A stretch of 64,000 nucleotides of DNA. Origin: Mycobacteriales bacterium (GTDB lineage Bacteria > Actinomycetota > Actinomycetes > Mycobacteriales > SCTD01). A program made the position numbers and the translations under genes. The stretch lies in contig JAUYQP010000028.1 of NCBI GenBank assembly GCA_030697205.1, forward strand, positions 1 to 64,000, in the 5' to 3' direction. Positions 1 to 64,000 of this stretch are shown here, one piece after another. Numbering within the stretch: position 1 is the stretch's first letter; every line of letters begins with the position of its first letter. The notes under the pieces were generated by a model that searched no databases, was not told where the DNA came from, and saw nothing but the letters and a program-made list of their open reading frames with translations.

Positions 1-92
1 CCCGACCGAGCGGCCGGGTCCTTCCGAGCGTCCAGCGTCAGCCTGATCGCGCGCTCCCGAAGCTCCTCCGGGTACTTCCGTGGTGCCGCCAT
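1..92 (-). CDS. IS3-family transposase OrfA, amino-terminal fragment (window edge)
   Basis: Reading leftward from an ATG at base 92, the first residues are MAAPRKYPEELRERAIRL. This is the typical start of the helix-turn-helix OrfA protein of IS3-family elements, which binds the IS ends and is joined to the DDE-bearing OrfB by programmed frameshifting. A GGAGGA ribosome-binding site lies seven bases before the ATG, which fixes the start. Only about 30 of roughly 100 residues are inside the window. OrfB is not visible. Whether the element is active cannot be judged. Confidence 0.75.
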   Translation of the reverse strand, partial: MAAPRKYPEELRERAIRLTLDARKDPAARS

Positions 93-141
93 TCTTGATC
101 CTCCGTGGCTTGATGGTCTCCATCAAACCCGGTACGAGACA
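1..141 (-). mobile_element. left part of an IS3-family insertion sequence, cut by the window edge
   Basis: The first 92 bases encode the amino terminus of an IS3-type OrfA on the minus strand. Upstream of it lies a short leader that begins, on the minus strand, TGTCTCGTACCGGG, which has the TG start expected of a terminal inverted repeat. I place the element end near base 141 by eye. The other terminal repeat and the target duplication lie outside the window, so completeness cannot be judged. The element sits about 240 bases from the 3' end of rnpB. Confidence 0.6.
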
Positions 142-379
142 GAGTGCCTCTCGGTCGATGATCATGGTGCGGATGCGGGGCAGAGTGCCACAGATGAGGG
201 CAATCGCACCACTGTCTCGAGCCACGCGTCGTCCGAGGGACGCGTGTCAACCCGGTGTGCCGCCCGACCAGCCACGTCACACGACCTCATGGGGCTGCCC
301 GCCCGCGCCCTGTCACCGCGACACGGCGCCCGAGAGACCGCGTCGTGCACGTGATGTGGGCGGCCGGGGGTCTTGGGGG

Positions 380-766
<387 letters not shown>

Positions 767-909
767 CACGACCAGCGTACGACGGGGCCGAGTCGGCTCC
801 CGGCGTAGGCCCGATAAGGCGCGGGTCAGCTGAGCCAGCCCATCACGTCGAACACGACGTCCGTGGCCCTGGCGGAGGAGGACAGGACACCTGGCCTGAC
901 GTTCGGGCG

Positions 910-1581
910 TCAGGCCGCCAGGCCGAGCAACACCAGATCGGTGGGTCGCAAGGGCGCTGCCATGGGTGCACGGCTCACGACAAGGACGATCGCCGACCTC
1001 CTGCCAGGAGAGGGCTCGCGTTCAGCGGACTTCCGCGGCATCCGCTGGTCAGGCACAGCCGACGGCAACAGGGGTTCGCGCGGCTCTGGCACATCCGTGG
1101 GCAGGATGGCCTCCATCGGCGGCGCCGTCGGAGGGCCGTCCGGATGGATGTGTAGGTGCGCTGGGCGGGGGACGTCGTACATCACCAGTGCGGAGAGCTC
1201 CGCGGCGGCCGCCAGATGTGGATCCTCCCAGATCCGTGTCGGCGGTTCGGCCCGCCGACCGGACGCCGGGTCACCGTTGCCCCCGGGGAGATGAGCTGCG
1301 GCGGTCGCCTGCAGCAGAGCGACCTCCGCGACGAGGTCCAGGTCAGGCCACCGTGGCAAGGTGGCGTCGTAGCGCGCGTCCTCAGCCGCAGTCGCAGGTA
1401 CCTGCTCGACCCGCCCACAGACCCGGCAGGCATAGCAGAGGGTGCGGTCCTCACTGCCGAGACCCCGGAGCCAGGCAGCAACACCGAAGCAGCCGCGCTC
1501 GACGAGCACCAGGGGGCGCTGGCGCTCGCAGTCAGCGCAGTAGCCGTTCCACTTGGCGAGAACCTTGCAGCTGTCGGTCAC
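910..1581 (-). CDS. hypothetical protein with a CxxC zinc-ribbon-like region
   Basis: The protein has 223 residues from a GTG at 1581. I do not recognise the family. The first 60 residues carry CADC and CYACRVC, two cysteine pairs spaced as in a zinc ribbon (YCADCERQ and LCYACRVCGRV). The central part is ordinary globular sequence. The C-terminal 90 residues are rich in proline and charge and may be disordered. Codon use has the strong third-position G/C bias of neighbouring genes, which supports coding. The open frame continues upstream to about 2430, but that part lacks protein-like composition. The GTG follows a weak purine stretch (GGACCC), so the start is tentative. Confidence 0.5.
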   Translation of the reverse strand: MTDSCKVLAKWNGYCADCERQRPLVLVERGCFGVAAWLRGLGSEDRTLCYACRVCGRVEQVPATAAEDARYDATLPRWPDLDLVAEVALLQATAAAHLPGGNGDPASGRRAEPPTRIWEDPHLAAAAELSALVMYDVPRPAHLHIHPDGPPTAPPMEAILPTDVPEPREPLLPSAVPDQRMPRKSAEREPSPGRRSAIVLVVSRAPMAAPLRPTDLVLLGLAA

Positions 1582-1952
1582 GGGAGGGTCCTGACGGGTC
1601 GGTGGGATGTAGAGCGGGCTGTGCTGCACAGGTGCACCTGTTCCTTCGTCGGCACGGGGTAGGTGGCCACAGCCCCAGGCGTACCGATCGCCCCCCTCAG
1701 GTTGACCGGTCGCTCGACTGCCCCGCGGGGAGCGTCGGGACGTGGCAGACAGCCAGAACCACGACGAACGACGCCACCACGGGAAGGCGACGCAGCACCG
1801 CGCGCGCGGCGCGCCCCGGAGACGACGTACGCCGGGCTTGCCCGTGAAGCACCGGCCGCGGCACCCAGCAGCGGCACCAGACACGCGGTCTTGCTCTGGG
1901 CCAGACCGACGACCTACGGCCGACCGCATGAGATCCGGTGGACGACTGGTGG
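1582..1952. other. region without a recognisable gene
   Basis: Several overlapping open frames exist here but none has convincing composition or a good start. One minus-strand frame (about 1697-1850) has a hydrophobic stretch, LPVVASFVVVLAV, that could be a leftover membrane segment. It lies just downstream of the signal peptidase remnant, so this may be further decayed DNA. Confidence 0.4.
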
Positions 1953-2535
1953 TCAGCAGTGAACGGCAGCTGCCGGCACCCGTCGGTCCTCGGCCCCCGG
2001 AAGATCGGTACAGGCCCAGGCACGGCGCAGGGTGGGCCGCATCTGCACGCGGTGCGCGCTCAGCGCTGGTCGACAGCCTGTCGGGGCCGGGGTCGCCCGG
2101 ACGTGCGCCCCGCCCACGAGTTCGGCGTGACTCGGCAGGTCGGTGGGCTGCCAGGACCCGCGCGCGGTCCGGCGTACGACGACGACCTGCGGCCCGGGCC
2201 CCCGAGGAAGGACCTCGGCCGCGGGAGCCGTGGCCTTGCGCTTGCGGTCCGGCCAGGCGAGGACGAGGGCCGTGAGGCCGCCGCAGAGCAGGCCCAGCGG
2301 GACCGGCTCGGCAGCTCGTGACAGCACGCTGCCGCCCCCTGGCGTGGACCACACGAGCCGTCCGGCGATGTCGTCGTCGGTCGGTCGCCAGGGGTCGGGG
2401 CTGGTGCGGTTGTCGCCCTGGGTGCGCCACCCGGCGCGTCCGTCGCCGCCCATGAGCCGGTGGATGACGACGTTGCCGGCACCGAAGGTCCCCTCAGGGA
2501 CGCGGTAGCCCACGATGTCGCCGACGGAGTAGCTC
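1953..2535 (-). pseudogene. signal peptidase I (S26, SipW-like), 5'-truncated remnant
   Basis: The minus strand encodes the C-terminal half of an S26-family signal peptidase of the archaeal/SipW type. Key pieces are SVGDIVGYRVPEG, VVIHRLMGGDG, WRTQGDN and DDIAGRLVWS, followed by a hydrophobic segment (VPLGLLCGGLTALVLAW). These enzymes cleave signal peptides at the outer face of the membrane. The N-terminal membrane anchor and the catalytic serine region are missing. Homology starts abruptly near 2535, exactly where a hybrid kinase remnant begins on the other strand. An artificial frame runs on to 2672, but there it is only the antisense of the kinase. The last 60 residues before the stop at 1953 are less clear. 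Confidence 0.7.
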
Positions 2536-4257
2536 GAGGAGATCGACTTCGAGCTGGCGACGGTGGTGGAGGAGGTGGCCGAGCTGCTGGCCGAATCCGC
2601 CCACGCCAAGGGCCTGGAGCTGATCGTCGCCGTCGATCCTGATCCACCCCCCGTCCTGCGGGGCGACCCCACCCGGCTCCGTCAGGTGCTCATCAACCTG
2701 GCGGGTAACGCCATCAAGTTCACCGCCACCGGCGAAGTCGTGATCGCCTGCACCGCCGCGGCCGCCGGTGACGGGTTCGAGATCCGTGGCGAGGTGCGCG
2801 ACACCGGCATCGGCATGACCGATGAGATCCGCGCCAAGATCTTCGCCAGCTTCACCCAGGCCGACTCGTCGACCACCCGACGCTACGGCGGCACCGGGCT
2901 CGGTCTGGCCATCGTACGTCGTCTCGTCGAGCTGATGGGCGGCACCGTCTCCGTCGAGAGCACCCCCGGTGTCGGGTCGACGTTCACGTTCACCGCCCGC
3001 CTCGCCCCGGGCCGCGGGACGCCCGTCGTGAGCCGGGCTGGGCGGCTGCGCCGCACCCGGGTACTGCTCGTCGACGACATCCCCGCCAACCTGACCGTGC
3101 TCGCTGCCCACATGGCGGCGTGGGGGCCGGAGGCAGCCGAGGCGTCCAACGCCGTCGACGCGCTCACCCTCGCCCGCGACGCCGAGACCGCCGGGAAGCC
3201 GTTCGACGTGGTCCTCTCCGACTACATCATGCCTGGCCGCGATGGCCTTGAGCTCGCCGACGACCTCGCCCGGGAGCTCGAACACCCGCCACCGGTCATC
3301 ATCCTTTCCTCGGCGGGAGGTCGAGACGCGGCCCGAGGCCGAGACACGGTCAACGTGGCGCGATTCCTGGTGAAACCGGTCCGCCGCTCCCAGCTCTTCG
3401 ACGCGATCGGGTCAGCGATCGGGGCCGTCCCGAGCCGCACCGCGACACCTCGCGCGACCAGCGACGGAGCGGCACCTGCCGCGAACGGCACCCGGGTGCT
3501 GGTCGCCGACGACAACGCCATGAACCTGCGTCTGGCGACGCTGATCCTCGAGAAAGCGGGCTACGCCGTCGACGGGGTCGCCAACGGCGCCGAAGCGGTG
3601 GAAGCGGTCGCCCGCGGTCGTTACGGGGCCGTCCTGATGGACTGCGAGATGCCGGTCATGGACGGCTACGCGGCGGCTCGCGAGATCCGACGCCGCGAGG
3701 GCGACGGCCGGCGGAGCCCGATCATCGCGGTCACCGCCAGCGCCCTGGCGGGCGACGCCGAGCGCGCCCTCGCCGCCGGCATGGACGCCCACGTCACCAA
3801 GCCGATCGACCACCACGAGCTGTACACCGCGCTCAACCGCCTGCTCGCCACCGACACCCCGGTCGTCGGTCCGCAGGGACCGTCCGCGCCTGAGGCGGGT
3901 GACTTCGACGAGCGGGCCCTCGAGCAGCTCCGCGAGCTCGACGGCACAGGTGAGGACCTCCGCAGCCTCGTGGCGATCTTCCTTCGAGACACTCCCGTGA
4001 GCGTGGACGCGCTGACCGAGGCCGCGCAGCTACACGACCTCGAGACCGTTCGCACGCTCGCCCACACGGTGCGAGGGTCCGCCAGCATGCTCGGGGCCGT
4101 CGGCCTCGCACGCCTGTGCGCCGAGATCGAGCACGACGCTCACAGCGGGAAGCCACCGCACACCGCGCTCATCGAGGCTCTCGCTCTGGCGCTCGAGCAC
4201 ATCACCACCTGGCTCACCGACCACACGACCTTCAGCGGTCCACCCAGGAGCACGTAG
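2533..4257 (+). pseudogene. hybrid sensor histidine kinase/response regulator, 5'-truncated
   Basis: The recognisable frame begins at [15 protein letters not shown], the helix that follows the HisKA domain, directly after an in-frame TAG at 2530. Numbering from a GTG at 2563 (564 residues), a HATPase domain spans about 20-150 (N box [16 protein letters not shown] at 80, GGTGLGL at 109). A first receiver spans 165-288 (DD 171-172, D220, K271), a second 309-430 (D317, D360, K413), and an HPt domain 448-540 (H501 in [10 protein letters not shown]). Sensor and HisKA domains are gone, so it cannot autophosphorylate in the normal way. The HATPase-REC-REC-HPt remainder is intact and could be translated from an internal GTG, though no good ribosome-binding site is visible. 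Confidence 0.8.
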
Positions 4258-4500
4258 CCCCGCGCTGTTCCGCCGCTACGCCGACGTGCGACCCGGGGCG
4301 TTCGACGACGAGGCCGACTTCCGGGCGCACGACATCGTCGCGCAGCCGCGGGCGCTCACCGACGTCGTCGTACGCCTGAGCTGTGGTCGTGACGACCCGT
4401 TCCTCGACGCGACGCGAGCGCTGGCCGAGGCGCTCCCCCGCGCCGAGTCGGGCACTCGCCGAGCTCCGCCTGGTCGGGCGGGAGCTGGCAAGCGCATGAC
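4258..4500 (+). pseudogene. alpha/beta hydrolase (esterase-like), C-terminal remnant
   Basis: Immediately after the kinase stop, a plus-strand frame reads FDDEADFRAHDIVA and VVVRLSCGRDDPFLDATRAL. This is the region of an alpha/beta hydrolase around the late catalytic aspartate (GRDDPF). The sequence then jumps frame. The final ELRLVGRELASA followed by TGA at about 4498-4500 is in another frame, and the segment that should carry the catalytic histidine is missing. The catalytic serine half is also absent. It is a doubly damaged 3' end of a gene that once ran rightward towards the RNase H operon. Confidence 0.55.
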
Positions 4501-4503
4501 GCC

Positions 4504-5676
4504 TCAGCGAGGCAGGTCGCCGAGGTGGGCGGTGTCGTTGAGCGAGCGGACCACCGCCGGCCCGTCGGCGAACCACTGCACCTGCGACAGGCAGGCCAGG
4601 TCGAGGTGCATCCGGTAGAGCGCCGATGGCGGAGCGTCGAGGGCGAAGCGCAGCAGCGTCTTGATGGGCGTCACGTGGGAGACCACGACGACCGTCTTGC
4701 CGGGGTGGGTGCGGATGACGCGGTCGCGGGCCTGGCGGACCCGGGTGGCGGTGGCGTCGAAGGACTCGCCGTAGGGCGGGGCCACTGCGGTGTCGGCGAG
4801 CCAGGCGTCGAGCTCGCGCGGCCACTGCTGGCGGACCTCGCCGAAGGTGTAGCCCTCCCAGTCGCCGAAGTCGGTCTCCCGGAAGCCGTCCTCGACGACG
4901 AGCTCGAGGCCGGCAGCGGCCGCGACCGCCTCGGCGGTCTGGCGGGCCCGGCGCACGGGTGAGGTGACGACGACGACGGCGCCGAGGGTCGTGACCCGAC
5001 GCGCGGCCGCGGCGGCCTGGGCGCGGCCGACCTCGGTGAGCTCCTGGTCACCGACACCGGAGAAGCGCTTCTCGACCGACAGCACCGTCTGCCCGTGGCG
5101 CAGCAGCCAGGTCGTGGTGGGCGGCGCGGGCGAGTCCTGCCAGCCCGACAGCCGGTTGGGGGTCGTCTCCGGCACGGGCGCGACGGGGGCCACGTCGTGC
5201 TCGGCGAGCCAGGCGGAGGCCGCGTCATCGGGCTGCGACGCCCCCGCCGAGACCCAGACCTCGCCGCGCGCGGCGGCATCCATCGCGGCGTTGGCGAGGG
5301 CGTCGGCGAGCTTGTTCTTCTCCCTGGGGATCCAGGAGAAGCGCACCCGCTCGAGGCGCCGGACCAGCTCGGAGGCCTCCTTCGCGAGCGGCTTCATCGA
5401 CGGGTGCTTGACCTGCCAGCGGCCCGACATCTGCTCGACGACGAGCTTGGAGTCCATCCGCACGTCGACGTCGGCGGCACCGAGCTCCAGCGCGGCGGTG
5501 AGGCCCGCGATCAACCCGGCGTACTCCGCGACGTTGTTGGTCGCCACCCCGATCCCCGCTGCCCGCTCGGCGAGGACCTCGCCGGTGACGCCGTCGAGCA
5601 CGACCGCGCCGTAGCCCGCGGGCCCAGGGTTGCCGCGCGAGCCGCCGTCGGCCTCGACGACGACGCGCGAGATCAC
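4504..5676 (-). CDS. bifunctional RNase H / acid phosphatase
   Basis: This 390-residue cytoplasmic fusion is typical of actinobacteria. Residues 1-135 form a type I RNase H domain that cuts the RNA strand of RNA:DNA hybrids, with D10 (VEADGGSRGNPG), E51 (NNVAEYAGL), D75 (RMDSKLVV) and D125. Residues from about 188 on form a histidine phosphatase domain with the LLRHGQT motif, RHG at 193-195. The phosphatase substrate is not evident here; family members have been linked to acid phosphatase and CobC-type activity. The GTG at 5676 overlaps the stop of the upstream zinc-ribbon gene as GTGA, which decides the start. It is the third gene of the Nif3/zinc-ribbon/RNase H operon. Confidence 0.93.
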   Translation of the reverse strand: MISRVVVEADGGSRGNPGPAGYGAVVLDGVTGEVLAERAAGIGVATNNVAEYAGLIAGLTAALELGAADVDVRMDSKLVVEQMSGRWQVKHPSMKPLAKEASELVRRLERVRFSWIPREKNKLADALANAAMDAAARGEVWVSAGASQPDDAASAWLAEHDVAPVAPVPETTPNRLSGWQDSPAPPTTTWLLRHGQTVLSVEKRFSGVGDQELTEVGRAQAAAAARRVTTLGAVVVVTSPVRRARQTAEAVAAAAGLELVVEDGFRETDFGDWEGYTFGEVRQQWPRELDAWLADTAVAPPYGESFDATATRVRQARDRVIRTHPGKTVVVVSHVTPIKTLLRFALDAPPSALYRMHLDLACLSQVQWFADGPAVVRSLNDTAHLGDLPR

Positions 5677-6416
5677 AGACCCGACTCGGCGGTCCGCACC
5701 ATGATGCGGCCGCACTCCTCGTGGCGCAGCACCTCGTCGACGGCGGCCGCGCGGATCGCGGCTTTCTCGTTGCCCATCAGGTCGAGCCGGCAGCCGCCGC
5801 AGGCACCGCGGCCGATCGCGCCCGCCCCGACACCACCCTCGGCGGAGCGGATCTTCTCGTAGAGCGCGAGCAGGTCGTCGGGGAAGGTCGCGGCCATCTC
5901 GGCGCGCTCCGCCGTGATGCGGACGATGTCGGCGTCGATCTCGACGAAGGCCACGTCGCGCGCGGCCTCGGCCTCCGAGCGCGCCGCGAGGTGACCGCTG
6001 CGCGCGGCGGTGTGCTCGTCGAGGACGGCCTGGGCGGCCTCGAGCCGCTCCATGACCTCGAGCTCGCCGTCCTCGAGGTCGGACTGACGGCGGGTGAGGG
6101 TCGCGACCTCGTGCTCGAGGTCCTGCAGCTGCTTGGGCTGCGTGATGGCGCCGGAGGCGAGCCGCTCCTCGTCGCGGGCGCGCCGGGCGCGGACCTGCTC
6201 AACCTCGGCCTCGACCTTGGTGAGGTCGCGCTGCAGGTCCGACACCTCGGTCTCGGCGCGCACGAGGTCGTCGCGCAGCGCGTCGACCAGCCCCTCGAGG
6301 CGGGCCATCTCGGCGATCTCCGGCAGCGTCTTGCGCTTGTGGGCGAGGCGGTCGAGGGCGCTGTCGAGCGCCTGGAGGTCGAGCAGCCTGAGCTGGACGA
6401 ACGGGTCGGCCTTCAC
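5673..6416 (-). CDS. C4-type zinc-ribbon, coiled-coil protein
   Basis: The 247-residue protein has a long coiled coil (about residues 20-180, heptad-rich in E, R and L) followed by a C-terminal zinc ribbon with CGGC near 205 and the EECGRIMVR motif near 235. The ribbon helps its family bind nucleic acid or tRNA-related partners, but the precise role is unsettled. It lies between Nif3 and RNase H with four-base GTGA overlaps on both sides, so the three are almost certainly co-transcribed and translationally coupled. The start GTG at 6416 is set by that overlap. Confidence 0.9.
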   Translation of the reverse strand: MKADPFVQLRLLDLQALDSALDRLAHKRKTLPEIAEMARLEGLVDALRDDLVRAETEVSDLQRDLTKVEAEVEQVRARRARDEERLASGAITQPKQLQDLEHEVATLTRRQSDLEDGELEVMERLEAAQAVLDEHTAARSGHLAARSEAEAARDVAFVEIDADIVRITAERAEMAATFPDDLLALYEKIRSAEGGVGAGAIGRGACGGCRLDLMGNEKAAIRAAAVDEVLRHEECGRIMVRTAESGL

Positions 6417-7528
6417 GGCTGCGGGCTCCTCATGTGCCAGGGGTCGGTCACGGTCGTCGAGACCGTCGTGCTCACGTTAGCGGCGGTCGCGAGCCGCACC
6501 GCGGCGTCGGTGAGCCAGGGGTGCTCGGTGGCCCAGTGGGCGGCGTCGAGCAGGGCGAGGCCCTCGGGCGCCTCGCTCGCCGGGTGGTGGCGCAGGTCGG
6601 CGGTGAGGTAGGCCTGCGCACCCGAGCGGGCGGCCGCCCCCAGCAGCGAGTCGCCGGACCCGCCGCAGACCGCGACGGTGCTCACAGCACGGCCGTCGCC
6701 GCCCGCGACGCGGATGCCGCCGGCCGTCGCAGGCAGGCTGCGGGCGACGTGCTCGGCGAAGTCCGCGAGCGCCATCGGCGACGGCAGCTCCCCCACCCGG
6801 CCGAGGCCGCGGGGGCCGGGCAGCCCGGCCAGCTCGAGCAGGTCGAAGGCCGGCTCCTCGTAGGGGTGCGCGGCCCGCAACGCCGCGACGACAGCGGACC
6901 GGCGGGCGCGCGGCAGCACCAGCTCGAGGCGGTCCTCCGCCACGACGGCCACCTCCCCCACCCGGCCGACGGTCGGCACCGCCCCGGGCAGCGGCCGGAA
7001 GGTGCCGGTGCCCGTCGTCGTCCACGCGCAGCGGTCGTAGTCGCCGACCGCCCCGGCACCCGCTGCGGCCAGCGCGTCGAGCAGGGCGTCGCGCGACGCC
7101 GTGGGGACGAAGACGACGAGCTTGTCGAGGGGGTCCGCGGGCAGGGCCTGCAGCGGGCGCAGGTCGACCAGCCCGATCGCCGCGGCGAGCGCGTCGGAGA
7201 CCCCGGGGTCGGCGACGTCGGCGTTGGTGTGCGCGACGTGCAGGGCGCAGCCACCGGAGATGAGGCGGTGGACGAGCCGGCCCTTGGGGGTCGTCGCCGC
7301 GACCGACGACGTGCCCTTGAGGTAGAGCGGGTGGTGGGTGAGCAGCAGGTCGTAGCCACCGTCGAGCGCCTCGGTGACGGTGGCCTCGACGGGGTCGACG
7401 GCGAGCAGCACCCGGCGTACGTCCTGGTCGGGGTCGCCGCAGACCAGGCCGACGGCGTCCCAGGGCTCCGCCCACGGCGGGGGGTAGAGCCCGTCGAGGA
7501 CGGCCACGACGTCGGCGAGGGTGCTCAC
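6413..7528 (-). CDS. Nif3-like dinuclear metal-centre hexameric protein
   Basis: The protein has 371 residues from the GTG at 7528 (VSTLADVVAVLDGLYPPPWA). Metal-binding signatures are the N-terminal DAVGLVCGD, LLTHHPLYLKG and HVAHTNAD, and the C-terminal TADLRHHPASEA and HWATEHPWL. The PII-like insert typical of the longer family members fills the middle (HPYEEPAFDLLEL). It is a toroidal hexamer with two metal ions per subunit. A role as GTP cyclohydrolase 1 type 2 is often annotated but is uncertain. It heads the operon with the zinc-ribbon and RNase H genes, overlapping the former by four bases. Open frame upstream of the chosen start lacks protein-like composition. Confidence 0.92.
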   Translation of the reverse strand: MSTLADVVAVLDGLYPPPWAEPWDAVGLVCGDPDQDVRRVLLAVDPVEATVTEALDGGYDLLLTHHPLYLKGTSSVAATTPKGRLVHRLISGGCALHVAHTNADVADPGVSDALAAAIGLVDLRPLQALPADPLDKLVVFVPTASRDALLDALAAAGAGAVGDYDRCAWTTTGTGTFRPLPGAVPTVGRVGEVAVVAEDRLELVLPRARRSAVVAALRAAHPYEEPAFDLLELAGLPGPRGLGRVGELPSPMALADFAEHVARSLPATAGGIRVAGGDGRAVSTVAVCGGSGDSLLGAAARSGAQAYLTADLRHHPASEAPEGLALLDAAHWATEHPWLTDAAVRLATAANVSTTVSTTVTDPWHMRSPQP

Positions 7529-7538
7529 CTGCCGGAGA

Positions 7539-8090
7539 CTAGTGATCGGCGACGAGCGGGGGTGGTGGCACCGGCGGCGGGCGCAGCGCGACCTCGACCT
7601 CGACCGTCCCCGGGTGGTCGAGGGTGCGCTGCACGACCTCCCCGGCGCGGGCCATGAGGTGCAGCGCGGCGGTGTTCTCGGCGAGCAGCAGCGCCGTGAA
7701 ACCGGTGACGCCCCGCTCGAGCGCCGCCGCGACGAGACCGTCGCACAGCGCGCTGCCCGCACCGATCCCGTGCCGGTCGTCGGCGACGGTGAAGGCGACC
7801 TCCGCGAGCTCCGGGCGGAGTCGGTCGCGCACGAAGCGCCCGACCGCGATGTCCTCGCCGTTGGTGGCGCTGACGAGCAGCCGGGCGACGTGGTCGACGT
7901 CGTCGACGCGGTCGACGAGCTGGTCGAGCATCGTCGGGGTGAGCCGAGGCACCGGCGCGAGGAAGCGGTGGTAGCGGGACTCGGGCGACAGCCGGAGGTA
8001 GGCCGCGCGCAGGCCCTCCCTGTCGTGGGGCTGCAGCCGCCGAAGCACCACGGGCGTGCCGTCGCGCAGCAGTCGCGGCTCGAGCGTCAT
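7539..8090 (-). CDS. GNAT-family N-acetyltransferase
   Basis: The 183-residue protein starts at ATG 8090 (MTLEPRLLRDGTPVVLRRL). It has the GNAT layout: the N-terminal strand with LRRLQPHDREGL, the VGRFVRDRLRPELAEVAFTV core strands, and the acetyl-CoA loop DRHGIGAGSAL (Q/RxxGxG/A form). The ENTAALHLMARAG helix is typical of the C-terminal half. It transfers an acetyl group to an amine; the substrate cannot be predicted. It lies ten bases upstream of the Nif3 start on the same strand and may join that operon. A longer open frame upstream overlaps the next gene and has no domain content. Confidence 0.85.
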   Translation of the reverse strand: MTLEPRLLRDGTPVVLRRLQPHDREGLRAAYLRLSPESRYHRFLAPVPRLTPTMLDQLVDRVDDVDHVARLLVSATNGEDIAVGRFVRDRLRPELAEVAFTVADDRHGIGAGSALCDGLVAAALERGVTGFTALLLAENTAALHLMARAGEVVQRTLDHPGTVEVEVALRPPPVPPPPLVADH

Positions 8091-8109
8091 GCGCCCAGCC
8101 TGCCCGACA

Positions 8110-8397
8110 TCAGCCTTCCGCGCCTCCGACGCTCTCGCGGATGCCGTGCGACACCTTCCCGAGCATCTCGTCGGGGGTGAGGTGGAAGGCCCCCGCAGCG
8201 ATGTCGAGCAGCACCGCACCCAGGGCGATGAGCGACTGCGTCATGGCCTCGGGGTCGTCGCGAGCCGCCTCCATGAGACCGGTGTAGGCACCGTCTTCGC
8301 GACGGACGTAGGCCGTCATCAGGTCAACCGCGCGCGAGAACGTCTCGGGCTCCGGGACGTACTCCACCTGCTCAAGCGATCTCTCCACGTGGCGCAT
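8110..8397 (-). CDS. hypothetical protein
   Basis: The protein is a 95-residue product from the ATG at 8397 (MRHVERSLEQVEYVPEPETF). It looks all-helical and acidic, with no known motif. I do not recognise it. Upstream in-frame alternatives at about 8430 (GTG) and 8454 (TTG) exist, so the start is open. It lies 19 bases before the GNAT gene on the same strand. Amphipathic helices such as AMTQSLIALGAVLLDIAAG and good third-position G/C bias support coding. Confidence 0.55.
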   Translation of the reverse strand: MRHVERSLEQVEYVPEPETFSRAVDLMTAYVRREDGAYTGLMEAARDDPEAMTQSLIALGAVLLDIAAGAFHLTPDEMLGKVSHGIRESVGGAEG

Positions 8398-8561
8398 CGT
8401 ATCGGACAAGAGCACTGTTCGATTCACCCCGAGCCGCGGCGGCAGCCCCGTCAACGGTCACGACCAACCGCGCGATCATCGCCGCAAGCTGACCCCAGGC
8501 CTGACCGCACCTGCGACCGCGCGATCGACCGGTCCACCAGCCCAGACCCTCTTGCCGCCCC

Positions 8562-9011
8562 TCAGCGGCTTCTCTGAGCAGGATCCTGCTCCGGCAGCGT
8601 CGAGACGTCGATCCAGTAGCGCGCCATCTGCTGCACGCCCTCCCGCAGCCCGCTGAGGCTCGCGGGCTTGGTGACGTAGCTGTTGGCCTGGCGCTCGTAG
8701 CTGTCGCGGACGTCCTCCGGACGATCCGAGGACGACAGCACGACCGTCGGGATCGTGCACAGGGACGCGTCGCCCTTGATGGCCTCGAGCACCTCGAGTC
8801 CGTTGACCTTCGGCATCTTCAGGTCCAGCACCACCAGGTGGGGCCGCTCCGCGTCGGCGTAGTCGCCCCTCCGGTGCAGGAAGTCCAGAGCCTCCTCGCC
8901 GTCCTTGACGGTCACGATCTCCACGCCGGCGCCGTGGGCGTCGTGGAAGGCCCGCACCGTGAAGAAGGCGTGGTCCGCGTCATCCTCAGCAACCAGGATT
9001 CGAGCTTTCAT
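8562..9011 (-). CDS. single-domain response regulator (Rcp1-like receiver)
   Basis: The 149-residue protein consists only of a receiver domain: acidic pair EDD near residues 9-11, phosphoacceptor aspartate in VVLDLKMPKVNG near 67, conserved TVVLSSS (Ser/Thr switch) and lysine in SYVTKPAS. The longer loop between beta-3 and alpha-3, and ADHAFF near the acidic pair, are typical of Rcp1-type receivers that pair with bacteriophytochrome-like kinases. It has no output domain, so it probably relays phosphate or controls a partner by binding. The ATG at 9011 overlaps the stop of the upstream kinase (ATGA), making that kinase its likely partner. Confidence 0.9.
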   Translation of the reverse strand: MKARILVAEDDADHAFFTVRAFHDAHGAGVEIVTVKDGEEALDFLHRRGDYADAERPHLVVLDLKMPKVNGLEVLEAIKGDASLCTIPTVVLSSSDRPEDVRDSYERQANSYVTKPASLSGLREGVQQMARYWIDVSTLPEQDPAQRSR

Positions 9012-10870
9012 AGCGCTACCTCCACAGCAGGCTTAGGTGCTGCGGTCGCAGCGTCCCGGGGCTCGGGCAATGTGCGGGAGACGAGCAGGTGCACAGGCAA
9101 GCTGATGTCGACGGTGGTGCCCGTGGTGTCACCGTCGGCAGGACCGCCGACCGCCACCGAGCCGCCCAGGCTCTCGGCGATCCGCTTGCAGATCGCCAGC
9201 CCGATGCCGGTGCCAGTGCTCGACTTCGGCGCGTTCAGCCGCTCGAACACGCGCAGCACACGGGCGCGGTACTCGACCGGCACACCGCGTCCGTCATCGG
9301 CGACGCGGAGGACGAAGCACCCGTCCTGGCCAGGCTCGAGGCTGATGGTGACGCGGATGGTAGGCCGGCCGCCGTGCTTGAGGGCGTTGTCGACGAGGTT
9401 GGTGAGGAGCTGGCGGACGCGCACGTCGCTCACGGTGATCAGGGGCAGGTCACCCACGACCTCCAGGTGAGCCTGCGGCGCGCGCAGGCGGGCGCCCTCG
9501 CAGACCTCCTCCGCTACGCCGCTCAGGTCGACGACCTGCGGATCGGGTTCGATCCGGCCGATGCGTGACAGCTCGAGCAGGTCAGCGATCAGGCTCTGCA
9601 TGTACATCGCGTTGACACTGATCCGCTCGAGGTAGTGCGGCGCCTCGCCTGTCAGGGCATCGCCATACTCCTGCTTGAGGAAGTCCAGGTAGCCCAGGAC
9701 CGAGATGAGCGGGCTGCGCAGGTCGTGGGAAACGCTGTAGAGCAGCGTCTCGAGCTCCTCGTTGGCGGCCTCGGCGGCCTCGCGGCTGGCGCGTTCCTGC
9801 TCGAAGAGGTCGACCCGCTGCAACGCGAGGTCAACGAGCGTCGCTACCCGCCCCAGGAGCTCGGCCTCGTCATTGCCGACCGCGGGAGCCAGGATCCCCG
9901 AGGTCACGACCAGCCAGCCGCTGCTCAGCCGAGCCGTCAGCACCCCGAGCACGGGCTCGCTGACTTGCTCGTCTCCGGCCTCGGCCGCGTGGGCCGCCGC
10001 GATCTGCTCGGCGTCCACCGAGCCGCTCAGTCGTACGACGCTGCCCGCGCCGTCCAGCAGCGCGGCCCCGCTGCCGCCGAAGGCATCGGCCAGCACGGGC
10101 ACGATCGTCTCGGCGACGTCGTGCCGGGTCAGAGCCTGCATGAGGCCTCGCTCGGCGCGGGAAAGCGCAGCGAGGTCTCCCTGCCGCCACAGCACCCGCA
10201 AGAACCAGGGTGCCACAAAGGCCAGTACGTAGAGCAGGACCGAGAGCAGGCCGAGGACCGAAATCGTCACGGTCACCCACGACGCTGCGGTCCCCCCAGT
10301 CGCCCCCGACACGACCAGCGTGAGGGCCAGGAGGATCGCCCCCGCGCTCAGGGTGCGCAGCCGGTTGCGGACGACCGACGACTGGCCGCGGCTGAGCTTC
10401 CACAGCCCCCGGGCCGCAATGAACGCCTGCACGTTCCACGCCAGGACGACGAGCGCGACGAAGGCCTGGGCCCACGCGGGCCGCGGCTGCCCCGGCTCTG
10501 GCAGCGGCGGCGTCGCCAGGGTCGCCAGGACCTGCACGACCAGCAGGCCGACGACGAGTCGATGCGTCCACAGCCCGGTGCCCCCGAGCAACCAGGTGAA
10601 CTCGGCGAGCAGGAACGGAATCAGCAGCAGCAGGCAGATCTGCACATCGACGAAGAACGCCCCCCAGCCGCGCGGTTGCTCCGGCGTGAAGAAGCCCATC
10701 GCCAGCACGAGCGCGAACACCACGTAGACGCTGAGCACTGAGGCGGTCACAGCCGACCGCTGGCGATGCCAACGGCGCGCCAACACCGCGACCACGGCGA
10801 TGCAGACGATGAGTTCGATGCCGCTGACGGCGAGGAGGAAGGCCCGCAGCTCCGGGCTGTAGCCGTCCAT
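9008..10870 (-). CDS. membrane sensor histidine kinase
   Basis: The 620-residue protein starts at ATG 10870, which shares one base with the previous stop (TGATG). Residues 1-235 hold about seven hydrophobic segments (for example FVDVQICLLLLIPFLLAEF), giving an integral-membrane sensor. A GAF-like linker follows (about 250-360). The HisKA domain has SVSHDLRSPL with the phospho-accepting His near 382. The HATPase domain has NLVDNALKHGG, DDGRGVP and GTGIGL. The signal sensed is unknown. It lies between a REC-PAS-GGDEF-EAL gene and a lone receiver in an overlapping operon, so it likely phosphorylates one or both of these receivers. Confidence 0.9.
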   Translation of the reverse strand: MDGYSPELRAFLLAVSGIELIVCIAVVAVLARRWHRQRSAVTASVLSVYVVFALVLAMGFFTPEQPRGWGAFFVDVQICLLLLIPFLLAEFTWLLGGTGLWTHRLVVGLLVVQVLATLATPPLPEPGQPRPAWAQAFVALVVLAWNVQAFIAARGLWKLSRGQSSVVRNRLRTLSAGAILLALTLVVSGATGGTAASWVTVTISVLGLLSVLLYVLAFVAPWFLRVLWRQGDLAALSRAERGLMQALTRHDVAETIVPVLADAFGGSGAALLDGAGSVVRLSGSVDAEQIAAAHAAEAGDEQVSEPVLGVLTARLSSGWLVVTSGILAPAVGNDEAELLGRVATLVDLALQRVDLFEQERASREAAEAANEELETLLYSVSHDLRSPLISVLGYLDFLKQEYGDALTGEAPHYLERISVNAMYMQSLIADLLELSRIGRIEPDPQVVDLSGVAEEVCEGARLRAPQAHLEVVGDLPLITVSDVRVRQLLTNLVDNALKHGGRPTIRVTISLEPGQDGCFVLRVADDGRGVPVEYRARVLRVFERLNAPKSSTGTGIGLAICKRIAESLGGSVAVGGPADGDTTGTTVDISLPVHLLVSRTLPEPRDAATAAPKPAVEVAL

Positions 10871-13092
10871 CACGAGGCTCCGTTCGACACGGGGGCCGCG
10901 GGTTTGCGGGCTTGAGGCACGGCAGTAGCAGCGCCTTCCAGCTGGACGGACAAGGGTGGCTGCTGCGCCCATCCGCACTCGTGCGCGGGGACAGCACGCC
11001 CCCAGAGCCAACCCTGCGCGGAGGTCACCCCGAGGTGGATGAGCAGGTCGCGCTGCTCCACCGTCTCAACCCCCTCGGCCAGCACGGACAGGTCGAGGCC
11101 CTTGGCCAGCGCCACGATGGCAGAGGTGATGGCCATCCCGACTCCGTTTTCGCTCATGGCCTGGACGAACGAGCGGTCCACCTTGAGCTGGTCGAGCGGT
11201 AAGGCGTGCAGGTAGGCGAGCGAGGAGTAGCCGGTGCCGAAGTCGTCGATGGCGACGGAGACCCCGAGGCTGCGCAGCTCCTGCAGCAAGCGTCCGCTGG
11301 CCTGGGGGTCTTCCATGACCACGGTCTCGGTGACCTCGAGGCCCAGCAGCTCAGACGGCAACCCGGTGCGGCGCAGCGCCGCTCCGACCACAGCGACGAG
11401 GTCCGGATGGTTGAGCTGTCGGGCGGACAGGTTGACCGCCACCGTCAGGGGGGTCTGGCGAGTGGCGTTCCACATCGCCGTCACCTGACAGGCGCGTTCG
11501 AGCACGAAAGCGCCGAGCGCGACGATGAGTCCCGACTCCTCGGCGACCGGGATGAACGAGTCCGGCAGCAGCAGGCCGCGCTCGGGGTGCTGCCAGCGCA
11601 CGAGCGCTTCCGAGCCCGTCATCTGGCCGGTGGCCATGTCCACGACCGGTTGGAAGTGGACCTCGAGCTCGTTGGCCTTCAGCGCCCTGCTGAGGTCCTT
11701 CTGCGTGCGCAGACGGGACGTCGCGCGCTCGCGCATGGCCTCATCGAAGATCTCGAACCGAGACCGACCCAGCTCCTTGGCGCGGTACATCGCGATGTCC
11801 GCGTCCCGGACCAACAGCTCGGCCACCGCGCCGGACCCTGGCTGGGCGGTGGCCACGCCCATGCTGGCGGTCACCGTCACGACCTCGCCGCCGGTGGGCG
11901 AGCCGCCACTGAGGACGAACGGCTCGGCGAGAATTGCCCCCATCCGCTCGGCCAGCTCGAGGACCTCGGACTCGACCTGCAGCCGCTCGCACAGGACGAC
12001 GAACTCGTCTCCTCCGAACCGGGCCAGCGTGTCACTGGGGCGCACAGCCTGCTCGAGCCTGCGCGCCACCTCGATGAGCAGGTGGTCACCGGCCAGGTGG
12101 CTGTGACTGTCGTTGATCCACTTGAACTGGTCGAGGTCGAGAAAGATGACCGCCACCAGAGAGGCATCGCCGCGCGACCGCGAGAGCACCCGGGTGAGCC
12201 GGTCGAGGAGCACTCCGCGGTTGACGAGGCCGGTCAACCCGTCGTGCAGCGCCTGGTGCGCGAGGCGGTCCTCTGCGGTCTTCTGCTCGGTGATGTCCTG
12301 CATCGTGCCGAGGATCCGGGTGACGAGGCCGCCGTCGTCCCACGCCGCCGCCGTCATGTGCCCCAGCACCCAGCGGGTCGGGCCGTTCACCGGATCGATG
12401 CGGTGACGGACGACGATCGGGGTCTGTCCGGCCTCCGCCGGCGTGAACAGGCGCGCCACGCTCCGACGCTCGTGGGCAAGGACGAGGCCGAGGTAGGCCT
12501 CGAAGGCCGCTTCGCCCTGTGCCTCGGGGAGACCCGTGAGGCGCAGGAGCTCCTGCGACCAGGCCACGTAACCGGAGACCAGGTCCCACTCCCAGCTGCC
12601 CAGCCGGGCAAGCCGCTGCGCCTCGGACAGCTGCGCCTCACGCACGGCCAGCCGGGTGCCCAGCTGCAGCTGGGTGCGCTCGGACTGCTGGCGACGAGCG
12701 CGCTCCATCGCGAACATCACCGAGCGACCGAGGGAGTCTGTCGCGTGCTGGCCCTTGACGAGGTAGTCCTGCGCGCCCATCTTCAGCGCGTTCAACCCGA
12801 CCGTCTCGCTGTCGAGGCCGGTCAGGACGACGATCGGGACCGCCGGGTCGACCGCCCGCAGCACGTTGAGGCCCTCCATGCCCTTGGCGTCCGGCAGCGA
12901 GAGGTCCAGGATCACGCAGGCGACATCGCCGGCGGCCAGGCGCAGTGCCGCGGCGGCCGCGGTGGTGAGGTGGACCAGCTCGCGGCGACCCAGGTCGTGC
13001 TCGGCCAGCTGACGGCGGATGAGGAAGGCGTGGTCTGGGTCGTCCTCGACGAGCAGTATCACCCCCGGCCCGCTCTCTCTGTCCTCGGTCAA
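10870..13092 (-). CDS. receiver-PAS-GGDEF-EAL protein (cyclic-di-GMP turnover)
   Basis: The protein has about 740 residues from a TTG at 13092 (LTEDRESGPGVILLVEDD); the ATG at 13167 is an alternative. In order: a receiver (VEDD near 15-18, D63), a PAS domain (about 165-290), a GGDEF domain with RFGGDEFVV near 355 and an RPSD I-site five residues before it, and an EAL domain with SEALVRW near 492, DDFGTGYSSL, KVDRSF and LAEGVET. Both catalytic sets look complete, so it may make and degrade cyclic-di-GMP. The receiver implies control by phosphorylation, plausibly from the membrane kinase encoded just downstream. It is the first gene of the three-gene operon. Confidence 0.92.
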   Translation of the reverse strand: MTEDRESGPGVILLVEDDPDHAFLIRRQLAEHDLGRRELVHLTTAAAAALRLAAGDVACVILDLSLPDAKGMEGLNVLRAVDPAVPIVVLTGLDSETVGLNALKMGAQDYLVKGQHATDSLGRSVMFAMERARRQQSERTQLQLGTRLAVREAQLSEAQRLARLGSWEWDLVSGYVAWSQELLRLTGLPEAQGEAAFEAYLGLVLAHERRSVARLFTPAEAGQTPIVVRHRIDPVNGPTRWVLGHMTAAAWDDGGLVTRILGTMQDITEQKTAEDRLAHQALHDGLTGLVNRGVLLDRLTRVLSRSRGDASLVAVIFLDLDQFKWINDSHSHLAGDHLLIEVARRLEQAVRPSDTLARFGGDEFVVLCERLQVESEVLELAERMGAILAEPFVLSGGSPTGGEVVTVTASMGVATAQPGSGAVAELLVRDADIAMYRAKELGRSRFEIFDEAMRERATSRLRTQKDLSRALKANELEVHFQPVVDMATGQMTGSEALVRWQHPERGLLLPDSFIPVAEESGLIVALGAFVLERACQVTAMWNATRQTPLTVAVNLSARQLNHPDLVAVVGAALRRTGLPSELLGLEVTETVVMEDPQASGRLLQELRSLGVSVAIDDFGTGYSSLAYLHALPLDQLKVDRSFVQAMSENGVGMAITSAIVALAKGLDLSVLAEGVETVEQRDLLIHLGVTSAQGWLWGRAVPAHECGWAQQPPLSVQLEGAATAVPQARKPAAPVSNGAS

Positions 13093-13189
13093 CGTGCCTG
13101 CTCTCTTCTGACGCGAGCGCAGCCGCCCTCGCCGTCGAGGATGAACGCACCTAATCCTTTGCACCATGGCACGAACTGATCACAAGAAG

Positions 13190-13530
13190 GAGGACTTACT
13201 GGCAACTGGCGTAGTCCCACAACAAGCCCGCGCAGGTGAGCCTGCTCGTCGCACCAGGTGCGGTAGGCCCGTGAGTTGGTGAGGTCTCCGATCCCGACCT
13301 GCACCACGTGAGCCCCGAGCAGACCGTCCTCGATCAGGCCCCGCACCGGGGTGCCGTTGGTCGGCCCGCCGTGGAAGCCGCGTACGTCGTGGTGGGCATC
13401 GAGCGTGAGCAGCCCGACGGTGGAGAGGTCAGGCAGCGGGGTCCTCAGAGCCGGACGGGTCACCGCGTTGTCGCCTCCGAGCAGCACCACCAGCTCGGCG
13501 CCGGTCAGGGGGCGCAGTCCTGAATCGACT
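13190..13530 (-). pseudogene. ureohydrolase (arginase/formimidoylglutamase family), internal fragment
   Basis: Only the central third of a ureohydrolase is readable: LVVLLGGDNAVTRPAL, then TVGLLTLDAHHDVRG with the manganese-binding DAHHD, then NGTPVRGLIEDG and VVQVGIGD. Full-length members have about 300 residues; here roughly 110 remain. The N-terminal part stops near 13530 and the C-terminal metal-binding DxD half is absent. The open frame simply runs into the upstream region of the GGDEF-EAL gene. It cannot form an enzyme. It marks another deletion scar in this stretch of the chromosome. Confidence 0.75.
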
Positions 13531-13656
13531 GCCCACCCCCGCGTCGGGGTGTTGAGCGGGATATGTCAGAAGTTCGTCGACTTAGGGCCCTCACCATCGG
13601 GTGACGCTCGTGTCGTCCGGCTGCGGCAGCGGCCTCGCGCCGCCGAGGCTTCCCCC

Positions 13657-14358
13657 ATGGGACGCGAGAGGGGGCGCCAGCGGGACCGCCAGGCAGGGCG
13701 GCTCCCCGTCCTTCCGGTGCTGCTCGTGGCGGCGCTGCTCGGGCTGCCCACCGCGACGTCGCGCCCGGCTGTCGCCGACGCACCGGTGCACGCGCTCGTC
13801 GTCGGCGACAGCATCCTTGAGGGCGTCGGCGCGAAGCCGCGCCGACCGGTGATGGCCCGCGTCGCGGCGCGCCGGCTCGGCTGGACCATCGATGTGGACG
13901 GCGTCGGCGGCACCGGCTACGTCAACGAGGGTCCGCGACCGGGCAGCACCTACGGCGAGCGCCTGGCGCGCAGGTACCTCACGTCGTACGACGTGGTCGT
14001 GGTCGAGGGCGGGCACAACGACTGGCGGGCCGATCCGGAGCTGGTCGCTGCGCGGGTCCGCGAGGTCGTCGCGCTGGTGCGCGACCGCGCGCCCGACGCC
14101 GAGCTCGTGCTCATCGGCGCCTACGACCCGCCGGGGGTGCGGCTGCGCGGGCCCGTCGACGGGGTCGTGGCGTCGGTGGCCGACGAGCTCGACGTGCCCT
14201 TCGCCTCACCGATCACCGAGGGATGGGCCGAGGGGCTGCCGCGCCGCTTCCTGTCCGGCGACCGGCTGCACCCGTCGACCTGGGGCTACGGCGTGCTCGG
14301 CGAGCGGTTCGCCCTCGCGCTCGACGCCCTGACCGAGGCGCCTACCTCGGGAACGTGA
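13657..14358 (+). CDS. secreted SGNH/GDSL-type hydrolase
   Basis: The protein has 233 residues from ATG 13657. A basic start and hydrophobic run (LPVLPVLLVAALLGL) ending near PAVADA form a signal peptide. The mature part opens with HALVVGDSILEG, block I with Ser52. Block III is EGGHNDW and the C-terminal block is GDRLHPSTWGYGVLG with the catalytic Asp-His pair. Such enzymes are esterases, lipases or acetyl-xylan/peptidoglycan deacylases acting outside the cell; the substrate is not predictable. An open frame extends upstream but carries no homology, so the ATG before the signal peptide was chosen. Its end overlaps the convergent beta-propeller gene by 17 bases. Confidence 0.85.
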   Translation: MGRERGRQRDRQAGRLPVLPVLLVAALLGLPTATSRPAVADAPVHALVVGDSILEGVGAKPRRPVMARVAARRLGWTIDVDGVGGTGYVNEGPRPGSTYGERLARRYLTSYDVVVVEGGHNDWRADPELVAARVREVVALVRDRAPDAELVLIGAYDPPGVRLRGPVDGVVASVADELDVPFASPITEGWAEGLPRRFLSGDRLHPSTWGYGVLGERFALALDALTEAPTSGT

Positions 14359-16312
14359 CGGCGCCGGTGCGGTCGAGGTCGGTGGAGCGGCCCGCGGCGA
14401 TGCCGGACTCGCTCACGGCGTAGACCCGGTCGGCGTCGTGCAGCACCCGCGTCGTCGGCGTGCTCGGGTGGACCTCCAGCCGGCCGGCCTCGGTGAGGGT
14501 GCCGTCCGCGCCGATCCGCACGCCGAGCGCGGACGCCTGCTGGTCGCGGTACTGCATGAAGGGCAGCAGCGCGAGCCGGCGCTGCGGGTCGTAGCCGAAG
14601 GCACGGCTGTCGTCGAGCGCCTGGCTCCAGCCCTCGCCGAGGCTGAGCCGGTCGACCTGCCGTGGGGCGCTGCGGTCACTGAGGTCGAAGACCGACAGCT
14701 GCATCCCCGTGGTGCGCCCGGTCTTCTCGTCGGCGTCCATCCCGAGACCGAGCAGCAGGTCGCCGCCGAGGGGATGCAGGTACGTCGAGAAGCCCGGCAC
14801 CTTGAGCTCACCGAGCAGCCTCGGCGCGACCGGGTCGGACAGGTCGAGGACGTAGAGCGGGTCGGTCTGGCGGAAGGTCACGACCGTGGCGAGGTCGCCG
14901 AAGAAGCGGACGGCCTGGATGCGCTCGCCCTTGCCCATCCCGCTGACCCGACCGACGACCGCGAGCTCGCCGGCCGACTCCTCGAGCACCGACATCGTCG
15001 ACACCGACTGCTCCTGCCCCTGCTGCCAGGGCGGGGCGCTGGTGGTCGCGACCCGCAGCCGGCCCTCGTGCTCGGAGAAGGCCCACCGGCCGAGGACGTA
15101 GCCCGAGACGCTGCCGGTGCCGACGTAGCCTGTCGTCGCGGTCGAGGTGTCGAAGGCGTGGATCTCCGTGGTGACGGCCTCCTCCGCCGTCGTGGTGTCC
15201 GCGGTGGTGCCCGCGGTGTCGTCGCCCGCGGGGGCCACGGTCCCCCACCGGCTGGTCGCGACGTAGAGCCGGTCGGTGCTCGCGTAGACGAGGTCACCGT
15301 CGGTCGTGACGCCGTCGCTGTCGACGGGCGCGAGGCCCGTGGCCGGGTCGAGCGTCGTGACGAGCAGCGTGCTCGCTCCCCGCGGCTGCTCGGCGTGGCT
15401 CACCGCGCCGCATCCCACGGCCGGGGTGTCGGCACGGACCCCGCCGTCGGGGCCGCGGCGGACCAGCCGCGGCAGGACGTCGCCGAGCGTCACCTCGGCG
15501 GCCGCCTTGCGGTTCGCCGAGAGTGCCTCGTCGCGCGCCTTCTCGCTGTCGGCCTGGGGCTGGGCGCCCGACGTCGGCTGCGCGGTCGAGCTCGTGACGA
15601 GCCGGACCCGGCCGTCGACGAGCCGCGCCGACAGGTAGCGGCCCTCGAGCTCGAGCCGCTCCAGCAGGGTCGGGGCGGTCGGGTCGGCGATGTCGACGAG
15701 CACGCCCCGCGTCAGGGCGGTGCCGCCACCCCACCAGCCGCGACCCATCGGCGCGGCCGTCGACGCGGCCACCGGCTGCGGGTCCTGCCGCCAGCCGTTG
15801 ACCAGCACCAGCGCACGGTCACCGCTGACGAGCACCTCGGCGCCGTAGCCGTCCTGCAGTCCCAGGGCGAGGCTGCTCAGCTGGGTCGGCGCGTCACCGG
15901 CGCGCAGCAGCTGCAGGCTGCCGCGCGCGACCACCACCAGCAGGTCACCGACGACCTTGGCGCTGTCGGGTTCGTCGACGCCCTCCTCCTGCAGGTTGGT
16001 GCCGGTCGCGCCGGGACCGGTCGCCTTCATGGCGCCGCTGTCCGCCGCCGTTCCTGACGCGGTCGACGGCATCGCCGCGACCGCCCGCTCCCCGCCGAAC
16101 AGCCTCATCCCGCCGCCCCAGCCCCAGCCGTAGGGGGTGGCGGTGTCGCGCAGCGCCCCGCGGTAGTGGGCCAGCAGCGCGTCGCAGCTCGCGTAGGGCG
16201 TCAGCCCGGCGGCCGCGGCCGGGGGCGTGGCCCCAGGGAGCGCGACCACCAGGGCCGCGGTGGCGGAGCCGACCACGCCCGCGCTGACGAGGGTCCGAGT
16301 GAGGGTGCGCAT
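14342..16312 (-). CDS. secreted protein with C-terminal beta-propeller domain
   Basis: The 656-residue protein starts at ATG 16312 with a signal peptide (TLVSAGVVGSATAALVVAL then AAAAG). It matches the secreted beta-propeller family first noted in archaea and actinobacteria: LQEEGVDEPDSAKVVGDLLVVV begins the propeller, and repeated blades read YVLDLSDPVAPRLLGEL and LSVFDLSDRSAPRQV. The late motif SQALDDSRAFGYD also fits. A linker rich in Ala, Thr and Gly lies around 390-410 (DDTAGTTADTTTAEEAVTT). It acts outside the membrane; the ligand and purpose are unknown. It converges with the SGNH hydrolase gene and lies just downstream of tRNA-Val on the same strand. Confidence 0.85.
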   Translation of the reverse strand: MRTLTRTLVSAGVVGSATAALVVALPGATPPAAAAGLTPYASCDALLAHYRGALRDTATPYGWGWGGGMRLFGGERAVAAMPSTASGTAADSGAMKATGPGATGTNLQEEGVDEPDSAKVVGDLLVVVARGSLQLLRAGDAPTQLSSLALGLQDGYGAEVLVSGDRALVLVNGWRQDPQPVAASTAAPMGRGWWGGGTALTRGVLVDIADPTAPTLLERLELEGRYLSARLVDGRVRLVTSSTAQPTSGAQPQADSEKARDEALSANRKAAAEVTLGDVLPRLVRRGPDGGVRADTPAVGCGAVSHAEQPRGASTLLVTTLDPATGLAPVDSDGVTTDGDLVYASTDRLYVATSRWGTVAPAGDDTAGTTADTTTAEEAVTTEIHAFDTSTATTGYVGTGSVSGYVLGRWAFSEHEGRLRVATTSAPPWQQGQEQSVSTMSVLEESAGELAVVGRVSGMGKGERIQAVRFFGDLATVVTFRQTDPLYVLDLSDPVAPRLLGELKVPGFSTYLHPLGGDLLLGLGMDADEKTGRTTGMQLSVFDLSDRSAPRQVDRLSLGEGWSQALDDSRAFGYDPQRRLALLPFMQYRDQQASALGVRIGADGTLTEAGRLEVHPSTPTTRVLHDADRVYAVSESGIAAGRSTDLDRTGAVTFPR

Positions 16313-16372
16313 GGCACTGGGACGCACCCCGCCCCCGATCGGTTGCCGGTTGGCGCGGCGGGGCGCGGGAGG

Positions 16373-16446
16373 TGGTCCCAGCAGGACTCGAACCTGCGAC
16401 ATCCGCCTTGTAAGGGCGGCGCTCTAGCCAGCTGAGCTATAGGACC
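16373..16446 (-). tRNA. tRNA-Val (anticodon TAC)
   Basis: On the minus strand a cloverleaf folds with acceptor stem GGTCCTA/TGGGACC. The D arm is GCTCAGCTGGCTAGAGC. The anticodon arm CCGCC-CTTACAA-GGCGG has TAC in the middle of the seven-base loop, and the T arm contains GGTTCGAGTCC. No CCA is encoded. TAC reads GUA and related valine codons. Confidence 0.93.
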
Positions 16447-16484
16447 GTCACGCACCAGGCTAGCGACGTGCGCGAGGATGGCGC

Positions 16485-17369
16485 GTGGCTGCACTGGGAC
16501 TGTCCGACGAGGACCCGCGCATCGTCGGCGAGCACGTCGTCGCGGCATGGGACCACTTCCTCGACCTCGCCGAGGCCGCCGACCTCGACCGGCCGTCGCG
16601 GCTGCCCGGCTGGACCGGCAAGGCGGTCTGCATCCACCTCGGCTCCTGGGCGGAGCGGACCCCGCTGACCGGCCTGCTCGAGAGCGCCCGCAACGGCGGC
16701 GCCGGCGAGACCCCCGACCTCGACGCGGAGAACGCCGCCCTCGTCTCCGCCCACCGCGACGCGACCCGCGACGAGGTCCTCGCCGCCCTGGTGCGCGCTC
16801 GCGACACGATCGAGGAGTTCTTCGACGGGCCGCTGCCCGAGGAGCTCGGGCGGTACCCGGCCCGCTCCTCACTCGGCCCGCTGCCGGTCCTGTCCCTCGT
16901 GCACGCCTCGACCTACGAGCTCGCCGTCCACGCCCTCGACCTCGCCCCCTGCGGCGCGCCGACCCCGCCCGCGCACCTGCTCGACCGGGGCCTGGCCGCG
17001 CTGCTCGACGTGACCGGTGCCCTGTCGGCCCGCATCGGCATCCACACGTCGGTGACGGCACAGGCCGGCGACGGCGGCTGGGCCTTCGCGTCCGACACCG
17101 ACGGCTGGGTCACGACACCGGCCCGCCCCGGCTTCGACGGGGCCGGCGTGCGCGGTGCCGCCGCCGACCTGCTCGACGCCTCCGCCGGCCGGGCCGCGCT
17201 CCCCCAGCTGCTGCTGACCCGCCGGCTGGTGGTCCACAACATGACCTCGTTCATGCGCCTCGCGCCGCTCGTCCACGAGGTGCCGGGGCTCCCGGGCGGA
17301 GCCGCGCTGCGCACCGGAGTCGCGGGCCTCGGCAAGGTCACCGGCCTGGTCGGCCGCCTGCGCCGCTAG
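16485..17369 (+). CDS. mycothiol-dependent DinB-family enzyme (maleylpyruvate isomerase type)
   Basis: The protein has 294 residues from GTG 16485. The N-terminal half matches the DinB/maleylpyruvate isomerase fold: RLPGWTGKAVCIHLGSWAER carries the first metal histidine, and SLVHASTYELAVHALDLA holds the HxxxLAxHxxDL-like later ligands. The rest fits the C-terminal lobe of actinobacterial mycothiol-dependent enzymes. Such proteins use mycothiol for isomerisation or conjugation; the substrate is unknown. This class is a marker of actinobacteria. The stop lies four bases inside the convergent methyltransferase gene. Confidence 0.82.
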   Translation: MAALGLSDEDPRIVGEHVVAAWDHFLDLAEAADLDRPSRLPGWTGKAVCIHLGSWAERTPLTGLLESARNGGAGETPDLDAENAALVSAHRDATRDEVLAALVRARDTIEEFFDGPLPEELGRYPARSSLGPLPVLSLVHASTYELAVHALDLAPCGAPTPPAHLLDRGLAALLDVTGALSARIGIHTSVTAQAGDGGWAFASDTDGWVTTPARPGFDGAGVRGAAADLLDASAGRAALPQLLLTRRLVVHNMTSFMRLAPLVHEVPGLPGGAALRTGVAGLGKVTGLVGRLRR

Positions 17370-18568
17370 GCAGGGCGTACGACGAGCACCACCTGCGCGC
17401 CCGCCGACCTGGTCAGCACCACCGTGGTCTCCACCGACCCGGTCAGCCGGAGCTGCCGGCGCAGCTGCTCGGGCTCGACCGCCGTCCCGCGCTTCTTCAC
17501 CACCAGCGTCCCCGCGTCGAGCTCGCGCAGCCGCGCCCGCAGCCGCTTCAGCGAGAACGGCATGACCTCGAGCACCTCGTACCACCGGCCGAACGGCGTC
17601 GCCACCGGCTCGTCGGCAGCGACGTAGGCGATCGTCGCGTCGAGCAGCCAGCCGCCGACCCGCTCGGCCAGCTCGGCGACGAGATGGGCGCGCACGACAG
17701 CCCCGTCGGGCTCGAGCAGCCACCGGCCGGGGGGCCGGACAGCGGGCACCGGCGCGGCCGAGGAGCTCAGCGCGTCACCGGAAGGCAGCAGCGTGGCGGT
17801 CCGCGCGACCCCGCGGCGGGCCTCGCCGCCCCACAGCACTGCTTCCTTGACGTCGCCGCGCAGCGACACCAGCTCCACCTCGACGTCGGCGGGCAGCGCG
17901 TCGTAGTCGATGCCCGGAGCGACCTTCACTCCCAGCTCGCGCACCCGCCAGGTCAGCACCTCGTCGAGCCGCGGCGAGTAGAGCCGCGGGTCGAAGACCC
18001 GTGCCCGACCGGACCGGCGGGCCGGGTCGACGAAGACCCGCGCGTCCGGCGGCAGCGCGAGCCGGGTCACGTCGGCGCGGGCCAGCGCGACATCGAGGCC
18101 GAGCACCCGGGCGTTGGCGGCGGCGAGCAGCAGCCGGGCCTCGTCGAGATCGACCCCCACGGCCGACCCGTGCGCAGACGCCAGCGGCAGCAGGTCGCCA
18201 CCCACCCCGCAGCACAGGTCGACGACCGGCCCTGCGAAGCGACCGACCCGATGGTCGGCCACGGTGTACGACGACGCCTGCTCCAGTGCCTCGGCGGTCC
18301 ACCACAGCTCGCCGCCCCGTGGGTGCTTCGCGACCGCGCGTCGGCGCAGCAGCGCCTGCTCGAGGGCCAGCGGACCGAGCTCCGGACCGAGCGCGGTCCC
18401 GAGCGCGGTCGCGGTCGTCACCCGCGCGGCGTCGGTGAGGTCGCTCGCCACGGCCTGGGCGACCGCGGCCCGACCCGCGTCGGACAGCAGCAGCCGGGCG
18501 GCGGCTGGGGTCAGCGGCGCTGCTTGGAGCGCGCGGCCTTCGGCGAGACCAGGCGGGTGCCCGACCAC
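17366..18568 (-). CDS. class I SAM-dependent methyltransferase, THUMP-like type
   Basis: The protein has up to 400 residues. Motif I is VVDLCCGVGGDLLPL near 140, followed by AVGVDLDEARL, and a DPAR motif (VFVDPARRSGRAR) takes the place of the catalytic DPPY/NPPY. The C-terminal half (FSLKRLRARLRELDAGTLVVKKRGTA) resembles the THUMP-like domain of RNA-modifying enzymes, so the substrate may be RNA; this is inference. The first good in-frame start is GTG 18568, which would overlap the upstream DUF3052 gene by 58 bases. A shorter start cannot be excluded. It is co-directional with DUF3052, as in related genomes. Confidence 0.82.
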   Translation of the reverse strand: MVGHPPGLAEGRALQAAPLTPAAARLLLSDAGRAAVAQAVASDLTDAARVTTATALGTALGPELGPLALEQALLRRRAVAKHPRGGELWWTAEALEQASSYTVADHRVGRFAGPVVDLCCGVGGDLLPLASAHGSAVGVDLDEARLLLAAANARVLGLDVALARADVTRLALPPDARVFVDPARRSGRARVFDPRLYSPRLDEVLTWRVRELGVKVAPGIDYDALPADVEVELVSLRGDVKEAVLWGGEARRGVARTATLLPSGDALSSSAAPVPAVRPPGRWLLEPDGAVVRAHLVAELAERVGGWLLDATIAYVAADEPVATPFGRWYEVLEVMPFSLKRLRARLRELDAGTLVVKKRGTAVEPEQLRRQLRLTGSVETTVVLTRSAGAQVVLVVRPA

Positions 18569-18966
18569 TCCGGCGCCGCGCTCGTGGAGCGGGTGCTCGA
18601 CAGCCCTGCGGTCGGCGCCGCCTCGTCGATGTCGGACGGCTCGACGTGGCCCTCACGACCGGCTTTGGGGGTCAGCAGCCAGATCGTGCCGTGGTCTGCG
18701 AGGTTGTGCAGCGAGTCGACGAGCGCGTCGACGAGATCGCCGTCGCCCTCCCGCCACCAGAGCAGGACGACGTCGACGACGTCGTCGCTGTCGTCGGTGT
18801 GGATCAGCTCGGTGCCCGCGCGCGCCGCGACGTCGTCGAGCAGCGACGTGTCCACGTCGGTGTCGTCAAGGGGTCCGGTGCCGACGACCTGCACCACCAT
18901 GCCGGGCTCGATCCCCAGCTTCTCGGCCAGCCCACGCTGCCCCGCGTGCTCCGCGGAGGTGCTCAC
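18511..18966 (-). CDS. DUF3052 family protein
   Basis: The protein has 151 residues from GTG 18966 (VSTSAEHAGQRGLAEKLGI), preceded by an AAAGGGG ribosome-binding site. It matches the actinobacterial DUF3052 family: KLGIEPGMVVQVVG, DDDVDVVLLWWREGDGDL-like centre and TIWLLTPKAGR. The biochemical role is unknown. The C-terminal 45 residues (after EPSDIDEAAPTAGL) end in a basic tail and include the family SGTRLVSPKAAR motif. In other actinobacteria the gene sits near aceE, as it does here. Confidence 0.88.
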   Translation of the reverse strand: MSTSAEHAGQRGLAEKLGIEPGMVVQVVGTGPLDDTDVDTSLLDDVAARAGTELIHTDDSDDVVDVVLLWWREGDGDLVDALVDSLHNLADHGTIWLLTPKAGREGHVEPSDIDEAAPTAGLSSTRSTSAAPEWSGTRLVSPKAARSKQRR

Positions 18967-19116
18967 CCGACGACCCCTTTCCATGACCGCCCCGGCGGGG
19001 CGCGTGGGCGTAGTCCACCGGACCGGAACCTCCGGCGCAAGTGCCACCCCCTCGACACCCCGTTCCGGACCCCCTCCCGCAGGGTGACGCGCGCCACGTC
19101 GGGGCACACTGGCGCC

Positions 19117-20223
19117 GTGGCCACGACACCCGCGCACCCGCCCGACGAGCACGACCGCGGCCACGCGCAGCACGACCACGGGGGGCACGACCACGACGGG
19201 CACGACCACGCGGACCAGGAGGAGCACGACCACCCCACCGGGCTGCTCGGCCGGCTCAAAGAGCTCGTCTCCCCGCACAGCCACGACGCCGCCGACAGCG
19301 TCGACAGCGCCCTGGAGACCTCCGCCAAGGGTATCCGCGCGCTCAAGGTCTCCCTCGCCGTCCTCGGCGTCACCGCCCTGCTGCAGGCGGTCGTCGTCGT
19401 GTTCACCGGCTCGGTCGCGCTGCTCGGCGACACTCTGCACAACCTCGCCGACGCGCTGACCGCCGTGCCGCTCGCCATCGCCTTCACCGTCGGCAGGCGC
19501 CTCCCCGACCGCCGCTATACCTACGGATACGGCCGCGCCGAGGACCTGGCGGGTGTCGTGGTCGTGCTGTTCATCGTGCTGTCGGCGGTCGCCGCGGGCT
19601 ACGAGGCCTTCCGACGGCTGCTCGACCCGTCGGAGGTGCGCTACGTCGGCGCGGTCGCCGCCGCAGGCGTCGTCGGCTTCGTCGGCAACGAGCTCGTCGC
19701 GCGCTACCGCATCAGCGTCGGCCGCGAGATCGGCTCCGCGGCCCTGGTGGCCGACGGCCTGCACGCGCGCACCGACGGCTTCACCAGCCTCGCCGTCGTC
19801 GCGGGGGCGCTCGGCGTCGGGCTCGGGTGGGAGCGGGCCGACCCGGTGGTGGGCCTGGTCATCACGGTGGCGATCCTGTCGGTGCTGCGCGACGCGGCCC
19901 GCCAGGTCTACCGCCGCCTCATGGACGCCGTCGACGAACCGCTGCTCGACAGCGTCGAGACGTCGCTGCGCGCGACCCCGGGAGTGCTCGAGATCGGTGA
20001 GGTGCGGGCCCGCTGGATCGGCCATGCCCTGCGCGCGGAGTGCGAGATCGTCGTCGACAGCGACCTGAGTCTCGTGGCCGCCCACAGCGTCGCCGAGGAC
20101 GCCCGTCACCGGTTGCTGCGCGACGTCCCGCGCCTCACGGCGGCGATCGTCCACTACGACCCGCAGGGAGAGCAGCACCACCGCCCCCCGGCGCCCCGCG
20201 TGCCGGGGGGCACACCTCACTAG
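19117..20223 (+). CDS. cation diffusion facilitator (CzcD-type metal exporter)
   Basis: The protein has 368 residues from GTG 19117. The first 45 residues are a histidine-rich tail with repeated HDH and HDHDGHDH runs that can bind zinc, cobalt or nickel. Six membrane segments follow. Metal-site motifs are LLGDTLHNLADAL in TM2 (HxxxD) and LVADGLHARTDGF in TM5 (HxxxD). The C-terminal cytoplasmic domain (VETSLRATPGVLEIGEVRARWIG) has the ferredoxin-like fold of the family. It exports divalent metal by proton antiport. The upstream open frame has no homology, so the GTG before the His-rich tail was chosen. Confidence 0.92.
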   Translation: MATTPAHPPDEHDRGHAQHDHGGHDHDGHDHADQEEHDHPTGLLGRLKELVSPHSHDAADSVDSALETSAKGIRALKVSLAVLGVTALLQAVVVVFTGSVALLGDTLHNLADALTAVPLAIAFTVGRRLPDRRYTYGYGRAEDLAGVVVVLFIVLSAVAAGYEAFRRLLDPSEVRYVGAVAAAGVVGFVGNELVARYRISVGREIGSAALVADGLHARTDGFTSLAVVAGALGVGLGWERADPVVGLVITVAILSVLRDAARQVYRRLMDAVDEPLLDSVETSLRATPGVLEIGEVRARWIGHALRAECEIVVDSDLSLVAAHSVAEDARHRLLRDVPRLTAAIVHYDPQGEQHHRPPAPRVPGGTPH

Positions 20224-20328
20224 TCCGTCGTGACCAGACCGGACCACCGCAGATGGCCATGAGCGGACAGCGCGAGCCTGTCGATGAAGTCCCGAGGCCG
20301 TTGCGCAGCGGCTCCGGGGAGGTGAGCC

Positions 20329-21486
20329 GTGGATCGCTGGACCGGTTCGGGGTCATCCACGAGCACCACGTCGGGCCTGGCCGGGCGCGAGGCCGCGGCC
20401 GCAGCCCTCGACGCCCGCGAGGACGCGCGGTTGCTCATCGTCTTCGCGAGCGACGCCCACGACCTGCCCGCCCTGCTCGCGGGGATACGGGCGGTCTCCG
20501 GAGAGGTCCCGCTGGTCGGCTGCACGACGGCCGGCGAGATCGCCGAGGGCGGCCCCGGTGACAGCAGCGTCGTCGTCATGGCCCTCGGCGGGGACTTCAG
20601 CGTCGCGACCTCCGCCTGCCGGGTCGAGCCGGACGGTCTGCGCATCGCGGGATCGACAGTCGCAGAATCCGCCTCACTGGTGGCGGACCGACCGCACCGT
20701 GCCCTGCTGCTGCTGTCCGACGGCCTTGCCGGCGACCAGGAGGAGCTCGTGCGCGGCGCCTACGAGGTCCTCGGTGCGGGAGTGCCGCTCGTGGGCGGCT
20801 GCGCCGGTGACGACCTGCGCATGACCAAGACCGCGCAGTTCCTCGACGGCCAGGTCCTCGAGGGCTCGGTCGTCGCTGCCGCGCTCGGCTCCGACGCCCC
20901 GCTCGGCATCGGCGTCAGCCACGGGTGGCGCCGCGTCGGTGAGCCGATGATGGTGACGGGCAGTGCGGGCAACCGGGTCCTGACCCTCGACGACTCCCCT
21001 GCCCTCGACGTCTACCTCACCCGGCTCGGTGCCCCGCCCGAGGCCTGGACCGATCCTGCGGCCTTCACCCAGTTCGCACTCACCCATCCGCTCGGCCTGT
21101 CGCGTCGCCGCGGCGAGGAGGTCCGCTTCGTCGCCGAGGCCGACTTCTCCGACCGGTCCCTCGGCTGCGTGGCGCGCGTCCCCCGGGGCGGTCTCACGTG
21201 GTTCATGGAGGGCGACGACGCCTCGGTGATGCAGGCCACCGACGACGCCTGCGCCGAGGCCCTGGCTCCGCTGGAGGGCCGCCCGCCGATCGGGATGCTC
21301 GCCTTCGACTGCATCGCCCGCCGCGGCGTGCTGCAGGAGCTCGGCCTCTGCCGCGAGGTCGCCCGCATCGCCCAGCACGCGGGCGACGCGCCGGTCGCAG
21401 GCTTCTACACCTACGGCGAGATCGCGCGGACGTCCGGCACCGGAGGCTTCCACAACCAGACCCTCGTGGTCCTGGCCCTCGGGTGA
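20329..21486 (+). CDS. FIST domain signal-sensing protein
   Basis: The protein has 385 residues from GTG 20329. FIST N (about 20-210) shows LVGCTTAGEIAEGGPG and VPLVGGCAGDDLRM. FIST C (about 220-380) shows AFDCIARR and the terminal GFYTYGEIARTSGTGGFHNQTL motif. FIST proteins are soluble input modules thought to bind small ligands such as amino acids. Here the protein has no kinase or cyclase fused to it. The next gene, seven bases downstream on the same strand, encodes a GAF-GGDEF-EAL protein. The pair probably acts together, with FIST as sensor and cyclic-di-GMP as output. Confidence 0.9.
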   Translation: MDRWTGSGSSTSTTSGLAGREAAAAALDAREDARLLIVFASDAHDLPALLAGIRAVSGEVPLVGCTTAGEIAEGGPGDSSVVVMALGGDFSVATSACRVEPDGLRIAGSTVAESASLVADRPHRALLLLSDGLAGDQEELVRGAYEVLGAGVPLVGGCAGDDLRMTKTAQFLDGQVLEGSVVAAALGSDAPLGIGVSHGWRRVGEPMMVTGSAGNRVLTLDDSPALDVYLTRLGAPPEAWTDPAAFTQFALTHPLGLSRRRGEEVRFVAEADFSDRSLGCVARVPRGGLTWFMEGDDASVMQATDDACAEALAPLEGRPPIGMLAFDCIARRGVLQELGLCREVARIAQHAGDAPVAGFYTYGEIARTSGTGGFHNQTLVVLALG

Positions 21487-21492
21487 GTCGCC

Positions 21493-23814
21493 GTGGCTGA
21501 CGCCGGCCCCTGCTGGTCCACCCAGCAGCTCACCGAGCTGCTCGCGACCGTCTCCGAGGTAACCGACCCCGCCTCGCTGCAGCGGCGCGTCGTCGAGCAC
21601 GCCTCCGAGGCGCTCGACGCGGAGGTCGCCGCGGTCGTCGAGCACGACCAGGTCGTGGCCTCGGTGGGCTTCCCCCGGGGGCAGGCACCATCCGAGCTGC
21701 TCCTCGCAGCCGCCGAGGGCCACCTGCAGGTCCTGCAGGTCGAGGGCGGTGGCGCCTGCGAGGTGCTCGTGGCCGACTGCGACGGGGTCCCCGGGCTACG
21801 CCTGCTCGTCGCCCGCTCCGACGGCGGCTACAGCCAGGAGGAGCGCAGCCTGCTGCGCGGCACGGCGCGCGTGCTGTCGATGGCCCTGGTCTCCTCCCGC
21901 ACCGTCGACGACCTGCGCGAGCGCCAGACGCTGCTCGAGCGGCTGTCGCGCATCCAGGGCTCGATCAGCTCGCGGGCACCGCTGCACGAGGTCCTCGACA
22001 CGATCACTGCCGGCGCTGCCGAGCTGATCGGTGACGACATCGTCGGACTGCGCCTCGTCGACCCGGCAGAGCCCGAGACCCTGCTGCTCGTGTCGTCGGT
22101 GGGCGTCCCGGCCCACCTCACCGCCGAGTCCAGCCGCACGCCGCTCGGCTGGGGCGTCGGCGGTCGCGCCGCCTTGCTCGACATGCTGGTCGTCACCGAC
22201 GCCTACACCGCGCTGGCCGCGCCGATCCCCGGCTTTGCCGAGGACGGTATCCGCTCGGCAATGGCCGTGCCCGTCCGCCAGGGCGGCCGTCCGGTGGGCA
22301 GCCTCACGGTCGCGACCCGCCGGGCCGGCCGCGTCTACAGCGCGTCGGAGCAGGAGGTCCTCACTGCCTTCGCGGAGCACGTCAGCCTCGCCCTCAACGA
22401 CGCGCAGACCGTCGAGGCGCTGCAGCGGGCCGTCCAGGAGGCTACCCACCAGTCGCTGCACGACGGCCTCACGGGGCTCCCCAACCGGGCGCTGTTCCTC
22501 GACCGGCTCGCGCGGGCCCGCGAGCACAGCGACCGTCACGGGACACCGTTGGCGGTGCTCTTCCTCGACCTCGACGACTTCAAGGTGGTCAACGACTCGC
22601 TCGGCCACCTTGTCGGTGACCAGCTCCTGTCGGCCGTCGCGGACCGGGTCGTCACCGCGCTGCGGGGCTGCGACACGGTGGCCAGGCTCGGCGGCGACGA
22701 GTTCGCGGTGCTGCTCGGGGAGGCCGACCACAACGAGGCGACGGTGGCTGCGGACCGCGTGCTCATGGCCCTGGAGGAGCCCTTCGACCTGGGCACCCAC
22801 ACCGTCCACGTCGGCGCCAGCATCGGCCTGGTCACCGCGGTCGGGGCCCAGGTGCTCGCCGAGGAGCTGTTGCGCGACGCCGACGTCGCGATGTACCGCG
22901 CGAAGGCCGACGGCAAGCGCCGCTACGTCGTCTTCGAAGCCGGCATGCGGCACCGCCTCCAGGCCCGCACCGAGCTCGAGAGCGAGCTGCGCGTCGCCGT
23001 CGAGCAGCACCAGTTCACGGTGCACTACCAGCCGGTCGTCGACGCCGCCTCCGGTCGCGTCACGAGCACCGAGGCGCTGGTCCGCTGGAACCACCCGCGC
23101 CGTGGGACCGTCTCGCCAGCGGAGTTCATCCCCCTCGCCGAGGACACCGGGATCATCGTGGCGCTCGGCTCCCAGGTGCTCCGCGAGGCCTGTCGGCAGA
23201 CCGCCCAGTGGCGCCTGCTGCCCGCGCTCCACGACCTGACCGTCAGCGTGAACCTCTCGCCCCGCCAGCTCGCCGAGCCCCAGCTGCTCGCCGACGTCGA
23301 GGCAGCACTCACCGGCTCCGGGCTGCCTGCGCGCGCCCTCGTCCTCGAGGTCACCGAGAGCCTGTTCGTCCAGGACCTCACCTCGGCCGCGGCCCGGCTG
23401 CACTCCCTCAAGGCCCTCGGGGTGCGGCTCGCCGTCGACGACTTCGGCACCGGCTACTCCTCGCTCGCCTACCTGTCGCGGCTCCCGGTCGACGTCCTCA
23501 AGGTCGACCGCTCCTTCGTGGCAGGCATGGCCGAGACCGGCTCGGCCGAGGGCAAGCTCGCGTCCGTGGTGCTGGCCCTCGCCGCGTCCCTCGAGCTCGA
23601 CACCGTCGCCGAGGGCGTCGAGACCCGCCACCAGGCCGAGGCCCTGGTCGCGCAGGGCTGCACCCGCCTGCAGGGCTACCACTTCTCCCGTCCCGTCGCG
23701 CCCGACCTCCTCCCGCAGGTGGCCGCCGACCTCTGCGCGCGGTTGTCGCTGCGAGTACCGGCCATTCCCATCGCGCGCTCCGACGGCGACGTCTCGGCGG
23801 TGTCCGCTCGCTGA
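21493..23814 (+). CDS. GAF-GAF-GGDEF-EAL cyclic-di-GMP enzyme
   Basis: The protein has 773 residues from GTG 21493. Two GAF-like domains fill about 10-150 and 160-315 (the second with AMAVPVRQGGRPVGSLTVA). The GGDEF domain has RLGGDEFAVL near 398 with RGCD exactly five residues before it, the product-inhibition I-site. The EAL domain has TEALVRW near 527, LVLEVTES, VDDFGTGYSSL, LKVDRSF and VAEGVET, a full catalytic set. It has no membrane segment, so it is cytoplasmic. It follows the FIST gene by seven bases and a small cyclic-nucleotide-binding gene lies 81 bases downstream, suggesting one nucleotide-signalling cluster. Confidence 0.93.
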   Translation: MADAGPCWSTQQLTELLATVSEVTDPASLQRRVVEHASEALDAEVAAVVEHDQVVASVGFPRGQAPSELLLAAAEGHLQVLQVEGGGACEVLVADCDGVPGLRLLVARSDGGYSQEERSLLRGTARVLSMALVSSRTVDDLRERQTLLERLSRIQGSISSRAPLHEVLDTITAGAAELIGDDIVGLRLVDPAEPETLLLVSSVGVPAHLTAESSRTPLGWGVGGRAALLDMLVVTDAYTALAAPIPGFAEDGIRSAMAVPVRQGGRPVGSLTVATRRAGRVYSASEQEVLTAFAEHVSLALNDAQTVEALQRAVQEATHQSLHDGLTGLPNRALFLDRLARAREHSDRHGTPLAVLFLDLDDFKVVNDSLGHLVGDQLLSAVADRVVTALRGCDTVARLGGDEFAVLLGEADHNEATVAADRVLMALEEPFDLGTHTVHVGASIGLVTAVGAQVLAEELLRDADVAMYRAKADGKRRYVVFEAGMRHRLQARTELESELRVAVEQHQFTVHYQPVVDAASGRVTSTEALVRWNHPRRGTVSPAEFIPLAEDTGIIVALGSQVLREACRQTAQWRLLPALHDLTVSVNLSPRQLAEPQLLADVEAALTGSGLPARALVLEVTESLFVQDLTSAAARLHSLKALGVRLAVDDFGTGYSSLAYLSRLPVDVLKVDRSFVAGMAETGSAEGKLASVVLALAASLELDTVAEGVETRHQAEALVAQGCTRLQGYHFSRPVAPDLLPQVAADLCARLSLRVPAIPIARSDGDVSAVSAR

Positions 23815-23895
23815 CAGTCAGGTCGTCCGGACGTCGCTACGGTCGCGCTCCTACCCGGCGCCCCGCACCCCGACCCGAGACACCGAGGAGTCCCC

Positions 23896-24315
23896 GTGAA
23901 CGCCAAGAAGGAGCGGCGCGAGGTCGCAGCCGCGCTGCAGGCCCTCCCGCTGCTCGCCGCCGTGCCGGGCAAGGATGTCGAGGCGCTCGCCGGCGCCGGC
24001 CGGCTCCTGCACCTGCGCGCCGGCTGGACGATCATGGCCGCCGACACGCCCGCCGACTCGGCGTACGTCGTGGTGGACGGCACCACCTGCGTGCGCAAGG
24101 GCGAGGTGGTGCTCGCCCACCTCGGAGCCGGCGCCGTCATCGGCGAGAGCGCGCTGCTCGAAGGGCGGCTGCGCACCGCGACCGTCTCGGCCGAGACCGA
24201 TGTGACCATGCTGCGCATCGGCTACGACGAGCTGCGTCCGCTGCTGGCCGCGCGACCGGCGCTGCAGCAGGCGATCCAGGGCGAGTACGACAGGAAGCAC
24301 CTGCCGGTCGCCTGA
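23896..24315 (+). CDS. cyclic-nucleotide-binding domain protein
   Basis: The protein has 139 residues from GTG 23896, preceded by GAGG (caccgaggag). It is a single CRP-type cNMP-binding beta-barrel: [37 protein letters not shown], and the phosphate-binding cassette [21 protein letters not shown]. There GES and the RTATV arginine-threonine pair are the usual cAMP contacts. It has no helix-turn-helix, so it is not a transcription factor by itself. A class III cyclase gene lies 16 kb away in this window, but a link between them is only a guess. Confidence 0.88.
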
Positions 24316-24319
24316 GCCG

Positions 24320-24745
24320 TCAGCCCCTCAGGAACGACAGCCGGACCTCCCGGACGGCGTTGTCGACGTTGAGGTCCACCAGGGTCACGCTCTGCCAGGT
24401 CCCGAGCGCCAGCTCGCCCCCGACGACGGGGAGGGAGGCGAACGGCGGGACGAGCGCTGGCAGCACGTGGCTGCGTCCGTGGCCGCGACTGCCGTGGCGG
24501 TGCCGCCAGCGGTCGTCGGCGGGGAGCAGGTCCCCCAGGGCCGCGAGCAGGTCGTCGTCGGACCCGGCACCGGTCTCGAGCACCGCGATCCCTGCGGTGG
24601 CGTGCGGGACGAACACGTGCAGCAGGCCGTCGCCACCCGCCGCGGCATCGAGCGAGGCCTCACGGACGAAGGACCGGCAGTCGTGCGTCAGGTCGCGCAC
24701 GACCTCGACACCGCCGGTGCGGACCTGCAACAGGGTGGTCACCAT
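24320..24745 (-). CDS. YjbQ family protein (UPF0047)
   Basis: The protein has 141 residues from ATG 24745. It has the compact YjbQ fold with [62 protein letters not shown]. The conserved histidines and the WQ motif match the family. Family members have been reported to have weak thiamine-phosphate synthase activity; the physiological job is uncertain. It is convergent with the cNMP-binding gene, leaving four bases between stops, and divergent from aceE. Confidence 0.9.
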
Positions 24746-24793
24746 CAGGGCAGTCTGGCCCGGCTACTGACCGGTAGCAGGTTGGATGGGGGG

Positions 24794-27540
<2,747 letters not shown>

Positions 27541-27544
<4 letters not shown>

Positions 27545-27711
27545 CGGCTCGAGACCTCGAGCTCGACGACGGTGCGGCCCGCGGGCCGCTCGTCGGCGGC
27601 CTGCTGCGCGCCGGCGCTCCCGATGAGCAGGGCCGTCAGCGCCAGGCCCGGCAGCAGGGCCGCGGGCCAGGAGAAGTCCCGCCGGACCGCCATCTCGTCG
27701 TCGTGCTCCAT
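27541..27711 (-). CDS. small single-pass membrane protein
   Basis: A 56-residue frame runs from ATG 27711 to a TAG whose complement overlaps the aceE stop (shared CTAG, 27541-27544). The product begins [16 protein letters not shown], then has one hydrophobic helix ([17 protein letters not shown]), then an acidic and polar tail ending EVSSR. Basic residues before the helix and the acidic outer part suggest N-in topology. I do not recognise a family. Third-position G/C bias supports coding. The ribosome-binding site is weak, so confidence is moderate. Confidence 0.55.
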
Positions 27712-27858
27712 GTGAGGGCCCCTACCCCGTCTGCGGCCTCGCTACCACCCGGACGGCCCGCGTCCAGGTAGTCCTTTCCGACCATTTGGACGACTTCGGC
27801 TCCAGGTCTGCCCCGCACTGCCGTTGACTTCCCTGAGGACAGCCAGGGAGGGCGACCG

Positions 27859-28689
27859 GTGGGCAGAGCGACGATCACGCGACTCGAGGAGCACCCCAAC
27901 CTCGACGAGGTCCTCGGCGTGCTCGCCCAGCTCGCCCACGTCACCGACGCCGACCTGCCCCGCCTCGCCGGGGCCTGGCACAACTCCCCGGCCGCCGCGG
28001 AGGCCCGCGCCCGCGCGCTGGCACCCGACAGCCCGCTGGTGTGCGAGGTCCTCGCGGCCTTCGACGCGGTCTCCGCGCTCTTCGAGGACGACCTCACCGG
28101 CGCTCCTTGGGTGACTGTCGACACCGACGTGGCAGTGACCGCTCTCAAGGCGGTGCGCGACGCGATCGCCGCGGCGTACGCACGTCCTGTCCTGTCCAGG
28201 GGCGAGCACGGCCTGCTCATGGCTGCCTGGCGCGAGGTCTACCCGACGGCGATGGTCGGCGAGCCCGACCTCGGTCCGCGGGCCACGACCGTGAAGGCCC
28301 TGCTCGGTCAGCTCCCGCGCCTGTCGGTGCGCTGCCACGACCCGGCGGGTCGGGAGCTCTACGACGGGCTGGTCGCGAGCACCATGACCGGTGAGTCCGA
28401 CCGCGAGCTCGCGGGCCGTGACGCCTACCAGGCTGCCGTCATGACCTCGCGCCGGCGGGTCTGGGCGCTGGTGCGCCGCACGGCGGCGGAGGGCGTCGCG
28501 CGACCGTGTCCCCAGTGCCGGCGCAGCGCGACCGTCGAGAGCGACCGGGACGCGATGCGGGTGCTGGTGCTGGTGCTCGACGCCGCCTGCGCGCTGCTCG
28601 TCGCCGATGCACTGCCCGACGACGCCCTCGACGCACTGGTCGGCCCGGTGCGCCACCTCATCCCGGCACAGCGCAGCCCGTCAGCCTGA
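27859..28689 (+). CDS. conserved hypothetical protein, helical
   Basis: The protein has 276 residues from GTG 27859, preceded by GGGAGG seven bases earlier, which fixes the start. It seems all-helical. Near residue 216 a CPQCRR pair hints at half of a metal site. Features such as VLSRGEHGLLMAAWREVYP and TGESDRELAGRDAYQAAVM are not from a family I can name. No signal peptide or membrane segment is evident, so it is probably cytoplasmic. It is convergent with the PHP gene, with a nine-base overlap of the ends. It stands alone in its direction. Confidence 0.75.
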   Translation: MGRATITRLEEHPNLDEVLGVLAQLAHVTDADLPRLAGAWHNSPAAAEARARALAPDSPLVCEVLAAFDAVSALFEDDLTGAPWVTVDTDVAVTALKAVRDAIAAAYARPVLSRGEHGLLMAAWREVYPTAMVGEPDLGPRATTVKALLGQLPRLSVRCHDPAGRELYDGLVASTMTGESDRELAGRDAYQAAVMTSRRRVWALVRRTAAEGVARPCPQCRRSATVESDRDAMRVLVLVLDAACALLVADALPDDALDALVGPVRHLIPAQRSPSA

Positions 28690-29712
28690 CCGGCCGGTCC
28701 AGGCGAGCAGGTCGTCGGCGCCCCAGGCGTTGACGACGCGGTCTGCGGTGACGCCGGTCAGGTGGGCCCGCTCGCACCCGAGGTGCTGCCAGTCGAGCTG
28801 ACCCGGGGCGTGCGCGTCGGTGTCGATCGCGACCCGGCAGCCGGCCTCGATCGCCAGGCGCAGCAGGCGCTTCGGCGGGTCGAGCCGCTCCGGGCGGCTG
28901 TTGACCTCCACTGCGACGTCGAAGCGCGCGCAGGCCGCGAAGACGATCTCGGCGTCGAACTCCGACTCCGGCCGACCCTTGCCCCCGCGGCCGTGACCGA
29001 CGACCTGCCTGCCGGTGCAGTGGCCGAGCACGTCGGTGTGCGGGTTGCTGATCGCGGCGACCATGCGCGCCGTCATCTCGTCGCGCTCCATCCGCAGCTT
29101 CGAGTGGACCGACGCGACGACGAGGTCGAGCTCGGCGAGCAGCTCCGGCTCCTGGTCGAGCGAGCCGTCGGCGTTGATGTCGCACTCGATGCCGGTGAGG
29201 ATCCGGAAGGGGTGCAGCTCCTCGTTGAGCCGCCGCACGACGTCGAGCTGCTCGCGCAGCCGCTCCGGTGACAGCCCGCGCGCGACGGTGAGGCGGGGTG
29301 AGTGATCGGTGAGCACGACGTAGTCGTGGCCGAGGTCGCGGGCCGCGCGGGCCATCTCGTCGATCGGTGATCCGCCGTCGGACCAGTCGGAGTGGGTGTG
29401 GCAGTCGCCCTTCAGCGCGGCCCGCAGCTGGGCGGCCCCCTCCGCCACCGGGGTGTCCCCCAGGGTCGCCACCCGGCGCAGGTAGACCGGCTCGTCCCCG
29501 GCGAGCGACTCGCTGATCGCGAGCGCGGTCACCTTGCCGATGCCGGGCAGGTCGGTGAGAGTGCCGGCCCGGTCGCGCGCGGCGAGGTCCTCCGGGGTCA
29601 GGCCGTCGACAACCGCGGCCGCGGTCCGGAAGGCCTTCACGCGGTAGGCCGGCTCGAGCGCGCGCTCGAGGCAGAAGGCGATCCGGCGCAGGTCGTCGGC
29701 AGGCGCCCTCAT
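28681..29712 (-). CDS. PHP-domain metal-dependent phosphoesterase with helix-hairpin-helix
   Basis: The protein has 343 residues from ATG 29712. Residues 1-95 resemble the 8-kDa/HhH part of DNA polymerase X (TDLPGIGKVTALAI). The PHP domain follows with metal motifs GDCHTHSDWSDGG, VLTDHSPRLTVARG, LTGIECDI, VASVHSK, DVLGHCTGR, EVNSRPERLD and DTDAHAPGQL. The arrangement is like the C-terminal half of bacterial PolX without the polymerase core. It may act as a 3'-exonuclease or small-molecule phosphatase; the substrate is unproven. An ATG three codons upstream is an alternative start. It is divergent from the SRPBCC gene by 18 bases. Confidence 0.88.
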   Translation of the reverse strand: MRAPADDLRRIAFCLERALEPAYRVKAFRTAAAVVDGLTPEDLAARDRAGTLTDLPGIGKVTALAISESLAGDEPVYLRRVATLGDTPVAEGAAQLRAALKGDCHTHSDWSDGGSPIDEMARAARDLGHDYVVLTDHSPRLTVARGLSPERLREQLDVVRRLNEELHPFRILTGIECDINADGSLDQEPELLAELDLVVASVHSKLRMERDEMTARMVAAISNPHTDVLGHCTGRQVVGHGRGGKGRPESEFDAEIVFAACARFDVAVEVNSRPERLDPPKRLLRLAIEAGCRVAIDTDAHAPGQLDWQHLGCERAHLTGVTADRVVNAWGADDLLAWTGRSG

Positions 29713-29730
29713 GCACGACATGATGCCCCC

Positions 29731-30183
29731 GTGACGATCCGCGCGATCACCAGCACCGTCGAGATCTCCGCGCCCCGGGCGGTGGTCTGGGCGGTCCTTG
29801 TCGACGTCGCCCGCTACCCCGAGTGGAACCCCTTCACCGTCCGCGTCGACACGACCTTCGCCCTCGGCACCCCGGTGCGGATGCGGGTGGCGCTCCTGCC
29901 CTGGCTGGTCATCTCGCAGACGGAGGTCATCTCGTCGTACGACGAGGGCCGGTCCTTGTCCTGGGGAGTCACCATGGTGGGCCGGTGGTTCCTGCAGGCC
30001 GACCGCGTGCAGGTGCTCGAGGACCTGCCGGGCGGGGGGACGCGCTACTCGACGACGGACACGTTCGTCGGGCGCGGGGTCGCGCTCAACCACCTGCTCA
30101 CGGGGCGCCTCGTCCAGCGCGGCTTCGACGGGGTCGCCCACGGGCTGAAGCGGCGTTGCGAGTCTCCTCCTGCCGCCAGCTGA
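29731..30183 (+). CDS. SRPBCC-family protein
   Basis: The protein has 150 residues from GTG 29731. The START-like helix-grip fold is indicated by STVEISAPRAVVWAVLVDVARYPEWNPF at the N-terminus and GTRYSTTDTFVGRGVALNHL in the later strands, ending with a long C-terminal helix (QRGFDGVAHGLKRR). Such proteins bind hydrophobic ligands in a deep cavity; the ligand is unknown. Its last 86 bases overlap the convergent PAP2 gene, an unusually long antisense overlap. It lies back-to-back with the PHP gene. Confidence 0.85.
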   Translation: MTIRAITSTVEISAPRAVVWAVLVDVARYPEWNPFTVRVDTTFALGTPVRMRVALLPWLVISQTEVISSYDEGRSLSWGVTMVGRWFLQADRVQVLEDLPGGGTRYSTTDTFVGRGVALNHLLTGRLVQRGFDGVAHGLKRRCESPPAAS

Positions 30184-30835
30184 CGAGGACCGCCGCGCAC
30201 ATCGCGGTCCAGCCGGCGCCGAGGAAGAGCCCGGCGACGACGTCGCTGAGGTAGTGGACGCCGAGCAGCACCCGCGAGGCGGCGACGGCGAGCGGGATCG
30301 CGAGCGCAGCGGTGACGACGGCGGTGCGGGCGCGGCGGCCCAGCAGCGGGAGGACGGTCAGCGCGGCGGCGGTCCAGAAGGCGGCCGCCCCGAGGGAGTG
30401 GCCGCTCGGGAAGGACGGCCCGAGCGCGGTCGCCACCGGCACGTCGAACAGCGGACGGACCCGGTCGACCAGCAGCTTGATCGACGTGGACAGGACCATC
30501 GCCCCGAGCCGGGACAGCACGAGCAGCAGGGCGAGGCGGCGCAGCCCGGCCCTGGTCAGCAGCACGGCACCGACGACGGTGAGCCCGCTCAGGAGCAGCG
30601 GGTCACCGAGGTCGGTCACGAGCCCGAGCAGGTCGACCAGCCACGGGCGGCCGCTGACGAGGTCGTCGGCGGCGCGGGTCAGGTCGCGGTCGAGGTCGAC
30701 GACGACCCCGCTGTCGCCGCGGACCGCGATCGCGAGCGGCACGACGACGGCGAGCCACAGCAGCGCCGTGCCGAGCAGGAGGGCGAGCCGGAGGCCGGCC
30801 CGGGCACCGGGGTCGAGCTGGTCCTCAGTCGCCAT
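30098..30835 (-). CDS. PAP2-family membrane phosphatase
   Basis: The protein has 245 residues from ATG 30835. Six hydrophobic segments carry the acid-phosphatase signature: KLLVDRVRPLF (KxxxxxxRP), SFPSGHSLGAAAF (PSGH) and SRVLLGVHYLSDVVAG (SRxxxxxHxxxD). It removes phosphate from lipid phosphates such as phosphatidate or undecaprenyl pyrophosphate at the outer membrane face. The C-terminal 30 residues are basic and overlap the convergent SRPBCC gene. The start overlaps the end of the upstream PAP2/lipid-kinase fusion by 11 bases, so the two are probably one operon for lipid phosphate turnover. Confidence 0.9.
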   Translation of the reverse strand: MATEDQLDPGARAGLRLALLLGTALLWLAVVVPLAIAVRGDSGVVVDLDRDLTRAADDLVSGRPWLVDLLGLVTDLGDPLLLSGLTVVGAVLLTRAGLRRLALLLVLSRLGAMVLSTSIKLLVDRVRPLFDVPVATALGPSFPSGHSLGAAAFWTAAALTVLPLLGRRARTAVVTAALAIPLAVAASRVLLGVHYLSDVVAGLFLGAGWTAMCAAVLVSWRQEETRNAASARGRPRRSRAGRGAP

Positions 30836-32282
30836 CGCCGCGACGGTAGACGACGAGCGGGGTGGCGGCGGCCCGCAGCAGCAGGTGGCCGGGGCCCTCG
30901 TGAGACTCGCCGTCGCGGGCGACCCGCAGGGCGCCCTGGCGCGAGCGGACGGGGAGCTTCGCGACGACCCGCTGCTCGTAGACCCGGCTCTTGCCGAGGC
31001 GGCCGGTGAGGACCGCGGCGACGAGCCGGGCACGGGCGAAGCGCTTGTCGGCGTCGATGACCCGGATGTCGAGGCAGCCGTCGTCGAGCCGCTCGCGCCA
31101 CGACGGCGCGAACCCGGTCGGGTGGTAGTGGCCGTTGCCGGCGAACAGCGTCCAGACCTTGCGAGGCCGTCCGTCGACCTCGACCGCGACAGGGGTCGCG
31201 CCGCGGAGGACCTTGACGAGCGCGACGAGCAGCGCCGGCCACTTGCCGAGCGCCTCCTCGCGCTTCTCGCGCTCGCGCACGAGCTCGGGGTAGACGCCGA
31301 GCGCGAAGGTGTTGAGGAAGTAGAGGCCCTCGCCGTCGGCGGCCGCGCTGCCGACGGTCACCTCGACGCCCTCGCCAGCCTGCAGCGCCTCGATGACGTC
31401 GGCCGCGGCGTGGATGCCGAGCTCACCGGCGAAGTGGTCGAGGGTGCCGCCGGGGAAGACCGCGAGCGGGATGCCGGCGTCCAGCGCGTGGCCCGCGGCG
31501 CAGTTGACGGTGCCGTCACCGCCGGCGACGCCGAGCACCCTGGCGCGGGCCGCGGCGTCGGTCATCGCCTCACCGACACCCGCTCCCTCGACGAGCACGA
31601 CCTCGGCGGCGGGCAGGGCGGCGAGCACCTCGTCGCGCAGGTCCTCGGCCCGGTCGCCCGCCCCCGCGCTGCGGTTGACGACGAGCACCAGGCCCTCGCC
31701 GTCGGGAAGCGCCGGGGCCTTGTGGCCGACCGGTCGCGCGACCGCCGGGGTGGCTGGCTTGACGGGCCAGACGCGGGTCACGGCGTAGGCAGCGGCACCT
31801 CCGAGCGCGAGCCCGGCAGCGACGTCACCCGGGTAGTGCACGCCGGTGTGGACCCGTCCGTAGGCGACGCCCGCGGCCAGCAGCGCGACCGGGGCGGCGA
31901 CAGCCGGGGCCTCCAGGGCCACCCCAGCGGCGAAGGCGGCGGCGCTCGCGGAGTGGCCGCTCGGGAAGGAGCTCGACGACGGCTGCCTGCTCAGGAGCCG
32001 AGGCACCGGGACGGCGTGCAGCTGCGGGCGGTTGCGTCGTACCGACAGCTTGGCCGGCACGTTGGCGGTGGCGCTGGCCAGCGCCAGGGACGTGAGGCCG
32101 CGGACCGCGGCCCGGCGGCGCGAGCCCCCCGACAGCGCGAGCCCGGCGGCGACGACCATCCAGAGCCCGCCGTGGTTCGCCGAGCTGGTCAGCCGGGGCA
32201 GGACCCGGTCGAGGGCGGGCGCGTGCCAGGTGGCCGCTCGCGCGTAGAGGTCGCGGTCCAGCGCGTCGAGCCGTTCCAGCAC
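30825..32282 (-). CDS. PAP2 phosphatase / diacylglycerol kinase fusion
   Basis: The protein has 485 residues from GTG 32282. Residues 1-190 form a PAP2 domain (KLSVRRNRPQL, SSFPSGHSASAAAF, GRVHTGVHYPGDVAAG). Residues 200-480 form a lipid kinase catalytic domain (LVVNRSAGAG, GVAGGDGTVNCAA, FPGGTLDHFAGELG), with GGDGT as the ATP site. The fusion may take phosphate off one lipid and place it on another in the same membrane. Such fusions occur in actinobacteria. The start is the first codon after a purine-poor leader, so it is supported mainly by homology. It precedes a second PAP2 gene. Confidence 0.92.
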   Translation of the reverse strand: MLERLDALDRDLYARAATWHAPALDRVLPRLTSSANHGGLWMVVAAGLALSGGSRRRAAVRGLTSLALASATANVPAKLSVRRNRPQLHAVPVPRLLSRQPSSSSFPSGHSASAAAFAAGVALEAPAVAAPVALLAAGVAYGRVHTGVHYPGDVAAGLALGGAAAYAVTRVWPVKPATPAVARPVGHKAPALPDGEGLVLVVNRSAGAGDRAEDLRDEVLAALPAAEVVLVEGAGVGEAMTDAAARARVLGVAGGDGTVNCAAGHALDAGIPLAVFPGGTLDHFAGELGIHAAADVIEALQAGEGVEVTVGSAAADGEGLYFLNTFALGVYPELVREREKREEALGKWPALLVALVKVLRGATPVAVEVDGRPRKVWTLFAGNGHYHPTGFAPSWRERLDDGCLDIRVIDADKRFARARLVAAVLTGRLGKSRVYEQRVVAKLPVRSRQGALRVARDGESHEGPGHLLLRAAATPLVVYRRGDGD

Positions 32283-32370
32283 GGGTGCCCCCTCGTCCGG
32301 GCACCCCGCGGCGCCCCCGGGGTGAGCCTGCCCAGGCCTCGCGGCTCTACACGGCCGCTAGACGACGCGG

Positions 32371-32880
32371 TCAGACGACTTGGTGCAGCCAGGTCACCGG
32401 AGCGCCCTCGCCGGCCTCGCGGTAGGGCTCGAGCTCGGCGTCCCACGGCCCGCCCAGCAGCGCGTCGAGGCCGTGCGCGAGCTCATGACCTTGGGCGGTC
32501 GCGAGCAGGGTGCGCAGCCGGTCCTCGCCGACGAGCAGGTCGCCGTTGGCGCTCATCGCGGAGCGGTGCGCGCCGAGGGTCGGCGTCACGGCGTAGCGCT
32601 CCCCGTCACACCCGGCGCTCGGCTCCTCGGTGACCTCGTAGCGCAGCGGGTTCCAGCCGCGCAGCGCGCCCGCGAGCCGCGCCGCGGTGCCGGGACGGCC
32701 ACGCCAGCCGGTCTCGGCGCGCAGCAGACCGGGGGCGGCCGGCTGGGCGGTCCAGGACAGCGACACGCGGATCCCGAGCTCGGACGCCACGGCCCACTCG
32801 ACGTGCGGGCACAGCGCCGGCGGGCAGGAGTGCACGTAGAGCACACCTGTCGTCTGGCCAGTCCTCATGCCGATGCTCAT
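32371..32880 (-). CDS. DUF3145 family protein
   Basis: The protein has 169 residues from ATG 32880, with an AGGAGAGG ribosome-binding site eight bases before it. It matches the actinobacterial DUF3145 family throughout: GVLYVHSCPPALCPHVEWAVA, LSWTAQPAAPG, LRGWNPLRYEVTEEPSAG and NGDLLVGEDRLR, ending with WLHQVV. The role is unknown; the conserved CPH and acidic segments suggest a small regulatory or scaffolding protein. It is transcribed leftward away from a long inverted repeat at 33054-33115. Confidence 0.9.
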   Translation of the reverse strand: MSIGMRTGQTTGVLYVHSCPPALCPHVEWAVASELGIRVSLSWTAQPAAPGLLRAETGWRGRPGTAARLAGALRGWNPLRYEVTEEPSAGCDGERYAVTPTLGAHRSAMSANGDLLVGEDRLRTLLATAQGHELAHGLDALLGGPWDAELEPYREAGEGAPVTWLHQVV

Positions 32881-33053
32881 TGCAGGGTCCTCTCCTGAGG
32901 TTCGCCTTCCCCGACGGCCTCACGGATCGACCCGCTGTGGTGATCCTGCCACGCCGAGTGACGTCCCACCAGCACCACCCGCACCAACACCCCCACCGTG
33001 TCGCGCCCGTCAGCGCTCCGCCGGCCCCCAGCCCCCCACCCCACCCACGCCGG

Positions 33054-33115
33054 TGATCATCAGGGGATCTGCACGCGGCTCGCCGGCGTGTCGCGTGCAG
33101 ACCGCCTGATGATCA
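33054..33115. repeat. 62-nt imperfect palindrome in the add-DUF3145 intergenic region
   Basis: Outer arms are TGATCATCAGG (33054-33064) and CCTGATGATCA (33105-33115). Inner arms are TCTGCACGCG (33068-33077) and CGCGTGCAGA (33092-33101). Both pairs are perfect complements, separated by three-base unpaired steps and a 14-base loop that itself contains CGCCGGCG. It starts 45 bases after the add stop. It could end transcription of add, but there is no T-run. A dispersed repeat is also possible. Confidence 0.8.
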
Positions 33116-33159
33116 GGGGCAGGGGGGCAGAGGGGGCAGAGGGGGGCGGGGCGACGAGC

Positions 33160-34188
33160 TCAGGGGTACGCCGAGGCGCGCTCCCAGGTGGCGATGCCGT
33201 CGAGCAAGCGGGTCCGGACGTCGGCCGGGGCCTGCGAGGCGGTCACCGAGCAGCGGGCCAGGTCGGCCAGCTCCGCGACGGTGGCGCCGGCGTCACGGGC
33301 CAGCGCGGCGTACTGCTCGGCGAGCCCGGACCGGAAGACCAGCGGGTCGTCGGCACCGAGCGCCACCGAGACCCCCGCGGCGCGCAGCGCCCGCCAGGGC
33401 GAGGCGGCGACCGACGGCAGCACCCCGAGCGCGACGTTGGACGTCGGGCAGACCTCGCAGACGACCCCGCGGGCGGCGAGCAGCTCGAGCAGCGCCGGGT
33501 CCTCGACGGAGCGCACCCCGTGGCCGAGCCGCACCGCCCCGAGCCGCTCGACGGCGAGCCGCACCGAGCCGGGTCCGCGCAGCTCACCGGCGTGCGGGAC
33601 CGCGACGAGCCCGGCGTCGCGCGCCAGCCGGAACGCCTTCTCGAAGGCGGCCGTGTCACCGCGCGTCTCGTCGTTGGACAGCCCGAACCCGACGACGCCT
33701 GCTCCGGCGTACCTCTTGGCGACCCTGGCCAGGGTCTCCGCCTCCCCCGGGTGACGCGTGCGGTTGGCCGCGACGACAAGCGCCATCCCGACGCCGGTCG
33801 CGGCGGTCGCGTCGGCCATCGCCGACAGGATCACCTCGACGGTGCGGGCGAGGCCACCGAGCCGCGGGGCGTAGGTCGTCGGGTCGACCTGCAGCTCGAC
33901 CCAGCCGGAGCCGGCCGCGGCGTCGTCCTCGGCGATCTCCCGGACCACCCGGCGGACCTCGGTCTCACCGACGAGCAGGTCGCGTGCGGCGTCGTAGAGC
34001 CGCTGGAACTTCAGCCAGCCGCGCAGCACGGTGACGTCGAGGTCGGCGCCTTCGGGGTGGATCAGCCCGGCCGGCAGGGTGCGGCCCTGCTCGGCCGCGA
34101 GCTCGACGAGCGTCGACGGGCGCATGCCACCGGTGAGGTGCAGGTGCAGGTGCGCCTTCGGCAGCGCCACGATGCCCGAGAGGTCCAC
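33160..34188 (-). CDS. add: adenosine deaminase family protein
   Basis: The protein has 342 residues from GTG 34188. It is a TIM-barrel metal hydrolase: zinc ligands H15 and H17 in PKAHLHLHLTGG, later VPHAGELRGP (His and the catalytic Glu), LGHGVRSVEDP, and GADDP with the metal Asp. Classical adenosine deaminases have HLDG where this one has HLTGG, and E is replaced by H13 before the HxH. This is a variant common in actinobacterial members, some of which may use aminodeoxyfutalosine or other adenine-type nucleosides. So deamination of a purine nucleoside is well supported but the exact substrate is not. It is divergent from parE. Confidence 0.85.
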   Translation of the reverse strand: MDLSGIVALPKAHLHLHLTGGMRPSTLVELAAEQGRTLPAGLIHPEGADLDVTVLRGWLKFQRLYDAARDLLVGETEVRRVVREIAEDDAAAGSGWVELQVDPTTYAPRLGGLARTVEVILSAMADATAATGVGMALVVAANRTRHPGEAETLARVAKRYAGAGVVGFGLSNDETRGDTAAFEKAFRLARDAGLVAVPHAGELRGPGSVRLAVERLGAVRLGHGVRSVEDPALLELLAARGVVCEVCPTSNVALGVLPSVAASPWRALRAAGVSVALGADDPLVFRSGLAEQYAALARDAGATVAELADLARCSVTASQAPADVRTRLLDGIATWERASAYP

Positions 34189-34273
34189 ACCACATCGTGT
34201 CGGACGCCGGCCGCGTCAGTGGCAGGGGGCAGACTGTGAGGGCTTCCCGCCAGACCTCCAAGAACGGACCCGT

Positions 34274-36345
<2,072 letters not shown>

Positions 36346-36346
<1 letters not shown>

Positions 36347-38844
36347 TGCCACCCCGCAAGCGCTCCACCAGCAGCAGCGTCATCCCGCCCTTCGAGGGCG
36401 AGGGCACGATCATCGACACCGACGTCGTCGAGGAGATCGAGTCGTCCTACCTCGACTACTCCTACTCGGTCATCTACAGCCGCGCGCTGCCCGACGCCCG
36501 CGACGGCCTCAAGCCGGTCCACCGCCGCATCCTCTACTCGATGTACGACGCGGGCCTGCGGCCCGACCGCGGCTACGTCAAGTCCGCCCGCGTCGTCGGC
36601 GACGCGATGGGGAAGTACCACCCGCACGGGGACGGGGCGATCTACGACGCGATGGTGCGGCTCGCGCAGCCCTTCGCCATGCGGGTCCCGCTCATCGACG
36701 GGCACGGCAACTGGGGATCTCCTGACGACTCCGCGGCCGCCAGTCGCTACACCGAGTGCCGTCTGACGCCTGCGGCGATGTCCCTGGTGGACGGCCTCGA
36801 CGAGGAGACCGTCGACCTCGAGCCCAACTACGACGGCTCGCTGACCCAGCCGTCCGTCCTGCCTGCCGCGTTCCCGAACCTGCTCGTCAACGGCACGTCC
36901 GGCATCGCCGTCGGCATGGCCACCAACATGATCCCGCACAACCTCGTCGAGGTCGTCGACGCGGCGCAGCACCTGCTCGACAACCCCGGCGCCACCCTCG
37001 ACGAGCTGATGGCGCTCGTGCCCGGACCCGACCTCCCGACCGGCGGCCAGCTGCTCGGCATGGAGGAGGTCCGGCAGGCCTACGAGACCGGCCGCGGCGT
37101 CGTGCGGATGCGTGCGACCGCCGAGGTCGGCCCGCTCCCCCGCGGCAAGGCCCACATCACGGTCTCCGAGCTCCCCTACGGCGTCGGCACCGAGCGCGTC
37201 ATCACCAAGATCAAGGAGCTCGTCACCGGCAAGAAGCTGCAGGGCATCAGCGACGTCAAGGACCTCACCGACCGCTCGGTCGGCACCCAGCTCGTCATCG
37301 AGGTCAAGGCCGGCTTCAACCCGCAGGCCGTCCTGGCCGAGCTCTACCGCCTCACACCGCTCGAGGAGTCCTTCGGCATCAACGCCCTCGCGCTCGTCGA
37401 CGGCCAGCCGCGCACCCTCGGCCTCAAGGACCTGCTGCAGGTCTTCCTCGACCACCGCGTCGACGTCGTCACTCGCCGCTCGCGCTACCGCCTGCGCAAG
37501 GCCCAGGAGCGCGCCCACCTCGTCGAGGGCCTGCTCATCGCGCTCGCCGACATCGACCGGGTCGTGCGGATCATTCGCGCCAGCCAGGACGTCGGCGAGG
37601 CCCGCGAGCAGCTGCAGGAGCAGATCGGGCTGACCGAGATCCAGGCCGGCTACGTCCTCGACATGCAGCTGCGCCGCCTCGTCGCGCTCGAGGTCGCCAA
37701 GCTTGAGGAGGAGCTCGCCTCCCTGCGCCGGACCATCGAGGAGCTCGAGGGCATCCTCGCCAGCCCCGCCAAGCTCAAGCGGGTCATCGCCAAGGAGCTC
37801 AAGGCTGTCGCCGACGAGCACGGCACGCCCCGCCGCACCGTCCTCGTCGGCGGCGATCTCAAGGCGCTCGTGACCCGCCAGGCCACCAGCCTCGAGGTCG
37901 CCGACGAGCCCTGCGACGTCCTGCTGTCGGCCACCGGCCTGCTCGCCCGCACCCCCGTCGTGGAGGCGCTCGGCGAGGCGCGCACCGGCCGCTCGCGCCA
38001 CGACGTGGTCACAGCCACAGCGCGTACGACGACCCGCGGTCAGGTCGGCGTCCTCACCAGCGGTGGCCGCCTCGTGCGGGTCGGCGTCCTCGACGTGCCC
38101 GCCGTCCCGGCGGTGACGACCGGTGCGCTGTCCCTGCGCGGTGGCGCGCAGGCCAGCGAGTTCGTCGAGCTGGCCAAGGGCGAGACCGTCGTCGGGATCT
38201 GCTCGCTGCGCGAGGACGGCCCCGGCCTCGCCCTCGCCACCAAACAGGGCGTCGTCAAGCGCGTCACGCCCGAGTGGGCGAAGGGCGACGACATGGAGGT
38301 CATGTCCCTCAAGGGCGGCGACGAGGTCGTGGCCTGCCACGAGCTGCGCGACGGCGAGGAGGAGCTGGTCTTCTTCGCCAGCACCGGTGACCTGCTGCGC
38401 TTCCCCGCCTCGCAGGTGCGCCCGCAGGGCCGCACCGCCGGCGGCATGGCCGGCATGAAGCTCGACGCCGGGGCGACTGTCGTCGGCTTCTGCGCCGTGC
38501 CGCTGACCAGTGACACGCTCTTCGGCCCCGAGCCGGTCGTCGTCACCGGCGGCGGCCTGCCGCCCGAGAAGGGCAAGGGCCCCGGCGTGGTGTCCAGCGT
38601 CAAGGTGACCCCGCTGTCGGAGTACCCGCGCAAGGGCCGCGCCACCGGCGGTGTCCGCTGCCAGCGGCTGCTGTCCGGCGAGTCGCTGCTCGTCCTCGGC
38701 TGGGCCGGCCCCTCGCCGGCCTGGGCCTGCGCCAAGGGCGGCGACCCCGTGCCGCTGCCCGAGGCGGTCGGCAAGCGCGACGGGTCCGGCTCCCCCGTCG
38801 AGGTCCCGCCCGTCGCCGTCGGCAACGCCCACCTCGGCGGCTGA
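36346..38844 (+). CDS. parC: DNA topoisomerase IV subunit A (GyrA/ParC family)
   Basis: The protein has 832 residues from ATG 36346. The breakage-reunion domain has [21 protein letters not shown], the catalytic Tyr135 in ASRYTECRL, and the quinolone-determining stretch [18 protein letters not shown]. The position equal to Ser83 of E. coli GyrA is Gly97, while Asp101 matches Asp87. The C-terminal part (from about 500) carries beta-pinwheel repeats such as [19 protein letters not shown], with no clear GyrA box. It is translationally coupled to parE (TGATG). Together they form the heterotetrameric enzyme that separates daughter chromosomes. Confidence 0.94.
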
Positions 38845-38847
38845 CCG

Positions 38848-38979
38848 ATGGAGCGCGGCGACTGGGACGCCCCCGCCGCTGCGCTGCCCGACCCGCTGCC
38901 GCCGCTGCCCGCGCGGCTGCAGCGGATCGCCGACCTCACCGGGCCGACCCGCGGGAGCACGGCGCGCGGCGACGACTGA
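38848..38979 (+). CDS. small hypothetical protein downstream of parC
   Basis: A 43-residue frame starts at ATG 38848, three bases after the parC stop, and ends at 38979, just before a strong terminator. The product (MERGDWDAPAAALPDPLPPL...) is proline-rich and then basic, with no domain. Its position between the parC stop and the terminator means it would be transcribed with parEC. It has no ribosome-binding site beyond the end of parC (GGCGGC), so it could be untranslated trailer. Confidence 0.35.
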   Translation: MERGDWDAPAAALPDPLPPLPARLQRIADLTGPTRGSTARGDD

Positions 38980-38983
38980 CATG

Positions 38984-39024
38984 ACGCAGGGCCGGTCACC
39001 TCGATGGTGACCGGCCCTGTGCGT
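38984..39024. terminator. bidirectional hairpin terminator
   Basis: AGGGCCGGTCACC (38988-39000) pairs perfectly with GGTGACCGGCCCT (39006-39018) across a five-base loop, and outer bases extend the stem. It lies between the convergent parEC operon and the secreted-protein gene, 20 bases from the latter's stop. A T-rich tail is weak, as is usual in GC-rich actinobacteria. Confidence 0.85.
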
Positions 39025-39044
39025 CGTTGCCTGCGCGAGAGCGC

Positions 39045-39527
39045 CTACTTGTAGGTGTAGGTGAAGCTGACGTTGGCGTTGGGACCACCGGCGTAGTTGC
39101 AGACCGCGATCCGCAGCTCCTGGGCCTTCTTGATCTTCGCGGTGAGCTTCTCGACGTTGGCGGTGCCGACCGAGCTCGGGTCGCCGGTCGTGGTGCCGGC
39201 GCCCTCGGCGACGACGGCGCCCTTGGCGTCGAGCAGCGTGATGTCCCAGTCGCCGGCGAAGCCGGTGACGTCGACGGTGAGGGTGCCGGGCCCGGTCGGC
39301 TTGATGGCCCGCGTCGTCGTGCTCACGCCCTCGAGCATCGGGTCCATGCAGCTCGTCTCGGTCTCGACGGGCGTGCCCCCGACGAGCGGGAAGGGCGCCG
39401 GGATCCCGGTGACGGAGTAGGTCGCGGTGATCGGCTTGGGCTTGGCCTTGGCGGGAGCAGCGACGGCGGGCGCGAAGGCACCCGCCGCAGCGACGGCGAC
39501 GAGGGCGAGAGGCAGGGCCTTGCGCAT
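39045..39527 (-). CDS. secreted protein, first of two tandem paralogues
   Basis: The protein has 160 residues from ATG 39527, with GAGGAACC before it. A classic signal peptide (MRKALPLALVAVAAAGAFAPAVAAPA) leads to a mature beta-rich domain. The latter contains SCMDP, TTRAIKPTGPGTLTVDVTGF, GDWDITLLDAKGAVVAEGAG and RIAVCNYAGGPNANVSF, and ends in YTYK. The GTLTVDVTGFxGDWDI block resembles the core of pre-peptidase C-terminal (PPC) domains. Two cysteines (SCM and AVCN) could form a disulfide. The role is unknown; it is exported. About half of its residues match the neighbour at 39637-40110. Confidence 0.8.
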   Translation of the reverse strand: MRKALPLALVAVAAAGAFAPAVAAPAKAKPKPITATYSVTGIPAPFPLVGGTPVETETSCMDPMLEGVSTTTRAIKPTGPGTLTVDVTGFAGDWDITLLDAKGAVVAEGAGTTTGDPSSVGTANVEKLTAKIKKAQELRIAVCNYAGGPNANVSFTYTYK

Positions 39528-39570
39528 GAGGTTCCTCCGTGAGCGATCTGCCGGGGTGTCGGGACGCAGA

Positions 39571-39601
39571 ACGAGCCGCCACCTCGGAGGTGACGGCTCG
39601 T
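39571..39601. terminator. hairpin between the two secreted-protein genes
   Basis: ACGAGCCGCCACCTC (39571-39585) and GAGGTGACGGCTCGT (39587-39601) form a 15-pair stem with one C-A mismatch and a one-base loop at minimum. It lies 35 bases downstream of the stop of the second paralogue and upstream of the first, so each copy is probably its own transcript. Confidence 0.75.
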
Positions 39602-39636
39602 CGGCACAGCGCCCGAGAGCGGGCGCCGATATGTCC

Positions 39637-40110
39637 CTACTTGTAGACGTAGGTGTACTTCACGTTGGCCTGCAGGCTGCCCAGGAAGTTGCAGACCGCG
39701 ATGAGGATCGTGCTGGCCTTCTTGAACTTCACGACCGCCTTCTCCGCCGCACCCGGCGTCGTGAGGGCGGTGGGCGTCGCGGTGCCGGCACCGACGGCGA
39801 CCATCTCGCGCTTGTCGTTCATGATCGTGATGTCCCAGTCGCCGGTGAAGCCGGTGACGTCCACGGTCAGCGTGCCCGCACCGACGGTCTTGATGGTCTT
39901 GGTGGTGGTGCTGAGACCCTCGAACTCGGAGTTCATGCAGCTCGACGACTCCTCGACCGGCGTAGCGCCGGTCAGCGGCAGCGGGATCGGCGCACCGGTC
40001 ACGGCGTAGGAGGCGGTGATGGGCTTGGGCTTCGGCGGCGCGGCGACGGCGGGCGCGAAAGCACCCGCGGCGAGGACGGCGACGGCGGAGAGGGAGACGG
40101 CCTTGCGCAT
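39637..40110 (-). CDS. secreted protein, second of two tandem paralogues
   Basis: The protein has 157 residues from ATG 40110, with GGAGG before it. The signal peptide MRKAVSLSAVAVLAAGAFAPAVAA is nearly the same as in the downstream copy. The mature part repeats the same plan: PKPITASYAVTG, SSCMNSEFEGLSTTTKTIKT, GTLTVDVTGFTGDWDITIMN and ILIAVCNFLGSLQANVKYTY, ending in VYK. The two cysteines are conserved. The copies have drifted enough that the duplication is not recent. The function is unknown. A stem-loop separates it from the first copy. Confidence 0.8.
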   Translation of the reverse strand: MRKAVSLSAVAVLAAGAFAPAVAAPPKPKPITASYAVTGAPIPLPLTGATPVEESSSCMNSEFEGLSTTTKTIKTVGAGTLTVDVTGFTGDWDITIMNDKREMVAVGAGTATPTALTTPGAAEKAVVKFKKASTILIAVCNFLGSLQANVKYTYVYK

Positions 40111-40191
40111 GGAGACCTCCAGGAGCGGGCGTGTGCCGGGTCCCCCTGGTTTCGCCGCCGGGCTCCCGACTCCTGCCTGGACAGCACGACC

Positions 40192-41301
40192 TCACCGCAG
40201 GGGCAGGACCACGGGGTACGCCGGGACCGGGTCGGCGAAGCCCCGCAGCACGCGCGGCTCCCCGTCACCGAGCGACTGCGACGTCCCGAGTCGCTTGGCG
40301 CACGCCTCGTCGACCAGCACCTCGCCCGGCTCGGCGCTGTCGGCGAGACGTGCTGCCAGGTTGACCGGTGTCCCGAAGTAGTCACCGTCCTGCGCGAGCA
40401 CCTCGCCGAACGCGCACCCCGCGCGGACCACCACGCCGACCTCGACGGCAGCCGGGTGCAGCACGAGGTCGCGGGCGATGGCGACGAGGCGCACGGGGTC
40501 GGAGCTGACGAACATCACCGCGTCGCCCAGGAACTTCACGACCCTGCCGCCACCGGAGTGGACGACGTCGCTGGCGTGCTCCTCGAAGCCGACCAGCAGC
40601 GTCGACAGCTCTGCCAGCTCGAGCTGCCCGGACATCGTCGTGAACCCCGACAGGTCGGCGAACGCGACCCCGCACCTGACCGTCAGCCCGACGGTGTCGC
40701 CCTCCACCGCTTCGAAGTGCTTGCGCGCAACGTCGAGGTGGTGGCGGTAGGCGGAGTCCATGAGGCGGACGACACCGGGCACCAGGGCGGTGATGTCGGC
40801 GTAGGCCCTCGCCGTGGCGACCTCGCTGCCGCTGACCGTCAGGGCCACCTGCGAGAAGCCGGAGCGGATCGCTGACGACCCGGCCTCTGCGATGCGCGAG
40901 ATCGCACCACCGAGGACACGGGCGAGCCCGAGCGCGGCGTCGTCTCCGACGAGTGCTCGGTAGGCCGCGACCATCCGCAGCGCTTCCAGGTCCTCGTCGG
41001 ACAGCGTCCCGTCGGGGTCGGGCAGACCCAGCGCTCGCCAGAACCGCTCGAGCAGGGCTGCCTCGAGCCCGGTCTCGCGGGAGGCGTCGGCCGTCGACCA
41101 GCGACGCGTACCCGGCCGGATGACCCGGTCACCGGACAGCGCGAAGAGGCGGCCCTGCCGGTCCGAGACGACCATCTCGTCGAGGGTGCACCCCAGCGAG
41201 TCCAGGAACTCCAGCAGCGCCAGCCGATCCGCGGCCGCGGGCGCGTCAGGGTCGTAGAGCCCCGCCTGCTGCCACTCCCCCACAGACGCCGGCCGAGTCA
41301 C
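40192..41301 (-). CDS. class III adenylate/guanylate cyclase
   Basis: The protein has 369 residues from the GTG at 41301. The first 180 residues hold a helical regulatory region (with GLYDPDAPAAADRLALLEFL and a late helix bundle). The cyclase homology domain (about 200-365) has the first metal aspartate in VAFADLSGFTTMSGQ, the second in VKFLGDAVMFVS, and the GTPVNLAARLADSA motif with Asn and Arg for the transition state. The N-terminal domain resembles the MerR-less regulatory region found in some actinobacterial cyclases. It makes cAMP (or cGMP) in the cytoplasm. No partner gene is adjacent. Confidence 0.88.
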   Translation of the reverse strand: MTRPASVGEWQQAGLYDPDAPAAADRLALLEFLDSLGCTLDEMVVSDRQGRLFALSGDRVIRPGTRRWSTADASRETGLEAALLERFWRALGLPDPDGTLSDEDLEALRMVAAYRALVGDDAALGLARVLGGAISRIAEAGSSAIRSGFSQVALTVSGSEVATARAYADITALVPGVVRLMDSAYRHHLDVARKHFEAVEGDTVGLTVRCGVAFADLSGFTTMSGQLELAELSTLLVGFEEHASDVVHSGGGRVVKFLGDAVMFVSSDPVRLVAIARDLVLHPAAVEVGVVVRAGCAFGEVLAQDGDYFGTPVNLAARLADSAEPGEVLVDEACAKRLGTSQSLGDGEPRVLRGFADPVPAYPVVLPLR

Positions 41302-41318
41302 CCCGCGATCGTGACACG

Positions 41319-44234
41319 TCAGGTCGTCGAGACGGTGCTGCCGTGCATGCCCTTCTGGACCCGGATCTGCGCCGGGATGCGCTGCTTGAGGTCGGCGACG
41401 TGGCTGACCACCCCGACCAGCCGGCCGCCCGAGCGCAGCTCGTCGAGCACGTCCATGACCTGGTCGAGGCTGTCGGCGTCGAGGGTGCCGAAGCCCTCGT
41501 CGACGAACAGCGCGTCGATCGACTGACCGCCGGCCTCGGCCGTCACGACGTCGGCGAGGCCGAGCGCGAGTGAGAGCGCGGTCATGAAGGTCTCGCCGCC
41601 GGAGAGCGTCGCGGTGTCGCGGGTCCGGCCGGTCCAGCCGTCCTCGACCGATAGCCCGAGGCCCGCCCTGCTGCGCTTGTCGCGCCCGACGTCGGTGTGG
41701 CGCAGGGTGTAGCGCCCACCGCTCATCCGCGCCAGCCGCAGCGACGCGGCCTGCGCGACCTCCTCCAGCCGGGCGGCGAGGACGAAGGTCGACAGCGGCA
41801 TGCTCAGCCGGTTGCCGCCACGACCCGCGACGAGCTCGGCCAGCGCGCGCACGGAGGACGCCCGCGCGAGCAGCGGGCCGACCTCGCCGAGGCAGGCGTC
41901 GTACGCCGGGAGCAGGTCGGTCAGCGCGCGCTCCCTGTCGGTGGCGACCTGTGCCGCACCGACGGCGGCCTCGTGGACCTGCACGACGAGGGCGAGCGCC
42001 TCGCGCCGCTCCGCGACGGGAGCGACGACGTCGAGCGGGACGTCGAGCTCCGCGAGCCGCGCGCGGACCCGCTGGACCGAGGCGGTGTGGTCGTCGACCT
42101 CGGCCGCCCAGCGCGCGACGTCGTCGTCAGGACGGACCGCGGCCGCGGCCGCGGTGGCGTCGCCGAAGCCGGCCGCGACCGCGAGCTCGGTGACCGTGGC
42201 GGTCGCGCGCTCCAGGGCGGTGCGAGCCGCGCGCAGCTGCTGGTCGGCGCGGGCGGCGCCGTCGCAGGCCTGCGCGAGCAGCAGCGCCGAGCGCCGGAGC
42301 GCGGCCAGGTCGGCCGTCGGCTCGAGTCCGGCGGCACGCAGCTCGTCGAGCAGAGCGGCCACGTCACCGTCGGCCTCGACGGCGCGCTTGCGTTCCTCCT
42401 CGAGGCGCGTCTCGAAGCGGGCGAGATCGGCGTAGCGGCGCTCCCCCTCCGTGGCCAGCAGGACCAGCCGCTCCTCGGCATCGGGCAGCCGCGCGGCGGT
42501 GGCCCGGGTCGCGGTGAGCAGCTCGGTCACGTCGTCGACCGGCGCGAGCCGGGACCGCAGCCCGGCGACCCGCTCGTCGTGGACGGCGACGGCCTGCGCA
42601 GCCGCGGCAGCGGCCTGCTCGGCGGCCTCGGCGGCGCGGCGGGCGGCGACCTCGGCCTCCTTGCCGACGTCGGCGCGGGGCTGCACGACCGGCACGTCGG
42701 GGTGCGCGAGGGAGCCGCAGACCGGGCAGGGGCAGTCGTCCTGGAGGGCGAAGGCGAGCTCGGCGATGAGGGCGTCGACGCGGTCGTTGCGCAGCTGCTC
42801 CGCCTCGGCCTGCAGGGCGGTCGCGTGGGCGCGGGCCTCCTCGGCAGCGGTGACGAGCCCGGGGCGGGCGGATTCGAGCTGGGCGACCTCCTCGGCGAGC
42901 CGCGCCTGCTCCTGCGCGGCCTGCTCGCGCACGACGAGCTCGGGCAGCGCGAGCACGGCGGTCCGCGCCGCCGCCACCTCGGTCTGCAGGGCGTCGCGCT
43001 GCTCGGGCAGGGACTCGAGCCACTCGCGGCAGCCGGCCAGCTCGACCTCGAGGACGTCGGCCGCGAGCTCGGCCGCGCGCGCGGCGCGGTCGGCGGTGGC
43101 GGCGCGGGCCTGCACGTCGACGAGGTGCTCGAGGCGGTGCGCCTCCGCATCGGCGGCGCGGGCCTGGGCAGCCGGGTCGTCGGGGGTCCCGCCGCACAGC
43201 GCGACGTCGGCGAGCGCGCGCTCGGCCTGCGTCTCGGCCTCGGCCAGCTCCCCCCGGGCCGTCTCGAGCCCGGCGGCCGCGACCGCGACGGGACGGGCCC
43301 GGCGGGCGGCGTCGAGGTCGCAGGCCAGCGCCGCCACCTGATCGCTGCGGGCCTCGAGGTCGGCGAGCTCGGCCTCGGCGGCGCGCCGGGCGCTCTGGGC
43401 CGTGAGCAGGGCCTCGGCCGCGGCGAGCGCGGCCTCGGCGGCGGTGCGCTCGTCGGCCAGCGCGGCGGCCTGCGCCCCGGCGTCGACCGCAGCGACCCGA
43501 GCACCGTCGACCAGGCCCTGTGCCCACAGGGGCGCGGCCTCGAGGTCGTCGGGCAGCTCGGCACCGGCTGCCTGCGCGACACGGCCCGCGACCTGCGCGA
43601 GCTCCTGGCGCGCGGTCGCGACGGCAGCCGTCGCGGTGGCCGCGCGGTCGGCGAGCCAGCGCTCGGCGGACTCGAAGCGGTCGACGTGGAACAGCTGCTT
43701 GAGCAGCTTCTCCCTGTCCTTGTGGTCGGCCTGCAGGAAGGCCGCGAAGCGCCCCTGCGGCAGCACGACGACCTGGAAGAACTGGTCGGCGTCCATGCCG
43801 AGCAGCCGGCCGATCTCGGCGCCGACGTCCTCGCAGCGGGCGGCGACCGGCTCCCACGTGCCGTCGTCGAGGCGTCGCTCGAGCAGCGCGGTCGGCGCCT
43901 CGAGCAGGGTGCCCTCGCCGCGCTTCTTGGGGCGGTGCTGCGCAGGGGTGCGGGTCACCCGCAGCCGGCGCCCGCGAGCGGTCAGCTCGAGGCGCACCTG
44001 GGCGCGCGCGCCGGCCGGCGCGTGGTGGCTGCGGAGGTCCTCACGGGCCTTCTGCCGCTCGCCGGGCACCACGCCGTAGAGCGCGAAGCCCAGCGCGTCG
44101 AGCAGCGTCGTCTTGCCGCCGCCGGTGTCGCCGCAGAGCAGCACGAGGCCGGACTCACCGAGCGCGTCGAGGTCGAGGTCGACGTCACCGGGAAAGGCGC
44201 CGAAGGCGGTGAGCTCGAGCCGGTGCGGTCTCAT
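41319..44234 (-). CDS. sbcC: exonuclease subunit SbcC (SMC-like ATPase)
   Basis: The protein has 971 residues from ATG 44234. Walker A is GDTGGGKT (35-42). A long alanine- and glutamate-rich coiled coil spans about 180-820, interrupted by the zinc hook CPCPVCGSLAHPD near 503. The C-terminal lobe has the ABC signature LSGGETFMTALS and Walker B ALFVDEGFGTLD. With SbcD it forms the Mre11-Rad50-type complex that cuts hairpins and protein-blocked DNA ends. Its ATG overlaps the sbcD stop as ATGA. The normal length and intact motifs suggest function. The large plus-strand frame opposite it is a codon-bias shadow. Confidence 0.93.
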   Translation of the reverse strand: MRPHRLELTAFGAFPGDVDLDLDALGESGLVLLCGDTGGGKTTLLDALGFALYGVVPGERQKAREDLRSHHAPAGARAQVRLELTARGRRLRVTRTPAQHRPKKRGEGTLLEAPTALLERRLDDGTWEPVAARCEDVGAEIGRLLGMDADQFFQVVVLPQGRFAAFLQADHKDREKLLKQLFHVDRFESAERWLADRAATATAAVATARQELAQVAGRVAQAAGAELPDDLEAAPLWAQGLVDGARVAAVDAGAQAAALADERTAAEAALAAAEALLTAQSARRAAEAELADLEARSDQVAALACDLDAARRARPVAVAAAGLETARGELAEAETQAERALADVALCGGTPDDPAAQARAADAEAHRLEHLVDVQARAATADRAARAAELAADVLEVELAGCREWLESLPEQRDALQTEVAAARTAVLALPELVVREQAAQEQARLAEEVAQLESARPGLVTAAEEARAHATALQAEAEQLRNDRVDALIAELAFALQDDCPCPVCGSLAHPDVPVVQPRADVGKEAEVAARRAAEAAEQAAAAAAQAVAVHDERVAGLRSRLAPVDDVTELLTATRATAARLPDAEERLVLLATEGERRYADLARFETRLEEERKRAVEADGDVAALLDELRAAGLEPTADLAALRRSALLLAQACDGAARADQQLRAARTALERATATVTELAVAAGFGDATAAAAAVRPDDDVARWAAEVDDHTASVQRVRARLAELDVPLDVVAPVAERREALALVVQVHEAAVGAAQVATDRERALTDLLPAYDACLGEVGPLLARASSVRALAELVAGRGGNRLSMPLSTFVLAARLEEVAQAASLRLARMSGGRYTLRHTDVGRDKRSRAGLGLSVEDGWTGRTRDTATLSGGETFMTALSLALGLADVVTAEAGGQSIDALFVDEGFGTLDADSLDQVMDVLDELRSGGRLVGVVSHVADLKQRIPAQIRVQKGMHGSTVSTT

Positions 44235-45388
44235 GCGAGCGCCAGCGACAGGTCGGCGTCGCGCCGGGCGGACTCGAGTGCTTCGCGCATCAACGCGGTC
44301 TCCTCGTCCTGCAGCTCGCCGCGGACGTGCTCGACGAAGGCCTGCGCGACCTGCAGGTCGGTGCGGCCGCGGGTGCGCTCGGCGTAGGTCGCTCCGTCAC
44401 CCTCCGCCGCCCCGTCGGGGGCGAAGTCGAGGGTGAGGCAGTGGGGAAAGCGGCGACGCAGCGCGGCCATCGCGTCGAGCGGCCGCACCGGGTCGGTGAG
44501 CGTCACCGCGACGAAGCAGGCCTCGACGGCGGTGTGCTCGGCCGAGGTCAGCAGGTCGTCCAGGCGCCCCCGCACGGCAACCAGCTCGCGGTGCACCGGC
44601 ACCGGCACGGCCTCGACGGACACCAGCCCGGTGGCACCGAGCTCGACAAGCCAGGACGACTTGCGGTGGCCGGCCTCGGAGAAGGAGTAGGGCAGCGGCG
44701 ACCCGCTGTAGCGCAGGCCGTCGCCGAGCTGCTGCGGCCGGTGGAGGTGGCCGAGCGCGGTGTAGTCGACACCGTCGAACAGCGACCCGGGGACGTTGGC
44801 GACCCCGCCGACGGTGATGTCGCGCTCGGAGTCCGAGGCCTCCCCGCCGGTGACCCAGGCGTGGGCCAGCACCACCGAGCGCCCGCCGCGGGCGGCCCGG
44901 TCGGCGTGGACCGCGTCCATCGCGCGGGTGAGCACCCCCGTGTGGCCGGCGACGTCGCGGTCGCCGGGCAGCAGGTCGCGCACCGCGGCCGGCTCGAGGT
45001 AGGGCACGCCGTAGACCGCGACGTCTCCGTGCGCGTCGGACAGCACCACGGGCTCGCCGACCCGGCGCGGGTCGGTGCGGATCGAGATGCGCGGGTCGAG
45101 CAGCCCGCTCTTGTCGCCGAGGCGGGCCGGGGCATCGTGGTTGCCGCTGATCGCGACGACCGCCGCCCCCGCGTCGCGCAGCCGGCGCAGCGCCTCGTCG
45201 AACAGCTGCATCGCCTCGACCGGCGGCAGCGCGCGGTCGTGCACGTCACCGGCCAGCAGCACCGCGTCGACCCGCTCGGCGCGCACGACCTCGACGAGGT
45301 GGTCGACGAAGCCGGCCTGCGCCGCCGACAGGTCGTGCTGGTGCAGCGAGCGGCCGAGGTGCCAGTCGGAGGTGTGGAGCAGTCGCAT
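44231..45388 (-). CDS. sbcD: exonuclease subunit SbcD (Mre11-type nuclease)
   Basis: The protein has 385 residues from ATG 45388 (MRLLHTSDWHLGRSLHQHDL). Phosphodiesterase metal motifs are D8 and H10, LLAGDVHDRALPP, ISGNHDAPARLG and GLGHLHRP-type TALGHLHRPQQ, followed by SGSPLPYSFSEAG. It is the manganese nuclease of the SbcCD complex. It is first in the sbcDC operon. The upstream divergent region (45438-45505) contains overlapping inverted repeats that may control both sbcDC and the rightward membrane protein gene. Upstream in-frame codons were rejected because MRLLHTSDWH is the family start. Confidence 0.93.
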   Translation of the reverse strand: MRLLHTSDWHLGRSLHQHDLSAAQAGFVDHLVEVVRAERVDAVLLAGDVHDRALPPVEAMQLFDEALRRLRDAGAAVVAISGNHDAPARLGDKSGLLDPRISIRTDPRRVGEPVVLSDAHGDVAVYGVPYLEPAAVRDLLPGDRDVAGHTGVLTRAMDAVHADRAARGGRSVVLAHAWVTGGEASDSERDITVGGVANVPGSLFDGVDYTALGHLHRPQQLGDGLRYSGSPLPYSFSEAGHRKSSWLVELGATGLVSVEAVPVPVHRELVAVRGRLDDLLTSAEHTAVEACFVAVTLTDPVRPLDAMAALRRRFPHCLTLDFAPDGAAEGDGATYAERTRGRTDLQVAQAFVEHVRGELQDEETALMREALESARRDADLSLALA

Positions 45389-45437
45389 GCCGTGACGGTA
45401 GGTCGAGGGTGCGACAGGACCGGGGACCCGCGCCGCA

Positions 45438-45505
45438 CCTGTGGACGACCCCACAGGAGTACGCCGGACAGGCCCGGTGCGCCACCGGCTGTCGTCGTAC
45501 TCCTG
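45438..45505. promoter_or_regulatory. nested inverted repeats in the sbcD divergent promoter region
   Basis: CAGGAGTACG (45454-45463) and CGTACTCCTG (45496-45505) are perfect complements 32 bases apart. Inside them, CCGGTG-CGC-CACCGG (45474-45488) is a second palindrome, and GGACAG/CTGTCG extends the symmetry. To the left CCTGTGG (45438-45444) pairs with CCACAGG (45451-45457). The region separates two divergent start codons (45388 and 45522). It is probably an operator for a dimeric regulator, though which one is unknown. Confidence 0.5.
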
Positions 45506-45521
45506 CCTCTAGCGTGGAGGC

Positions 45522-46031
45522 GTGGCCCCCTCCCGATCCAGCAGCGCCGACGACCGCCCGCTGGCGCGCGCCGCGGCGCTCGCGGTGTCCGCGGTCGTCC
45601 TCTACTGGCTCGTCGAGCAGCGCGGCGTGTCCTTCGGCAAGGTCCCGCTGCTCACCGGCCTCGGCTACCTCGCGGGCGCCGTCGCGGGCGGGCCGCGCGG
45701 GGCGCTGTGGGCGCCGGCGCTGGTCGTCACCGGCTGGGGCCTCGGCAACGACGCGCAGGGCTGGGAGTCGCTGTCGGGCGTCGGGCTGCCGGAGTCGGCC
45801 GCGCACATGGTCGGGATGGGGCTCGGGATCCTCGCGCTCGGGGTGCTTGCGCGCTACGGCATCGAGACCACCCTGTGGGGCGTCGGGCTGTCGGTGCTGC
45901 TGTCGGGGGTGCTGTTCATCGGGCAGCGCGGCGAGGGCTACCAGCTGCTCAACGAGGCGACCGGCTACTCCCTGCTGCTGCTCGTCTACGCCGCGGCCGA
46001 GGTCGTCGGAGTGGCGGTGAGGCGCCGGTGA
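45522..46031 (+). CDS. hypothetical membrane protein
   Basis: The protein has 169 residues from GTG 45522. About four to five hydrophobic segments are visible (ALAVSAVVLYWLV, LLTGLGYLAGAVAGG, MVGMGLGILALGVLA, GVGLSVLLSGVLFIG, YSLLLLVYAAAEVVGV). No known motif is present. The gene after it, encoding a small S4 protein, starts inside its stop codon (GTGA), so the two are translated together. It is divergent from sbcDC. Confidence 0.75.
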   Translation: MAPSRSSSADDRPLARAAALAVSAVVLYWLVEQRGVSFGKVPLLTGLGYLAGAVAGGPRGALWAPALVVTGWGLGNDAQGWESLSGVGLPESAAHMVGMGLGILALGVLARYGIETTLWGVGLSVLLSGVLFIGQRGEGYQLLNEATGYSLLLLVYAAAEVVGVAVRRR

Positions 46032-46246
46032 GCCGGGACGTGCGCGACGTCGAGGTCCGCGAGGACGGCATCCGCCTCGGGCAGTTCCTCAAGCTGTCCG
46101 GGCTGGCCGAGTCCGGCAGCCATGCCAAGTCGCTGCTGGAGGACGACCTCGTGTCGGTCAACGACGAGGCCGAGCAGCGCCGCGGGCGGCAGCTGGCGCG
46201 CGGTGACGTCGTGACGGTCGGCACCGAGCACGCCCGGGTGGTCTAG
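46028..46246 (+). CDS. S4-domain RNA-binding protein
   Basis: The protein has 72 residues from GTG 46028, overlapping the upstream stop as GTGA. It consists of little more than an S4 domain: IRLGQFLKLSGLAESGSHAKSLL, then VSVNDEAEQRRGRQLARGDVVTV. The family (YbcJ-like) binds structured RNA. The partner RNA is not known. It converges on the P-loop kinase gene with a four-base overlap of stop codons. Confidence 0.9.
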   Translation: MSRDVRDVEVREDGIRLGQFLKLSGLAESGSHAKSLLEDDLVSVNDEAEQRRGRQLARGDVVTVGTEHARVV

Positions 46247-46842
46247 GACAGGCGTACGACGAGGTCGGCGCGGTCGCGGGTCCGCTCGACGAGCCGGGCG
46301 TTGGGCTCGTCGGTGCGCTCGACCCACTGCTCGGCCTCGGCGCGGCTGCGGCCGTGGGCGACGTGGCGCTCGACCAGCCGCTGCCGGCGCAGGCCGGGTT
46401 CGACCTCGACCCACCAGCACTCGTCGAGCAGGTCGCGGACCCCCGCGAAGGGCCCGTCGCACAGCAGGTAGTTGCCCTCGGTGACGACCAGCGGGACCTC
46501 GCGCGCGACCGCGATCGCGCCTGCCTCGGCGAGCTCCCGGTCGCGGTCGAAGGCCGGGGCGAAGACGACGTCGTCGGTGCGCTCGCGCAGCCGACGGAGC
46601 AGGGCCGTGAAGCCGGCCGCGTCGAAGGTGTCCGGCGCCCCCTTGCGGTCGGCCCGGCCGAGCCGGCGCAGCTGCGCGTCAGCGAGGTGGAAGCCGTCCA
46701 TCGGGACCAGGACGGCGCGGCGCCCGAGCGCGTCGACGAGCCCCGCCGCGAGAGTGGACTTCCCGGCACCGGGCGGGCCGGTGATCCCGAGCAGCGCGCG
46801 GCCGGAAGCGAGTGACGCGGCGCGGCCGATCAGGTCCTCCAC
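46243..46842 (-). CDS. P-loop nucleoside/nucleotide kinase family protein
   Basis: The protein has 199 residues from GTG 46842 (VEDLIGRAASLASGRALLGI). Walker A is ITGPPGAGKSTLAAGL. The lid and substrate signatures VPMDGFHLADAQL and DTFDAAGFTALLRRL match the uridine-kinase/pantothenate-kinase-like group of small kinases (YfdG/FrcK type). VVTEGNYLL gives the Walker B-like strand. The substrate, which may be a sugar or nucleoside, is not clear. Longer upstream extension overlaps the next gene's promoter and was rejected. Confidence 0.85.
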   Translation of the reverse strand: MEDLIGRAASLASGRALLGITGPPGAGKSTLAAGLVDALGRRAVLVPMDGFHLADAQLRRLGRADRKGAPDTFDAAGFTALLRRLRERTDDVVFAPAFDRDRELAEAGAIAVAREVPLVVTEGNYLLCDGPFAGVRDLLDECWWVEVEPGLRRQRLVERHVAHGRSRAEAEQWVERTDEPNARLVERTRDRADLVVRLS

Positions 46843-46933
46843 TCGCCCATCGTCGCCGACCGGCAACCCGAACGGGTGACTCGCGACCGCCACCACACCG
46901 GTCGATCCAGGGAGGGAGCCCCTGGGAGGACGC

Positions 46934-47434
46934 ATGACCCTGCACATCGTGCAGCACGAGGCCCCGTCGGAGCACCGCTCCTTCCGGCTGAGCCGACCGG
47001 CCGCGTCGCAGCGCTCCCAGACCCGTCCCGACGTCGTCGTGCCCGCCGACCGGGCGCGTCGCTGGCTCACCGAGGCCGCCCGGCTCGACGTCGCCCGTGG
47101 CGGGCACCTGTCCGCCGGGCCCTCGGGCATCCAGGTCTGGTCGGGCCCGTGGGACGCCGCCGACGGCCGGGCCGGCAGCGCTCGCCACCTCGGCAGCGTC
47201 GACTGGAGCTGGGACCAGCCGGCCGGCCACTACGCGACGGTCTACCGCGTGCTGCTGACCGCCGCGGGGGCGACCGCAGCGCTCACGACCGACACCGTGC
47301 TCGACGCGGTCCTGACGCTCGACGGTCTCGGTGCCCCTCCCGCGCCGACCGCCCGGACCGCCGTGCCGCTCCCGCGTGACCCCTTCCGCCGCGAGATGTG
47401 GGCGGCCCTCACCGACGACACCGTCCGCCGGTAG
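46934..47434 (+). CDS. hypothetical protein
   Basis: The protein has 166 residues from ATG 46934, preceded by GGGAGGAC, which fits the start. It is soluble with mixed secondary structure. Noted features are HRSFRLSRPAASQRSQTRPDVVVPADRARRWL in the first half and VDWSWDQPAGHYATVYRVLLT in the second. I do not recognise a family. A 72-residue membrane protein gene follows after 11 bases and may be co-transcribed. Confidence 0.65.
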   Translation: MTLHIVQHEAPSEHRSFRLSRPAASQRSQTRPDVVVPADRARRWLTEAARLDVARGGHLSAGPSGIQVWSGPWDAADGRAGSARHLGSVDWSWDQPAGHYATVYRVLLTAAGATAALTTDTVLDAVLTLDGLGAPPAPTARTAVPLPRDPFRREMWAALTDDTVRR

Positions 47435-47445
47435 CGTCCCCGGGC

Positions 47446-47664
47446 GTGCGCCAGCTCGCCGTGCTCGTCGGGTCGTTCGTCGCCGTCTTCGGCTTCCTCG
47501 CGATCGTGGTGCTCGGCCTCGTGGTGGGTGCCCTCCTCGTGAGAGGACTGGGGGGCGGCACCGGCCTGCGGCAGCTCGGGAGCGTCGTCGGCTCGGTCTC
47601 GCTGTCGGTCGGTTGGGTGCTGCTCATGACGCGCGGCTGGCGGTGGCTGCGCGACAGCCGCTGA
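47446..47664 (+). CDS. small two-helix membrane protein
   Basis: The protein has 72 residues from GTG 47446. Two hydrophobic helices are clear: LAVLVGSFVAVFGFLAIVVLGLVVGALLV and VVGSVSLSVGWVLLM, joined by a glycine-rich loop. The ending is basic and aromatic (RGWRWLRDSR). No family is recognised. It lies 11 bases after the previous gene on the same strand. Confidence 0.6.
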   Translation: MRQLAVLVGSFVAVFGFLAIVVLGLVVGALLVRGLGGGTGLRQLGSVVGSVSLSVGWVLLMTRGWRWLRDSR

Positions 47665-47770
47665 CGACCTCACCAGGCCGAGCCACACGAGTGGAGGACG
47701 TGGGCCCAGATCACGGGCAAGCTGACCCAGCCCGGCGCCCGGACCGCTCCGAGAACGGCCTGCTTTGACC

Positions 47771-49798
47771 ATGGTGCTCCCGGGTCGCACGGTTCAACCT
47801 GTACCTGTGCCGTCCCCCTTCCGCACGCCCGACGCTCCCGCGCAGGTCGCGACCGAGCTGCTCGACTGCGTCACGGACGGGGTCGCAGCGATCGACGAGG
47901 GCTCGGTCGTCGTCCAGCGCAACGCCGCCCTGACCCGCCAGCTCGCCGACGTGCCCGACCTCGCCGCGGCCCTGCTGGAGGGGCCCTCCGGCGCCCGGGA
48001 CATCGTGCTGCCCGACCGGGCCGGCGCCATCCGGCACCTGGTGATCACCCGCACCCGGCGAGAGCAGGGCTACGTCGTGGTCGTCCGTGACACCACCGCG
48101 GTCCGCGAGGGCGAGCAGCAGCTGCGGGCCAGCAAGGAGCGGTTCCGTCGTACCTTCGAGAGCAGCCCGGTCGGGATGGCTCTCGTCGCGGCGGGGACCG
48201 GTGCCGTCCTCGCGGCCAACGCCGCGCTGTCGCGGTTGCTGCACCAGCCGCTGTCGTCGCTGGCCGGTCGTCACGCCGACGACGTGCTCCTCACCGCAGA
48301 CGGCGACACGGTCATGCAACTGGTCGGACCGACCCCCGTGGAGGTCGCGTTCCGCCGACCCGACAGGCTCGCGTGCTGGGGCCTGGTGTCGCAGACCGTC
48401 GTCGACGAGGGCGTGGGCGGTCTGCTCCTCGTCCAGGTCGAGGACGTGACCGAGCGGGTCGTCGCGCGTCGAGCCCTCGCCCACCAGGCCCTGCACGACC
48501 CGTTGACGGGACTCGCCAACCGGCGCGTGCTCGTCGACCACCTCGAGCACGCGCTGCGGGCAGGCGAGCGCCATCGCGTCCACGAGTCCGTCGGGCTGCT
48601 CTTCGTCGACCTCGACCTCTTCAAGCAGGTCAACGACACCTACGGGCACGACGCCGGCGACACGCTGCTGCGCGAGGTGGCCCGCCGCCTGGAGCACGTC
48701 GTCCGCGCGCGCGACCGCGTCGCACGACTCGGCGGTGACGAGTTCGTCGTCGTCGTCGCCGACCCTGGGCACTCCGAGCGGCTCATCGACATGGCACGCC
48801 GCATCGAGTCGAGCCTCGCGAGTCCGGTGCAGTGCGGCGCGTCGCGCCTTCACGTCACCGCCAGCGTCGGGGTGACCCGCAGTCGACCTGGGCAGACCGC
48901 CGAGGAGCTGCTGCGCGAGGCGGATCTCGCCATGTACCGAGCGAAGAGCCTCGGTCGCAACCGCTTCGAGGTCTTCGACGCCAGCCTGCGACGCGAGGCC
49001 GAGGAGCAGCTGCTGGTCGAGCGCCTGCTCCGCAGCGCACTGGACCGCGGCGGTGTGGCCCTCGAGTACCAACCGATCTACGAGCAGGTCAGCGGCCAGG
49101 TCGTCGCTGTGGAGGCGCTCTCCCGCCTTCGGGGACCCGCGGGCGAGGTCGTCGGCCCGGTCCGCTTCATCCCCATCGCGGAGATCACCGGCCTGATCGT
49201 CCCGCTGGGGCTCGGCATCCTCGAGTCAGCACTCGCCCAGGCTGCCCACTGGCGCGCAGCGGGCCACCGCCTCCGCATGGCCGTCAACGTCTCGGCCCGT
49301 CAGGCCGGCCGCAGCGACTTCGAGGAGATCGTCCTCGCCGCGATCGAGCGCCACGGCCTGCCACCGGACGCCCTGGAGCTCGAGATCACCGAGACCGCGT
49401 TCATCAGCGCCGGCAGCTCGACCCTCGGCCAGCTGGTCCGGCTGCGCGACCGGGGCGTGCGCATCGCCATCGACGACTACGGCACCGGGCACGCGAGCCT
49501 GGCCTACCTGCACCGTCTCCCGGCCACGAGCGTCAAGGTGGATGCCACCTTCGTGGCAGGACTCCCGGACGACCAGCGCGCCGCCGCGATCGTCCGCGCC
49601 GTGAGCCGGCTGGCCAGTGACATCGGTGTCGACTGCGTCGCCGAGGGCGTCGAGACCACCGCGCAGCGCGAGTGGCTCACGACGCACGCACCGCAGGCGC
49701 TGCTGCAGGGCAACCTGCTCGCCCGGCCGCTTCCCGCTGACCAGGTCCCGCTCGCGCGGATGCGTCCGCACGTGGCCTCGCCTCGGGTGCCGTCATGA
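47771..49798 (+). CDS. PAS-GGDEF-EAL cyclic-di-GMP protein
   Basis: The protein has about 675 residues from ATG 47771 (or TTG 47765). A PAS domain lies near 125-230 (FRRTFESSPVGMALV). The GGDEF domain has RLGGDEFVVV near 320 with RARD at the I-site. The EAL domain has VEALSRL near 447 and AIDDYGTGHASLAYL, where the usual DDFGTGYSSL is changed at three positions but keeps both aspartates. VAEGVET follows. KVDATF replaces KIDRSF, keeping the lysine. Cyclase activity is likely; phosphodiesterase activity may be altered. Its stop overlaps the start of the kinase gene (ATGA), so the pair is one signalling unit. Confidence 0.9.
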   Translation: MVLPGRTVQPVPVPSPFRTPDAPAQVATELLDCVTDGVAAIDEGSVVVQRNAALTRQLADVPDLAAALLEGPSGARDIVLPDRAGAIRHLVITRTRREQGYVVVVRDTTAVREGEQQLRASKERFRRTFESSPVGMALVAAGTGAVLAANAALSRLLHQPLSSLAGRHADDVLLTADGDTVMQLVGPTPVEVAFRRPDRLACWGLVSQTVVDEGVGGLLLVQVEDVTERVVARRALAHQALHDPLTGLANRRVLVDHLEHALRAGERHRVHESVGLLFVDLDLFKQVNDTYGHDAGDTLLREVARRLEHVVRARDRVARLGGDEFVVVVADPGHSERLIDMARRIESSLASPVQCGASRLHVTASVGVTRSRPGQTAEELLREADLAMYRAKSLGRNRFEVFDASLRREAEEQLLVERLLRSALDRGGVALEYQPIYEQVSGQVVAVEALSRLRGPAGEVVGPVRFIPIAEITGLIVPLGLGILESALAQAAHWRAAGHRLRMAVNVSARQAGRSDFEEIVLAAIERHGLPPDALELEITETAFISAGSSTLGQLVRLRDRGVRIAIDDYGTGHASLAYLHRLPATSVKVDATFVAGLPDDQRAAAIVRAVSRLASDIGVDCVAEGVETTAQREWLTTHAPQALLQGNLLARPLPADQVPLARMRPHVASPRVPS

Positions 49799-52008
49799 CT
49801 GCCCGCTGGTACGACGGCTTGCCCGGCGACCTGCCCGCGGTGTCCCTGCTGCGAGCCACCGACTGGAGCGCGACGCCGGTCGGCGCCCTGGAGCAGTGGC
49901 CCGATGCGCTGCGGACCACGGCCAGCCTCGTGCTGCGCAGCCGGTTCCCCATGATGGTCGCCTGGGGTCCCGAGCTCGTGCAGGTCTACAACGACGCGTT
50001 CGTCCCGATCCTCGGTCCGAAGCACCCGCAGATGGGCGTCCGGCTGTCGGAGACCTGGGCGGAGATCTTCGACACGGTCGGCCCGATGCTCGCCGACGTC
50101 CTCGCGACGGGGACCGCCACCTGGGCCGAGGACGAGCTGCTCTTCGTCGAGCGCCTGGGGTTCCCCGAGGACACCTACTTCTCCTTCTCCTACAGCGCCA
50201 TCGCGGACGAGAACGGGCGCTCCGAAGGTGTCCTGGTGACGGCGATGGAGACGACCGCGCGCGTGCTGGACGCCCGCCGGTTGCGCGTCGCGCACGAGCT
50301 GTCGACGGCCGCGACGACCTCGGGCTCGTCCGCCGAGCTGATCACTGCGCTGATGGGGCACCTCGCTCGGGGACAGGCCGACGTCCGCTTTGCGACCCTG
50401 CACCTCGACACCGGCGACGAGCTCGCCCTGGTCGGATCGACGCACCCTCTCGAGGAGCTCCAGCCACCCCGCGACGACCAGGACGTGACCGCGGCCTGGG
50501 AGCTCGACACGGACGACGGACAGACCGTCGTCAGCCTGCGTCCGGCGCTACGACCCACGACCGATCTTCCCGAGCCAATGCGCGCGCCCGTGACCCGGGC
50601 CTTCGTCCAGCAGGTCGCCGCCGGTGAGGGCAGGCGCGCGGTGCTCTCTGTCGGCCTCAGCCCCACGCGCCGCTGGGACGAGGACTACCGCCGCTTCCTG
50701 CTCATGGTCGGGCAGCACGTCGGGAGCGCGCTGACCGCGGCGGCCGCGCGCGAGTCCGAGCACGAGCGTCTCGAGCGCCTTGCCGCTCTCGACCTCGCCA
50801 AGCGGGACTTCCTGGCCGACGTGAGCCACGAGTTCCGGACGCCGTTGACCCTCATCGCCGGACCGCTGCAGGTCGCCGTCGACTCCGGGCAGCTGACCGG
50901 TCCGGTCGAGGACGCCCTGCGACTGGCGCAGCGCTCGACCGAGCGGCTGACCCGCATGGTCGACAGCCTGCTCGACTTCACTCGGGCGGAGGCCGGCGGG
51001 CTCAGTGCCCGGCCCGAGCCGCTCGACCTCGGCACCCACGCCCGCATGCTCACCGAGCTGTTCCGGACCGCCGCCGACGAGGCCGGGCTCGACCTCGCCC
51101 TCGAGGTCGCCACCCTGCCCGCGCCGGTCCTCGCCGACCCGGCGCATCTCGAGACCGTCCTGGTCAACCTGCTGGCCAACGCCGTGAAGTTCACGCCGTC
51201 CGGCGAGGTCCGCGTGGTCGTCCTGGCCGGCAGCGACGGCGCCGTGCTCGAGGTGCAGGACACCGGCATCGGCGTGCCGCCCGAGGAGCGTGAGCTCGTT
51301 TTCGCGCGCTTCCAGCGCGGCCGGACCTCAGCAGCCCGCAGCATCGAGGGCATCGGGATCGGCCTCAGCACGGTTCGCACCCTGGTCGAGCTGCAGGGCG
51401 GCAGCATCAGCGTCCACGGCCGACCGGGACCCGGCACGGTCTTCCGCCTCGTGCTGCCGTGGGCCGTGGGCGCCACGGCCGTGAGCCCCTCGTCGAGCGC
51501 GTCCGTGAGTGCCCGGGCCCGCTCGGCCGCGGAGGAGGCGCGAGGCTGGTCCCGCGACCCGCGACCCGCTTCGGGGCTGGCCGCATCGCTGCTGCCGCGG
51601 GTGGTGCTCGCCGACGACAACGCCGACGTGCGCGACTTCGTGGCACTGGTCCTCGACGGTCACGCCCGCGTCGAGCGGGTCGGCGACGGTGACGCGGCCC
51701 TGGCCGCGCTGCGCCGGGACCCCCCGGACCTGCTGCTCACCGACCTGCGGATGCCGGGCACCGACGGCCGGGCCCTGCTCGCCGCCGTGCGTGCCGACCC
51801 CGTGCTCGCGTCGCTGCCCGTCATCCTCTTCTCGGCCCACGCCGGCCCCGAGGCTGCCGTGGAAGCGCTCAACGCAGGCGCGGACAACTACCTCGTCAAG
51901 CCCTTCACCGCAGCCGAGCTGGTGGCTCGGGTGAGGGGAACCATCTCGCTCGCAGCTGCCCGGCGGCAGGCAGCCGTCCTTGCCGGCCGCCGCCTCGCTT
52001 CCCCCTGA
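49795..52008 (+). CDS. PAS-GAF sensor histidine kinase with C-terminal receiver
   Basis: The protein has 737 residues from ATG 49795, overlapping the upstream stop (ATGA). An N-terminal PAS-like domain spans 15-155 (MMVAWGPELVQVYNDAFVPILG, the ligand-facing strand typical of LOV/PAS-type kinases of soil actinobacteria). A GAF domain spans 165-325. HisKA has FLADVSHEFRTPLTL, with the phospho-accepting His near 344. HATPase has NLLANAVKFTP, DTGIGVP and IGIGLSTV. The receiver domain (from about 600) has LADDN, LLTDLRMPG with the phosphoacceptor near 650, and NYLVKPF. It is soluble. It is probably the input partner for the preceding GGDEF-EAL protein. Confidence 0.9.
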   Translation: MTARWYDGLPGDLPAVSLLRATDWSATPVGALEQWPDALRTTASLVLRSRFPMMVAWGPELVQVYNDAFVPILGPKHPQMGVRLSETWAEIFDTVGPMLADVLATGTATWAEDELLFVERLGFPEDTYFSFSYSAIADENGRSEGVLVTAMETTARVLDARRLRVAHELSTAATTSGSSAELITALMGHLARGQADVRFATLHLDTGDELALVGSTHPLEELQPPRDDQDVTAAWELDTDDGQTVVSLRPALRPTTDLPEPMRAPVTRAFVQQVAAGEGRRAVLSVGLSPTRRWDEDYRRFLLMVGQHVGSALTAAAARESEHERLERLAALDLAKRDFLADVSHEFRTPLTLIAGPLQVAVDSGQLTGPVEDALRLAQRSTERLTRMVDSLLDFTRAEAGGLSARPEPLDLGTHARMLTELFRTAADEAGLDLALEVATLPAPVLADPAHLETVLVNLLANAVKFTPSGEVRVVVLAGSDGAVLEVQDTGIGVPPEERELVFARFQRGRTSAARSIEGIGIGLSTVRTLVELQGGSISVHGRPGPGTVFRLVLPWAVGATAVSPSSSASVSARARSAAEEARGWSRDPRPASGLAASLLPRVVLADDNADVRDFVALVLDGHARVERVGDGDAALAALRRDPPDLLLTDLRMPGTDGRALLAAVRADPVLASLPVILFSAHAGPEAAVEALNAGADNYLVKPFTAAELVARVRGTISLAAARRQAAVLAGRRLASP

Positions 52009-52110
52009 GGCCACCCGCCGTCCGGCTGCACCGCCGCGAATCAGTCCTTCGCGCGCAGTCCGCGGTGGCGTTCGGGCGTGGCCTCGGGGAGCAGGGCCAC
52101 GATCGTGCTC

Positions 52111-52155
52111 GTGTGGGGCGGGTGGGGCTCGAACCCACGACCGAGGGATTATGAG
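52111..52155 (-). repeat. att site at the left end: copy of the tRNA-Met 3' part
   Basis: These 45 bases are identical to 60483-60527, which is the 3' part of tRNA-Met(CAT) from the anticodon loop through the acceptor strand and three bases beyond. Flanking bases differ on both sides, which marks the crossover block. There is no 5' half here, so it is not a second tRNA gene. Confidence 0.93.
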
Positions 52156-52170
52156 CACTAGACCTCGGAA

Positions 52171-52180
52171 CGCTGTGCGA
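52171..52180. promoter_or_regulatory. copy of the CGCTGTGCGG motif near the left end
   Basis: CGCTGTGCGA at 52171-52180 differs by one base from the motif found beside the integrase gene (60438-60447) and in the early operon promoter (59032-59056). It lies 16 bases inside the left att repeat, where integrase arm-type or excisionase sites are expected. Confidence 0.4.
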
Positions 52181-52255
52181 TCAGGCGGGTTGAGCGGGGA
52201 GCGGTTGAGCGCAGAGGGGACAGTCCCTTGCTCTAACTCGACCGAAGGGGACCCC

Positions 52256-52516
52256 ATGCTCGACAGCCAGAACATCCCGCCGACGCCCGCCCTCGACCGC
52301 CCGAACTGGATCGAGGGCGTCGACACCGACGGCACGATCTACGCCTTCGGCGACATCCTGGCGACCGAGCTCGTCAGGCTCGAGGCGCACGAGATCACCG
52401 AGGCCGACGGGACCGTGCAGGAGCGGACCTACGCCGTGACGGTCCACAACGAGCCGCCGCTCACCGCAGCGCAGGTCCGCGAGGCGCTCGGGCAGATCCT
52501 CGCCGCGCTGCCGTAA
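52256..52516 (+). CDS. small acidic hypothetical protein (element)
   Basis: The protein has 86 residues from ATG 52256, preceded by ACCGAAGGGG, a form of the ribosome-binding context used elsewhere in the element. It is acidic: PNWIEGVDTDGTIYAFGDILATELVRLEAHEITEADG, then a helix AAQVREALGQILAALP. No family is recognised. It is the only rightward gene in the element, facing the leftward module, and a bidirectional hairpin follows its stop. A short symmetric GGGACAGTCCC (52217-52227) lies in its leader. Confidence 0.65.
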   Translation: MLDSQNIPPTPALDRPNWIEGVDTDGTIYAFGDILATELVRLEAHEITEADGTVQERTYAVTVHNEPPLTAAQVREALGQILAALP

Positions 52517-52523
52517 GCCCGTC

Positions 52524-52569
52524 ACGACCAGCAGCCCTCGACCGTCTAGGTCGGGGGCTGCTGGTCGTC
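52524..52569. terminator. bidirectional hairpin terminator (element)
   Basis: ACGACCAGCAGCCC (52524-52537) pairs perfectly with GGGCTGCTGGTCGT (52556-52569). An inner GACC/GGTC pair closes most of the loop. It lies between two converging genes and overlaps the last codons of the leftward one. Confidence 0.85.
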
Positions 52570-52896
52570 TACGGCGTAGATGCAGGGGGGCTCGGGCAGC
52601 ACCACGAACGGTCGGTGGGCGTTGAGCACGTCGCACGGGACGAGGAACGACCTTGGCGAGACGTTAACGTCGTGTCGGTCGTGCCCGCGATACCGCTCGG
52701 CGACCTCGTCCGCGAGCTCGACGCCGACGAGTGCGCCGTGGTGCTGGGCAGTGGCATTGCAGCCAGACTCAGCGCCGAGCCACTCACTCCCCACCGAGTC
52801 CAAGACGACGGACCCGCGGAAGCCCTCGGCCGCTATGGACGCGGCCATCTCCGGGTCGGTGACGTGCCAGAGCATCATGGACGGCAGGGATGGCAC
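52546..52896 (-). CDS. hypothetical protein, possible ADP-ribosyltransferase-like fold (element)
   Basis: The protein has 116 residues from GTG 52896; ATG 52878 would give MMLWHVTDPEMAASIAAEGF as start. The opening LWHVTDPEMAASIAAEGFRG resembles the HxT...ILxxGF entry of ART/RES-like folds, in which a histidine begins the NAD site. The rest (NATAQHHGALVGVELADEVAERY, SFLVPCDVLNAHRPFVV) does not show a clear catalytic triad. The assignment is weak. It is the last gene of the leftward series, in the cargo position near the left end, with no visible ribosome-binding site. Confidence 0.5.
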   Translation of the reverse strand: MPSLPSMMLWHVTDPEMAASIAAEGFRGSVVLDSVGSEWLGAESGCNATAQHHGALVGVELADEVAERYRGHDRHDVNVSPRSFLVPCDVLNAHRPFVVLPEPPCIYAVDDQQPPT

Positions 52897-52916
52897 GTAT
52901 TGGTCTCGGGCGAGGA

Positions 52917-53222
52917 CTAGCCAGGGTCGCTCGGGGACAGGTCGTAGAGGAGCGCGACTCGCCGGTTGTTGACCGGATCGCCGGACTGGAACACGTCGGG
53001 GTCGCCGTTTCGGAGTCGACGAAAACGGTCGTACACGGCCTCACCGAGGGCAACCCCGGTCTCGCTCCCGGGTCGAATGAACGCAGTGGCAGGTAGACCT
53101 TGGCCCGCTGCGTACAGGACCGCGAGAACGGTCCCAGCGAGGTCGCCACTGACCTCGTCCCATTCGCCGAGGACGACACCGAAGTCGAACATCGCATCGG
53201 CGAGGCCGGGTTGCTCAAGCAC
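52917..53222 (-). CDS. hypothetical protein downstream of tape measure (element)
   Basis: The protein has 101 residues from GTG 53222, which lies inside the end of the tape-measure gene (eight-base overlap), so translation is coupled. The composition is mixed helix and strand with MFDFGVVLGEWDEVSGDLAG and TVLAVLYAAGQGLP. No family is recognised. In tailed phages the gene after the tape measure usually encodes a distal tail protein. This one is too short for a complete one, so it may be a specialised tail-tip or a cargo protein. Confidence 0.6.
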   Translation of the reverse strand: MLEQPGLADAMFDFGVVLGEWDEVSGDLAGTVLAVLYAAGQGLPATAFIRPGSETGVALGEAVYDRFRRLRNGDPDVFQSGDPVNNRRVALLYDLSPSDPG

Positions 53223-54735
53223 GAAGAAGCTCCATACGCCGGAAGTAGTTCATCATCTGGGCCTCGTCGACGCTGCCATTGACGTACAGGTTGTACGTCG
53301 CGCCTCCACCGAGACCCGCCAGATCCTTGTTCGGGACGATGGTTCCACTACGTCCGGGGACGAACAACTCTGAGGTGCGGTTCAGGGACCCGTCGGGGTT
53401 GTCACCGACCCAATAGGGCCTACCTGCCTTGACCGGCCCGCCGAGTGCGCGACGCTCGAAGTCGAGGAGCCGCCCGGTGGTCGAGCCGACGTTCCCGCCG
53501 ACCTCGAGCCGGATCGGGATCACCCGCGGGAGCTTGTCGAGGCTGTCCTTGAGCCCGGTGACCTTGTCGCGCGCGCCCTGGATCTTGTCGGCTACGCCCT
53601 TGAACTTGTCCCCGATGATCGGGATCTTCGCGAGCACCTCGAACATCTTCTGGAACCCGCCGAGCCAGACGTCGACGGCGGTCAGGACCGCCGTCGCGAC
53701 GGCCTTGAACACGGCCTGCACGATGTTGCGGAACGTCTCGCTGTTCTTGTACGCGATGACCAGACCGGCGACGAGCGCGGCGACCCCGAGGACGATCAGC
53801 CCGATCGGGCCGAGGGCGACCGTGACCGACGAGCCCATGAGGACGCTGACCGCGTTGAACGCAGCCGCTGCCTTGGTGACGATGAACAGGCCCGTGGCAA
53901 AGGTCCCGACCGCGGTGACGAGCGGCACGATCACGTCGCTGTTGCGCCCGATGAACTCGGCCATCGACGTGAACTTCGTGATCGCGTCGGACACGATCGG
54001 GAGCAGCCTCGCCCCGAGGTCGGCGCTGAGGTTCTTGTACTGCGCCGCCACCCGGATCGTCTGGCCCTCGAGGGTCCCGGACTCCCTGGCCGCTGCGCCC
54101 TGTGCCGCGGTCGTCTGCTGCATCAGCAGGGTCAGGGTGGCTTGTGCCTTCGCCTGGTCGAGCGCCGCGCCCTTGAGCTTGCCGAGGCCCTTCGACGCGA
54201 GTTCGGCCATGATCGCGGCGTCGTTGATCCCGACGGCGTACTTCTCGATCGGGTCCCGCTCACCCTTCAGCAGCGACGACACCGCCGACACCGCGTCCGC
54301 GACGCTCCCGCCGTAGGTCGCGGCGAGGTCAGCACCGAGCGTCACGAGCTTGTCGGTGCTCTCCGCGGCCTCGTCCTGCGACTGCCCGAACCGCTGGAGT
54401 TGCGACCCGACGACAGCAGCGAGAGATGCGTAGTCGCTTTCCGCGAGACCGAGGCTCTTACCTGATCGCTTGGCGAACTTCTCGACCTTCTCCGCGGCGT
54501 CTCCGAAGACGGACTGGACACCGCCCATCGCCTGCTCGGAAGCCGATGCCTGCTTGACCGCGTCGAACCCGAACTTGCCCACTGCGGCGGCGGCGATCGC
54601 CATCCCAGCGCCGACGGCCTTCCCGAACTTCTCGCCCTTCTTGCCGGTCCGGTCAAGGGCGTCACCGACGTTGTCGAGCTCCTTCGACGCCCTGTCTTTT
54701 GCGAGCACTTCAAACGCGAGACTCAGAGCGGCCAC
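53215..54735 (-). CDS. phage tail tape-measure protein
   Basis: The protein has 506 residues from GTG 54735. The N-terminal third (LSLAFEVLAKDRASKELDNVGDAL, then AMGGVQSVFGDAAEKVEKFAK) is the phage TP901-type tape-measure start. The central part has long hydrophobic helices (VIVPLVTAVGTFATGLFIV, ALGPIGLIVLGVAALVAGLVIAY). The C-terminus has GGATYNLYVNGSVDEAQMMNYFRRMELL, a typical tape-measure ending. It sets tail length and forms the DNA ejection path. By the usual 0.15 nm per residue this predicts a short tail of about 75 nm, an inference. No tail tube, chaperone or baseplate gene is found beside it. Confidence 0.85.
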   Translation of the reverse strand: MAALSLAFEVLAKDRASKELDNVGDALDRTGKKGEKFGKAVGAGMAIAAAAVGKFGFDAVKQASASEQAMGGVQSVFGDAAEKVEKFAKRSGKSLGLAESDYASLAAVVGSQLQRFGQSQDEAAESTDKLVTLGADLAATYGGSVADAVSAVSSLLKGERDPIEKYAVGINDAAIMAELASKGLGKLKGAALDQAKAQATLTLLMQQTTAAQGAAARESGTLEGQTIRVAAQYKNLSADLGARLLPIVSDAITKFTSMAEFIGRNSDVIVPLVTAVGTFATGLFIVTKAAAAFNAVSVLMGSSVTVALGPIGLIVLGVAALVAGLVIAYKNSETFRNIVQAVFKAVATAVLTAVDVWLGGFQKMFEVLAKIPIIGDKFKGVADKIQGARDKVTGLKDSLDKLPRVIPIRLEVGGNVGSTTGRLLDFERRALGGPVKAGRPYWVGDNPDGSLNRTSELFVPGRSGTIVPNKDLAGLGGGATYNLYVNGSVDEAQMMNYFRRMELLRA

Positions 54736-54738
54736 GGC

Positions 54739-54789
54739 TCACACCACCTTCCGCTGAGCGCTGGGGTCGTACTCGAGGGTGATCTTCAC
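54739..54789 (-). CDS. 16-residue leader-like open frame before the tape measure
   Basis: From GTG 54789 to TGA 54739 the frame reads VKITLEYDPSAQRKVV. It has the same ACCGAGAGG ribosome-binding context as two other element genes, placed seven bases before the GTG. Its stop lies three bases before the tape-measure start. In complete phages this place holds the tail assembly chaperone, so this could be its last remnant or a coupling peptide. It is too short for a firm call. Confidence 0.4.
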   Translation of the reverse strand: MKITLEYDPSAQRKVV

Positions 54790-54926
54790 TGGTGTGCCTC
54801 TCGGTTAGGTGGAGCGTTGGACCCGCGCACGCGCACGGGGGCTACTCAGGTGCTTGAACCGCGAGCAGGGACAGGGCGCGGTGGACCGAGGGTGGGCATG
54901 AGGGACACCCCCCGGGTCGTCACCGC

Positions 54927-55295
54927 TCACATCCGCCGGGCCGTGATGCCGGAGCAGTCCACGGGCGGTCGCTGCCCCGCCTCCTGAGCCGCGCAGTAGA
55001 CCCGGCACGGACACGACGCCTCCACGTCCGCAACTACTGACGGGGCGTGACCGCTGCGCCGAGCGTTGGTGATCCGTGCCCCGCCTGCGTAGTTGCAGGG
55101 GCCGCATGCAGCCCTCAGGTTCGACCGCTCGTGAGCGAGGTGCGGGGCCACAGACAGCGGCACCCGGTGGTCCACCGTGGTCGCTACGCCACGGCATCGT
55201 GGGCCACGGATCTGGCAGTCCGGTTCCTCCCGCAGCACCCGTGCCCGCAGCTCCCGCCACGGCCTGCCTGAGCGTCCGTGGGACTTGGCCGTCAC
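54927..55295 (-). CDS. HNH endonuclease (element)
   Basis: The protein has 122 residues from GTG 55295. The HNH core is PWRELRARVLREEPDCQI then RCRGVATTVDHRVPLSVAP (catalytic DH), RSNLRAACGPCNYAGG (N and CxxC zinc site). The fold and size match the small HNH proteins next to terminase genes in tailed phages, where they help DNA packaging. Here no terminase is present. The nuclease could instead serve integration, packaging by a helper phage or defence. It stands between a 34-residue gene and the tape measure. Confidence 0.82.
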   Translation of the reverse strand: MTAKSHGRSGRPWRELRARVLREEPDCQIRGPRCRGVATTVDHRVPLSVAPHLAHERSNLRAACGPCNYAGGARITNARRSGHAPSVVADVEASCPCRVYCAAQEAGQRPPVDCSGITARRM

Positions 55296-55394
55296 CGCGC
55301 ACCCCAGTCGGATAGGGGGGTGTGGGCGACGGGACTTGCACGGTCCACCGCGCCATCGCCCCAGATATCCCCCCGCGTGCTGGCCCCACGGTGA

Positions 55395-55499
55395 TCAGTA
55401 GCCACGGCGGGCCACCACTGCGGCGGCGAGGGCCGCGGGGTCGAGCTCGTCGAGGTCGTCCTCGGGCTGGTCCTGCTCGGTGCTGTCGGGCTCGGTCAT
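55395..55499 (-). CDS. 34-residue acidic protein (element)
   Basis: The frame from ATG 55499 reads MTEPDSTEQDQPEDDLDELDP... and ends AAAVVARRGY. Its ribosome-binding context ACCGAGAGG lies eight bases before the ATG and matches two other element genes, which argues for real translation. It is strongly acidic. No family is recognised. It is the first gene after the 16-bp-stem terminator, so it opens the second leftward module. Confidence 0.6.
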   Translation of the reverse strand: MTEPDSTEQDQPEDDLDELDPAALAAAVVARRGY

Positions 55500-55535
55500 C
55501 GCTGGTGCCTCTCGGTGTGGTGGGTGGGTAGTGGG

Positions 55536-55570
55536 CCAGCCCCGACCGTGGAGTCCACGGTCGGGGCTGG
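55536..55570. terminator. perfect 16-bp-stem hairpin separating the element's two modules
   Basis: CCAGCCCCGACCGTGG (55536-55551) and CCACGGTCGGGGCTGG (55555-55570) pair fully around the loop AGT. It lies 117 bases downstream of the last early-operon stop (55687) and 37 bases upstream of the 34-residue gene. It is the strongest hairpin seen in the window. It probably ends the early transcript, though a DNA-binding role cannot be excluded. Confidence 0.85.
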
Positions 55571-55686
55571 CACCGCGGGCGCAGGCTGGATCACGGCGCG
55601 GGAAAGTGGCGCGCTCCCCGCCTTCGGTCCAGTCACCTCGGCCATGGCTTCCGAGGGCTGGCGGCGTTGACGCCCGGTTCATGGGG

Positions 55687-56454
55687 TTAGCCGCTGGTCG
55701 GGATGGACTCGACGGCCTGGCGGAGCATCTCCTCGCGCACACCCGGAGACTGCTGGGCGAGGAAGCCAGTCGTGTACTGGTGCCCACCGCGGCTCGGGTC
55801 GTACTCACTCACGACCGGGTCCTCGGCCAACTGCCGCAGCCTGTCGGTGTGCTGGGCCATGTTCTGGCGAAGCTGGGTCGCCTCGACGCTGGAGTGCTGC
55901 GCCCACGTGTCGAGGAGTCGCTGGAAGCTGGTGTCGTCGAGCTGCGCGGTGCGCGGTGCCCAGCTTCGGTCTAGTCGCGCTAGCAGCTGCGCGGTGTTGC
56001 CCCAGTCATCCGCCGCTTCGGCGGCGGCGATGGCGCTCTGGAGGACGGCGGCAGCAGCGCCCTGGAGCTGCTGCACGACCTCGGCCCTCCACTGCGGGTA
56101 GTGCTCGAGGGCGACCCGCTCGGCAGTGAGGGCGGCCTCCTGTACGAAGCCCTCGCGGGCCGCGATGATCGCGCCGTGCCGGACCTCGATCTCCTCGAGG
56201 CTCGGGACCTTGGCCTTGGGGGGCAGCTTTCCCTCCCTCAGGGCAGCCGCGACGGCCTCGTTGTGCTGGCGGAGCAGGGCGCGGCGCTCGGACACCTCGA
56301 TCTGGTACTCGACGAGGCTGTCGTCGAGGGCCGTCACGGACCGCTGGTAGGCCGCAGCGGCCTCCCTGACGGGCGCTGGTGCGCCGGTCGGTGTGCTCCA
56401 GGCGTAGGCGCGGCTGGTGACGCGATCCATGATCGCGGTGACGTCGATGCTCAT
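55687..56454 (-). CDS. coiled-coil protein, last gene of the element's early operon
   Basis: The protein has 255 residues from ATG 56454, overlapping the previous stop (ATGA); ACCGAGAGG lies eight bases before the start. It is almost entirely helical, with charged heptads (SVTALDDSLVEYQIEVSERRALLRQHNEAV) and a long Ala-rich helix (LQGAAAAVLQSAIAAAEAAD). It ends with a polar region containing YDPSRGGHQYTTGFLAQQ. No family is recognised. A structural or scaffold-like role would fit the composition, but this is a guess. Confidence 0.7.
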   Translation of the reverse strand: MSIDVTAIMDRVTSRAYAWSTPTGAPAPVREAAAAYQRSVTALDDSLVEYQIEVSERRALLRQHNEAVAAALREGKLPPKAKVPSLEEIEVRHGAIIAAREGFVQEAALTAERVALEHYPQWRAEVVQQLQGAAAAVLQSAIAAAEAADDWGNTAQLLARLDRSWAPRTAQLDDTSFQRLLDTWAQHSSVEATQLRQNMAQHTDRLRQLAEDPVVSEYDPSRGGHQYTTGFLAQQSPGVREEMLRQAVESIPTSG

Positions 56455-56711
56455 GGGTGGTTCCTCTCGGTTGGGGTTGTGAGGTCGGGTGGGGTCCGCT
56501 CAAGGGCGGCTTCCGAGGTGAAGTCGACGACGTCGAGCCCGAGGCCCTCCAGGGCTGCGACGAGGACGAACGGCGATGCGGGTACTCGCCAGCAGCGCGC
56601 GCGACGGTCGTAGCGGCCACCGAGCGCTCGGAGCACCGGATTAGCCGACTTCGGTGCCATCACCGCGAGCTGCGCGCCGCCACGACGGACCACTGCAATG
56701 CCGGCGGTCAC
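56451..56711 (-). CDS. small HARP-like hypothetical protein (element)
   Basis: The protein has 86 residues from GTG 56711, chosen because it overlaps the ATPase stop as GTGA. The central pattern VLRALGGRYDRRARCWRVPASPFVLVAALEGLGLDVVDF is like the small HARP/helicase-associated module, where a strand-turn with a W-x-VP motif binds forked DNA. Next to a replication-type ATPase this is plausible but unproven. It is followed by an ATGA overlap with the coiled-coil gene. Confidence 0.6.
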   Translation of the reverse strand: MTAGIAVVRRGGAQLAVMAPKSANPVLRALGGRYDRRARCWRVPASPFVLVAALEGLGLDVVDFTSEAALERTPPDLTTPTERNHP

Positions 56712-58012
56712 CACGCCGACTCCTGCGCCGGACCGTCACCAGGAATGTCAGTAGCTAGGGGCACCTCTTTTACCCGAACACCCGGTGTAGTGACATTTCT
56801 GGTGACGAGGACCCTGAGGGCTTGCTGGTCGACGCTGGGCGCGACGCGGTAGCGCCAGCCGAGCCCGTCGCCGACCTCGTCGACCTCGACGAGCCCGAGC
56901 AGGTGCAGCTCCTGCAACGTGCGGTCGACGGTGCTACGGGGGCGCTGTACGCGCTTGGTGACCTCCGAGGTGCGCGCGTAGCTGTTGTCGAGGACGTCAG
57001 CGAGGACAAGCAGCCGCATCGGCGGCACCGAGTCGCCCGCAACGCGCAGCGCGACGGCCAGGGCCTCCACCTTGGTGGAGCCGAGGGCGAGCGATCCTCG
57101 GACGAGCTGCCCGAGCATCTTGGCGAAGCGCGTGGGCGCTTCGGGCGCGTGCGCCTCGACGACCTCGCCACGGTGGTCCCGCTCGACCGCGGTACGGGCC
57201 AGCGTGACGACGTTGGCCGCGGTGAGCAGAACGCCCATGACCTCGTCGGTCAGCTCGGCCCGTTGGGGGTCGACGTGCGCGAGGCAGGCGGCAGCGGCGT
57301 CGGACAGGTCCCGGCGCATCTCGTCCTCGTGGCCGACGTTGAGCAGGGCCTGCCTGCCCGCCTCCAGCCTGCCGAGGTTGCTGTCGACCCGGACCAACGC
57401 GAAGCGGTCGCCCATCGCCGCGATGACGGCGTGCGCCGCGTCGTAGGCCGTCGTGACCGCCCCGACGAGCACGATCCTGCCGGTCCACGTCAGGGTCTTG
57501 CCGCCGTCCGTGCCGACGTTGCGCTCCCACCGCCCGTCGTACACCTCGCGCAGCGCCGCGAGAACTGCGGCGCGGCTGTCCCGGTTCATCGACAGGATCG
57601 ACGTCACGTCCTTGACCACGAGGACGCCGCTCGCCCCGATCTTGCGAAGGAGCCCGCCGGTTGCGTCCTTCGCCTTCTCCTTGTTGCTCGTCGCAGACAG
57701 CAGCGCACCCTCACTGGTGATCGTGCTGGTGACGTGCGCCCCTGCCCCGAGCAGAGCCGAGACGGTCTCGGTCTTGGCGTTGCCCGAGCCACTGACGAGC
57801 AGCAGCCACACCGGGTCGCCGTCGAGCTGCTCAACGGCGGCGGCAGCGAGGACCGCGTCGAGGGCCAGCAGGTCGTAGCTCTCCCCGAGCCACCTGACGA
57901 ACACCTCCCGGCAGCGTTGCAAGCGGTCGACGCCCACTTCCACCTCACGCGCGAGCCTCAGCCGGTGCGCGGCCTCCGGGTCGCCGGGGAAGTCGGCGGG
58001 GTGCGCGCTCAT
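56708..58012 (-). CDS. P-loop ATPase with C-terminal winged helix (replication-type)
   Basis: The protein has 434 residues from ATG 58012 (ATGA overlap with the upstream gene). The N-terminal 60 residues are helical. A Walker A-like loop VSGSGNAKTETVSALLG sits near 73-89 and a Walker B-like VLVVKDVTSIL near 131. RIVLVGAVTTAYD and the arginine-rich DRFALVRVDSN follow. The C-terminal 90 residues form a winged helix (SEVTKRVQRPRSTVDRTLQELHLLGLVEV). The plan matches helicase/primase-type ATPases of phages and mobile elements. I infer a role in DNA replication of the element. It is the largest protein of the early operon. Confidence 0.72.
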   Translation of the reverse strand: MSAHPADFPGDPEAAHRLRLAREVEVGVDRLQRCREVFVRWLGESYDLLALDAVLAAAAVEQLDGDPVWLLLVSGSGNAKTETVSALLGAGAHVTSTITSEGALLSATSNKEKAKDATGGLLRKIGASGVLVVKDVTSILSMNRDSRAAVLAALREVYDGRWERNVGTDGGKTLTWTGRIVLVGAVTTAYDAAHAVIAAMGDRFALVRVDSNLGRLEAGRQALLNVGHEDEMRRDLSDAAAACLAHVDPQRAELTDEVMGVLLTAANVVTLARTAVERDHRGEVVEAHAPEAPTRFAKMLGQLVRGSLALGSTKVEALAVALRVAGDSVPPMRLLVLADVLDNSYARTSEVTKRVQRPRSTVDRTLQELHLLGLVEVDEVGDGLGWRYRVAPSVDQQALRVLVTRNVTTPGVRVKEVPLATDIPGDGPAQESAW

Positions 58013-58377
58013 GCGACCTCACCTAGGCGAGTGACGAACGCGCGCCGCTCGAGCAGCTCGTCGTGCGTCGGCATCGCCACGACCGCGCGCACGACCCGCA
58101 CCGACTCGGTGTGGTCGGCGGCGTCCTTGAGGGCCTGCGCCCACCGGGCCTCGTCGAGTGCGCGCTGGGGGTAATCGAGCAACGCTCGACGACCAGCCTC
58201 GGCAGCCGCGACGGCAGCCGCGAGCCGCACCGACGGCGGGGCCTGCTGCCACTGCTCGTCGCCGTAGCGCGGGAGGTCGCCGTACTCGCGGCGTACACCA
58301 GCCACGAGGCCCTCGGCCCACCGCGCGGTCGGGTCGTCCAGTACCCAGGCGCCGAGCAGCTTCTCCGCGGCGTTCAT
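58009..58377 (-). CDS. helical hypothetical protein (element)
   Basis: The protein has 122 residues from ATG 58377, which overlaps the previous stop as ATGA. It has four or five helices, for example ARWAEGLVAGVRREYGDLPRYGDEQWQQ and RLAAAVAAAEAGRRALLDYPQRALDEARWAQAL. No metal site or known motif is present. It could be a helicase loader-like partner of the ATPase encoded next, which it precedes by overlapping codons. That is inference from position only. Confidence 0.62.
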   Translation of the reverse strand: MNAAEKLLGAWVLDDPTARWAEGLVAGVRREYGDLPRYGDEQWQQAPPSVRLAAAVAAAEAGRRALLDYPQRALDEARWAQALKDAADHTESVRVVRAVVAMPTHDELLERRAFVTRLGEVA

Positions 58378-58706
58378 GCCGCACCGCCGAGGACGCGCGC
58401 GACGACCGGGTGCAGCGCGACCCGGCCGGCCTTGCAGGCGGTGGGCCGCTCGATCACGGCTGGCAGGTCGCCTCGGACGTGCGCGAGGTGCACCCGACGG
58501 CAGGTCGTGACCGGGCACGCGTAGACGACGACGTAGCGGTGCCTGCCGGTGCCGCCGACGACGCCGGTAGCAGTGCCGAGGACGTGCGTGGCGGACTGCG
58601 TCTGTCGCCTCCGGGGCGTACCGTTGGCGGTGAACTTCTCGCCGGGGTTCTCAGCAGTGGGGCGGTCCGTGGTCAGCGGGCCGCCTCTGCTGTTGCTGGC
58701 TGTCAC
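58374..58706 (-). CDS. small cysteine-containing hypothetical protein (element)
   Basis: The protein has 110 residues from GTG 58706, overlapping the previous stop as GTGA. The first 45 residues are polar and basic. Then come HRYVVVYACPVTTCRRVHLAH and PTACKAGRVALHP, where CPVTTC and a later Cys-His could form a zinc site. Such small zinc proteins are common next to replication genes in actinobacterial elements. The role is unknown. Confidence 0.6.
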   Translation of the reverse strand: MTASNSRGGPLTTDRPTAENPGEKFTANGTPRRRQTQSATHVLGTATGVVGGTGRHRYVVVYACPVTTCRRVHLAHVRGDLPAVIERPTACKAGRVALHPVVARVLGGAA

Positions 58707-58960
58707 GCGGCCGTCCCTCGACGGGCCTGTGCGCTCTTCAGCGCGAGGCGGGTGAAGTAGGCCTTGCGGGCGTGCTCGGCACGACGGGCACGCTCCTCGG
58801 GTGCGAGGAGACCGTCGGGGTCGACCTCACGCTCGAAACGGTCAGCGAAGGCCTTGCGGGCGGCGGCGGTGCCCTCGCGGGCGTCGGTGCGGGCCCACTT
58901 GCTGTGGGCAGCGAGGCGGGCGGCTAGCGACCGCTGTTGGGGTGTGCGTTCGGCGGGCAT
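58703..58960 (-). CDS. basic helical hypothetical protein, first gene of the early operon (element)
   Basis: The protein has 85 residues from ATG 58960, with GGAGGA ten bases before it. It is charged and helical: RTPQQRSLAARLAAHSKWARTDAREGTAAARKAFADRFEREVD, ending basic. The SKWA-R pattern is typical of small proteins in actinobacterial phages and integrative elements, but no function is known. It begins the operon that runs through overlapping genes to 55687. Its promoter region contains the inverted repeat at 59032-59056. Confidence 0.62.
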   Translation of the reverse strand: MPAERTPQQRSLAARLAAHSKWARTDAREGTAAARKAFADRFEREVDPDGLLAPEERARRAEHARKAYFTRLALKSAQARRGTAA

Positions 58961-59031
58961 GATTGACCGGTCCTCCACGGACACGGCCGGTGCCTCACCC
59001 CGACAGCACGCTCAGAGAGCGCAGGTAGTTG

Positions 59032-59056
59032 CCGCACAGCGTAGAGCGCTGTGCGG
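59032..59056. promoter_or_regulatory. 10-5-10 inverted repeat in the early operon promoter
   Basis: CCGCACAGCG (59032-59041) and CGCTGTGCGG (59047-59056) are perfect complements separated by TAGAG. The site lies between the 3' end of the integrase-side operon and the first early gene (start 58960). Half-sites recur beside the integrase (60438-60447) and near the left end (52171-52180). It is probably the operator of an element regulator or an integrase/excisionase site. Confidence 0.6.
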
Positions 59057-59062
59057 GTTCCG

Positions 59063-59479
59063 TCACTCCGCCACGCGGAACCTTTTCCGTCCTGACGCGA
59101 CCGCGTCCAGCAGCTCCCACGCGCGCGGGGTATGACTGCTGCACCGGCAGGTCATTGGCCAGACGTCGTCCAGCGGGTCGTCGACGAGGTAGGCGTTCGT
59201 CTCGGCCCTCGGCCCCCGGATCGGCGGGAGCTGAACGGGGCCGTAGCCTGGAAGGTCGTGGCTGCGCGCCTTCTTCACACCGTCGGTCTCATGCACGACC
59301 ACCAGGCCTAGCGCCGTGCGGTAGACCCGCGCCAGGACGTGGTCGTTTGGGCAGGCCACGGTTAAGACCCTGAAGCGCGAAGGCCTACTCGAGCGCAGCA
59401 CCACTGCCAAAGCCTCCGCGACGACCGGGTCGACCTGCATCCCGGCGGCTGGGACCATCTCCGGATCGTGCGACCTCAC
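59063..59479 (-). CDS. hypothetical protein coupled to the integrase (element)
   Basis: The protein has 138 residues from GTG 59479, which overlaps the integrase stop as GTGA; ATGs at 59458 and 59440 are alternatives. Motifs are FRVLTVACPNDHVLARVYRTALGLVVVHET and DVWPMTCRCSSHTPRAWELLDAVASGRKRFRV. The cysteines (ACPNDH and CRC) may bind zinc. Proteins of this type travel with actinobacterial integrases. An excisionase or regulatory role is possible. The operon with the integrase is leftward and ends just before the 10-5-10 repeat. Confidence 0.62.
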   Translation of the reverse strand: MRSHDPEMVPAAGMQVDPVVAEALAVVLRSSRPSRFRVLTVACPNDHVLARVYRTALGLVVVHETDGVKKARSHDLPGYGPVQLPPIRGPRAETNAYLVDDPLDDVWPMTCRCSSHTPRAWELLDAVASGRKRFRVAE

Positions 59480-60411
59480 AGCCTGTCCCCGAGTGCGGCC
59501 TTGCGGAAGTTGTCGCGGGCACGCTCGGCCCCGGCGCTCGCGGCGTAGCGCCCGACCATCTGCGGGGAGCGCCACCCGGCGAGCCGCATGAGGTCGTGCT
59601 CCTGGTTGCCCGCGGCGAGCCAGGTGTGGGCGAAGGTGTGGCGGAAGCGGTGCGGGTGCACGTCGTCGACTCCGGCCTCCTTCGCTCTTCGCTCGAGGAT
59701 CTGCGCGAGGCCGGACGTGGTCAGTGGACCCTTCTTGCCGAGCCACAGGCAGGGCAGGGTTGTCATCGGGTGCGCGGTGCGGGCTCGCTGGTAGCGGCGC
59801 AGAGCGTCGGCGGTGCGCGCCCCGAACGGGACGACCCGGCCGCGCCGGCCCTTGCCGAGGACGAGCGCCTCGCTCTTGGCGGCGTCGACGTCCTCGACGG
59901 CCAAGCCGATGAGCTCCGAGGCGCGGACACCGGTGTCGATGAGGAAGCGCAGCAGGGCGGTGTCGCGGCGGTTCTCGAAGGTGTTGCCCGCGGCGGCCTT
60001 GAGCAGCGCCCGAAGGTCGTCGTCGGTGAACACGTCGACGGGCTGCTCGGGGACCTGCGGCGGGCGCATCCTCGCCATCGGGGTCTCGGTGATCTCGCCG
60101 TCGTCGGTGAGCCACCGGAACAACTGCTGCATCGAGCGGTAGTGCTTGGCGACGGTGGCGGGCGCGACCCGGTCGACGAGGTCGGCAAGAAATGCCTCGA
60201 GGTGCTCGCGCTTGATCGCTGAGGCCGCTGTGGGCATGCCGTGCGCCCTCAGGTAGTCGAGCAGGTTCACCCCGACTCGCTGGTAGCTCGCGATCGTCGA
60301 GGGCGCGACGTTGCGCGCCCGGAGGTGGACCTGCCAGTCGGGCAGCAGGACCGCCAGGTCGTCCATCGCCGCCGACACGCTGGGCTTCGTCGCTTGCGTC
60401 ATGCTCGACAT
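59476..60411 (-). CDS. tyrosine recombinase (integrase, XerC/D-like)
   Basis: The protein has 311 residues from ATG 60411 (ATG 60402 is an alternative). The N-terminal SAM-like core-binding domain spans 20-115 (VAPSTIASYQRVGVNLLDYLRAHG). In the catalytic domain are Arg in DTGVRASELIGL, HPHRFRHTFAHTWL (HxxR), and RLAGWRSPQMVGRY. There the usual second His is Trp, common in phage integrases, and Tyr is the nucleophile. It inserts and excises the element at the 3' end of tRNA-Met. The gene starts 72 bases from the right att repeat, and AGGAGGGG lies 11-18 bases before the ATG. Confidence 0.93.
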   Translation of the reverse strand: MSSMTQATKPSVSAAMDDLAVLLPDWQVHLRARNVAPSTIASYQRVGVNLLDYLRAHGMPTAASAIKREHLEAFLADLVDRVAPATVAKHYRSMQQLFRWLTDDGEITETPMARMRPPQVPEQPVDVFTDDDLRALLKAAAGNTFENRRDTALLRFLIDTGVRASELIGLAVEDVDAAKSEALVLGKGRRGRVVPFGARTADALRRYQRARTAHPMTTLPCLWLGKKGPLTTSGLAQILERRAKEAGVDDVHPHRFRHTFAHTWLAAGNQEHDLMRLAGWRSPQMVGRYAASAGAERARDNFRKAALGDRL

Positions 60412-60437
60412 GGTGGCACAGTCCCCTCCTGTTGGAG

Positions 60438-60447
60438 CGCTGTGCGG
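60438..60447. promoter_or_regulatory. CGCTGTGCGG motif upstream of the integrase
   Basis: An exact copy of the half-site of the 59032-59056 repeat, in the same GAGCGCTGTGCGG context as at 59044-59056. It lies 27 bases before the integrase start and 36 bases from the right att repeat, a place for an arm-type integrase site or an operator. Confidence 0.45.
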
Positions 60448-60482
60448 AACGCGTGTCGCAAGACTCTGCTGTATCTGAGCGT

Positions 60483-60527
60483 GTGTGGGGCGGGTGGGGC
60501 TCGAACCCACGACCGAGGGATTATGAG
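60483..60527 (-). repeat. att site at the right end, inside tRNA-Met
   Basis: This is the right copy of the 45-bp direct repeat, covering the 3' end of tRNA-Met(CAT) and three flanking bases. Because the repeat restores the tRNA 3' end, insertion left the tRNA functional. Bases beyond each side differ from the left copy. Confidence 0.93.
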
Positions 60528-60559
60528 TCCCCTGCTCTGACCAGCTGAGCTACCGCCCC
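60486..60559 (-). tRNA. tRNA-Met (anticodon CAT)
   Basis: On the minus strand a full cloverleaf folds: acceptor GGGGCGG/CCGCCCC and D arm GCTCAGCTGGTCAGAGC. The anticodon arm is GGGGA-CTCATAA-TCCCT with CAT in the loop, and the T arm contains GGTTCGAGCCC. No CCA is encoded. The sequence resembles actinobacterial elongator tRNA-Met rather than the initiator or the lysidine-modified tRNA-Ile, though the latter cannot be fully excluded. It is the integration site of the 8.4-kb element. Confidence 0.93.
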
Positions 60560-61003
60560 TAGGGGTGCATTGTCGCAGGTCAGACGGCAGCTCCAAGTTG
60601 CGGATCATCGCGACATCGTGTGACGTGTGTCGTCGCGCCCTGAATGTGCCCCGAGTGACGGCTCGGAAAGGGCACAAGCGGCCCGTTGGGCGTAGTGCCG
60701 GGTGGTGATGCACGCTTGCGGATACGGCTTGGCGACAGTGCAGTGCGACGAAGCTCGGCAAGCCACTCCCCCACCCGGAGGAGAGTGATCGCGGCGAGTC
60801 GAAGCTGACCCAGGCCGATCTCGCGACCTTCGACGTCTCGCTCCCGGCGGGGCCTGCGCGAGCATTGGCCTGGTTGCCCTTGGCACGCCAGCCGACGTCG
60901 GTCGGCCATCTGGGTTGCCGCGGTGCCCGACCTCTGGCTGCCAGCCCCGCTCTGGTCTGGCGAGCGGCCGGGCTCCTACCGGCGGCAAGCGTCCGCGGGA
61001 AGG
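60560..61003. other. intergenic region without a recognisable gene
   Basis: About 440 bases between tRNA-Met and the GAF-ANTAR gene. Open frames on both strands lack homologous motifs and good starts. The region is slightly less GC-biased at third positions in every frame than real genes here. It may contain the tRNA promoter (the segment just right of 60560), but no clear -35/-10 pair stands out. Confidence 0.5.
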
Positions 61004-61768
61004 CTAGGCAGGGCTGTAGAGCGTTCCCGAGTTGACCAGCTGGTTGGCGACGTCCCGCAACTTCAGGTTGTTGTCCTGGCTCACCTTTGACAGCAGGGCG
61101 AATGCCTGGTCGGCCGACAGCCCATGGCGTTCCATCAAGATGCCTTGGGCCTGGCCTATCAGGTTGCGGGTCGTGACAGCGTTCATCAGCCCCGATCGGT
61201 CCCGCGCACCCATGTAGGCGGTGGCGGCGTGCGCAGCGAACAGGAGCCCGACATGCTCGGACTCGTCGGTGAAGGCTCCCGCCGTGCGGGAGTAGAGGTT
61301 CAGGGCGCCGATGTCGTCGCCTTCGACGTACAGCTGGATGGAGAGCATCCCGGCCGCACCGGCCTCGACGGCTCGTGTGGCGAACAGCGGCCAGCGCGTC
61401 TCGGTCGCCATGTCTTCGACGCGGACAGTGACGTGCTTGTAGGCCGCGTCCAGGCAGGGGCCCTGACCGGTCTCGGCCTGCAAGGCATCGACGATGCGCG
61501 GTAGGTCCCCGGACGCTGCTTCTGACGTGACGCTGCGGCGTCCCAGCACCACGCTGATCGATCCTTCGTCACAGCCCGGGATGAGCTGAACGGCGGCGCG
61601 CACGACGTCGGCGAGCAGCATCTGCGGGTCGGTTTGTTGTTCGAGGGCGCGGGCAAGGTCGCTGAACTGCTGGGCAAGCGCGTCCCGGCCGCTATAGGAG
61701 CCGGCGTCCTGGCGTGACGGGCTGCCCCGCTGGGGCCTGGCAGCGTCTGCCGGATGGTCTGGCTGCAT
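61004..61768 (-). CDS. GAF-ANTAR antitermination regulator
   Basis: The protein has 254 residues from ATG 61768. Residues 30-185 form a GAF domain (PGCDEGSISVVLG, GPCLDAAYKHVTVRVEDM, MLSIQLYVEGDDIGALNLYS). Residues 190-250 form an ANTAR domain, an RNA-binding three-helix bundle with RNLIGQAQGILMERHGLSADQAFALLSKVSQDNN. ANTAR proteins bind two-hexaloop RNA and prevent termination. The GAF domain would sense a small molecule or redox state. This combination is typical of actinobacteria. It is divergent from the GAF-GGDEF gene. Confidence 0.92.
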   Translation of the reverse strand: MQPDHPADAARPQRGSPSRQDAGSYSGRDALAQQFSDLARALEQQTDPQMLLADVVRAAVQLIPGCDEGSISVVLGRRSVTSEAASGDLPRIVDALQAETGQGPCLDAAYKHVTVRVEDMATETRWPLFATRAVEAGAAGMLSIQLYVEGDDIGALNLYSRTAGAFTDESEHVGLLFAAHAATAYMGARDRSGLMNAVTTRNLIGQAQGILMERHGLSADQAFALLSKVSQDNNLKLRDVANQLVNSGTLYSPA

Positions 61769-62078
61769 GGCATGTCCTCAGGGGTCGACTGGTGGGTACT
61801 GCACGCGACGTCGGACGTCATGCAGGTCCTAGCCGAGGCGGGGCCTGCCAGGTCGCTACCCCTTCGGGCCGCTGGAAAACGTGATCTCCCGCGGCCACAG
61901 TCCGTGCGCTTCCCACCGTGCGGCCTGGCACGAGAGGAAGAATCGGGTTCTCTTGCGACCTCCGGTCAATGCGGCTAATCTTGCGACAAGGGAAGCGCCA
62001 GTTGATCGGCGCAAAACCCCTTTTTTGCTCCAGAGAATGGGCAAATGCATCGGTGAATCGATCACTGGGGGCATTGCC
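61769..62078. other. divergent intergenic region, relatively AT-rich
   Basis: About 310 bases between the ANTAR and GGDEF genes. It contains an unusual AAAACCCCTTTTTT stretch (62013-62026) and lower GC than the surroundings, as expected of promoters. In-frame codons upstream of 62079 encode no domain; ATG 62037 is a possible earlier start for the GGDEF gene. Confidence 0.5.
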
Positions 62079-63251
62079 GTGGAGCACAACCGTTCCCTCG
62101 GAACGCAGCGCACCGCAGCCGCGGCCGTGGGTGCCGGGAAGGACACCGATCGAGCTACGAGCCTGGTGTCTGTGCTCAGCGACTTCGCGCGCACGGTGCT
62201 TACGGACTTCTCGCTGCAAGACATCCTCGATCACCTCGTGGAACGGGTAGTCGAGCTGCTGCCCATTTCCGCGGCAGGCGTGACGCTTATCTCCTCGGAC
62301 CGGATTCCGCACCTCGTGGCGGCCTCGAACCCGGCTGCTCTGCGCTTCGAGCAGCTGCAGAACGATCTGGGACAAGGACCGTGCCTCTCCGCCTACGAGT
62401 CGGGCGAGGTTGTGACGTTGCCCGACCTCGCCAACGCCGACGGGTTTCCGACGTTCGGCCCGGCCGCCGTCGAGGCGGGCATGACTGCGGTCTTCGCCTT
62501 CCCGCTCAAGCATGCCGGCGGCTGCTTGGGCGCTCTGGACCTGTACTGCAGCAGCGTGGGCACTCTCGGCCCCGAGGACCTGGCGGTGGCGCAGACGCTC
62601 GCGGACGTCACGACGTCCTACCTGCTGAACGCCCAGAACCGTGAACAGACGCTCCAAGCCGTGGAGCGGTTCCGGGACAGCGCCCTGCATGACCCCTTGA
62701 CTGGCCTTGCCAACCGCGTGCTGCTCCAAGAGCGGCTTGACCACGCAGCCGCACGCGCCTCGCGCACGGGCACCACGACGGCCGTGGTCTTCGCAGACCT
62801 CGACGAGTTCAAACGCATCAACGACACCTACGGGCATGCCGTTGGCGACGAGGTGCTGCAAGCCGTCGCTGCGAGGCTGGCTGCCCTGGTTCGGCCAGGC
62901 GACACCCTGGCCCGGATCTCGGGCGACGAGTTCGTGTTCCTCTGTGAGGACCTGACCTACACGCACGACGTCGAGCTGTTCACCACCCGTATCAAGCACG
63001 CCTTCACAGAGCCGATCCGGCTGCGCGACCTCGAACTGCCACTGAGCGCGAGCGTCGGCGCGGCCTACGCCGGCCCCACGGAGGCCGTGACGAACCAGCT
63101 CGTTCTGGACGCTGATACCGCGATGTACCAGGAAAAAGGTAGAGCTGCCGGCAACGTCGTGCTCGACCTGACGACGCGCCGACCCGGCAGCGCGCCCAAC
63201 TGGCCCCGTGAGGCGATGTCGCCGCCTGCCAAGGAAGGGCCGTCCTCTTGA
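62079..63251 (+). CDS. GAF-GGDEF protein with altered SGDEF motif
   Basis: The protein has 390 residues from GTG 62079, after TGGGGG; ATG 62037 is possible. The GAF domain (about 35-190) is of the same style as in the ANTAR neighbour (LGQGPCLSAYESGEVVTLPDLANAD). The GGDEF domain has the active-site loop RISGDEFVF near 280, where the first glycine is serine, and RPGD at the I-site. MYQEKGRAAG replaces the usual MYxAKxxG. Most contacts are kept, so activity is uncertain: either a weak diguanylate cyclase or a cyclic-di-GMP-binding sensor. No EAL domain is present. Confidence 0.87.
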   Translation: MEHNRSLGTQRTAAAAVGAGKDTDRATSLVSVLSDFARTVLTDFSLQDILDHLVERVVELLPISAAGVTLISSDRIPHLVAASNPAALRFEQLQNDLGQGPCLSAYESGEVVTLPDLANADGFPTFGPAAVEAGMTAVFAFPLKHAGGCLGALDLYCSSVGTLGPEDLAVAQTLADVTTSYLLNAQNREQTLQAVERFRDSALHDPLTGLANRVLLQERLDHAAARASRTGTTTAVVFADLDEFKRINDTYGHAVGDEVLQAVAARLAALVRPGDTLARISGDEFVFLCEDLTYTHDVELFTTRIKHAFTEPIRLRDLELPLSASVGAAYAGPTEAVTNQLVLDADTAMYQEKGRAAGNVVLDLTTRRPGSAPNWPREAMSPPAKEGPSS

Positions 63252-63507
63252 TCGACTGTGCGCTGCGCCAACCAGCGAGGCCGGCGAAGGTAGCCGTCAA
63301 GCGCGTCCCGGCTGGTGGACGGGAGGCGGTGCGGCGAGCGCTCCATCGTCGAAGCCTCGCCTCGAGCCCGCTCGCGAGACCAGGCCGGGGCTGCCACCAG
63401 CGCAGGTGCACGGGGGTACAGCGGCGGACGGAGCGGGCACCGGTGCCGACCGCTCGACCAAGGTGCCGCGGTCCGAAGCGCCTCGCACTGTCAATGGGGA
63501 GGCTCTC

Positions 63508-63855
63508 GTGCTGACGGTGACTCAGCCGGCCGCCACGTTGATCGTCGGGCTGGTCACCGCGGCTGACCTGCCCAGACACGGTGGGCTGCGCATCGGCCGC
63601 AACCGCCACTGGAACAGCCTTCACTTGAGCCTTGCCGCTGGCCCCGCGCCCCACGAGTCGGTCCTGATAGAGCACGACGCCTCGGTGTTCATCGACCGCG
63701 GGGTGGTGTCACGCGTGCAGCATCACGTCCTGGACGCGATTCACGAACCCCACTGCTCGGCCTTCTTCCTGCGCAAGCCCGAGCTGCGCCAGCACGACGC
63801 GCTCGCTGGACTACTGGGCCTCTTGTGGGCCGGTATCGGGCGGACCTCACGATGA
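63508..63855 (+). CDS. HesB/IscA-fold protein lacking the ligand cysteines
   Basis: The protein has 115 residues from GTG 63508, with GGGGAGG a few bases before it, which settles the start. LTVTQPAATLIVGLVTAADLPRHGGLRIG is the HesB-type opening, and later SVFIDRGVVSRVQHHVLDAI keeps the fold. A-type iron-sulfur carriers use Cys and CxC; here only one cysteine remains (PHCSAFFLRK). It matches a short actinobacterial HesB-like group with unclear function. Its stop overlaps the next small frame as ATGA. Confidence 0.72.
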   Translation: MLTVTQPAATLIVGLVTAADLPRHGGLRIGRNRHWNSLHLSLAAGPAPHESVLIEHDASVFIDRGVVSRVQHHVLDAIHEPHCSAFFLRKPELRQHDALAGLLGLLWAGIGRTSR

Positions 63856-63956
63856 CAGTCGGCGCGTACGTGCTGCGGCAGGCCGCGTTCGCTGTGGCGT
63901 TGACCTTGAGGCTGTTTCTCGCCGGCAGTCAACATGAACCGGCTGGGCAACCATGA
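63852..63956 (+). CDS. 34-residue hypothetical protein
   Basis: The frame reads MTVGAYVLRQAAFAVALTLRLFLAGSQHEPAGQP, with ATGA overlaps on both ends (with the HesB-like gene and with the next gene). One hydrophobic helix with basic residues (LRQAAFAVALTLRLFLAG) suggests a small membrane or leader peptide. No family is recognised. The double overlap argues for translation. Confidence 0.45.
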   Translation: MTVGAYVLRQAAFAVALTLRLFLAGSQHEPAGQP

Positions 63957-64000
63957 GCGACAACAACATGTGGGCGCGCCGGACCATCGTGCTGATCGGC
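63953..64000 (+). CDS. start of an unidentified gene, cut by the window edge
   Basis: From ATG 63953 the frame reads MSDNNMWARRTIVLIG to the window end. The opening is too short to name a family; the hydrophobic run TIVLIG may begin a membrane helix. It overlaps the 34-residue frame as ATGA, so it belongs to the same operon as the HesB-like gene. Confidence 0.45.
   Translation, partial: MSDNNMWARRTIVLIG

Follow-up and report, generated by a model that had tools for sequence, protein, structure and literature searches.

Dispersed extragenic palindromes in an actinobacterial genome and their association with a gene for a predicted AbiEi-Vsr fusion protein

What is the long hairpin that lies behind the adenosine deaminase gene of a Mycobacteriales bacterium, and does it belong to that gene, to a repeat family or to an element of another kind? 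The window analysed here is a stretch of 64,000 nucleotides (contig JAUYQP010000028.1, positions 1 to 64,000), in which an interrupted palindrome of 62 bp occupies positions 33054–33115; in the family consensus, TGATCAnCAGGnGnTCTGCACGnGACnCGCC forms the first arm and a sequence close to its reverse complement the second. The left arm is made of an outer box, TGATCATCAGG (33054–33064, plus strand), and a middle box, TCTGCACG (33068–33075, plus strand); a central core follows at 33077–33092, here GGCTCGCC/GGCGTGTC with GACnCGCC/GGCGnGTC as the family consensus, and the right arm brings back the middle box TCTGCACG (33094–33101) and the outer box TGATCATCAGG (33105–33115) on the minus strand. Within the core, GACACGCC is found too in palindromes from other families of the order. 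The palindrome is intergenic, with the stop codon of add (PF00962; 33160–34188, minus strand) 44 bp away on one side and, on the other, the start of the next gene downstream, encoding a DUF3145 protein (PF11343; 32371–32880, minus strand), at a distance of 173 bp, the order being add–palindrome–DUF3145.

A first reading, made from sequence alone, had described a long palindrome with short internal bulges in an intergenic region. The palindrome and its setting between add and the DUF3145 gene were confirmed, and RNA folding of positions 33040–33130 gave −63 kcal/mol compared to −39.3 ± 3.8 kcal/mol for shuffled sequences (n = 200; z = −6.3), none of the 200 shuffles being equal in stability. 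The bulges were wrong in kind: both arms have the same length (31 + 31) and what interrupts them are mismatches, at arm positions 12, 14, 25 and 27. A known RNA family was rejected as an identity for the hairpin, given that a search of positions 32850–33300 against Rfam yielded 13 matches, all under the gathering scores and all to microRNA or snoRNA models. As a separate observation on the same intergenic region, a leader GAGGCCGTCGGGGAAGGCGAACCTC (minus-strand reading; 32897–32921) precedes the DUF3145 gene, is conserved with small changes in the five of five relatives with printed sequence (L318, L319, L321, L326 and L328), and could conceivably be a small regulatory stem-loop.

The genome of the window (G000, 4.02 Mb) contains many copies of this palindrome. 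When it was searched with the arm and TCTGCACGCG, about 35 places were found; a DNA search combined with a covariance model of 29 copies led to a list of 31 places, 30 of them 62 bp long and one of 61 bp. The arm TGATCATCAGG occurs 17 times genome-wide, compared to none for a reversed control pattern. Four relatives of 74 bp with a slightly different arm, near TGATCAACAGCACATCTGCACG (this being the arm of the best one), and a longer variable centre were also identified (L092:3001-3074, L122:3001-3074, L123:3001-3074 and L121:3640-3713). Both L092 and L093 had been taken as candidate copies, the former being a 74-bp relative and the latter a single arm only.

The 29 aligned copies share no flanking sequence and have a mean pairwise identity of 0.81. 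Invariant columns amount to 24 of 62, GATC and CAGG of the outer box TGATCATCAGG being kept in 29/29 copies, and all four letters are present at arm positions 7, 12, 14 and 27. The coexistence of invariant and fully variable columns indicates a constrained motif, not a decaying copy. The variable positions look saturated and the copies are not near-identical, unlike what would be expected of recent transpositions. No target-site duplication was apparent either, since a direct repeat of at least 4 nt at the edges was found in 0/29 copies (shuffled flanks average 1.8). The idea of an uptake sequence was discarded as well: 24 of the 26 half-palindrome matches show the fixed spacing of the family and fall inside listed palindromes, and lone half sites are rare.

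The conservation of pairing was assayed in this genome and in two related ones with palindromes of their own, G033 and G042. The arms of G000 pair no better than shuffled ones (181 vs. 193.6 ± 6.5), with positions 23 and 27 below expectation, and likewise those of G033 (89 vs. 97.8 ± 5.3), whereas the arms of G042 covary (159 pairs vs. 123.9 ± 5.5). As the arms of G000 vary independently, pairing alone is not the conserved feature, and a pure RNA structure was rejected as the explanation, the excess pairing being absent in G000 and G033 though present in G042. The trait shared by the three genomes is a pair of similar half sites whose symmetry is broken, by mismatches in G000, by arms that differ by one base in length in most of the 57-bp copies of G042 and by an asymmetric loop in G033. 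The broken symmetry would be accounted for if long perfect palindromes were avoided, but this is an inference. With about 35 places in the genome, the proposal of the sequence-only reading that the hairpin is a dispersed extragenic repeat is confirmed. It had set as its refutation the finding of a single copy without conserved pairing; many copies were found, and the conserved pairing is absent in G000 and G033 and present in G042.

The position of the copies was analysed with respect to genes called by a codon model, not by curated annotation. All 29 copies examined lie outside genes, overlapping a stop codon by 3 bp at most, and their neighbours are convergent in 12 cases, tandem in 14 and divergent in two, the remaining copy being at a contig end. 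Where a gene ends towards a copy, its stop codon is no more than 90 bp away in 34 of 38 cases (median 39), compared to a median distance of 100 for the start codons that face one. In G033 and G042 the median distance from stop codon to palindrome is 40 and 15 bp, respectively, the G042 copies frequently filling the gap of convergent gene pairs; the asymmetric copies of G033 located in tandem gene pairs are oriented at random with respect to transcription (14 ++, 12 --). There is no T-run 3′ of the G000 copies, the flanks of the 29 being C- or G-rich.

Such a map makes it possible that these palindromes are a family of bidirectional terminators, that is, 3′-end hairpins kept alike through gene conversion, with the nuclease link described below being secondary; this explanation may well hold alongside the one that we prefer. 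With intrinsic terminators the G000 copies share a stable hairpin located past a stop codon. In actinobacteria, hairpin terminators that act in both directions follow stop codons, lie between genes that converge and do without a T-run, and the G000 copies are like them in all these respects. Further support comes from the direct location of most copies after stop codons, from the covarying stems of G042 with their short distance to the stop, from the high stability of the hairpin and from the random orientation in G033. Against it stand the lack of a T-run, the pairing not above chance at the variable positions of G000 and G033, which makes primary sequence the conserved feature, and the fact that many nuclease paralogs are bounded on either side by one and the same private palindrome, which a terminator leaves unexplained. 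Ordinary terminators would not be expected to have a common primary sequence at dozens of loci, nor to lie around a cognate gene.

Beyond G000, the covariance model matched 12 of 60 relatives at E 0.001. The arms are specific to genomes, as exemplified by TGATCAACAGG in G007 and G010, TGATCATGGGG in G042, TGATCATGCGC in G033 and TGATCATGGGGTTG in G176, and despite these different arms GACACGCC is retained centrally or within the loop in many genomes. A scan of the order for TGATCA followed by GACACGCC matched 265 of 298 genomes, in which counts of one to three resemble background and the informative ones are the high counts of G042 (123), G033 (45), G099 (32), G263 (31) and G010 (29). A scan of the phylum for TTGATCAT followed by ATGATCAA matched 6 of 396 genomes, at one or two places each and with no sequence in common; as this pattern misses the copies of G000 itself and only 16 of the 396 genomes are of the order, the result carries little weight beyond that version of the arm. 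In the loci of family f16 (G099 and G176), which we take to be Geodermatophilaceae, many palindromes were seen to have two GACACG copies as a direct repeat, spaced by roughly one helical turn and located inside an asymmetric loop.

At the add site itself, a clear palindrome that starts no more than 60 bp past the stop codon was detected in 7 of 18 same-family relatives (G003, G007, G009, G010, G016, G018 and G023), the one of G007 being read by eye in the printed sequence, where the script had listed another hairpin. The other 11 showed a weak palindrome (two) or none (nine), counting only relatives with sequence there. Arms resembling those of the G000 family were present only in G007 and G010, and in G009 a GACACGCCGGCGTGTC core lies within different arms. 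The DUF3145 gene follows the add site in 15 of the 18, and two of the remaining three are cut short. The site is reused by different palindromes across relatives and is empty in others. The alternative offered by the first reading, a conserved site at add, held in part, most palindromes of the seven relatives belonging to other sequence types. Three further sites have the same neighbouring genes in at least two genomes, namely L072/L149 (the nuclease site described below), L076/L136 and L293/L139/L131; L080/L140 and L087/L138 have just one neighbour in common, on a different side.

On a contig different from that of the window, two G000 palindromes lie 1.2 kb apart with a single ORF between them (G000:C1, L072:3063-4148, minus strand), encoding a protein of 362 aa that we refer to as the AbiEi-Vsr fusion, and the 3′ palindrome provides the TGA stop codon of this gene. 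Its relatives in G015 and G033 also adjoin palindromes. An HMM built from these three seeds picked up nine ORFs across loci L064 to L364, the seeds themselves among them, and a palindrome was present beside 9/9. In the reverse direction, three loci chosen solely for having two palindromes about 1 kb apart (L347, L348 and L349) all contained the gene, which was absent between the other close pairs of L156, L121 and L307 (0.6–0.9 kb) and of L351 and L352 (about 2.5 kb). Palindromes on both sides of the gene were found in L072, L266, L347, L349, L348, L212, L110 and L149.

The G033 protein matches DUF559 of Pfam (PF04480; 28.7 bits vs. a cut-off of 20.6), and that of G000 matches REase_MTES_1575 (PF18741) with 16 bits, under the cut-off of 38.2. 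In the AlphaFold model of the L072 protein (pLDDT 80.7), residues 249–357 were aligned by VIA-align with 3hrl (Z 13.0, rmsd 1.7 over 91 residues), I-Bth0305I (3r3p; Z 12.4) and Vsr with DNA (1cw0; Z 10.4), and residues 1–248 with the AbiEi antitoxin 6y8q (Z 9.5, rmsd 5.7 over 178 residues). By itself, Foldseek returned nothing at E ≤ 0.001, with I-Bth0305I and 3hrl among the best ranked, and a sequence search for known structures returned 3hrl only (E 3.4e-4). The C-terminal half is thus predicted by the model to adopt a Vsr-type nuclease fold and the N-terminal half an AbiEi-like one, DNA cleavage being inferred. Among the aligned paralogs, the acidic residues E256 and D288 are kept in 62/62 and E299 in 61/62; H306 is kept in 42/62 and D315 in 44/62, the other 20 and 18 paralogs, respectively, having mainly Y and E at these positions. 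We take the five residues to be the EDxHD motif described for I-Bth0305I. G000 has a further AbiEi-DUF559 paralog (L385/L433, G000:C41:64447-65333), which was seen as two overlapping pieces and is probably broken, and which had no adjacent hairpin that we could find. A plasmid search with the G228 protein gave one partial match only.

The association between gene and palindrome was assayed with a profile of the nine ORFs run over 12 genomes, eight picked for their palindromes and four for the flanked gene. Of the 85 matches obtained (1 to 14 per genome), 70 loci were examined, L385 and L433 being the same gene; four further matches were second pieces within examined loci, and 12, all with E 2e-17 or weaker, were left out. 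Dropping the nine seeds, which had been found via palindromes, and the duplicate left 60 paralog loci. Hairpins on both sides were detected in 17/60 of them compared to 8/212 other genes (Fisher 2.5e-7), and both hairpins were alike in 10/60 compared to 0/212 (Fisher 1.5e-7). The control genes came mostly from G000 and G033 loci that contain palindromes (141) and from add loci (43), with only 24 from loci of the order-wide pattern, and were unmatched for length and intergenic size. As both-side hairpins were commoner in the order-wide pattern loci (4/24), which are under-represented, swapping flanks within each genome is the better control. By this assay, the 5′ and 3′ flanks of one gene had a string of at least 15 nt in common in 25/58 paralogs, two loci having flanks too short for the test, compared to 0/312 swaps; the figures for strings of at least 14 nt were 29 vs. 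4 swaps and for at least 13 nt 33 vs. 7. No common 15-nt string was present in 33/58 of these non-seed paralogs.

Of the eight genomes picked for palindromes, six have the flanked gene of the nearest clade (G000, G015, G033, G042, G099 and G176). The other two, G007 and G010, have 30 and 58 R1 matches over both strands, that is, palindromes of this class, but no nuclease gene of the nearest clade was found in them (best E 3.6e-25 and 1.6e-38, in drafts 90 and 84% complete). Possible reasons are the incompleteness of the drafts or palindromes that outlive the gene.

Paralogs of one genome carry differing palindromes, as seen in G033 (L368, L381, L392 and L417) and G151 (L371, L389 and L404). 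Across genomes, 68 pairs of related proteins (at least 150 bits) had a mean arm similarity of 8.50 compared to 6.45 in permuted pairs, with 0/2000 permutations as high. Mean arm similarity was 11.3 above 300 bits, 8.4 between 200 and 300, 7.0 between 150 and 200, and 6.2–6.5 below. Joint change of protein and palindrome is therefore clear only among close proteins, carried by the pairs above 200 bits, and such pairs share ancestry. The GACACG core was also clustered on a tree of 61 proteins made with a quick method (9 changes vs. 15.0 after shuffling; 0/500). The arms that flank the gene recur in dispersed copies, at 50/53 of the loci analysed in G033 and 72/105 of those analysed in G000, many of these loci overlapping; the second and third palindrome types of G033 recur in one and two of the 53 loci. 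The orientation of the flanking pair, judged by eye, is mixed, alike in L371 and L374 and opposite in L368 and L380. These results show the association of the AbiEi-Vsr gene with matching flanking palindromes; that the protein binds, cuts or mobilizes them is inferred.

The explanation that we favour, with a probability of about 0.6, is that the hairpin behind add belongs to a REP-like family served by the AbiEi-Vsr fusion as its cognate protein, and that it is one of the copies without the gene. Our data show that the family is dispersed and located past stop codons, that the gene lies between matching palindromes, that palindromes are paralog-specific and that both change jointly among close relatives; binding, cleavage and movement are inferred. 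AbiEi antitoxins bind inverted repeats in their promoters (PMC7319586), and the AbiEi-like half would bind the palindrome arms as DNA, either as duplex or as an extruded hairpin. The Vsr-like half would nick or cut the palindrome, and repair or transposition would then copy the palindrome, and less often the gene too, into new sites. The lack of target-site duplications would fit repair copying or single-strand transfer better than staggered cut-and-paste insertion. Insertion or survival just past stop codons would produce the observed map, the copies being harmless there or put to use, and they may act as bidirectional 3′-end hairpins at which transcription arriving from either side stops. 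As for the fixed mismatches and the arms that differ by one base, they may allow the palindrome to be replicated or indicate which strand is to be cut. The mobile hairpin suggested by the sequence-only reading thus remains unproved, and it is made likely by the matched palindromes that flank a nuclease-fold gene.

A second alternative is a standard REP/BIME family that owes its mobility to a RAYT, a transposase of the Y1/HUH type. In its favour, the architecture is the same as that of REPtrons and TIRtrons (PMC2817692, PMC3733652): dispersed, imperfect, extragenic palindromes of genome-specific types, a gene flanked by two palindromes of its own, and joint evolution of protein and palindrome. 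However, Y1_Tnp (PF01797) is absent from G000 and from 8/9 other genomes tested, and the flanked gene encodes a Vsr-fold protein, so that we consider this alternative very unlikely. A single Y1_Tnp gene, RAYT or IS200-like, was noted in G033 (L316, G033:C67:37089-37451; E 7.2e-35). The present palindromes also differ from REPs in size (57–74 bp vs. 20–40 bp), and the mixed orientation differs from that of RAYTs, whose flanking copies are reported to be always inverted; no movement has been shown here. The family is hence not a member of REP/RAYT, as the defining transposase was not found in G000, and its architecture may work like REP/RAYT by analogy only. One large REP class is said to be without a dedicated transposase (PMC3733652).

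A third alternative, which we regard as unlikely, is that the palindromes are sites of chromosome organisation or regulation and the AbiEi-Vsr proteins are autoregulated DNA-binding factors without mobility. The strictly conserved length and motif with degenerate positions, the lack of covariation in G000 and G033 and the lack of target-site duplications support it, and AbiEi proteins autoregulate via inverted repeats (PMC7319586). Against it, the copies lie mostly after genes and not at promoters, autoregulation requires a 5′ site only and no matching 3′ site, and the acidic residues E256, D288 and E299 are retained.

Returning to the REP-like family with its cognate AbiEi-Vsr fusion, its protein resembles known ones in each half. 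It is like I-Bth0305I (3r3p) and the DUF559/REase_MTES_1575 proteins (3hrl) in the fold of residues 249–357 and in the conserved acidic residues, MTES_1575 having been named as a Vsr REase (PMC3710099), and unlike them in the fused AbiEi-like half and in its location between palindromes with many gene-less copies elsewhere. It is like the antitoxins of AbiE type IV toxin-antitoxin systems (PMC7319586) in the AbiEi fold of its N-terminal half, of a family that binds inverted repeats, and unlike them in carrying a nuclease-type domain. A link of DUF559, MTES_1575 or AbiEi-nuclease fusions with palindromes was not found in the open-access literature searched, subscription papers and preprints being outside its scope, and to our knowledge no nucleases other than RAYT transposases are paired with bacterial palindrome families. 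The association suggests a small element of a type not recognised so far that spreads within genomes, its mobility being inferred. If so, a second, unrelated fold would be paired with private palindromes and such a lifestyle would have evolved more than once; the AbiEi-DUF559 proteins, several of which may occur in one genome, would gain a testable role, and the palindromes would be ready-made probes, the likely target of each protein being readable from its own flanks.

A bolder reading, which we hold to be as likely wrong as right, is that each multi-copy AbiEi-DUF559 protein of these actinobacteria is the nuclease of a private palindrome family, REP/RAYT-like and independently arisen on the Vsr/homing-endonuclease fold, which would seed or overwrite palindromes at host 3′ ends, in such a way that orthologous sites, as that after add, differ by genus and match the resident nuclease.

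Finally, several copies or half sites of a single palindrome were seen stacked on one side of the gene in L419 (G000:C34), L401 (G228:C20) and L405 (G151:C2), as exemplified by CGTCCTGGCTCACC in L401, an arrangement that recalls the BIME arrays of REP systems.
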